Positions 1 through 35,384 of a stretch of 35,384 nt of DNA are shown here, one piece after another (position 1 is the first letter of the stretch; every line of letters starts with the position of its first letter). Origin of the DNA: Actinomycetota bacterium (GTDB lineage: Bacteria; Actinomycetota; Thermoleophilia; Gaiellales; Gaiellaceae); assembly GCA_005883965.1 (NCBI GenBank), contig VAWL01000135.1, positions 1 through 35,384 on the forward strand, given 5' to 3'. The notes under the pieces are model-generated. The model made no database searches and had not been told where the DNA came from. It saw only the letters and a program-made list of their open reading frames with translations. The position numbers and the translations under genes are program-made.

Positions 1-2592
1 AAGCCGTACTCGAAGGTGAGCCCGTTCGCGTTCACCGGCGTGCCCGGATAGCCCTGGACGTCGTCCTCGTTCAGAGAGCCGAGGAACCACGGCTCGGGCA
101 GCGCGCCGAAGCCTGCCGCGGTGATCGCGGCGCCCGCGTTCGCGACCTGCCTGTCCACGTGGACGGTGTAGACGTGCTCGCCACCGTCTTCGTGCATCCC
201 GGGATCGCTGTAGTTCTTGCCCGGGCCGAACGGAAGGGACGGGAAGCGGTACACGTCGACGAAGTCCGTGCCCTTGCTCGTGTTGTCGATCTGGTTGCGC
301 CTGATCGTGACCCGCGGCGCGCGGCCGATCTGCGGGAGGACGACGGTGAAGTAGTACGGCACGCGGATCTGGTCGGAGCCGCGCGTGAAGACGACGAAGC
401 CGGTGTTGTCGCCGCGCGGCGAGAACCTCGGCGCGGCCGCGAGGACCGGCACGTCGACCGTCCCGCCGGGCGGCACTGTCACGACGGACTCCTCCGGCGT
501 CACCGACGCGCCCGAGCTCGCCGACTGCGCGTCGACCGAGACCGTCCAGGCGCCCGCGCCGCCGCCTGCGTCGCTGAGCGAGACCAGCAGCGGCTTACGC
601 GCGGCCGCGTGGTCGGTGTTCAGGAAGCCGAACGAGAGCGAGCTCGGATCGGCGAAGAGTTTCGGGCTGTTCGCGGCCGCGACGTTGACGAGCCCCGCGC
701 CCTCGAGCAGCACCGAGGCCTCCTGGGTGCGGGCCGTGTTGCCCCAGGCCGGACCGGCGGTCGTCATCAGCGCCGACTTGACCTGGGCCGGCGTCCACGT
801 CGGGTGCTGCTGGAGCAGCAGCGCCGCCGACCCGGAGACGTGCGGGGCGGCCATGCTCGTCCCGTCGAAGACCGCGAAATCCTCGCCCGCGAACTCGCGC
901 AGGGTCGAGGAGAGGATCTGCCCGCCGGGCGCTGCGAGATCGGGCTTCAGCACGTGCGTGAAGTTGGTCGGGCCCGCCGACGAGAAGCTGGTGACGATCC
1001 CGCTGCGGCCGGTCTGGATCTCGAGTGGGTTGTTCTGGCCGGTCGCGCGGAAGGTCGTGCGGCCGCCGTGGGCGTCCAGGAACGCGCGCAGGTTGGCGCC
1101 GTCGAGGTCGGAGACCATCCCGCCCGGGATGCCGAGGAATACGGGGATGAAGTTCGCCTCGCCGAAGCGGTTGTCGACGAGGATGATCCCGTTGCCGCCG
1201 GCGCGCTGGACCCGCTCGACCTTCGAGGTGAACGTGCAGCCGCCGCGCGAGACGAGCGCGACCAGGCCGCCGAGCGACCCGGCCGGCAGCGAGGACTTCG
1301 TGCCGTCGTTCGGGTCGAAGCCCCGTGGCGCGCAGAGCTGCCGGTCGATCGGGTGCCCGTCAGTGCCTGTGATCGTGCCGACGTCCTGCAGCAGCTGGTC
1401 GAACTGCTGCCAGCCCGGCGGGACCTCGAGGTTGAACGAGAACGGGACGTGCTGCGTGCTCGCGGGCGCTCCCGCCGCGGTCACGTTGATCTCCGGCAGG
1501 AAGACGTGCAGGTTCGACACCGCCGCGACCGAGATCGCTTCGGGCGCGTTGCTCGGCGTGCCGACCGTGCCGAGGCCGAAGTCGTCGCGGTCGTTCCCGG
1601 CCGAGATCACGGGGACGACGCCGGCTGCGGCGACGTTGTCGGTCGCCTCGATCAGCGCGTCGCTGGAGGGATCGATCTCGGGGCCGCCACCGGAGAAGTT
1701 GAGCGTTGAAGACGCGGTAGTTGCCGAGCCACGCGCGCGGCGCGATCCCGGAGAGGCCGGTCACGAGCGGGTGGTCAGGCCCTGGCGGCGCGATCGTCCC
1801 CTGGACACCGGCCGCGATCCCGGACACGTGCGTGCCGTGGAACGACTGGGTGCGGACGAGCGGCAGCTTCCCCGGCTTGCCGGAGCCCGGCCCCGGGAAG
1901 GAGCGCGCGACGATCACCTTCGGCGTCGTGAACTTGGTGTTGCCCCTCGGGAAGCCGGCCGGGTACGAGAAGCCGGCCGGGTTGAAGAACGGGTTCGTCT
2001 GGTCGATCCCGTCGTCGACGACTCCGATCTTGATCCCCTGGCCGAAACCGCCGGTGGTCGCCCAGAACTGGTCCGCATGGATGACGGAGGGGCTCTTGTT
2101 CGTGTTCAGGCGGTACGCGACGCTCGGGTAGATCTTCCTGACGGCCTGCAGGCGCGCAAGGGTCGGCAGGGCGCGGTAGGGCAGGCGCAGCGCGAAGCCG
2201 TCGAGCACGACGCGGTAGCGAAGCTGGATGCGCGCCTCCGGGATCGCACGGCGGATCTCCGTGGCAGCCCTGGCCTGCAGGCGGGCGAGGCGCGCCAGGT
2301 AGGCGCGGGAGGTCGCGCTGCGCACGTCGAGCGGGTGCCGCTGCCCGGCCGCGTCGAGCCCGTGCACATAGGCGGCCGCGAGCGGCGGGGCCTGCAGGTC
2401 GACGATCACCGTCACGCGGCCGGAGGCGTGGCCGGCGGGAATCCGGATCACGCCGTGTCGGATACGCGGCAGCACCTGGTCGCCGTGACGAGGGAGCCGG
2501 ATCCGGTGGAGGTTTGCGCTTGCCGAGCCGACCGTGAAGAAGAGCGCCGCGGGCAGGACGAAGAGGGCGAGTGCGCGGCGCAAGGCGCTCAA
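1..2592 (-). CDS. S8 family (subtilisin-like) secreted serine protease with PA-type insert; interrupted by a frameshift near 1715 and running off the left window edge
   Basis: Signal peptide MSALRRALALFVLPAALFFTVGSASA; Asp motif KIGVVDDGID; His motif SFHGTHVSGIAAG; after a frame change near 1715 the minus strand continues NFSGGGPEIDPSSDALIEA...VPVISAGND...DGTSMAAPHVSG (Ser motif) with no stop to position 1. Confidence 0.85.
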
Positions 2593-2625
2593 TGTAGCGC
2601 AGAATCATCGTAGACTCGGCGCTCC

Positions 2626-3405
2626 GTGGAAGGCGTCTTCGCAGGCAAGCGCGGCCTCGTTCTCGGCGTCGCGAACCGCCGCTCGATCGCGTGGGCGATC
2701 GCGAGCAGGCTCGACGCCGGAGGCGCCGAGCTCGCCTTCACCTACCAGGGCGAGCGGATCGAGAAGAACGTCCGCGAGCTTGCCGATTCCGTCGGTTCGC
2801 CGCTCATCACGTCCTGCGACGTCCGCTCGGACGAGGACCTCGAGCGCGTCTTCGGCGACGTCGGCGAGGCCTTCGACGGCGGGCTCGACCTGCTCGTCCA
2901 CTCGGTCGCCTACGCCGCGGCCGAGGACCTCGAAGGCCGCTTCACCGACACGCCGCGGGAGCGCTTCTGGATGGCGCTCGACGTCTCGGCGTACTCGCTC
3001 GTCGCCTGCGCGCGCCTGGCCGAGCCGCTGCTCGAAGCCCGCGGCGGCGGCTCGATCCTGACCATGACCTACCTCGGCGGAGTGCGCGCGGTCCCGCACT
3101 ACAACGTGATGGGCGTCGCCAAGGCAACGCTGGACTCGTCGGTGCAGTACCTCGCCTGGGACCTCGGCCAGAAGAACATCCGCGTCAACGCCGTCTCGGC
3201 CGGGCCGGTGCGCACGCTGGCCGCCCGCTCGATCGCCGGCTTCCCGACGATGGAGGCGATCATCGAGGAGCGCTCGCCGCTCCACCGCCCCATCGACGCC
3301 GACGATGTCGGCGCGGCCGCGGCCTACCTGCTCTCCGACGACGCGAAGAACGTGACCGGGACGACGCTCTACGTCGACTCGGGGTACCACGCGATGGGCA
3401 TGTAG
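2626..3405 (+). CDS. fabI: Enoyl-[acyl-carrier-protein] reductase [NADH] FabI
   Basis: SDR fold with the FabI signature TYLGGVRAVPHYNVMGVAKATL (Y-x6-K), VNAVSAGPVRTLAA and C-terminal VTGTTLYVDSGYHAMGM; GTG start. Confidence 0.95.
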   Translation: MEGVFAGKRGLVLGVANRRSIAWAIASRLDAGGAELAFTYQGERIEKNVRELADSVGSPLITSCDVRSDEDLERVFGDVGEAFDGGLDLLVHSVAYAAAEDLEGRFTDTPRERFWMALDVSAYSLVACARLAEPLLEARGGGSILTMTYLGGVRAVPHYNVMGVAKATLDSSVQYLAWDLGQKNIRVNAVSAGPVRTLAARSIAGFPTMEAIIEERSPLHRPIDADDVGAAAAYLLSDDAKNVTGTTLYVDSGYHAMGM

Positions 3406-3506
3406 GGACTCGCTGCCCTCCGTGGCCTCGAGCGTGAAGCTGTGTGACCGGCATGGCCGTTCGGGTTCCGTCTGCGGGAACGCTGTTGCCCCGGTGATGT
3501 CACGAA

Positions 3507-3541
3507 GACGCCCCGCTCGCGACCAGCACGAACGGGGCGTC
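3507..3541. terminator. Hairpin between convergent genes
   Basis: Perfect 9-bp inverted repeat gacgccccg (3507-3515) / cggggcgtc (3533-3541) between fabI and the convergent membrane-protein gene. Confidence 0.5.
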
Positions 3542-3558
3542 GGGCACGCTTGTTCGAC

Positions 3559-4239
3559 TCACCGGGCTCCTCGCCACATCGCCACGCTCACGGCCAGGAC
3601 CCAGACGAGCATCGCTGGAATCGCCAGCATGCCCACGAGAGAGAAGCTCGCAACGACCACCAGGATTGCGGCGAGGGCACCGACCCACGCGAGCCAGCGG
3701 CCGAAGACCGCGGTTCGCACGATGATCCAGGACGTTGTCGCAATCGCGACCGCGGCGGCGAGCATGCCGCCGATGCCGAGTGCGGCGTAACCGATCTGTG
3801 GGAGGTAGCGGAGCGTGTCGGCGCCCGGTAGCGACTCGTTGTCGCCCGGCGACTTGATCGCGAAGCCGATCGCTCCTCGCGACGCGGCGGCGACGAGGAG
3901 CATCGCCACGAAGACGGCGCCGCTCGCGACCACGAGCGAGGTCAGCTCGCCGGTTCCACCCTCCCCCACGAGTAGGCGAGACCGAAGCTTGGCCAGGAAG
4001 AGCAGGAATACGAGCCCGCCAACGGCGAAGAAGTACATGGAAACGACGGCCGTTGTCTGGTTTCCGCTGTCGGCCCACCAGGCGATCAGCTTTGCGTCGC
4101 TGGTGCCGTGGGGAATGTTCAGCATCGCTGTTCCCATGAAGAAGAGGAACGCGAAGGCAAGACCGGCGATCGCGCCGAGCTTGCCACCTGCCGTACCCGT
4201 CGTGGTTGTTTGAGTGCCAATCGCTGCTGTAGCGGACAC
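3559..4239 (-). CDS. Multi-pass integral membrane protein, uncharacterised
   Basis: Several hydrophobic segments (LGAIAGLAFAFLFFMG, AVVSMYFFAVGGLVFLLFLA, WLAWVGALAAILVVVASFSLVGML); GTG start preceded by AAGGAGG. Confidence 0.75.
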   Translation of the reverse strand: MSATAAIGTQTTTTGTAGGKLGAIAGLAFAFLFFMGTAMLNIPHGTSDAKLIAWWADSGNQTTAVVSMYFFAVGGLVFLLFLAKLRSRLLVGEGGTGELTSLVVASGAVFVAMLLVAAASRGAIGFAIKSPGDNESLPGADTLRYLPQIGYAALGIGGMLAAAVAIATTSWIIVRTAVFGRWLAWVGALAAILVVVASFSLVGMLAIPAMLVWVLAVSVAMWRGAR

Positions 4240-4365
4240 GTTGAGCCTCCTTGTCGGGCGCGGGTTCGCGCGTTGCACTGACGCTACGTTCGCGCCCGCC
4301 CGGAGTCGTCGTGACGAGCACTGAGATGTGCCTCGGTGCCAGCACCGGGATCTCTCACCGAGATC

Positions 4366-5016
4366 TCAAGCGGGGGAGGCGCGCAGATACGTCAACACCG
4401 CGAGCACGCGGCGGTGGTCGTCTCCGCTCGTCGGCAGGCCCAGCTTGCCGAGGATCGACCGAACGTGTGTCTCGACGGTTCGCTCCGTAAGCCACAGCCG
4501 TTTCGCGATCGCCGCGTTCGTCCGTCCTTCGGCCATCAGCGCGAGCACCTCGTGCTCCCGCGGCGTCAATTCGCGGAGCGCATCCTCGTGGCTCTGCGGC
4601 GCGAGGAGCGTCGCGACGACCTCCGGATCGAGGGCTGAGCCGCCGTCGCACACTCGCCGCGCCGCGTCGAGGAAGTCGTCCACGTCGAGCACCCGCTCCT
4701 TGAGCAGGTACCCAAAGCCACCTCCCGTCGCGACCAACTCAAGCGCGTAGCGGGTCTCGACGTGCTGCGACAGGACGAGGACGGCGGTTTGCGGGTAGTC
4801 GCGACGGATGTCGGCGGCGGCGCGCATCCCTTCGTGGTCGTAGTCGGGCGGCATGCGCACGTCGACGACGGCGAGATCCGGCTCGTGCTCGGCGACGACA
4901 ACGAGGAGCGCCTCGGCATCGCCCACGCGCGCAACGACCTCGTGCCCGGCGTCCTCGAGCAGCCCCGCGAGCCCTTCCCGCAGCAGGACGGTGTCCTCGG
5001 CGATCACGATCCGCAT
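4366..5016 (-). CDS. LuxR/NarL-family two-component response regulator
   Basis: Receiver [16 protein letters not shown]...[11 protein letters not shown] and [46 protein letters not shown]; overlaps the kinase stop codon. Confidence 0.93.
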
Positions 5017-7022
5017 GGAATCTCCGCCTCGAGCCGGGTGCCCGCGCCGGGCGGGCTGTAGACGAGCAGCGTCCCGCCCTGAGCCTCGACGCGGTCGGTC
5101 AGTCCGATCAGCCCGGTGCCGCCGGCCACCGTCGCCCCGCCGATGCCGTCGTCGACGACCACCAACCTCAGCGCGCCGTCGACCACTTCCGCTTCGATGC
5201 GGACGCGCGAGGGAGACGCGTGCTTGACGGCATTGGTGACCGCCTCACACGCGACGAAGTAGGCGGCCGCCTCGACCTGCGGAGGAAGCCGCTCGTGCGT
5301 GGCCTCGAACTCGACGGGAACGGGCGCCGCTCGGGCGAGGTCGGCGAGAGCAGCGGCGAGCCCTTCGTCGAGCCGTGGCGGCCTGACCCCCGCGGCGATC
5401 GTGCGCAGGTCCTCAATCGCGTGTCCGACTTCGTCAACCGCCGAGTTGAGCGCCGGCTTGAGGATCTGCGCCTCGCGCGGGAGCGAAAGCTGCAGCCGCC
5501 GCAGGACGATCCCGAGCGTGACGAGCCGTTGCTGTGCTCCGTCGTGCAGGTCGCGCTCGAGCCGCCGGCGCTCCTCGTAACCCGCCTGGACGACTCGCGA
5601 TCTCGACTCCTCCACTTCGGCGAGCTGGATGCGCACCTCGACGCGCAGGCGTGCGATCTCGATCGCGAGGCTCGCCTCGGTGAGAACGCTACGGAGGAGG
5701 TCGGGCCGGTCGAGCAGTGCCGGAGCGTGCAGGAGCAGCGCAATTTCCCGCCCTCGATGCTCGACCTGCGTCACAGCGCGACCGTCGACCGGAGGGTCGC
5801 CGACGACGCCCGAGACGGCGTCTGCGTAAGCCTCGCTCGCCGGGAGCCGAAACAGCAGCTCGGCGCTCGGGTCGCGAAGGGCGGCGGCAAGCACGGCGCC
5901 GACCCCCTCGGGCTCGCCGCGCCCCTCGCGTACGTCGTCGACGAACGCCCGCACGCGCTGCAGTCCGTCGTAGCGGGGGCGGTCGAAGCGCCAGTCCACC
6001 GCCGCCTGCGCACGTCGGCGCAGCGGGCCGAACGCACACGTAGCCAGGACGGCTGCGAAGGCCGCCACCCAGGTTGAGCCGTGCCCGACGACAACACCCG
6101 CGAGCAGCGAGACGGCGGCGAACAGGAGCCCGAGCGACGCCGTGACCGCGGAGTAGACGAGCGTCCGGTTGATCAGCCGGTCGATGTCGTAGAGCCGATA
6201 GCGGGTCACAGCGACGCCGACCGCGAGCGCTACGGCCGCCTGCGTCGCGAGCATGACCGCGAGCACGGTGTCGCCGGGCTTGCCGAGCACGAAGCCCCAC
6301 GCGAGGAAGCAGACGACTCCCAACGGGATCAGCAGCGCGGCCCAGGCGAGCCAGAGCATCTGAAGCCGCTCGATCCCGTCCGAGCTCCGGTAGCGGCTCC
6401 GAGCCGCAGCCACCCCGACGAAGAGGCTCGCGAAGACCGCCAGCCACACTGGCCCCCTTAAAAACCCGACCGCGTCAGGCCACCGGGCCGGGATCGGGTT
6501 CGCCACGTCTTCGAACGGGCTCTCGAGCTTCGCCGAGAGCACCAGCAAGACCACGAGGAGAGTGATCGAGAACGCCGCGAACAGGGCGTACGGACGCCAC
6601 CGCCGCGACGGAAGCCGGCCGTCCGGGAACACGAACGCGATCGCAAGCGGCCAGGCGAAGAACACGGGCCACAGCGAGGAGACGAGCGCCGCCCACGACC
6701 CGCCCGAAAGCGATCCCGGATGTGCCTCCAATGCGGCCCACGCGTACGGCTGAGCGCCGAGCACCGCGGCGAGCGACAGCGCGCCTAAGACGAGGATCCA
6801 GCCAATCGGGTTAGCAGGCCGCTGCACCGCGATCAGCACACCGACGACCGCCGGTGCGAGCACGGCCGCAAGGAGGAACGGGTACAGCCACCACGCGCCA
6901 GACCCGGGAACGTCCTTCGCCGCGGCGATCCGGTCGAACACCACCCCGCCTACGATCAGGATGAGAGCCGCGAGCGCGAGCCCACAGGCGGCGAGACGCG
7001 GGACCATCCGCACGCCACCCAT
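5004..7022 (-). CDS. Membrane sensor histidine kinase (HisKA_3/HATPase, NarL-partner type)
   Basis: Multiple TM segments, phospho-acceptor motif [20 protein letters not shown], HATPase [29 protein letters not shown]; most plausible start is ATG at 7022 ([10 protein letters not shown]). Confidence 0.9.
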
Positions 7023-7033
7023 TGTCGCGGCTC

Positions 7034-7346
7034 GGCGCGCCGCAGGCCACAGTGCTGGCACCGAACTACCGCGTCCGCTCCGAGGTCGACGTCTTCGCGG
7101 CCGGCGACGCGACGCAGTTTCCGCTCAAGGCAGGGCGGGATCGCCTCCCAGATGGCAGACGCGGCCGCGCAAGGCATCGCCGCACTCGCCGGCGCGCCGC
7201 AGGCCACAGTGCTGGCACCGAACTACCGCGTCCGCTCCGACGTCGACGTCTTCGCGGCCGACGACGCGACGCAGTTTCCGCTCAAGCAGGGCGGGATCGC
7301 CTCCCAGATGGCAGACGCGGCCGCGCAAGGCATCGCCGCACTCGCC
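7034..7346. repeat. Imperfect tandem duplication, copies of 157 bp (7034-7190) and 156 bp (7191-7346)
   Basis: Both begin ggcgcgccgcaggccacagtgctggcaccgaactaccgcgtccgctccga...; differences are GAG/GAC, GGC/GAC and one extra G in copy 1 (aaggcaggg vs aagcaggg). Confidence 0.92.
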
Positions 7347-7505
7347 GGCGCGCCGGTGGAACCGGAGCCGTTCAAGCCGGTATTCCGAGGGGTGCTCCTG
7401 ACCGGGATGAGCCCGCGTTACCTGCGTGGCGAGCCCGGCGGCCGGGTCTCCGAGGTGGACACCGAGCCGCTCTGGTGGCCGCCGGCCAAGATCTCGGGCC
7501 GCTAT
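7034..7505 (+). pseudogene. C-terminal fragment of an NAD(P)/FAD-dependent (pyridine-nucleotide-disulfide-type) oxidoreductase, internally duplicated and truncated at both ends
   Basis: VFAA(G/D)DATQFPLKQGGIASQMADAAAQGIAALAGAPVEPEPFKPVFRGVLLTGMSPRYL...EPLWWPPAKISGRY resembles the C-terminal FAD-binding part of such enzymes; no N-terminal domain, and the tail fuses into antisense of the next gene. Confidence 0.7.
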
Positions 7506-9392
7506 CAGGTGCCAGCGCTGCGGGCCGAGCGGTACCGTCACCGTCGCCGGCCGCACGACCCGGTGGGAGCGGGTGCGCCCGTCGACCGTGAACGTGGCGC
7601 GCACCGGCCCGGCGGAGGCGAGCCGTAGGACGAGCCGGCCGTGGCCGCGCACCCAAAACCAGTTCTGCCGGTAGCGCGGCGTGCGCTGGTTCCACTCGGG
7701 GCAGAAGACGACGTTCGTGTTCGTCGGCTCGTGCATCGGCGGCGGCTCGGCCGGCCGCCCTTTCGCGAAGGTCGTCACGCCCCCGTCACGGGCCAGCACG
7801 CCCCAGCCGCGGGCAACGAGCGCACGCCACGCGAGCCAGCCGGCGCCATGGCCGTAGAGCCCCGCGTGGAGCGCGAGGTAGCGGACGCCGAGCCGGTCGA
7901 TCAGCCGCTCGGTCCGCGGCGTCCAGACGCCGCAGTCGATCGGCTCGAGCTTCAGCGCCAGGAGGGCTGCCTTGAGCGGCGCCACGGTCGAGTAGCCGCC
8001 GGGCCGCTGACGCTGCGCCTGCATGTCGTAGTAGAGGTAGAGGGCACCGTGCCCGACGCTCGGGTGCAGGACGGGCAGCTCGAGGAGCCGGCCCGGCGGC
8101 TGCGAGCGAAGCGCCGCGTAGGCCGTGTTGTGCGCGTCCGCGGCCACCGACCGGTAGGACGAGACCCCAAGCCGCAGGTCCAGGGCCACGGCCACAACCA
8201 CGACCAAGTAACAGACCCTTACGAAGTTCGGAACTGCCCGGGCGAGCCGGGCGACGGCGAAGGCGGCCAGAGCGGCGAGGGCGAGACAGGCGACTGGGAG
8301 CTCGCGCTCCGGCACGCGCGGGTAGCGCAGCGGTTCGAAGTGGTGCCAGAGCGTGGCGTAGAGCGGGAAGTGCGTCCCGAGCGCGAGGAGGACCGGGACA
8401 ATCGCGCCGATCGCGAGCGCGACAGCGAGCCCCCAGCGCCGCGCGGCGACGAGCACGATCAGGCCGGCGACGCCCAGCAACGGCGTCAGCCACCCGAGGA
8501 AGATGAAGCTCTCGGGCCCGTGCCGCGCGTGCCGGGTGACCAGGTCAAGGCCGGTCGCCGAGTAGAACGCGACTTCCCGCAGCGAGCGCCCGCCGGCCCC
8601 AATCGACCCGGAGATGTTCAGCGTGGCCACGAGCAGCGCCGCCCCGGCCGCCGCCGCCACGCATGCCGCGGCTCCGGCGAGCAGCCACGGGCTCCGCGTC
8701 CGGCAGAGCGCGTAGACGAAGAAGAACGGGACCGCGCCCAGGGCGAGGTGCAGGTCGGAGAACGGGATCGAGGCGATCGCCGCGCCGGACAGGACAATCC
8801 ACCAGCGGCTCCCTCGGCGCGCGCGCTCGAACGCCCAGAGCGCGAGCGGGATCAGGATCGAGATCGGCCCGCGCAGGTGCCCGGTGCTCTGGGCGACGCG
8901 GTAGGGCGCCAGCGTGAAGACGAGCCCGCCGAAGAGCGCCGCGACGCGTGGCAGGCCGAGCTCCAGCAGCCAGAGCAGCGTGAACCATCCGGCCGCGAGG
9001 TAGGTCAGCAGGATTAGGACATTCCAGGCGACGACCGGCCCGAACGCCTCCGTCAGCGGCCAGAACGGCAACCCGAACGGCCAGCCGCCGAAGTTGACAC
9101 GCGGGGTCGACTCCGGTTGGAAGGTGTACGGGTCGAGCCAGGGGGCGCGGCCGTGGTCGAGCTGGTGGCCGACGAGCCAAAGGTGGTAGACGGCCTGCAG
9201 ATCGTCGCCCGAAGAGGCCTCGCCACGAATCGCTTCCGCGCGCGCGGCGAAGTGGGTGCCGAAGTGCTCCGGCGCGGGCCACATCGCGGCCAGGCCGGCC
9301 GCGAGGTAGAGCGCGCAGGCGAGGGCTACAAAGCCCGGGCGGCCGAGAGCAGCTCGTCGAAGTCCGGCACCTCGGCCGTCTCGTAGCGCCAT
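7125..9392 (-). CDS. Large polytopic membrane protein, glycosyltransferase (GT-C/YfhO-like) type; the part beyond about 7505 is antisense to the oxidoreductase fragment, so the native C-terminus appears lost
   Basis: Many TM helices and an early loop GDDLQAVYHLWLVGHQLDHGRAPWLDPYTFQPES, then a C-terminal beta-rich part (RPAEPPPMHEPTNTNVVFCPEWNQRTPRYRQNWFWVRGHGRLVLRL). After PLGPQRWHLI the ORF reads antisense of the oxidoreductase fragment. Confidence 0.7.
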   Translation of the reverse strand: MALRDGRGAGLRRAALGRPGFVALACALYLAAGLAAMWPAPEHFGTHFAARAEAIRGEASSGDDLQAVYHLWLVGHQLDHGRAPWLDPYTFQPESTPRVNFGGWPFGLPFWPLTEAFGPVVAWNVLILLTYLAAGWFTLLWLLELGLPRVAALFGGLVFTLAPYRVAQSTGHLRGPISILIPLALWAFERARRGSRWWIVLSGAAIASIPFSDLHLALGAVPFFFVYALCRTRSPWLLAGAAACVAAAAGAALLVATLNISGSIGAGGRSLREVAFYSATGLDLVTRHARHGPESFIFLGWLTPLLGVAGLIVLVAARRWGLAVALAIGAIVPVLLALGTHFPLYATLWHHFEPLRYPRVPERELPVACLALAALAAFAVARLARAVPNFVRVCYLVVVVAVALDLRLGVSSYRSVAADAHNTAYAALRSQPPGRLLELPVLHPSVGHGALYLYYDMQAQRQRPGGYSTVAPLKAALLALKLEPIDCGVWTPRTERLIDRLGVRYLALHAGLYGHGAGWLAWRALVARGWGVLARDGGVTTFAKGRPAEPPPMHEPTNTNVVFCPEWNQRTPRYRQNWFWVRGHGRLVLRLASAGPVRATFTVDGRTRSHRVVRPATVTVPLGPQRWHLIAARDLGRRPPERLGVHLGDPAAGLATQVTRAHPGQEHPSEYRLERLRFHRRAGECGDALRGRVCHLGGDPALLERKLRRVVGREDVDVGADAVVRCQHCGLRRAGECGDALRGRVCHLGGDPALP

Positions 9393-9784
9393 GCGCCGCG
9401 GACCGTACCGTCCCGGTCGACCAGGAACGCCGTCCGCTCGGCCACGTCCTCGAAGCCGCGGAACTCGTGCGCGATCCCGAAGCCGCGAACGGCGTCGGCG
9501 TTCCAGTCGGAGAGCAGCGGGAAGTTCAGGTCGAGCGCCTGCATCCAGGCGACGTGCGACCAGGGCGAGTCGCGGGAGACGCCGCACGGCCGCACGCCCA
9601 CCTGTTCGAACTCCGCGCTCCTGTCACGCAGGAGCTCCATCTCGCTCGTTCAGGTCGAGGACCAGTCGAAGAGATAGAAGAGCAGCAGCAGCGGGTGTTC
9701 GGCCGCGAGCTCGCCCAGGGACACGCGCTCCTGCGGCCCGATCCAGACCGTCGCATCCGGGATCTGCTCGCCCACCTTCAGCAT
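9326..9784 (-). CDS. Candidate selenocysteine-containing peroxiredoxin (AhpC/TSA, BCP/AhpE-like), UGA at codon 45
   Basis: Reading through the TGA at 9652-9650 gives MLKVGEQIPDATVWIGPQERVSLGELAAEHPLLLLFYLFDWSSTUTSEMELLRDRSAEFEQVGVRPCGVSRDSPWSHVAWMQALDLNFPLLSDWNADAVRGFGIAHEFRGFEDVAERTAFLVDRDGTVRGAWRYETAEVPDFDELLSAARAL, in one frame. SSTUTSEM aligns with the BCP-type FTPTCTGEL active site. Confidence 0.8.
9617..9635 (-). promoter_or_regulatory. Candidate bacterial SECIS hairpin
   Basis: Minus strand GCTCCTG-CGTGA-CAGGAGC: perfect 7-bp stem, 5-nt loop with G at loop position 2, starting 14 nt after the in-frame UGA. Confidence 0.65.
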
Positions 9785-9794
9785 GGACGCGATC

Positions 9795-11393
9795 CTACGG
9801 GACGAGCGCGACGTCTCTCGTCACCGGCGCGACGCGCTCGCCGAACAGGCGGTGACTGCCGCGGAAGAGGGTCAGCGTGCCGGCGGTCAGCGACGAGGTC
9901 GCGACCAGACCGCGGTCGACCGCGAGGTTGAAGGAACCGGGCGCCGTCGGCATCGTCCGCACGAGCTTGTGGGTGCGCCAGTCGTAGACGCGGAGGACGC
10001 CGTCGTTCCCACTCGTCACGTAGGCGTAGCGGCCGTAGCGCGCGAGCCCCGAGGCGTCGTCGAAGCGGACATGAGCCGGCGCCGTCCCCGCAGGGAGGGT
10101 TGCCACCGGCCGGCGGGTGCGCGCGTTGAAGACCGTCAGCGTCGACCGGTCGTCGTAGGTCACCCAGAGGTAACGGCCGTCGGGCGTGAAGGCCGCATCG
10201 TGCGCCAGTCCGTGGGGATCGACGTGGCCGATCAGGCGCGGCCGGTCGATCACGTGCGTGTCGACGAGCGAGATCGAGCGAGCCCGTTCGCCGAGCACGA
10301 CCCAGAGCCGGCGCTGGTCCGGGCTGAACGCCATGTGATGTGCGCCGTAGCCGACGAAGATCCGGCGGACGACTCGGTGGAGGATCACGTCGAGCTGCCC
10401 GCGGGCGTCGTCGGTCACGTAGACGTAGTCGCCCTGAGGGGCGAAGGCGGCGATGTGCGGGGAGCCGAGCCCGTGGATGACCCGGATGACTTTGAGCGTG
10501 TCCGTGTTAATCAGCGTGACCGCACCCGTCTGCGTGCTCACGGCTGCCGCCTCGCCCGCGTAGGCCTCGACGTTCTCCGGGTCGGCGGGCAGCGTCCACC
10601 AGCGGACGACGTGGCCCGTCGTCGCGTCCACTGCGAGCAGCCGGTTCTCCGACTCGACGGTCACCAGCGCGATCGGCCTCGACGTCGCGTGGAACGTCGG
10701 CTTCGGCAGGCTCTGCGCGAGTGCGAGGACGGCCCAGGCGTGCCGGATCGCGGTCGCCGCGGAGATCTTTCCGGCCCGGAACTCGACCACGAAGTGCGGC
10801 CCGGCCGGGAAGTGCTTCCGCTCCCAGCGCGTGGCTGCGCCCGGCGGCGCGGGCACGCGCTGGTAGCGCAGACCGGTCAGGCGCGCGTAGCGCTTCAGCA
10901 CCGCGACGTGCGGGTCCGAGCCGTAGACCTCGTCGAGCGGCTGGTGGTACCAGATCGTCAGCGCGGGCTTGATCCGCAGGATGAAGTCGCGCATCGCCCG
11001 GTTCTCGGGCTCCGACATCGGCCGTGGCCCGGAGTAGTAGCCGTCCCAGGGCACGCCGTTGTGCTTCCACGCGACGGGCCAGTTGCGGTTCAGGTCGACG
11101 CCGTGCGCGTTCTGCCGCGTGTTCGCCGCGACGCCGTCCGGGTTCGCCTCCGGGACGAGCCAGAGGTGAACGCCGGGCGGCAGCGGCATCGTGCGCAGCC
11201 GCCGGATCACGGCGAGCCCCGCCGTCTCGTTCCCGTGGATGACGCCGACGACAAGCGTTGCCGGCGCCGAGGGGTCACCGCGCTCGTAGGCGACGATCGC
11301 CCTGCCCTTGACCGAGTGGCCCACGACCGTCCGCGGCGCCGCAGCCGCCACGCCGGTGGCGACGAGCGCCGCGAGGATCAGCCCGCGCAGCAC
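9795..11393 (-). CDS. Secreted M14-family (MpaA-like) metallocarboxypeptidase fused to a C-terminal YVTN/YncE-like beta-propeller
   Basis: Signal peptide VLRGLILAALVATGVAAAAP; zinc motif VIHGNETAG; PDGVAANTRQNAHGVDLNRNWP; catalytic-Glu context FVVEFRAG; then repeated propeller strands (IALVTVESENRLLAVDATTGHVVRWW, DYVYVTDDARGQLDVI, RYLWVTYDDRSTLTVFNARTRRPVATLPAG). Single ORF; GTG start overlaps the upstream gene. Confidence 0.85.
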   Translation of the reverse strand: MLRGLILAALVATGVAAAAPRTVVGHSVKGRAIVAYERGDPSAPATLVVGVIHGNETAGLAVIRRLRTMPLPPGVHLWLVPEANPDGVAANTRQNAHGVDLNRNWPVAWKHNGVPWDGYYSGPRPMSEPENRAMRDFILRIKPALTIWYHQPLDEVYGSDPHVAVLKRYARLTGLRYQRVPAPPGAATRWERKHFPAGPHFVVEFRAGKISAATAIRHAWAVLALAQSLPKPTFHATSRPIALVTVESENRLLAVDATTGHVVRWWTLPADPENVEAYAGEAAAVSTQTGAVTLINTDTLKVIRVIHGLGSPHIAAFAPQGDYVYVTDDARGQLDVILHRVVRRIFVGYGAHHMAFSPDQRRLWVVLGERARSISLVDTHVIDRPRLIGHVDPHGLAHDAAFTPDGRYLWVTYDDRSTLTVFNARTRRPVATLPAGTAPAHVRFDDASGLARYGRYAYVTSGNDGVLRVYDWRTHKLVRTMPTAPGSFNLAVDRGLVATSSLTAGTLTLFRGSHRLFGERVAPVTRDVALVP

Positions 11394-12301
11394 CAGCCCT
11401 CGATCCGGGGGAAGCCGCCGAACTGGGACGAGACCCGCGATCCCCCGACGATATGTCTCGGCGGCCCCGGCCGGACGAACACCCACTGGTCGGCGGTCGG
11501 CCAGGTCACGAGGAGCCAGCGCCCGTCCGGCGAGCGGACGACCTGGCCGAACGTGCCGGTGCCGCGGAAGACCACGCGGCGGTGGCTGACTACTTCGCTC
11601 AGACCCGCACGGCGGCGGATCGCGGGCCCGGCGGGGCGGAGCGTCGTATGCCGGAACGATCCCGAAAGGAGGTCGTAGGCCACGAGGCCGTGGCCGTCCG
11701 AGTAGACGATCACGCGGCCCGGCCGCCAGACCGGAGGAACCGCCGCCGCCGGGCCGATTGTGCGGTCGCCGGTCCCGTCGCCGGCGACGACGTGGAGCTT
11801 CCCTCCCGAGAGGTACGCGATCCGCGTGTCGGCCCGCGTCCCCGTCCACGCGGGGAAGCGCGGCGAGGGGCGCGGCAGCGTCCAGCGCACATTCCCCTTC
11901 GGGTCGAGCGCAACGAGCTCGCTTGGCTTGGTGGCGGCGACGAAGAGGCCGTGGGGCGACCACGCCGCGTCGCGGTAGGAGCCGAGGCGCCGGCGTGAAC
12001 CGTCCTGGTTGACGATCCAGGTGCCGCCGGGGCCGGAGACGAGCAGCCGGCCGGGCGCCGGGAGCGAGGAGAGCTCGGTCTGGGCGTGCTGGACGCCGAC
12101 GGCCTTGCGCAACGAATGGACGACCGAGCGGCCGGGCGGGCTCAGCACGGCGGCGACCGCGGCTGCGACCAGCGCGCCGGCGACGAGCGGGCGCGCGTGC
12201 CGCCGCGGCCAGGCCACCGGCTCGCGCTCGGCGTACGCGCGGCGGACGACCGCCCAGGCGCGGTCCTCGGCGGCGCGCTCCCCCGGCGCCTCGAACTTCA
12301 C
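11378..12301 (-). CDS. Single-TM protein with extracytoplasmic WD40/TolB-like beta-propeller, candidate anti-sigma/sensor partner of the ECF sigma factor
   Basis: Short cytosolic N-terminus VKFEAPGERAAEDRAWAVVRRAYAER, one TM PLVAGALVAAAVAAVLS, then propeller-like repeats; GTG start overlaps the sigma-factor stop (GTGA). Confidence 0.75.
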   Translation of the reverse strand: MKFEAPGERAAEDRAWAVVRRAYAEREPVAWPRRHARPLVAGALVAAAVAAVLSPPGRSVVHSLRKAVGVQHAQTELSSLPAPGRLLVSGPGGTWIVNQDGSRRRLGSYRDAAWSPHGLFVAATKPSELVALDPKGNVRWTLPRPSPRFPAWTGTRADTRIAYLSGGKLHVVAGDGTGDRTIGPAAAVPPVWRPGRVIVYSDGHGLVAYDLLSGSFRHTTLRPAGPAIRRRAGLSEVVSHRRVVFRGTGTFGQVVRSPDGRWLLVTWPTADQWVFVRPGPPRHIVGGSRVSSQFGGFPRIEGWCCAG

Positions 12302-13253
12302 TCCAGCCGCTCCTTGAGCGAATCGAGCCCGCGGCGCAGGCGCGAGTTGACCGTTCCGCGCGGTAGCTCGAGCAGCTCGGCGATCTCGCCCGGCGTGTAC
12401 TCGAGCAGGTAGCGCAGGACGATCACCGCTCGGTGCTCCGGCGTGAGGCGGCCGAGCTCGTGCAGGAGCTCGTCGTCGCGCTCCGGCCGGTCGGGCGCAG
12501 GCGCGTCGACGGCTTCGCCCTCGGGCCGCAGCGCGCGGGCGCGGGCCCAGTCGATCGCGCGGTTGACGACGATCCGGTGCAGCCACGGCCCGAACGGGCG
12601 GCGGCGGTCGAAGCGGTCCAGAGCCCGGACGGCGGCGATGAATCCTTCCTGCGCGATGTCCTCGGCAGCGGCCGCATCACGAACGACCAGGTAGGCCGCG
12701 CGGTACGCGGGGCCCCAGTGCGCGCGGAAGAGCGCCTCGAAATCCGCTCCAGCCGCTCCTTGAGCGAATCGAGCCCGCGGCGCAGGCGCGAGTTGACCGT
12801 TCCGCGCGGTAGCTCGAGCAGCTCGGCGATCTCGCCCGGCGTGTACTCGAGCAGGTAGCGCAGGACGATCACCGCTCGGTGCTCCGGCGTGAGGCGGCCG
12901 AGCTCGTGCAGGAGCTCGTCGTCGCGCTCCGGCCGGTCGGGCGCAGGCGCGTCGACGGCTTCGCCCTCGGGCCGCAGCGCGCGGGCGCGGGCCCAGTCGA
13001 TCGCGCGGTTGACGACGATCCGGTGCAGCCACGGCCCGAACGGGCGGCGGCGGTCGAAGCGGTCCAGAGCCCGGACGGCGGCGATGAATCCTTCCTGCGC
13101 GATGTCCTCGGCAGCGGCCGCATCACGAACGACCAGGTAGGCCGCGCGGTACGCGGGGCCCCAGTGCGCGCGGAAGAGCGCCTCGAAATCCGTTTGAGAG
13201 CCTGCCTGGGCCCGCCGCACCCAGGCCCGCTCGTCGCGGCCGGAGCCCGCCAT
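12298..13253 (-). CDS. ECF-type RNA polymerase sigma factor, disrupted by an internal 446-bp tandem duplication
   Basis: MAGSGRDERAWVRRAQAGSQTDFEALFRAHWGPAYRAAYLVVRDAAAAEDIAQEGFIAAVRAL (sigma-2) and LTPEHRAVIVLRYLLEYTPGEIAELLELPRGTVNSRLRRGLDSLKERLE (sigma-4); the first copy reads into a frame-shifted second copy, which ends with the native stop. Confidence 0.85.
12301..13192. repeat. Perfect 446-bp tandem duplication (12301-12746 and 12747-13192)
   Basis: The two copies read identically base for base. The ORF track shows the same 83-aa ORF at 12443 and 12889, exactly 446 bp apart. Confidence 0.97.
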
Positions 13254-13266
13254 GGCGTGCCGACTA

Positions 13267-13292
13267 TACGAGCGCAGGCGTCGAGGAGGTCC
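13267..13292 (-). promoter_or_regulatory. Candidate ECF-sigma autoregulated promoter (-35 GGACC, -10 CGTA, 17-nt spacer)
   Basis: Minus strand GATGGACC-N17-CGTATA just upstream of the sigma-factor ATG at 13253. Confidence 0.5.
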
Positions 13293-13310
13293 ATCGCCGC
13301 AGATACGGAT

Positions 13311-13336
13311 GGACCCCGCCGCGAGGTCCCCGCGTA
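13311..13336 (+). promoter_or_regulatory. Candidate ECF-sigma promoter for the divergent gene (-35 GGACC, -10 CGTA, 17-nt spacer)
   Basis: Plus strand GATGGACC-N17-CGTAGTA upstream of the gene at 13363; same architecture as the minus-strand motif. Confidence 0.5.
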
Positions 13337-13362
13337 GTAAGGGCGTCGACGAAGGAGGAGCG

Positions 13363-14178
13363 ATGAGACGGGCACTGGCACTGGCGGCGATCCTTGGCTC
13401 GGTGGGCGCAGGGGTGGCCGCAGCGGATGGCGGCGGACCTGCGCCGGGGCTGGATTACGGGAACGGGATCGTGGTTCCCCCCGGACTGTGGCGGGACGTG
13501 GCTCTCTCCGACGGTCGCACGACCTTGCTGGAGTCGATCGTGATCGACACTGGAAGGGTGGAACGGACCAGCTTTCTGAAGGGCTCCCTCGGCATCCCTC
13601 TCGTCTCCTACAGCGGCCAGACCGGCGGGCTCGCACGCGACGGCTCGCGGCTCGTACTCGCGAGCTGGCCCGGCGCTCAGGCCGCGACGCGGTTCGTGGC
13701 CGTCGACCCGGTCGACTTCCGTGTCCAGGAGCGCGTGAAGCTGCGCGGGCGCTTTGCCTTCGACGCGCTCTCCCCGAACGGGTCGGTGATGTATCTGATC
13801 CAGTATCTCGGCAACCCGGGCGCGGTCGCGCAGACCTACGCTGTTCGCGCCTTCGACTGGCGCACACGGAAGCTCGTCCCCGGCGCGGTCGTCGACAGGC
13901 GCGAGCCCGACGAGAAGATGACAGGCCTCCCGATGAGGCGAGTCGGGACGCCGACCGGCTGGGCCTACACCGTCTACCAGCGCCCCGGCAAGCGGCCGTT
14001 CGTGCACGCGCTCGACACGGTCCACCGGCGCGCCTTCTGCATCGACCTTCCGTGGCGGAACTCGGACACTTGGATCCCGAGGGTCAAGATGCGCGTGCGC
14101 GGCGACATGCTCGAGCTGCGCCGCGACGGCCACACGATCGCCCGCATGGACAGGAAGACGCTGAAGGTCGAGTCCTAA
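13363..14178 (+). CDS. Secreted protein with beta-propeller-like repeats, unknown function
   Basis: RBS ggaggag; signal peptide MRRALALAAILGSVGAGVAAADG; WD/YVTN-like strands (VLASWPGAQAATRFVAVDPVDFRVQERVKLRG, MYLIQYLGNPGAVAQTYAVRAFDWRTRKLVPG). Confidence 0.75.
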   Translation: MRRALALAAILGSVGAGVAAADGGGPAPGLDYGNGIVVPPGLWRDVALSDGRTTLLESIVIDTGRVERTSFLKGSLGIPLVSYSGQTGGLARDGSRLVLASWPGAQAATRFVAVDPVDFRVQERVKLRGRFAFDALSPNGSVMYLIQYLGNPGAVAQTYAVRAFDWRTRKLVPGAVVDRREPDEKMTGLPMRRVGTPTGWAYTVYQRPGKRPFVHALDTVHRRAFCIDLPWRNSDTWIPRVKMRVRGDMLELRRDGHTIARMDRKTLKVES

Positions 14179-14186
14179 GAGGCCAA

Positions 14187-14283
14187 GGGGACAGTCACAG
14201 GGACAGTCACAGGGACAGTCACAGGGACAGTCACAGGGACAGTCACAGGGACAGTCACAGGGACAGTCACAGGGACTGTCCCC
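14187..14283. repeat. Seven tandem copies of the 12-mer GGGACAGTCACA closed by GGGACTGTCCCC
   Basis: Units at 14188, 14200, 14212, 14224, 14236, 14248 and 14260, then gggactgtcccc 14272-14283; outer ends ggggacagtc (14187-14196) and gactgtcccc (14274-14283) are perfect inverted repeats. Confidence 0.97.
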
Positions 14284-14291
14284 GGTAGCTC

Positions 14292-15491
14292 CTAGGCGGG
14301 GACGGCGGCGGGCTCGGTCGCGTCCGCGATCGCGCGGACGACCTCGACGATGTCGCGGTTCGCGTTCCACACGCGGCGCTGGCGGTCGGCGCCGTTGCCG
14401 CCGCGCACGATTTCCGCGATGCCCTCCAACTCGCGCTCGCAGCCGAGCTCGCGCGCGTGGGACTCGAGCTCCTTCAGCGTCCGCCGGACGAGCTGTGCGA
14501 CCGGCACGCGGTTGCGCCGGCCGGTGGCGAGGTCCATCACCGGCGCCTGCAGCCCGTAGCGCGCGGCCAGCCACTTGTTCTCGGTGGTCAGGATCCGGTG
14601 GTACGACGGGATCTCGGCGCCGACCGCGTGCCGCTCGGAGTAGAGCTTGACCAGGCACTGGCAGTAGGCGGCCAGAGCGACCGCGTCTTCGACCCGCGTG
14701 ACCGCGTCGCACACGCGGATCTCGACCGTGCCAAACCGCGGGTGCAGCCGGATGTCCCACCAGATGTGCGTGTAGTCAGCGATGCAGCCCGTCTTCTCGA
14801 GCTGGCCGACGACTTCGGCGTAGTCGGCGTAGTCGCGGAAGCGCGGCGGCGGCCCGGAGCGCGGGAAGGCTGCGAAGACCATTTGCCGACTCGACGCGAG
14901 CCCGGTCGGCTCGCCGCGCCAGAACGGCGAGCTCGCGGACAAGGCCAGGAACTGCGCGAGGTGGGCGAGCAGGCCGTTGACGACCTGGACGGCGCGCTCG
15001 GGGTCGTCGACCGCGACGTGGATGTGCAGCCCGAAGATCAGCTCGCGGCGGGCGACGTACTGCAGCTGGTCGACCAGGTGCCGGTAGCGGTCGCGTGCGG
15101 TGATCCGCTGGCGCTCGAAGAGGCTGAAGGGGTGGGTGCCCGCCGACCCGACGCGCATGCCGCGCTCGGCCGCGATCCCCGTGACATATCCGCGCAGCTT
15201 GCGCAGCTCGCCCTCGACCTCGCCCGGCGTCCGGCACACCGGCGTCGCGATCTCGAGCACCGACTGCATCAGCTCCGCGTTGATCTGCTCGCCGAGCTCG
15301 TGGCCCTCGGCCGCGGCCAGCACAGCCTCGATGTGCTGGACGAGGTCGAGCGTCTTGCCGTCGAGCAGCATGTACTCCTCCTCGACGCCGAGCGTGTACG
15401 GATCGCCGGCGCCGAAGTTGTGGTCGAGCACGCTGCCGCCCTCGGCGAAGCTCGAGCCCGTGATCGTCGGCGGGAAGATCTGCTTGGTCAC
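14292..15491 (-). CDS. Carboxylate-amine ligase, glutamate-cysteine ligase type 2 (YbdK-like)
   Basis: YTLGVEEEYMLLD, GLHIHVAVDDPERAVQVVNGL, WWDIRLHPRFGTVEIRVCDAVT; GTG start overlaps the upstream ridA-like stop. Confidence 0.92.
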   Translation of the reverse strand: MTKQIFPPTITGSSFAEGGSVLDHNFGAGDPYTLGVEEEYMLLDGKTLDLVQHIEAVLAAAEGHELGEQINAELMQSVLEIATPVCRTPGEVEGELRKLRGYVTGIAAERGMRVGSAGTHPFSLFERQRITARDRYRHLVDQLQYVARRELIFGLHIHVAVDDPERAVQVVNGLLAHLAQFLALSASSPFWRGEPTGLASSRQMVFAAFPRSGPPPRFRDYADYAEVVGQLEKTGCIADYTHIWWDIRLHPRFGTVEIRVCDAVTRVEDAVALAAYCQCLVKLYSERHAVGAEIPSYHRILTTENKWLAARYGLQAPVMDLATGRRNRVPVAQLVRRTLKELESHARELGCERELEGIAEIVRGGNGADRQRRVWNANRDIVEVVRAIADATEPAAVPA

Positions 15492-15871
15492 GCGATCACC
15501 GCCTCGAGCTCGATCTCCAGCAGCCACCGCGGGTCGAGCAGGGCCGCGACCACGTAGCTCGTGTTCACGGGGCGCACGTCACGGAAGACCTCGCCGTGGG
15601 CGCGGGCGATCTCCGGAAAGTCCTCGGCGCGGGTGAGCATGATCCGCGTGCGGACGACGTCCGCGGTCGACGCGCCCACCTGCTCGAGGGCGGCCAGGGC
15701 GATCGCGAGGCAGCGGTGCGTCTGCCCGAAGGCGTCCGGGGGCGGATCGGCGTCCTCCGGCATGATCGGCGCCGTGCCCGCGACGAAGGCGTGCTGTCCG
15801 ACGCGGACGACCCGCGAGTAGCCGGCGGCCTCTGCGAACGGGGAGACGGCGGGGACGAGCTGCCTGTCCAC
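15488..15871 (-). CDS. RidA/YjgF family protein
   Basis: YSRVVRVGQHAFVAGTAPIM...TADVVRTRIMLTRAEDFPEIARAHGEVFRDVRPVNTSYVVAALLDPRWLLEIELEAVIA. Confidence 0.9.
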   Translation of the reverse strand: MDRQLVPAVSPFAEAAGYSRVVRVGQHAFVAGTAPIMPEDADPPPDAFGQTHRCLAIALAALEQVGASTADVVRTRIMLTRAEDFPEIARAHGEVFRDVRPVNTSYVVAALLDPRWLLEIELEAVIA

Positions 15872-15890
15872 CCGACTAGTATCGCGCGCC

Positions 15891-16697
15891 GTGGACGCTC
15901 TTCGGCAGGTCGAGGGCTGGCCGGCCGAGACGGTAGCCGTCGGCGTCCTGCGCGACGGCGAGGAGGTTGCTACCCAAGGGCCGCGCGAGCACGTCTTCCG
16001 CTGGGCCTCGATCACCAAGCCGGTCACGGCGCTCGCGACGCTGGTCGCTGCCGAGGAGGGCATCGTCGACCTCGACGAGCCGGCCGGCCCGCCCGGCTCG
16101 ACCCTGCGCCACCTGCTTGCCCACGCCTCCGGCCTGCCCTTCGAGGGTCTGACCCCGATCGCCCAGCCAGGCCGGCGCCGGATCTACTCGAACGGCGGCT
16201 TCGACGTCATCGCCGAGACGGTCGCGGCCGCCGCTGAGATGCCGTTCACCGAGTACCTGGAGGCCGCCGTCCTGCAGCCGCTCGGGATGCAAGCAGAGCT
16301 GCGCGGGTCGGCGGCCTCCGAGCTGCACGGGACACTGGACGACCTGCTCCGCTTCGCCGCCGAGCTGCAGCGGCTGAAGCTGATCGCGCCCGAGACCCTG
16401 GTCGAGGCAACGAGCGTCCAGTTCCCCGGCCTGGACGGCGTCCTCCCGGACATCGGGCGGATGGAGCCCAACGACTGGGGCCTCGGCGTCGAGCTCCGCG
16501 ACCAGAAGTCGCCGCACTGGACCGGCTCGCGCAACTCGCCGCGCACGTTCGGCCACTTCGGCGGCAGCGGCACCTTCCTCTGGGTCGACCCGGAGCCGGG
16601 CGTCGCCCTCGCCTGCCTGACCGATTTCGACTTCGGCCCGTGGGCGCTCGAAGCGTGGCCGCAGTTGTCCGACGCTGTCCTCGCCGGCTTCACGTAG
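15891..16697 (+). CDS. Serine hydrolase, beta-lactamase class C/penicillin-binding protein-like
   Basis: SxxK motif WASITKPVTAL, LLAHASGLPFEG, YSNGGFDVIAETV; C-terminal HFGGSGTFLWVDPEPGVALACLTD. Confidence 0.92.
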   Translation: MDALRQVEGWPAETVAVGVLRDGEEVATQGPREHVFRWASITKPVTALATLVAAEEGIVDLDEPAGPPGSTLRHLLAHASGLPFEGLTPIAQPGRRRIYSNGGFDVIAETVAAAAEMPFTEYLEAAVLQPLGMQAELRGSAASELHGTLDDLLRFAAELQRLKLIAPETLVEATSVQFPGLDGVLPDIGRMEPNDWGLGVELRDQKSPHWTGSRNSPRTFGHFGGSGTFLWVDPEPGVALACLTDFDFGPWALEAWPQLSDAVLAGFT

Positions 16698-16708
16698 CCT
16701 CAAGGCGC

Positions 16709-18586
16709 TTGCGCGTCGCCCTCGCCGCAGCCTTCGGAGCGCTCTTGCTGGCAGGGTGCAGCGACGGCACGCCCTCGAAGACGACTGCTGTAAAGCCCCC
16801 AGCTCGTCCGCATCCGCACCGGCACGCGGTCCGGCCGACGAGCATCGCCACGAGAGCCCTCGGCCTGCCGCCGGTCCACTCGCGCGTCGTCCCGGGCTAC
16901 ATCCTGATCGCCGACCGGAACAACAACCGTGCGCTGATCGTCTCGCCCTCGAAGCAGGTCGTCTGGCAGAAGGGTGGCCTGAACGACCCGGACGACGCGT
17001 TCTTCACGCCGGGCTACCGCTCGATCATCACGAACGAGGAGTTCAACGACACGCTGACCGAGGTCTCGCTGCGGGGCAGGCGGGCGATCTGGAGCTACGG
17101 GCACGCGGGTGTCGCAGGCTCGAGCCCTGGCTACCTGAACACGCCCGACGACGCCTACCGCCTGCCGAACGGCCAGACCGTCGTGGCCGACATCCAGAAC
17201 TGCCGGATCGTCTTCCTCTACAGGTCCGGCAAGGTGGCGCGGATCCTCGGCGGCAGCTGCGCCCACGACCCGCCGCGCGGCTTCGACAGCCCGAACGGCG
17301 ACACGCCGCTGCCGGACGGCGGGCTGCTCGTGACCGAGATCGGGGGCTGGATCGACCGGATCGCTGCGAATGGGAGCCTGCTCTGGTCGATCCGCTCGCC
17401 CGTGGCCTATCCCTCCGATGCGCAGCTCCTGCCGAACGGCCGAGTGCTCGTCGCGAGTTTCACCTCGCCCGGCCGGATCGTGATCGTCGACCGGCAGGGG
17501 CGCGTCACCTGGTCCTTCGGCGCGGCGAGCGGGCCGGACTCCCTCGACAAGCCGTCGCTCGCAGTCCGCTGGCCGAACGGGATGATCGTCGCGAACGACG
17601 ACTACAACCACCGCGTGATCGTGATCAACCCCCGGACAAAGCGGATCGTCTGGCAGTACGGCCACACCGGTGTCCTCGGCACGGCGCCGGGCTACCTGAA
17701 CAAGCCGGACGGGCTCGACCTTCTGCCGGCGGCGGTCGTGCCCGCGCCGAAGCGCGGTCCGCTGCGGCCCGCACCGAAGCTCCACTTGCACGTCCAGCGG
17801 GTCGGGAGCCTGCCGCAGCCGGTGTCGAAACTGGCCGTGGTCGCGCTTCCCGGCGGGAGGATCCTCGCGCTCGGCGGGCTCGTCGGCGGCAGCTCGTCGA
17901 CAGAGATCCTGCTCGGGCCGCCTTCTCGGCTGCGTGCCGCCGGCCGGCTGCCGGTGCCGACGCATGACGCAGGGGCGGCGCTCGCCGGCCGCAGCGCCTA
18001 CCTGTTCGGCGGCGGCGAGGCCGTCTCGACCCCGGCCGTCGTTCGCGTCGACGCAACCACCGGCGCCGCGCGGCGGGCGGGGAGTCTCGGCGAGCCGCTC
18101 TCCGACCTCGGTGCCGCGACGATCGGCGGCACCGCCTATCTGGTCGGCGGCTACACCGGCACGCGGTACGCCACCGCAGTCCTCCGGTTCCGGCCCGGAC
18201 GGCCACCCACGCTCGTCACCCGGCTGCCGGCCGGCCTGCGCTATGCCGGCGTGGCCGCGCTCGGCGGGCGGATCTACGTCGCCGGCGGACTGACGACGGC
18301 CGGTCCCTCACGCGCCGTGTACGCGATCGACCTGGCCGCCGGAACGGTCACCCGCGTCGCGACCCTGCCAACGCCGCTCGACCACGTCGCGCTGGCCGCG
18401 CTCGGGTCGCGCCTGCTGCTCGTCGGCGGCGGCTCGCGCACCGTGCTCGCGATCGACCCGGCCAGGCGCACGGTGCGCACCGCCGGCACGCTGCCGAAGG
18501 CTCTGACCGATCCCGCCGCGGTCTCGCTCGGCGGCAGCGTCTACGTCCTCGGCGGCGGCACCGCCGACGTTCTCCGGCTGCGTTAG
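16709..18586 (+). CDS. Lipoprotein with two beta-propeller domains (NHL/PQQ-like followed by Kelch-like)
   Basis: Lipobox LLLAGC after LRVALAAAFGA; repeats GYILIADRNNNRALIVSPSKQVVWQ...MIVANDDYNHRVIVINPRTKRIVWQYGHTG; then Kelch-like GGRILALGGLVGGSSS...GRSAYLFGGGE...GTAYLVGGYTG. TTG start inferred. Confidence 0.85.
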   Translation: MRVALAAAFGALLLAGCSDGTPSKTTAVKPPARPHPHRHAVRPTSIATRALGLPPVHSRVVPGYILIADRNNNRALIVSPSKQVVWQKGGLNDPDDAFFTPGYRSIITNEEFNDTLTEVSLRGRRAIWSYGHAGVAGSSPGYLNTPDDAYRLPNGQTVVADIQNCRIVFLYRSGKVARILGGSCAHDPPRGFDSPNGDTPLPDGGLLVTEIGGWIDRIAANGSLLWSIRSPVAYPSDAQLLPNGRVLVASFTSPGRIVIVDRQGRVTWSFGAASGPDSLDKPSLAVRWPNGMIVANDDYNHRVIVINPRTKRIVWQYGHTGVLGTAPGYLNKPDGLDLLPAAVVPAPKRGPLRPAPKLHLHVQRVGSLPQPVSKLAVVALPGGRILALGGLVGGSSSTEILLGPPSRLRAAGRLPVPTHDAGAALAGRSAYLFGGGEAVSTPAVVRVDATTGAARRAGSLGEPLSDLGAATIGGTAYLVGGYTGTRYATAVLRFRPGRPPTLVTRLPAGLRYAGVAALGGRIYVAGGLTTAGPSRAVYAIDLAAGTVTRVATLPTPLDHVALAALGSRLLLVGGGSRTVLAIDPARRTVRTAGTLPKALTDPAAVSLGGSVYVLGGGTADVLRLR

Positions 18587-18954
18587 TCCTCCGCGAACAG
18601 CGGGCGAAGCAGCTCGTCGAACGTCTCGCGGTCACAGCTCGCGACGACGGCCGGCGTCAGGGCGCGCACGGAGGCCGTCCGCGGGACGTTCATCGCAAGT
18701 GCGACCTCGCCGAAGTAGTCGCCCGGCTGCAGCACGCGCCGTGGGCCCAGATCCTCCTGGCTGACGGCGAAGATCCCCGAGAGGACGAGGTAGAAGCGCT
18801 CGCCCGGGTCGCCCTCGCGCACCACCTGCCGGCCGGGCGGAACCTCCTCGCGCTCCAGCCGACGCGCGATCTTCATCAGCTCCTCGCCGGGCACCGAAGC
18901 GAGCAGCGAGACCCGGGAGAGCTCGGAGACCGTGGCGGGCACGAAGCGGGGCAT
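18583..18954 (-). CDS. Cyclic-nucleotide-binding domain (Crp-like sensor fold) protein
   Basis: MPRFVPATVSELSRVSLLASVPGEELMKIARRLEREEVPPGRQVVREGDPGERFYLVLSGIFAVSQ...LQPGDYFGEVALAMNVPRTASVRAL; no HTH domain. Confidence 0.92.
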   Translation of the reverse strand: MPRFVPATVSELSRVSLLASVPGEELMKIARRLEREEVPPGRQVVREGDPGERFYLVLSGIFAVSQEDLGPRRVLQPGDYFGEVALAMNVPRTASVRALTPAVVASCDRETFDELLRPLFAED

Positions 18955-18963
18955 CGCCGTATT

Positions 18964-19488
18964 GTGGCCGTCGTGGGCGAGCTCGCGGAGTGGCGCTTCT
19001 GCCCGCGCTGCGGCGCGGAGCTCCGGCACGAGGGCTCGCGGGTCGAGTGCCCGGCCTGCGGCTTCGTGGCATACGGGAGCTCCAAGCCAACCGCGGGTGC
19101 GCTCTGCGAGGACGGGGAGGGCCGAGTTCTGCTGGCCCGGCGCGCGCACGAGCCGTTCAAGGGACGTTGGGACATCCCCGGTGGCTTCCTCGAGGAGGGC
19201 GAGCACCCGCTCGACGGCCTCCGCCGCGAGCTGCGCGAGGAGACCGGTCTCGAAGTCGAGCCGCTCGAGTTCCTGGGCGCCTGGATGGACCGGTACGGCG
19301 GCGACTCGACCGCGGAGGCGACGCTCAACCTCTACTGGACTGCGCGCGTAGTCAGCGGTGAGCCCGTGCCCGCCGACGACGTCAGCGAGCTCGCCTGGTT
19401 CGCAGCGGACGAGCTTCCCGCGAAGGACGAGCTCGCCTTCGAGAACGTGCCGCTGGTGCTAGCCGCCTGGCGGCAGCAGCACCCGTAG
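18964..19488 (+). CDS. NUDIX hydrolase with N-terminal zinc ribbon
   Basis: FCPRCGAELRHEGSRVECPACGF and NUDIX box GGFLEEGEHPLDGLRRELREETGLEVE. Confidence 0.95.
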   Translation: MAVVGELAEWRFCPRCGAELRHEGSRVECPACGFVAYGSSKPTAGALCEDGEGRVLLARRAHEPFKGRWDIPGGFLEEGEHPLDGLRRELREETGLEVEPLEFLGAWMDRYGGDSTAEATLNLYWTARVVSGEPVPADDVSELAWFAADELPAKDELAFENVPLVLAAWRQQHP

Positions 19489-20040
19489 TGCGAGCGGCTC
19501 GATCGCCAGCTCGAGCGGCGGCTCCAGCACGGCCGGCTCGCCGTCGACCTCGGCCCAGACGCCGCGGTGGCGCCCGAGCCAGAGCGCTCGCAGCCCCGCA
19601 AGCGCCTCGCGCCGTCGGCGGTGCCGCTCGCGCCGGCGGACGAGCGACGCGTAGGCCCCGAGCGAGACGTTGTTCAGGAAACGGCGCTCGCCGACCCGGC
19701 CGAGGTCGACGCGGCGCTCCTCTCCGGCGAACGTGTCGAGCGCGCGGGCCAGGTCATCGCGGCCGAGCCCGAGGTCGCGGGCGAAGTGGTTCCGCGTCCC
19801 GTACGGCACGACCACCAGCGGGAGATTTCGCTCCGCGGCCACGCTTGCCACCGTTGCGACCGAGCCGTCGCCTCCCGCAACGCCCAGAACGTCCACCTCG
19901 GCCGCGCGCGCGATTGCGGCGGCATCGTCGCCGTTGCCGAGAACACGAGCCTCGATCCCGCGGCGTACAGCCTCGGCTGCCAGCTCCCGCGCGCCGTCCC
20001 CGTCCCCTGCACGCGGGTTGATCAGGAGCAGCGCCCGCAC
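19459..20040 (-). CDS. Diacylglycerol kinase/LCB5-like lipid kinase family protein (short)
   Basis: VRALLLINPRAGDGDGARELAAEAVRRG...VLGVAGGDGSVATVASVAAERNLPLVVVPYGTRNHFARDLGL; GTG start. Confidence 0.88.
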   Translation of the reverse strand: MRALLLINPRAGDGDGARELAAEAVRRGIEARVLGNGDDAAAIARAAEVDVLGVAGGDGSVATVASVAAERNLPLVVVPYGTRNHFARDLGLGRDDLARALDTFAGEERRVDLGRVGERRFLNNVSLGAYASLVRRRERHRRRREALAGLRALWLGRHRGVWAEVDGEPAVLEPPLELAIEPLALRVLLPPGG

Positions 20041-20126
20041 GGGCGGGAGCGTATAGGCGCCTCCGACCGCGAAGTTAGGCCGTTCGGCCCATTGCCGACG
20101 GCCGCCGCCGTCCCGATGATTTCTCC

Positions 20127-20276
20127 ATGGCCGAGGGCGACCTGTACCGGATCGAGGACGAGATCGACGAGGGCTGGCTCGAGCGCTGGCTGGAGGCCGG
20201 CATCGAGACGATCGAGGCTTACCTGGCGAAGCACGCGGCGTTCGTCGACTTCCTCGAAGCGGCCGAGCAAAGCTAG
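20127..20276 (+). CDS. Small acidic ORF, 49 aa, unknown
   Basis: MAEGDLYRIEDEIDEGWLERWLEAGIETIEAYLAKHAAFVDFLEAAEQS; predicted amphipathic helical, sits in an otherwise empty gap; below the ORF-track size cutoff. Confidence 0.5.
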   Translation: MAEGDLYRIEDEIDEGWLERWLEAGIETIEAYLAKHAAFVDFLEAAEQS

Positions 20277-20320
20277 CTGGAGAAACCGATTCGCCGTCGT
20301 CTGCGTTAGTACGCAAGACG

Positions 20321-20842
20321 ATGAGGATCAGCTATCTCTGGAAGGGCCTGCCAGGCCACCCGCTCCACCCGCCGCTCACCGACGCGACAATCGGCGCCTA
20401 CACGGCGTCGACGGCGATGGCATTCGCGAGCGCGATCGGCGTCGCGCACGTAGCAGCCGCGAACGGCTGGTGGCTGGCGCTCGTCGTGGGCCTGATCATC
20501 ACCGCGTTCACCGCGCTGACCGGCTTCGCCGACTGGCTGACGATCGAGTGGGGCTCACCGCTGTGGAAGACGGCGACGTGGCACATGCTCTCGATGCTGA
20601 CCGCGACCGTGTTCTTCCTCATCGCGGCGCTCGTCGGGCACTCCGGCTACCGACACGGCGCCGTGGAGACCGGCCCGTTCATCCTGACCCTGGCCGGCTT
20701 CGGCTTCCTCACGATCGGCGGCTGGCTCGGCGGCGCGGTCGTCTTCGTGCATGGCATGCGCGTGCTCAGCCTGGTCGACGAGCCGGCGGGACGAGCGGTC
20801 GCGCCCATCCCGCACCCCGAAAAAGAGGACGCCGAAGCCTAA
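20321..20842 (+). CDS. DUF2231-like membrane protein
   Basis: LPGHPLHPPLTDATIGAYTASTAMAFA...ALTGFADWLTIEWG; four predicted TM segments. Confidence 0.85.
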   Translation: MRISYLWKGLPGHPLHPPLTDATIGAYTASTAMAFASAIGVAHVAAANGWWLALVVGLIITAFTALTGFADWLTIEWGSPLWKTATWHMLSMLTATVFFLIAALVGHSGYRHGAVETGPFILTLAGFGFLTIGGWLGGAVVFVHGMRVLSLVDEPAGRAVAPIPHPEKEDAEA

Positions 20843-20918
20843 GCTTGGCCTTGCCTCGGGATCGAGGCCCCGATATTTTCCCGGAGGGCAGGTAGACATC
20901 GCCAACGGGAGGGGAGCC

Positions 20919-22136
20919 ATGAAGAGCGTGAAGGCCTGGTTCGTCTTGGCGGCGGTCTCCGCAGTCGTGCTGGGGCTCAGCGCCTCGGTCGGCGCCGCCG
21001 GGACGGGGACAGGCTCGGCAACCGTCAGCTCGGGAACCGTCGGGGCGAGCACTGCGGCGTGCCTCTCGCACGTCGTGGGCGGGCTGAGCGAGGACTGGTA
21101 CGAGTACTACACGGCGGGCTGCACGGGTCACGACGAGCCGGAGCTCGACCCGGTCTCGTCCGCTCCCGGCTCGGCGCGCAACATCACGTGGCGCGTCGCG
21201 CTGCCGGCCGATGGGACGTTCCCGGTCTCGAGCGTCGGGCCGACTTTCTGGTTCGGGGGCACGGTCAAGGACACGAACCCGAACAAGATCGGCGGCGAGG
21301 GGTTCCTCGAGCTGCAGTTCTACCCGGACTCCTTCGCCAAGAAGTGCTCGTCCAACGGCGGCTTCTCGGTCACGCAGCAGGCCAACGTCTACACGGCGTG
21401 CTCGCCCGTCTGGACGATCGCGCAGCAGGGAGGCCAGATCATCGAGCCCGCCGCGTTCAACGGCATGCTCACGGACGCATCAGGAAAGGGCCCGTTCGTC
21501 ATGCACGCCCTCGACGTCGTCGACGTCCACATCTGGGCGCCGTCGCCCACCTCGGCCTACCAGGAGCAGGTCAGGGACGAAACCAGCGGGACCACGTCGA
21601 GCGTGCTCGTGCTCAACAGTCCCAAGGATGGCCCGCTGACGCCGGAGTTCGACACCAACCAGATCGGGAACGCGCTCGACTGGGGCGGCGTCTGGGACAC
21701 GCCGATGGCATTCGTCTGGGAGATCGGCCACTCGGACCTCTACGGTGACCATCCCGGCGAGTTCTGCGTTCCGGGCCAGACGTTCTGCGGCTCGTTCAAC
21801 AACGACAACTGGGCCGGATTCCAACCGATCCGGATCTTCGATGCGACCTTCGGTGACGGCTCACACCAGCAGAACTGGGCGGCGGTGTCCGACACCGGCG
21901 GCAAGGCCGAGGTGCTCGGGAACTCGTTCGTCGGCCCGACGGACTGCACGCGTTACGGCGGTCCGTTTTGCATCTACCCGTGGTTCTCGTGGGACGGGGC
22001 GGCTCTCAACTACGGGGTCAGCTACCCGAACACGGTCGACAACCTCGGTAAGGCGAACCAGTTCGCGCAGAAGACGAAGTGTCCGGAAGACGGCGTCTTC
22101 GCCGGACCGACCTACTGCGACACGATCATCCGCTAG
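20919..22136 (+). CDS. Secreted protein of unknown function
   Basis: RBS gggagggg; signal peptide MKSVKAWFVLAAVSAVVLGLSASVGAAG; Cys- and Trp-rich mature protein with no domain I recognise. Confidence 0.85.
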   Translation: MKSVKAWFVLAAVSAVVLGLSASVGAAGTGTGSATVSSGTVGASTAACLSHVVGGLSEDWYEYYTAGCTGHDEPELDPVSSAPGSARNITWRVALPADGTFPVSSVGPTFWFGGTVKDTNPNKIGGEGFLELQFYPDSFAKKCSSNGGFSVTQQANVYTACSPVWTIAQQGGQIIEPAAFNGMLTDASGKGPFVMHALDVVDVHIWAPSPTSAYQEQVRDETSGTTSSVLVLNSPKDGPLTPEFDTNQIGNALDWGGVWDTPMAFVWEIGHSDLYGDHPGEFCVPGQTFCGSFNNDNWAGFQPIRIFDATFGDGSHQQNWAAVSDTGGKAEVLGNSFVGPTDCTRYGGPFCIYPWFSWDGAALNYGVSYPNTVDNLGKANQFAQKTKCPEDGVFAGPTYCDTIIR

Positions 22137-22152
22137 CTAAAGCCAAGGACAA

Positions 22153-22180
22153 GGAGGCGGGCACCTCGGTGTCCGCCTCC
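22153..22180. terminator. Strong terminator hairpin between convergent genes
   Basis: ggaggcgggcac-ctcg-gtgtccgcctcc: 12-bp stem with one G.T wobble and a 4-nt loop, between the secreted protein and trx. Confidence 0.8.
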
Positions 22181-22196
22181 GCCTTTGGCCGTTCGG

Positions 22197-22517
22197 CTAG
22201 GCGGCGGCTTCGGCGAGGCCGAGGCGCTCTTCGAGCATCGACTTCGGCATGGCGCCGACGGCTGCCGCTGCGGGCTCGCCGTCCTTGAACAGGATCAGCG
22301 TCGGGATCGACATCACCCCGAAGCGCTGGGCGACCGCGGGCTGCTCGTCGATGTTCAGCTTCACGATCTTCAGATCGTCGCGCTCCTCCGCGATCTGGTC
22401 GAGCACGGGCGCGATCGCATGGCACGGGCCGCACCACTCGGCCCAGAAGTCGACGAGCACGGGCTGCTCGCTGCCGAGCACCTGTGTGTCGAAGGTCTCT
22501 TCGGTGACTGAATCCAT
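22197..22517 (-). CDS. trxA: Thioredoxin
   Basis: [26 protein letters not shown]...[15 protein letters not shown]. Confidence 0.96.
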
Positions 22518-22602
22518 TTCTGATTTTTCCTTTCTACCTGGAGTCTCGGACATTGAAAACGCGGGGTCGGAGCCCATTGTTCCCACTCGCTACGATCGCC
22601 CG

Positions 22603-25600
22603 ATGGAGCAGGTCTTCGTCTCCTTGCCGACGGTACCCGACCACCCGGGTCTTGAACGCGACCTGCTCGAGCGCTGGGAAGAGGAGGGCACCTTCGAGCG
22701 CCTGCGCGAACAGAACTCCGGCGGGCCGCGCTTCGGCTTCATGGACGGGCCCATCACCGCGAACGCGCCGGCCGGCGTCCACCACGGCATCGGCCGGACG
22801 CTGAAGGACGTATTCCAGCGCTACAAGGCGCTGCGTGGCTTCGACCAGCGCTACCAGAACGGCTTCGACTCGCAGGGCCTGCATGTCGAGGTCCAGGTCG
22901 AGAAGGCCCTCGGGCTCAACTCGAAGCGCGAGATCGAGGAGTTCGGCCTCGCCGAGTTCGCCCGCCGCTGCCGCGACTTCGTCGCGGAGTACGCCGCGAT
23001 CCAGACCGCGCAGTTCAAGCGCCTCGGCCAGTGGATGGATTGGGGCAACGACTACTTCACCTTCTCGGACACGAACATCGAGTACATCTGGCGCTTCCTG
23101 AAGGAGTGCCATCGCCGCGAGTGGCTCTACAAGGGCCACCGCGCGACGCAGTGGTGCCCACGCTGCGGGACCTCGCTCTCCAAGCACGAGCAGGCGGGCG
23201 ACGAGAACTACGCGGAGCTCGAGCACCCGTCCCTCTTCGTGCGATTCCCGCTCAAGGGCCGGGAGGGCGAGTCGCTCGTCGTCTGGACGACCACGCCGTG
23301 GACGCTGCCGGCGAACGTCGCCGCGGCAGTGAGCCCGGAGGCCGAGTATGTGCTCACCGCGGACGGCGAGTGGCGGGCCGCCGAGCGGGCCGCCGACGCG
23401 GAGGTCGTTCGCACGGCCTCCGGCGAGGAGCTCCTCGGCCTCGAGTACGACGGGCCGTTCGACGACCTGCCCGCGCAGGAGGGCAACGTCCATCGCGTGA
23501 TCCCGTGGGACGAGGTCTCGCTCGACGAAGGAACCGGCATCGTCCACATCGCGCCGGGTGCCGGCGCCGAGGACTTCGAGCTCGGGCGGATCTACGAGCT
23601 CCCGGTGCTGACGCCGATCGACGACGGCGGCCGGTTCGTCTCGGGCTACGGCGCCTTGGAAGGGCTCTCGACCGACGAGGTGGTCGAGCCGGTCGTCGCG
23701 GCCCTCGAGGAGCGGGGGCTGCTCGCCGAGCGCGGAACGATCGTCCACCGCTACCCGGTCTGCTGGCGCTGCCGCACGCCGCTCGTCTTCCGCGTCGTCG
23801 ACGACTGGTTCATCGCGGCCGACGGGATCCGGCAGCCGATGCTCGACGGCAACGCGACCGTCGAGTGGACGCCGCCGCAGTACGGCAAGCGGATGGACGA
23901 CTGGCTCCGCAACATGGACGACTGGAACATCTCCCGGCGCCGCTACTTCGGCCTACCGCTTCCCTTTTACCCGTGCGGCTGCGGGCACCTGAACGTGATC
24001 GGCTCGCGCGCCGAGCTCGAGGAGCGCGCCGTCCGCGGCCTCGACCGGCTGGAGGAGCTGCACCGCCCGTGGATCGACGGAGTCGTCGTCCGCTGTGAGG
24101 AGTGCGAGGGCGAGGTCGAGCGGATTCCCGAGGTCGGCGACGCCTGGCTCGACGCGGGCATCGTCCACTTCTCGACGCTCGGCTGGCAGAACCCGACGTG
24201 GGTCGAGCACGGCAACGCGACCGGGGCGGCGGCCGGGCTGACCGGGGCCGACCTGCCCGACCACGCCTACTGGGAGAAGTGGTTCCCGGCCGACTGGGTC
24301 ACCGAGGGCCGCGCCCAGATCCGGCTCTGGTTCTATTCGCAGTGCTTCATGGCGATCACGCTGGACGGCCGCCAGCCGTACCGCAAGGTGCTCACCTACG
24401 AGAACGTCCTCGACGAGACCGGCCGCGAGATGCACAAGTCGTGGGGCAACGCGATCGAGCTGAACGAGGCGCTCGAGCGGATGGGCGCGGACTCGATGCG
24501 CTGGGTCTACTGCATGCAGAACCCGAGCCAGGACCTCCGCTTCGGCTACGGGCCAGCGGAGGAGGTGAAGCGGCGCCTGCTCACGCTCTGGAACTCGGCT
24601 GGCTTCCTCATCACCTACGCCAACATCGCGGGCTGGAGGCCGGAGTGGGGCGGAGAGCCGTCGTCGAAGCACCCGCTCGACCGCTGGCTGGTCGCGCGCA
24701 CGGCGCAGCTCGTCTCCGACGCCGAGCGGGACTACGAGCGCTGGTGGACGCCAGGAGTAACCGCGTCGTTCCAGGCGTACGTCGAGGACCTCTCGAACTG
24801 GTACATCCGCCGCTCGCGCCGCCGTTTCTGGGACGGCGAGCCTGCGGCCCTACAGACGCTCTGGTGGGGACTGGCCCAGGCGCTACGGGTGATTGCGCCG
24901 GTGATGCCGTTCCTGACCGACCACCTCTGGCGGGTGCTGGTACCGGGAGAAGAGGCGCCCGGATCTGTCCACCTTGCCGGTTGGCCCGATGTTCCTCCGC
25001 CTGACGAGAGCCTCCTCACCGACGTCGCTGCGGTACGCCGCGTGGTCGAGCTCGGCCGCCAGGCCAGGGCGCAGTCCGGGATCAAGTTCCGGCAGCCGCT
25101 TCGCCGAGTCGTCGTCCAGGGCGCCGACGACGTGTCGTCGCACGCCGGCGAGATCGCCGAGGAGCTGAGCGTCAAGAACGTCGAGTTCGGCCCGGTCGAG
25201 GCGAGCGAGCTGCGCGTGAAGCCGAACCTGCCGGTGCTCGGCCCGAAGCTCGGGAAGGAGCTCGGCGCGGTGCGCGCTGCCCTCGAGGCGGGTGAGTTCG
25301 AGGAGCTCGGGGACGGGCGGTTCCGCGTGAACGGCTACGAGCTCGGGCCCGACGAGGTGCTCGTCGAGCGCCGTGGCAAGGAAGGCTGGGCGGTCGCCGG
25401 AGAGGACGGGCTGACCGTCGCGCTCGACCTCTCCCTCGATCCGGAGCTCGAGCTCGAAGGCCGCGTGCGTGACCTGATCCACTCCGTCAATGCGCTCCGA
25501 AAAGAGCGCGGTCTCGAGATCACCGACCGCATCGAACTGACGCTTCCAGAGTCCGACGCCGACCTGCTGGCCCATGAGGACTGGATCAAGGAAGAAACCC

Positions 25601-25653
25601 TCGCCGAGAAGGTCGAGGCCGACGGCTCGGAGCTGCGGATCTCGAAGGTGTAG
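22603..25653 (+). CDS. ileS: Isoleucyl-tRNA synthetase
   Basis: Class I aaRS: GPITANAPAGVHHGIGRTLKDVFQRY, WCPRCGTSLSKHEQ, VVWTTTPWTLPANVAAAV, KMSKS-equivalent MHKSWGNAIE, anticodon-binding and C-terminal domains. Confidence 0.94.
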   Translation: MEQVFVSLPTVPDHPGLERDLLERWEEEGTFERLREQNSGGPRFGFMDGPITANAPAGVHHGIGRTLKDVFQRYKALRGFDQRYQNGFDSQGLHVEVQVEKALGLNSKREIEEFGLAEFARRCRDFVAEYAAIQTAQFKRLGQWMDWGNDYFTFSDTNIEYIWRFLKECHRREWLYKGHRATQWCPRCGTSLSKHEQAGDENYAELEHPSLFVRFPLKGREGESLVVWTTTPWTLPANVAAAVSPEAEYVLTADGEWRAAERAADAEVVRTASGEELLGLEYDGPFDDLPAQEGNVHRVIPWDEVSLDEGTGIVHIAPGAGAEDFELGRIYELPVLTPIDDGGRFVSGYGALEGLSTDEVVEPVVAALEERGLLAERGTIVHRYPVCWRCRTPLVFRVVDDWFIAADGIRQPMLDGNATVEWTPPQYGKRMDDWLRNMDDWNISRRRYFGLPLPFYPCGCGHLNVIGSRAELEERAVRGLDRLEELHRPWIDGVVVRCEECEGEVERIPEVGDAWLDAGIVHFSTLGWQNPTWVEHGNATGAAAGLTGADLPDHAYWEKWFPADWVTEGRAQIRLWFYSQCFMAITLDGRQPYRKVLTYENVLDETGREMHKSWGNAIELNEALERMGADSMRWVYCMQNPSQDLRFGYGPAEEVKRRLLTLWNSAGFLITYANIAGWRPEWGGEPSSKHPLDRWLVARTAQLVSDAERDYERWWTPGVTASFQAYVEDLSNWYIRRSRRRFWDGEPAALQTLWWGLAQALRVIAPVMPFLTDHLWRVLVPGEEAPGSVHLAGWPDVPPPDESLLTDVAAVRRVVELGRQARAQSGIKFRQPLRRVVVQGADDVSSHAGEIAEELSVKNVEFGPVEASELRVKPNLPVLGPKLGKELGAVRAALEAGEFEELGDGRFRVNGYELGPDEVLVERRGKEGWAVAGEDGLTVALDLSLDPELELEGRVRDLIHSVNALRKERGLEITDRIELTLPESDADLLAHEDWIKEETLAEKVEADGSELRISKV

Positions 25654-25661
25654 CGAGGAGT

Positions 25662-25696
25662 AAGCCCGTCACTCGGGGGGTGGTGGTGACGGGCTT
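25662..25696 (+). terminator. Terminator hairpin after ileS
   Basis: aagcccgtcac (25662-25672) / gtgacgggctt (25686-25696), perfect 11-bp stem ending in T-rich sequence. Confidence 0.75.
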
Positions 25697-25908
25697 CTCC
25701 CCATTGCTCGCCGCGGGCCTCAAGGCCAGTAGAGAGCCACGCGACTCGCATCGCCCAGTACGTGGAAGGTATCCGGCCCGCACAAACAAGCCAATAGGCC
25801 GAGCGGCCCATCTTTCCAACCCGCACGGAGCAGGTTTGCAAGGCCCGCTCTTCGTAGGCCAATCTTTCTCCCTCCGGTCGGCGCGCGACCTATCATCAGC
25901 AGCGCCCA

Positions 25909-28900
25909 GTGACACCACAGGACAAGGCCCTCTACTTCAACGCTCTGCCGCTGCTGCTGCTGGCGGGCACGTACCTGCTCGTCTTCGTGGCCCTGTTGCC
26001 CACGCTCTGGCGGGAGCGGAGCCGCGTCACGGCGAGCGACCTCGCCCTCGCGTCGGTCTTCCCGGGGATCGCGATTCCGGCGGCGATCTTCGGCGCCCTC
26101 GTACTGCACGACCGGGAGCCACTCGGCGGGCACGTCTGGTGGTCCTTCGCCGCCTGCGTAGTTGGGCTCGTACCGGCGCTCGTCTTCCTTGCCCGCTGGG
26201 ACCAGCGCGGGAGCGTGATTCTCGGCGCCGCTCGCGCGCGGGAGGCTGAGGAGCTCGTCTCGCTGCGCGACCGGGAGCTCGATACGGTCGCCGGCCTGGC
26301 CAGCTCGCTCGCGCGGACCCAGGAGCCAGAGGCCGCCGGGCGCGCTCTCCTCGACGAGGTGGTCGCGCTCATGGGCGTCGAGTTCGCGGCGCTGGCGCTG
26401 GTCGACGACGAGGGACGCGAAGCGCGTGGGCTGGTTGCGCGCTCCTCCACCGGCGACATCGGCTGGTGGGCGGACATGCGGCTCGGCCTCCGCGACGAGC
26501 CTTCGGGAATCGCGAGCGCGTATTTCGAGGCCGCCCCGGTCGCGGTCTACGACATCGAGTCGTCCGCCCTCGTCAGCCAGCGGCTCGCCCGGGCCGCCGG
26601 CGCGAAGAGCGCCGCCTTCGTCCCGCTGACCGTCTCGGCTGCCGCCCTCGACGACGCGCTCTCGCGCGAGCGTCTAGTCGCGGCGATCTCCCGGCGCATC
26701 CGCTCGTCGCACGACCTCGACACCATTACCCGCGTGGCCGTCACCGAGACGGGCCGGGCCCTCGGCGCGTCGCGCTGCTTCCTCCGGCTCGGCGAGCCCG
26801 GAGAGCGGCTGCCGATGCGGGCCGAGTGGTGGGCGGACGGGCTCTCGCCGATCGGCGACGAGCTGGCCGAGCGCCTGCCGGTCTCCAACCTTGCCGCCCG
26901 AGTGCGGCGGACCGTGGCCGTGGCCGACGTCCTCGACGCGGAGGAGCTCGACGAGGGCCGGCCCGCGGGGCGCGACGCGCTAGAGCAGCTCGGCACGCGG
27001 GCCGCGCTGGCAACGCCGGTGGTCGCGTTCGAGCGGATGCTGGGCGTCCTCGGCCTGCACCGTCCCGAGCCCGGGCTGTGGTCGCCCGCGGACGTCTCGC
27101 TCGCCGAGGCCGTCGCCGATGAGATCGCCCTTGCGATTCACGTCGCCGGGCTGCTCGAGGAGAACCAGCGCCGGCTCGGCGAGCAGAGCGCGCTGCTGAA
27201 GGCCGCACAGGTCGTCACGAGCGAGCTCGAGCTGAACGCGGTCCTCCAGCGCCTCGTCGACCAGGTCGCGACACTCCTTCGCGCCGAGGCGGTCGACTGC
27301 TACCTGCTCGATCCCGGGCGGGGCGTTCTCCGCTGCGCGGCTGTCCACGGTTTCCCGGCGAGCCTGGTCGGCTACGAGTTCCCGATCGACAAGGGCCTGG
27401 CCGGACGGGCGATCGCACGCGGCCGTCCGGCGCTGGTCGAGGACTACGCGGAGATCCTCGAAACCGTCCCGAACGAGACGTACGCGGGATTCCACGGGGC
27501 GATGGTCGCCCCGATGCGCTGGGCCGGCGAGGTCAAGGGCGTGCTCGGCGTCGGCTCGCGCGACCCGCAACGGAGGCTCACGAGCGGCGAGGCGAGTCTG
27601 CTCGACGCCTTCGCCAACCTGGCCGCGCTCGCGCTGCGCAACGCGGAGAGCTTCGAGGAGCGGAGCCGCCAGGCCCGCATCCAGCGCGGCTTCTACCGGA
27701 TCGCCTCGGCGCTCGGCCAGCCGATCTCGCTCGAGGAGACGCTCGACGCCCTCGCGCAGGCGGCGGCCGAGGCGCTCGGCGGCGCGAGCGCGGCGGTGCT
27801 GATGCCGGTCGACGGCGACCTGCGGCTGGCCGGGCTGCACGCTCTGCCGGCCCCGCTCGTCCGGTTCCTCGAGGACGGCCTGTCCGATCCCGGCGACCCG
27901 CTCCGCTCGTCCGCGCGGCGCCGGCGCGTGCTGGTCTCGTCGGCGCTGGCCGACGACGACCGCTTCGGGGCCGAGTGGCGGCGCGTGGCTGAGGAGGCCG
28001 GCTACCAGTCGTTGCTGGCCGCGCCGGTCGAGACGCCGCGCGAGGACGACGCCGCGCTCGTGCTCGTCTTCTTCCCCGAGGAGCACCGTTTCGCCGACGA
28101 CGACCTCGAGCTCGCCCGCAACCTGACCGGCGCCGCCCGAGGGGCGCTGGAGCGCAGTGACCTTTTCGAGGGCGAGCGGCGGTCTCGCGCGCTCGCGCAG
28201 CAGCTCGCGCGGACGAGCAGCCTGCTCGCCCCGGAGCTCGACCCGGCCACGCTGCTGGACGAGGTCGCGCAGCGGGCGCCCGAGCTGCTGCTGGCCGACG
28301 CCGCCGTACTGCGCCTGCTCGAGGGAGACGAGCTCGTCGCCGGCGCGGTCAGCGGCGAGTCGGCCAGCGTCGCCCTCGAGAGCCGGCTTCCCTCGACGGC
28401 ACGCCTGGCCGGCGACGCCGTCCAGTCCCGCGCCCCGGTTGCGGTGGCGGACGCGCGCGAGGACCAGCGCCTGCTCCAGGCCGATCCCGTCCTGGGCGCG
28501 GGCTACGCGGGCTACCTCGGCGTCCCGCTCGTCGGCCCCCAAGGGACGGTCCACGGCGTGCTCTCCGTCTACTCGCGGGAGCCGCGCCAGTGGCGTGAGG
28601 AGGAGATCGAGGCGCTCGGCGCCTTCGCCGGGAACGCTTCGGCCGCCCTTTCCAGCGCCGAGCTCTACCAGAGCGTCGCGCTCGAGAAGGAGCGGAGCGT
28701 CGCCATCCTCTCCAACATCGCCGACGGGATCGTGGCCGTCGACCGCGAGGGGCACGTGGTGCTCTGGAACGCGGCCGCGGAGGCGATCACGGGCGTCCCG
28801 GAGGCCGAGGCCCTCGGGCACCCACCGGGCGAGGTGCTGCAGCGGGAGCTCGAGTCTCCCGGCGAATCGCCGGCCGGAGAGCGGTTGTTGCCGATCCGTC

Positions 28901-29730
28901 GCGGCGGCGAGGAGATCTGGCTCTCGCTCACCGAGGCGGTTATGCGCGACCCCGCCGGGGCCGTGGCCGGCCGGATCTTCGCCTTCCGCGACATCTCGGC
29001 CGAGCGAGTCGTCGAGCAGATGAAGTCGGAGTTCGTCTCCAGCGTCTCCCGCGAGCTCCGCTCGCCGCTGACCTCGATCTACGGCTTTGCCGAGACGCTG
29101 CTCCGGGACGACGTCCTCTTCGGCGAGGAGGAGCGCTCCACGTTCCTGGGCTACATCGCGTCGGAGGCCGGCCGGCTGACCTCGATCGTCGACCGCCTGC
29201 TCTCGGTCGCCAGGCTCGATTCCGGCGACCTCCAGGTCAACCTCGCCCCGACCGACGTCGGCGCGCTCGTCACCGAGGTCGTGCGCTCCGCCGAGCACAC
29301 GCTGGCGACAGGCGGCCACCGCTTCGTGCTCGAGCTCCCACCCGAGCGGCTGCAGGTGGACGCCGACCGCGAGAAGCTGCGCCAGATCGTCACTGACCTG
29401 GTCGAGAACGCCGTCAAGTACTCACCCGGCGGCGGCACGGTCACCGTCTCGGTGCGCCGTCGCGACGACGTGGTCGAGGTGCAGGTGGACGACGAGGGGA
29501 TCGGTGTGCCCGAGTCCGAGCAGGAGCTGATCTTCCGCAAGTTCTACCGGGCGGCCTCGCAGAGCCGCGACCTCTCGAGCGGCGGCACGGGGCTCGGCCT
29601 GTTCATCGCCAGGGAGCTCCTGGCGGCGATGCGAGGGCGGATCTGGGTGCGGCCGCGCGAGGAGCGCGGCTCGAGCTTCGTGTTCACCCTCCCGCTCGCC
29701 GGCCGCGCCGTCCTCTTGGAGCGCGAGTAA
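25909..29730 (+). CDS. Multi-GAF/PAS sensor histidine kinase with membrane N-terminus; phospho-acceptor His replaced by Arg
   Basis: N-terminal TM segments, several GAF-like modules, PAS (AILSNIADGIVAVDREGHVVLWNAAAEAITG), HisKA-like MKSEFVSSVSRELRSPLTSIYGFAETLL, HATPase (IVTDLVENAVKYSPGGG, VDDEGIGVPE, GGTGLGLFIARELL). Confidence 0.9.
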   Translation: MTPQDKALYFNALPLLLLAGTYLLVFVALLPTLWRERSRVTASDLALASVFPGIAIPAAIFGALVLHDREPLGGHVWWSFAACVVGLVPALVFLARWDQRGSVILGAARAREAEELVSLRDRELDTVAGLASSLARTQEPEAAGRALLDEVVALMGVEFAALALVDDEGREARGLVARSSTGDIGWWADMRLGLRDEPSGIASAYFEAAPVAVYDIESSALVSQRLARAAGAKSAAFVPLTVSAAALDDALSRERLVAAISRRIRSSHDLDTITRVAVTETGRALGASRCFLRLGEPGERLPMRAEWWADGLSPIGDELAERLPVSNLAARVRRTVAVADVLDAEELDEGRPAGRDALEQLGTRAALATPVVAFERMLGVLGLHRPEPGLWSPADVSLAEAVADEIALAIHVAGLLEENQRRLGEQSALLKAAQVVTSELELNAVLQRLVDQVATLLRAEAVDCYLLDPGRGVLRCAAVHGFPASLVGYEFPIDKGLAGRAIARGRPALVEDYAEILETVPNETYAGFHGAMVAPMRWAGEVKGVLGVGSRDPQRRLTSGEASLLDAFANLAALALRNAESFEERSRQARIQRGFYRIASALGQPISLEETLDALAQAAAEALGGASAAVLMPVDGDLRLAGLHALPAPLVRFLEDGLSDPGDPLRSSARRRRVLVSSALADDDRFGAEWRRVAEEAGYQSLLAAPVETPREDDAALVLVFFPEEHRFADDDLELARNLTGAARGALERSDLFEGERRSRALAQQLARTSSLLAPELDPATLLDEVAQRAPELLLADAAVLRLLEGDELVAGAVSGESASVALESRLPSTARLAGDAVQSRAPVAVADAREDQRLLQADPVLGAGYAGYLGVPLVGPQGTVHGVLSVYSREPRQWREEEIEALGAFAGNASAALSSAELYQSVALEKERSVAILSNIADGIVAVDREGHVVLWNAAAEAITGVPEAEALGHPPGEVLQRELESPGESPAGERLLPIRRGGEEIWLSLTEAVMRDPAGAVAGRIFAFRDISAERVVEQMKSEFVSSVSRELRSPLTSIYGFAETLLRDDVLFGEEERSTFLGYIASEAGRLTSIVDRLLSVARLDSGDLQVNLAPTDVGALVTEVVRSAEHTLATGGHRFVLELPPERLQVDADREKLRQIVTDLVENAVKYSPGGGTVTVSVRRRDDVVEVQVDDEGIGVPESEQELIFRKFYRAASQSRDLSSGGTGLGLFIARELLAAMRGRIWVRPREERGSSFVFTLPLAGRAVLLERE

Positions 29731-29748
29731 GCGAGGTGGAAAGCGGGT

Positions 29749-30210
29749 ATGCGCAGCGAACCGGGTGACGACATGGTGAGGGTCCTGATCATCGACGACG
29801 AGGCCCCGATCCGGCTTCTCTGCCGGGTCAACCTCGAGGCTGAGGGGATGGAGGTCATCGACGCGGGCGACGGCCCGACCGGGCTCGAGAAGGCTCGCAG
29901 CGAGGAGCCCGACGTGATCCTGCTCGACGTGATGATGCCCGGCCTCGACGGCTGGCAGGTCGCCGAGGCCCTGCTCGACGACCAGCGCACACGCTCGATC
30001 CCGATCATCTTCCTCACCGCCCGCGCCGAGGTGCGCGACCGGGCGCGCGGCCTCGACCTCGGCGGGATCGACTACGTCACGAAGCCGTTCAACCCGGTCG
30101 AGCTCGCGCCGCTCGTGCGCGAGCTGATCCACCGCGTCGGCCAGGGCGAGCGCGACGACGTGCGCCGCGAGAAGATCGCGGAGCTTCGCGACCTGATCGA
30201 ACCGTCGTAG
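29749..30210 (+). CDS. Two-component response regulator (receiver only)
   Basis: VRVLIIDDEAPIRLL...DVILLDVMMPGLDGWQVAEALL...IPIIFLTARAE...YVTKPFNPVEL. Confidence 0.95.
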   Translation: MRSEPGDDMVRVLIIDDEAPIRLLCRVNLEAEGMEVIDAGDGPTGLEKARSEEPDVILLDVMMPGLDGWQVAEALLDDQRTRSIPIIFLTARAEVRDRARGLDLGGIDYVTKPFNPVELAPLVRELIHRVGQGERDDVRREKIAELRDLIEPS

Positions 30211-30217
30211 CGTCGGG

Positions 30218-30700
30218 CTAGCGGCCGGCGAAGTCGGTGGTCACCACGAGGGCATGGGCGTAGCCCTGGAACGTGCCTCGGGTGGCGCCGACTCCGACGG
30301 TGCGGTAGCCCGGGCGCAACAGGTTCGCCCGGTGCTCGGGGCTCGCCATCCACATCGCGACGATCGTCCGTGCCCGCGAAAACGAGCCGACACCCCAGGC
30401 GAGGTTCTCGCCCACGGACGGGGCCTTCACGCCCTGCGAGCGAATTCGTGCAGAGAACGCTCCGTGAGCGAACGACTGCGTCCGCAGCATCGTGCTGGAG
30501 TGGCCTCGCGCTGCCCGCTCGAGGCGGTAGTCCAGGCGAAGCGGACGAACCCCGTGCGCTGAACGCACCTGGTTCATCACAGCCAGAAGCGAGGACTCGG
30601 AGCGACGCAAACCTGCTCCGTGTGCCTGGCCTCCGAGGATCGTCGCGGCGATGGCGGCCGCCGCCAATGTCGTTACTCGTCTGGCCACGAGTGGGGGCAT
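30218..30700 (-). CDS. Secreted CAP/SCP (PR-1-like) domain protein
   Basis: Signal peptide plus LLAVMNQVRSAHGVRPLRLDYRLERAARGHS...GENLAWGVGSFSRARTIVAMWMASPEHRANLLRPGYRTVGVGA. Confidence 0.93.
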   Translation of the reverse strand: MPPLVARRVTTLAAAAIAATILGGQAHGAGLRRSESSLLAVMNQVRSAHGVRPLRLDYRLERAARGHSSTMLRTQSFAHGAFSARIRSQGVKAPSVGENLAWGVGSFSRARTIVAMWMASPEHRANLLRPGYRTVGVGATRGTFQGYAHALVVTTDFAGR

Positions 30701-30820
30701 ATAAGCAGACGTATCGGACAGAAAGCTGTCCAAAACTGAGCGATTTACACTTTTCGAACACGAAGGCTGCTGCAATAAGCGGAAAGTTGGCCTTTTGGGT
30801 CGGAGCTACACTGAAGCTCC

Positions 30821-30895
30821 CGGGACGTAGCGCAGCCTGGTTAGCGCGCCTGCTTTGGGAGCAGGAGGCCGGCGGTTCGAATCCGCCCGTCCCGA
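30821..30895 (+). tRNA. tRNA-Pro (anticodon TGG)
   Basis: Complete cloverleaf: acceptor CGGGACG/CGTCCCG, D-arm GCGCAGCCTGGTTAGCGC, anticodon arm CCTGC-TTTGGGA-GCAGG, T-arm GGCGG-TTCGAAT-CCGCC; CCA not encoded. Confidence 0.97.
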
Positions 30896-30931
30896 CTAGA
30901 AGCGTGCCGCCCACCACCGTACGCTTCACCC

Positions 30932-33900
30932 ATGCGCACGTGTCCGGCATGCGGGACGGAGAATCCCGAGAAAGCTCGGTTCTGCCTCGAGTGCGGCACC
31001 GCGCTTGTCGACGCCGCGCCTCCGCCGCTGCCGCCGGGCGAGGAGCGCAAGGTGATCACTGCGGTCTTCGTCGACCTGGTCGGCTCGACCGCACGCTCCG
31101 AGCAGCTCGACCCGGAAGATGTCAAAGCCCTGGTCGCTCCCTATCACGCGCGGGTGCGGGCCGAGCTCGAGGGCCACGGCGGGACGTTCGAGAAGTTCAG
31201 CGGCGATGCGATCCTGACCTTGTTCGGGACCCCGAAGGCGCACGAGGACGACCCGGAGCGTGCGATCCGAGCAGGCCTCGCGGTCCGCCGGGCGCTCGCC
31301 GAGCTCAACGCGGAGGACGAGTGGCTCGACCTCCACATCCGGATCGGCATCCACACCGGCGAAGCGCTCATCATGCTCGGCGCGCGCCCGAGCGAGGGCG
31401 AGTGGTCGGCCGCCGGCGACGTGCTGAATACCGCTGCGCGAATCCAGTCTGCCGCGCCGATAGACGGCATCCTCGTCGGTCGGACGACGTATCTCGCGAC
31501 GAAGGACGCGTTCTCCTTCAAGGCGGCCGAGCCCATGCAGGCGAAGGGGAAGGCGGAGCCGGTCGAAGTTTGGGAGGTCGTGGGAACGCAGGACGAAGCG
31601 GGGCCGCGACCGCGCGGCGAAACGGCGCTCATCGGACGCGAAGCCGAGCTCGATGAGCTCCTCGCATTCTGCGATTCGCTCGTCGAGGAGCGCTTCACCG
31701 GGCTGGCGGCGATCGTCGGAGCGCCTGGAGTCGGCAAGAGCCGCCTCCTCCTGGAGCTCGTCGGCCGCCTCGAGGGACGCTTCGACGTCCACTGGGGCAA
31801 GTGCCTCTCCTACGGCGAGGGCATCACGTACTGGCCCATCATGGAGATCTTCAAATCCGCAGCGGGGATCCTGCAGAGCGACGACCGTGAGACGAGCGCG
31901 AAGCGGCTCGACGCCTTTCTGGAGACGCTCGGCACGGAGGACCTCGACGAGCTACGGACGATCGCCTCAGCGCTCTCGAACCTGATTGGGATCCCGACGA
32001 CGCCCCGCGGGACTTACACCACGAGCGATATCTCGCAGGCCGAGCTCCACTGGGGCATCCGGCGCGCACTGGAGATCCTCGCGCGAGAGAAGCCGATGGC
32101 GGTCATTGTCGAGGACCTTCACTGGGCCGAGCCGACGCTGCTCGAGCTGATCTCGTACGTTCTCGGCGAGGAGTCCGACGTGCCGCTGCTGCTCGTCGGG
32201 ACGGCACGCCCGGAGCTCGAGGATGACGCGCCCGGTTTCCTCGGCAGGGAGGGCCAACGGCGCACAATCGAGCTGCAAACGCTCGGGCCCGAGCAGGCCG
32301 CCGCTCTCTTGACGGATCTCACCGGCGACGCCGCGTTCGCCGAGACGCGGTTCGCTGAGGGCCTGATCGCCAACGCGGGCGGCAACCCGCTCTTCATCGA
32401 GGAGACGGTGAGGATGCTGCGCGAGGAGGGGTTGCTCGAACTCGAGCGCTGGCAGGGCGAGGAGATGCGCGACGTCCCCGTTCCGACGAGCGTGCAGGGG
32501 CTGATTAGCTCCCGCCTCGATCGGTTGGCAATAAAGGAAAAGCAGCTCGCCCACCATGCGGCTGTGGTCGGTGCCGTCTTCTGGGCCGGTGCGGTCGCAC
32601 ATCTCGGGGCACAGGAAGGGGCGGCTCGTGAGGATCCGAGACCGGGCCTGACGGAGCTCGAGCGCCGTGACTTCGTCGCGCACCTCAAGGCATCTTCGGT
32701 CGCCGACGACGAGGAGTACGCGTTCAAGCACATCCTCATGCGGGACGTGGCGTACGGGCAGGTGCCGAAGGGCCGCCGCGCTCAGCTCCACCTCGGTTTC
32801 TCGGAGTGGGTGAAGAGCCTGCCGAGCAGCGCCGACGAGTTCGTCGAGATCGTTGCGTGGCACCTCGAACAGGCATGCGTGCTCTCACGGGAGGTCGCTC
32901 GAAGTCCGATCCAGCCGCCGACCAGTGAGGCCGCTGCCGCACTCGCCGACGCCGCGCGGCGTGCGGAGCGGCGCGAGAGCCTCCGCGAGGCGCACCGGTA
33001 CTACACGCGCGCCCTGGAGGTCCTCGACGATAGGCACGACGAGCTGCGCTTCGAGCTGCGCCTGCGCCGCGCGGAGATGGCGATGATGCTCGGGCAGCTC
33101 AAGGAGGCGTGTGAGGAGCTGCTCGAGGTGGCGGAGAACGCATCACGTCTCGACCGCACGGACATCGAGTCAGAGGCGCTGCTCCTGCTCGGTGACATCG
33201 ACCAGCGGCAAGGGCGCATCCCAGAGGCGCACCAACGGCTCACCGAGGCGGAGAGGCTGGCAAGCCTGACCGAAGATGGATCTCTCCGGATCAAGGTCGC
33301 GTTCGTGTTCGCCACCTTCGTGGGCGACTACCAGGGTCGGCACGACGACGCGATCGAGCGCCTCCGAGCCGCCATCGCCACCGTGGAGAAGAACGGCGAC
33401 CCGGCACTCGTGGCCGAGGGCCACCTTCGGATCGCGGCTTTGCTCATGAGCCGAGATCTCGCAGCCGCGGAGCCGGAGCTCCGCCGCTGCCTCGAGCTCG
33501 CCTCCGATCTGGGCAGCCACAGAATGGAAGCGGAGGCGACGTCCTGGCTCGGAATGACCGCCTATCTCCGCGGTCGGCCCGAGGAAGGCGAGCGGCTCTG
33601 CCTGCAGGCCCGAACGTGGTTCGAGCGTACCGGCGATACCTACTTCCAGGTCCAGAACGTCAACCTGGGGTTGGCGATCTTCGCCCTCGACGACGGTCGG
33701 CCTGAGGAGGCGGAGGCATGGCTTCGCGAGGCGCTTCCCGTGGCGCTCCAGATCGGCGGCTGGGCGATGGTCTTCACGTATTGGCGTCTCGCCGAGTCGC
33801 TGGTGGCCCAGGACCGACTGGACGACGCCCGCGAGCTCGTTGCGTTCGCGGCGCGGAGCGCTCCCGAGGAAGACGCCGGCGGCCGCGCTGGGCTGCTGAT

Positions 33901-34201
33901 GGCGGAGGCGGCCGTCGCAACCGCCTCGTACGAGTCGACGGCGGCCGCGACGGCGTTCGCCGAGGCGCTGCGGCTGTTCGAGGAGCTCAACCGCCCAATC
34001 GACCTGGCTGACGCCCGGCTCGCACTCGGCCGGTCTCTTCGTGCGTTCGGCGACGTCGCCGGCGCCAGGACCGAGCTCGAGCGTGCACGGGCGCTCTTCT
34101 CCCGCATCGACGCGACGACGAGGCGCGACGCGATCGACCGCGAGCTGGCGGAGCTAGTCGAGGGGCCGGCTCCCGCCGGCCCCTCGATTGAGCAACGTTG
34201 A
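30932..34201 (+). CDS. Zinc-ribbon / class III adenylate-guanylate cyclase / AAA-type ATPase / TPR signalling protein
   Basis: MRTCPACGTENPEKARFCLECGTAL; cyclase FVDLVGSTARSEQL...FEKFSGDAILTLFG...GDVLNTAARIQ; Walker A GAPGVGKSRLLLEL; helical TPR-like C-terminus. Confidence 0.95.
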   Translation: MRTCPACGTENPEKARFCLECGTALVDAAPPPLPPGEERKVITAVFVDLVGSTARSEQLDPEDVKALVAPYHARVRAELEGHGGTFEKFSGDAILTLFGTPKAHEDDPERAIRAGLAVRRALAELNAEDEWLDLHIRIGIHTGEALIMLGARPSEGEWSAAGDVLNTAARIQSAAPIDGILVGRTTYLATKDAFSFKAAEPMQAKGKAEPVEVWEVVGTQDEAGPRPRGETALIGREAELDELLAFCDSLVEERFTGLAAIVGAPGVGKSRLLLELVGRLEGRFDVHWGKCLSYGEGITYWPIMEIFKSAAGILQSDDRETSAKRLDAFLETLGTEDLDELRTIASALSNLIGIPTTPRGTYTTSDISQAELHWGIRRALEILAREKPMAVIVEDLHWAEPTLLELISYVLGEESDVPLLLVGTARPELEDDAPGFLGREGQRRTIELQTLGPEQAAALLTDLTGDAAFAETRFAEGLIANAGGNPLFIEETVRMLREEGLLELERWQGEEMRDVPVPTSVQGLISSRLDRLAIKEKQLAHHAAVVGAVFWAGAVAHLGAQEGAAREDPRPGLTELERRDFVAHLKASSVADDEEYAFKHILMRDVAYGQVPKGRRAQLHLGFSEWVKSLPSSADEFVEIVAWHLEQACVLSREVARSPIQPPTSEAAAALADAARRAERRESLREAHRYYTRALEVLDDRHDELRFELRLRRAEMAMMLGQLKEACEELLEVAENASRLDRTDIESEALLLLGDIDQRQGRIPEAHQRLTEAERLASLTEDGSLRIKVAFVFATFVGDYQGRHDDAIERLRAAIATVEKNGDPALVAEGHLRIAALLMSRDLAAAEPELRRCLELASDLGSHRMEAEATSWLGMTAYLRGRPEEGERLCLQARTWFERTGDTYFQVQNVNLGLAIFALDDGRPEEAEAWLREALPVALQIGGWAMVFTYWRLAESLVAQDRLDDARELVAFAARSAPEEDAGGRAGLLMAEAAVATASYESTAAATAFAEALRLFEELNRPIDLADARLALGRSLRAFGDVAGARTELERARALFSRIDATTRRDAIDRELAELVEGPAPAGPSIEQR
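34159..34186 (+). terminator. Perfect hairpin inside the 3' end of the cyclase ORF
   Basis: cgaggggccggc-tccc-gccggcccctcg, perfect 12-bp stem with 4-nt loop, ending 15 nt before the ORF end. Confidence 0.6.
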
Positions 34202-34209
34202 TGTTGGTC

Positions 34210-35384
34210 TTACTTCCGGCGGATCAATCCTCCACCGCCGAAGGCGGAGACGGCTGCCGGAGCTTGGCCGATCGGGCTTAGCGCCTGCTTCTGAACCGGC
34301 GCGATCGGGGCTTGAACCACCGGCGGGGCGGAAGCGGGCATGTTCGCCGCAACTGCGACCAGTGAGAGGCAGTCGTTTACGTAGGGTGCCGTCACCTGGA
34401 GCGTGTTCGAGCCAGTCGCCAGGGTGCTGAGGAAGCTGGACGGAAGCGAGAATGACTTGACGTCCCAGAGGTCACCCAACGCATTGGCAGGTCCAGCTGG
34501 CGTTGAAGCGCCCTGGAAGATCCCGCCCTCCTGCACGATCTGCGTCTCGTTCACAAAGATTGCTCCGTCGTCATTGCCATCGCCGCCGAAGTTCTGCCCG
34601 TCGCCGACGATGAAGTCGAGGCTCGCGCTGCCGGTCCCCGGCCACGGGACCCCAGTCAGCGTCTCGCTCCAGCTGTCCGCGGTGTCGGTTTCGTCGGCGA
34701 CGTTCGAGTCGTTCCCGCTCCAAAGCACGACGTTGCGCCAGTTCGCGGCATTGCCGTCGTTGTAGAAAACGATCAAGGACACGCCGTTGATGTCGGCGAT
34801 GATGCTGTTGCCTTCGTCTCGCTTGATGAAGTCGGCAAGGTCGAACGTCCCGCTCCCGCTTGTCAGCCCTGCGGTGACGAGGGTCGTGACGTCCGCCTCG
34901 TACGACTGGCTGTTCGTATAGGGCGCGCCATTGCCTGAGCCCCAGCAGTTGCTGGCCGCCGTGCCGATGTTCGCGCCCGTGATGGACTGGCCCCCGAACG
35001 ACACGGTTGCATTCGAGTTTGCATCGCTCGAACTTGTCGGGCCGTTCCACAAGAGCAACGCCTTGCTAACTGGGCCCGTAATGCCGCTGACGGCGATCGA
35101 CCCTGTGCCGTCGCCAACGTTGCCATTACCCGTGAACCCTCTCATGCCTCCGTAGCCGAACTCCTTGATCTCGGTATCGGTGGCTGTCAACTGCGCACCG
35201 CTCTGGGTGAAGGTCGTGCAGCTGGCGTTGTTGCACGTAGTGGTGCATGTCGAGCCGGTGCAGTTGGTGCTCGTCGAGACGTCCTGTCCACTCTGCGTGT
35301 TCTGGTACGGCACACCATCGACGGTCCCGTGCTGATTGGCCGTGCAGGTGCCAGGCGTATGGCAGTCGGCAAGGACGAGGTTGT
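34210..35384 (-). CDS. Probable exported/cell-surface protein, unknown function (5' end outside window)
   Basis: Frame open to the right edge (NLVLADCHTPGTCTANQHGTVDGVPYQNTQSGQ...); Cys/Thr/Asn-rich repeats then ALLLWNGPTSSSDANSNATVSFGGQ... and a Pro/Gly-rich C-terminus ending FGGGGLIRRK. Confidence 0.75.
   Translation of the reverse strand, partial: NLVLADCHTPGTCTANQHGTVDGVPYQNTQSGQDVSTSTNCTGSTCTTTCNNASCTTFTQSGAQLTATDTEIKEFGYGGMRGFTGNGNVGDGTGSIAVSGITGPVSKALLLWNGPTSSSDANSNATVSFGGQSITGANIGTAASNCWGSGNGAPYTNSQSYEADVTTLVTAGLTSGSGTFDLADFIKRDEGNSIIADINGVSLIVFYNDGNAANWRNVVLWSGNDSNVADETDTADSWSETLTGVPWPGTGSASLDFIVGDGQNFGGDGNDDGAIFVNETQIVQEGGIFQGASTPAGPANALGDLWDVKSFSLPSSFLSTLATGSNTLQVTAPYVNDCLSLVAVAANMPASAPPVVQAPIAPVQKQALSPIGQAPAAVSAFGGGGLIRRK

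Follow-up and report, generated by a model that had tools for sequence, protein, structure and literature searches.

Conserved GGACC-N17-CGTA sites as the very probable control region of an autoregulated ECF sigma factor and a small exported-protein regulon

The window (the whole stretch of DNA analysed, 35,384 nucleotides, from a Gaiellaceae genome) contains a gene for an ECF sigma factor and, facing away from it, a gene for a predicted exported protein. The short region that separates them carries repeated promoter-like boxes. Which transcripts begin here, which sigma factor reads the boxes, and how far does the same promoter type extend beyond this locus?

Promoter sites between the sigma gene and the divergent gene

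The features on which the argument depends are as follows.

9795..11393, minus strand: gene for an M14 carboxypeptidase-like domain (Pfam Peptidase_M14) fused to a beta-propeller; its start overlaps the 3' end of the anti-sigma gene
11378..12301, minus strand: gene for a putative anti-sigma; its GTG start overlaps the sigma stop
12301..12746, no strand assigned: exact tandem copy, inside the sigma gene, of 12747-13192 (446 bp)
12744..13253, minus strand: gene for an ECF sigma factor with sigma2 and sigma4, 169-170 aa before the duplication disturbs the frame
13267..13292, minus strand: P1, sigma-proximal ECF-type promoter; GGACC (-35) at 13292-13288, N17, CGTA (-10) at 13270-13267; position kept in sigma orthologs
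13304..13329, minus strand: P2, sigma-distal tandem promoter; GGACC at 13329-13325, CGTA at 13307-13304; 37 bp upstream of P1
13311..13336, plus strand: Pdiv, promoter of the divergent exported-protein gene; GGACC at 13311-13315, N17, CGTA at 13333-13336
13363..14178, plus strand: divergent gene, 271 aa; signal-peptide-like N-terminus, predicted beta-propeller; AAGGAGGAG precedes it

A first-pass annotation of this DNA had placed two GGACC-N17-CGTA sites here, and both are present, with a spacing of 17 in each and coordinates exact to the base. Read directly, P1 is GATGGACC-TCCTCGACGCCTGCGCT-CGTA on the minus strand and Pdiv is GATGGACC-CCGCCGCGAGGTCCCCG-CGTA on the plus strand. The single promoter proposed on the sigma side matches P1, but a pattern scan of the window shows that it is one of two in tandem, the second being P2 (GGACCTCGCGGCGGGGTCCATCCGTA, minus strand), which had been overlooked and which overlaps Pdiv. 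P2 and Pdiv have 19 bp in common on opposite strands, each -35 box lying inside the spacer of the other, and this interlocking probably makes their simultaneous occupancy impossible. The -35 form also needs correction: it had been given as GATGGACC, while the motif consensus is GGACCT. The 'GAT' that precedes GGACC at both P1 and Pdiv is no general component of the motif, and the T at -1 is found chiefly at the proximal sigma site, the base just before GGACC being T in 76% at P1 versus 10% at P2 in the orthologs with sites.

If CGTA is taken to occupy -13 to -10, as in Tt-RpoE1, transcription from P1 would start near 13257, leaving a leader of ~4 nt before the sigma ATG at 13253, and transcription from P2 would start near 13294. 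The earlier suggestion that the sigma mRNA is nearly leaderless agrees, by position, with the spacing across orthologs: the distance from the proximal CGTA to the sigma start codon is 10 or 13 nt in 33 of 45 site-bearing sequences (44 orthologs plus the window; 13 nt in 22, 10 nt in 11). The divergent gene is not leaderless, having a short predicted leader of ~17 nt, from a Pdiv start near 13346, that contains AAGGAGGAG, with the Shine-Dalgarno-like AAGGAGG.

The exact pattern GGACC-N17-CGTA occurs 10 times on both strands of the genome (2,300,816 bases), compared with 6 occurrences of a reversed-pattern control, and 3 of the 10 fall within the 70-bp interval 13267-13336. At this density the probability of three or more sites in 70 bp is ~5e-12. 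It should be noted that this figure is post hoc, and conservation in relatives is therefore the better test.

Conservation upstream of sigma orthologs

We searched 151 genomes with the sigma protein (P0001); 61 matched at 1e-35 or better, and from these came 49 ortholog loci (Thermoleophilia, Gaiellales-type soil MAGs); the relatives with names are Gaiellaceae, Thermoleophilia and Solirubrobacterales MAGs. Within 150 nt upstream of the sigma genes, all patterns of a 5-mer, a gap and a 4-mer were then counted without a preset motif, with 20 dinucleotide-shuffled sets as the comparison. GGACC-17-CGTA was the top gapped pattern, present in 44/49 sigma upstreams and absent as an exact site from the remaining 5/49, against 5/49 for the best of any pattern in the shuffles. 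Conservation of the boxes in orthologous intergenic regions, on which the first-pass annotation had staked its proposal, is thus observed. Because the orthologs share ancestry, 44/49 overstates their independence, a concern that is eased by the many genera represented and by the non-adjacent loci described below. The motif is absent upstream of those distant ECF genes that were checked in other phyla (33-39% identity), and it is therefore specific to this sigma group; among the Solirubrobacterales orthologs checked, single sites are kept in some cases only. One contig labelled as a Burkholderiales MAG (L229) carries the sigma gene with its promoters, probably through a binning error.

The arrangement of the sites recurs as well. 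At least two sense sites are found in 29/49 sigma orthologs. Of 30 tandem pairs, 17 are spaced at exactly 36 bp, seven at 37-39 bp and five at 27-28 bp. An antisense site is present in 16/49; in most cases it either interlocks with a sense site, as in the window and six relatives, or adjoins one back-to-back across a gap of 1-4 bp, as in seven relatives. Both compact layouts, the interlocked divergent pair of 33-36 bp and the back-to-back pair with 1-4 bp between its members, are seen repeatedly in different genera. Judged by these sequences, the sigma promoter would usually be a tandem pair ~36 bp apart, with the distal copy often interlocked or back-to-back with a divergent promoter.

The sigma locus and its candidate regulon

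The sigma protein (~170 aa) matches Pfam Sigma70_r2 and Sigma70_r4_2 above the cut-off, has no sigma1 or sigma3, and scores 91.7 bits against the NCBIfam sigma70-ECF model (cut-off 42.9). The spacing of about 16-17 nt between the autoregulation-type boxes that precede its gene would likewise place it among ECF (group IV) factors. The SigE family of Streptomyces (TIGR02983) is its top NCBIfam match, and membership was rejected at 105 bits, below the cut-off of 141.55. The 446-bp direct duplication covers most of the sigma gene, leaves the promoters untouched and shifts the reading frame from about residue 170 onward, so that the assembled ORF, 12423-13253, encodes 276 aa. A relative in the same genus (G002) has a single sigma match. 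The duplication is either an assembly artefact or a recent event, probably an artefact.

Directly downstream, the product of 11378..12301 is predicted to have a short N-terminal cytoplasmic helix, one TM segment and an extracytoplasmic beta-propeller (AlphaFold pLDDT 85.6; Foldseek matches are beta-propellers including TolB). This is the layout of Tt-TolB, in which a short N-terminal part, a TM segment and a propeller are encoded directly downstream of sigma, and by architecture and position we regard the product as a putative membrane anti-sigma. The M14-propeller fusion gene is a probable third member of the operon. On the other side, the divergent protein has no Pfam or NCBIfam match and is modelled with confidence as a propeller (AlphaFold pLDDT 87.8; Foldseek YVTN/TolB/YncE propellers). 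Its resemblance to the anti-sigma propeller is weak (hhalign probability 74) and we do not claim homology. Directly past its stop codon, 14188-14290 holds about eight head-to-tail copies of GGGACAGTCACA followed by a GGGACTGTCCCC stretch.

Homologs of the divergent gene were found in 51/151 genomes. GGACC-17-CGTA was again the top pattern upstream of them, in 16/36 upstreams, most of the 36 having no sigma gene in the flank examined; at about half of the 36 the exact site is missing. Since the same motif leads at both the sigma upstreams (44/49) and the divergent-homolog upstreams (16/36), the earlier prediction that 13363..14178 belongs to the sigma regulon is supported. Some genomes with site-bearing divergent-gene homologs yielded only a GGACG-type paralog sigma, perhaps as a result of MAG incompleteness.

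In the genome scan that the first-pass annotation had suggested, four of the seven sites outside the interval (L068, L069, L070, L077) stand 8-10 nt before the start codon of an ORF whose N-terminus resembles a signal peptide, and the L077 ORF has a propeller-type SGL match. At sites with a spacing other than 17 this exported-ORF context was seen in 0/24 examined (Fisher p = 0.001 versus N17), and the degenerate GGACT-N17-CGTA gave two sites in the own genome, neither of which is followed by an exported ORF. In relatives with the sigma, leaving out the sigma and divergent loci, 16/39 GGACCT-N16-CGTA sites have a start codon 5-15 nt downstream followed by a hydrophobic N-terminus, compared with 1/20 sites in genomes where no sigma ortholog was found (p = 0.005). 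Of the additional sites in sigma-containing genomes, roughly half are not followed by an exported ORF and may have arisen by chance. Two types of candidate product, recognised by eye, recur in the relatives: exported proteins of the RRxFL type and a family sharing a VPAGW motif. In several relatives (L142, L151, L152, L157, L159) the RRxFL (Tat-like) N-terminus begins with a start codon 8-9 nt past CGTA. From such distances, several regulon members would be expected to have leaderless or nearly leaderless mRNAs.

A proposed circuit and its alternatives

The sites, their conservation and the targets in the own genome lead us to conclude that 13267-13336 is very probably the control region of an autoregulated operon for an ECF sigma and a beta-propeller anti-sigma, together with a small exported-protein regulon. 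This reading draws on sites, conservation, spacing, gene context and domain content as observed, and on folds as predicted. An extracytoplasmic signal would act on the propeller of the membrane-anchored anti-sigma, releasing the sigma factor that it would otherwise sequester. RNA polymerase with the released sigma would recognise GGACC(T)-N17-CGTA and fire P1, P2, Pdiv and the other sites. The nearly leaderless P1 and P2, ~37 bp upstream, would drive the sigma-anti-sigma-(M14/propeller) operon, so that sigma would amplify its own gene, while Pdiv would drive the divergent exported beta-propeller gene, P2 and Pdiv presumably excluding one another. The small set switched on by sigma would be exported proteins, largely beta-propeller or uncharacterised, several of them from leaderless or nearly leaderless mRNAs.

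Could the boxes be a chance likeness of two short GC-rich strings? The pattern has nine fixed bases only, and with spacings of 15-19 allowed, a shuffle of the window is expected to contain 0.9 such sites. The motif is nevertheless kept in 44/49 orthologs where shuffles reached 5 at most, its position and spacing are fixed, and its gene context is specific to N17; chance is rejected on the genome count and the ortholog conservation, and we give it next to no credence. A second reading accepts the conservation and takes the GGACC/GGTCC repeats as operator half-sites of a dimeric transcription factor, which would make this a repressor-operator region; a near-palindrome, GGACC-N6..9-GGTCC, does exist in the window and six relatives. 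The conserved unit, however, is GGACC-N17-CGTA on one strand at fixed spacing, it stands as single non-palindromic copies at regulon genes and at most sigma upstreams, and the palindrome varies in spacing from 6 to 9 and is missing where the divergent promoter is back-to-back. These ortholog site layouts do not support an operator palindrome, no transcription-factor gene was seen adjoining the region, and we consider this reading very improbable.

It is somewhat less improbable, if still unlikely, that a different ECF sigma reads these ECF promoters and has the adjacent sigma gene as a target. The genome has 36 first-look sigma-70-family candidates, and some site-bearing genomes yielded only a more distant sigma. 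Against this, autoregulation is a common arrangement among ECF sigma factors, and the motif follows this ortholog group: the nearest paralogs (46-52% identity) have GGACG-17-CGTA before their own gene in 11/13 (L098-L109), together with a changed recognition-helix residue, the sigma4 helix reading GTVNSRLRR in this group versus GTVNSRLAR in the paralogs. This pairing of GGACC/GGACG with Arg/Ala would tie the motif to sigma identity, as a correlation across two groups and not as proof. In our own alignment the Arg/Ala position corresponds to F175 of E. coli sigma E, whose R171, S172 and R176 contact the -35 according to PMC3397946. The two systems have in common the GGA-C core (GGAACTT is the -35 of E. 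coli RpoE) and the recognition-helix layout G-T-V-x-S-R. They differ in the fourth -35 base (A there, C here), in the residues that we align with R171 and F175 (here Asn and Arg), and in their unrelated anti-sigmas.

One further feature lies between the tandem promoters. By automatic site assignment, 31/31 sequences with P2 and 1/8 without it have an RTG that overlaps the P1 GGACC at its start. L084, L132 and L138, counted among the eight through misassignment, are 27-bp-spaced pairs that do contain RTG, and the corrected counts are 34/34 versus 0/5. RTG lies 8-11 nt past the P2 CGTA in most sequences, resembling the leaderless starts of the regulon, and belongs to a different reading frame from the sigma start codon. 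Conceivably a leaderless P2 mRNA begins at this RTG, out of frame, and limits sigma synthesis or feeds the anti-sigma, with the Pdiv interlock coupling the brake to the divergent gene; we regard this as doubtful. Where the tandem promoters are 27 bp apart, RTG lies within the P2 -10 box and is kept even so; it cannot be a start there, and an extension of the P1 -35 would explain it at least equally well. That the orthologs are not independent also weighs against an RTG start. A coding upstream ORF from P2 was considered and rejected: the open length (typically ~142 aa) is equal in orthologs without RTG, leaving no coding evidence for it.

An autoregulated ECF sigma with a divergent target is an ordinary circuit of a known kind, and what is unusual is the compact layout. 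One close parallel is Tt-RpoE1/Tt-TolB of Thermoanaerobacter tengcongensis, an ECF sigma with an immediately downstream anti-sigma. Tt-TolB is an experimentally shown anti-sigma whose short N-terminal part binds sigma and is followed by a single TM segment and a TolB-type domain at the C-terminus (PMC3397946), whereas the role assigned to its counterpart here follows from architecture and position. As proposed here, Tt-RpoE1 transcribes its own gene, and its -10 is likewise GC-rich (GTC at -12 to -10); its -35 is tGTTAC in contrast to GGACC, and no tandem or interlocked divergent promoter appears in the part of that account consulted (PMC3397946). Streptomyces coelicolor sigR is another: this actinobacterial ECF sigma gene has the promoters sigRp1 and sigRp2, and at least one of the two is autoregulated (PMC4921905). 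Only its upstream promoter is SigR-dependent, and from the resulting transcript an unstable isoform is made that is extended in frame at its N-terminus (PMC4921905); here, the same ECF motif is present in both promoters at a distance of ~36 bp, and the conserved RTG between the two is not in the sigma reading frame, so that a two-isoform system of the sigR type does not apply.

Among publications found for GGACC with ECF, none describes such a promoter type by title and abstract, and the literature searches found no regulon study of this Thermoleophilia ECF group. Thermoleophilia are little-studied soil actinobacteria represented here almost only by MAGs, and GGACCT-N16-CGTA offers a concrete promoter code and a candidate target list for one of their ECF groups. 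The GGACC/GGACG paralog pair, with its Arg/Ala difference, would be a natural case of promoter insulation, and the recurring compact layouts bear on mutually exclusive promoter occupancy.
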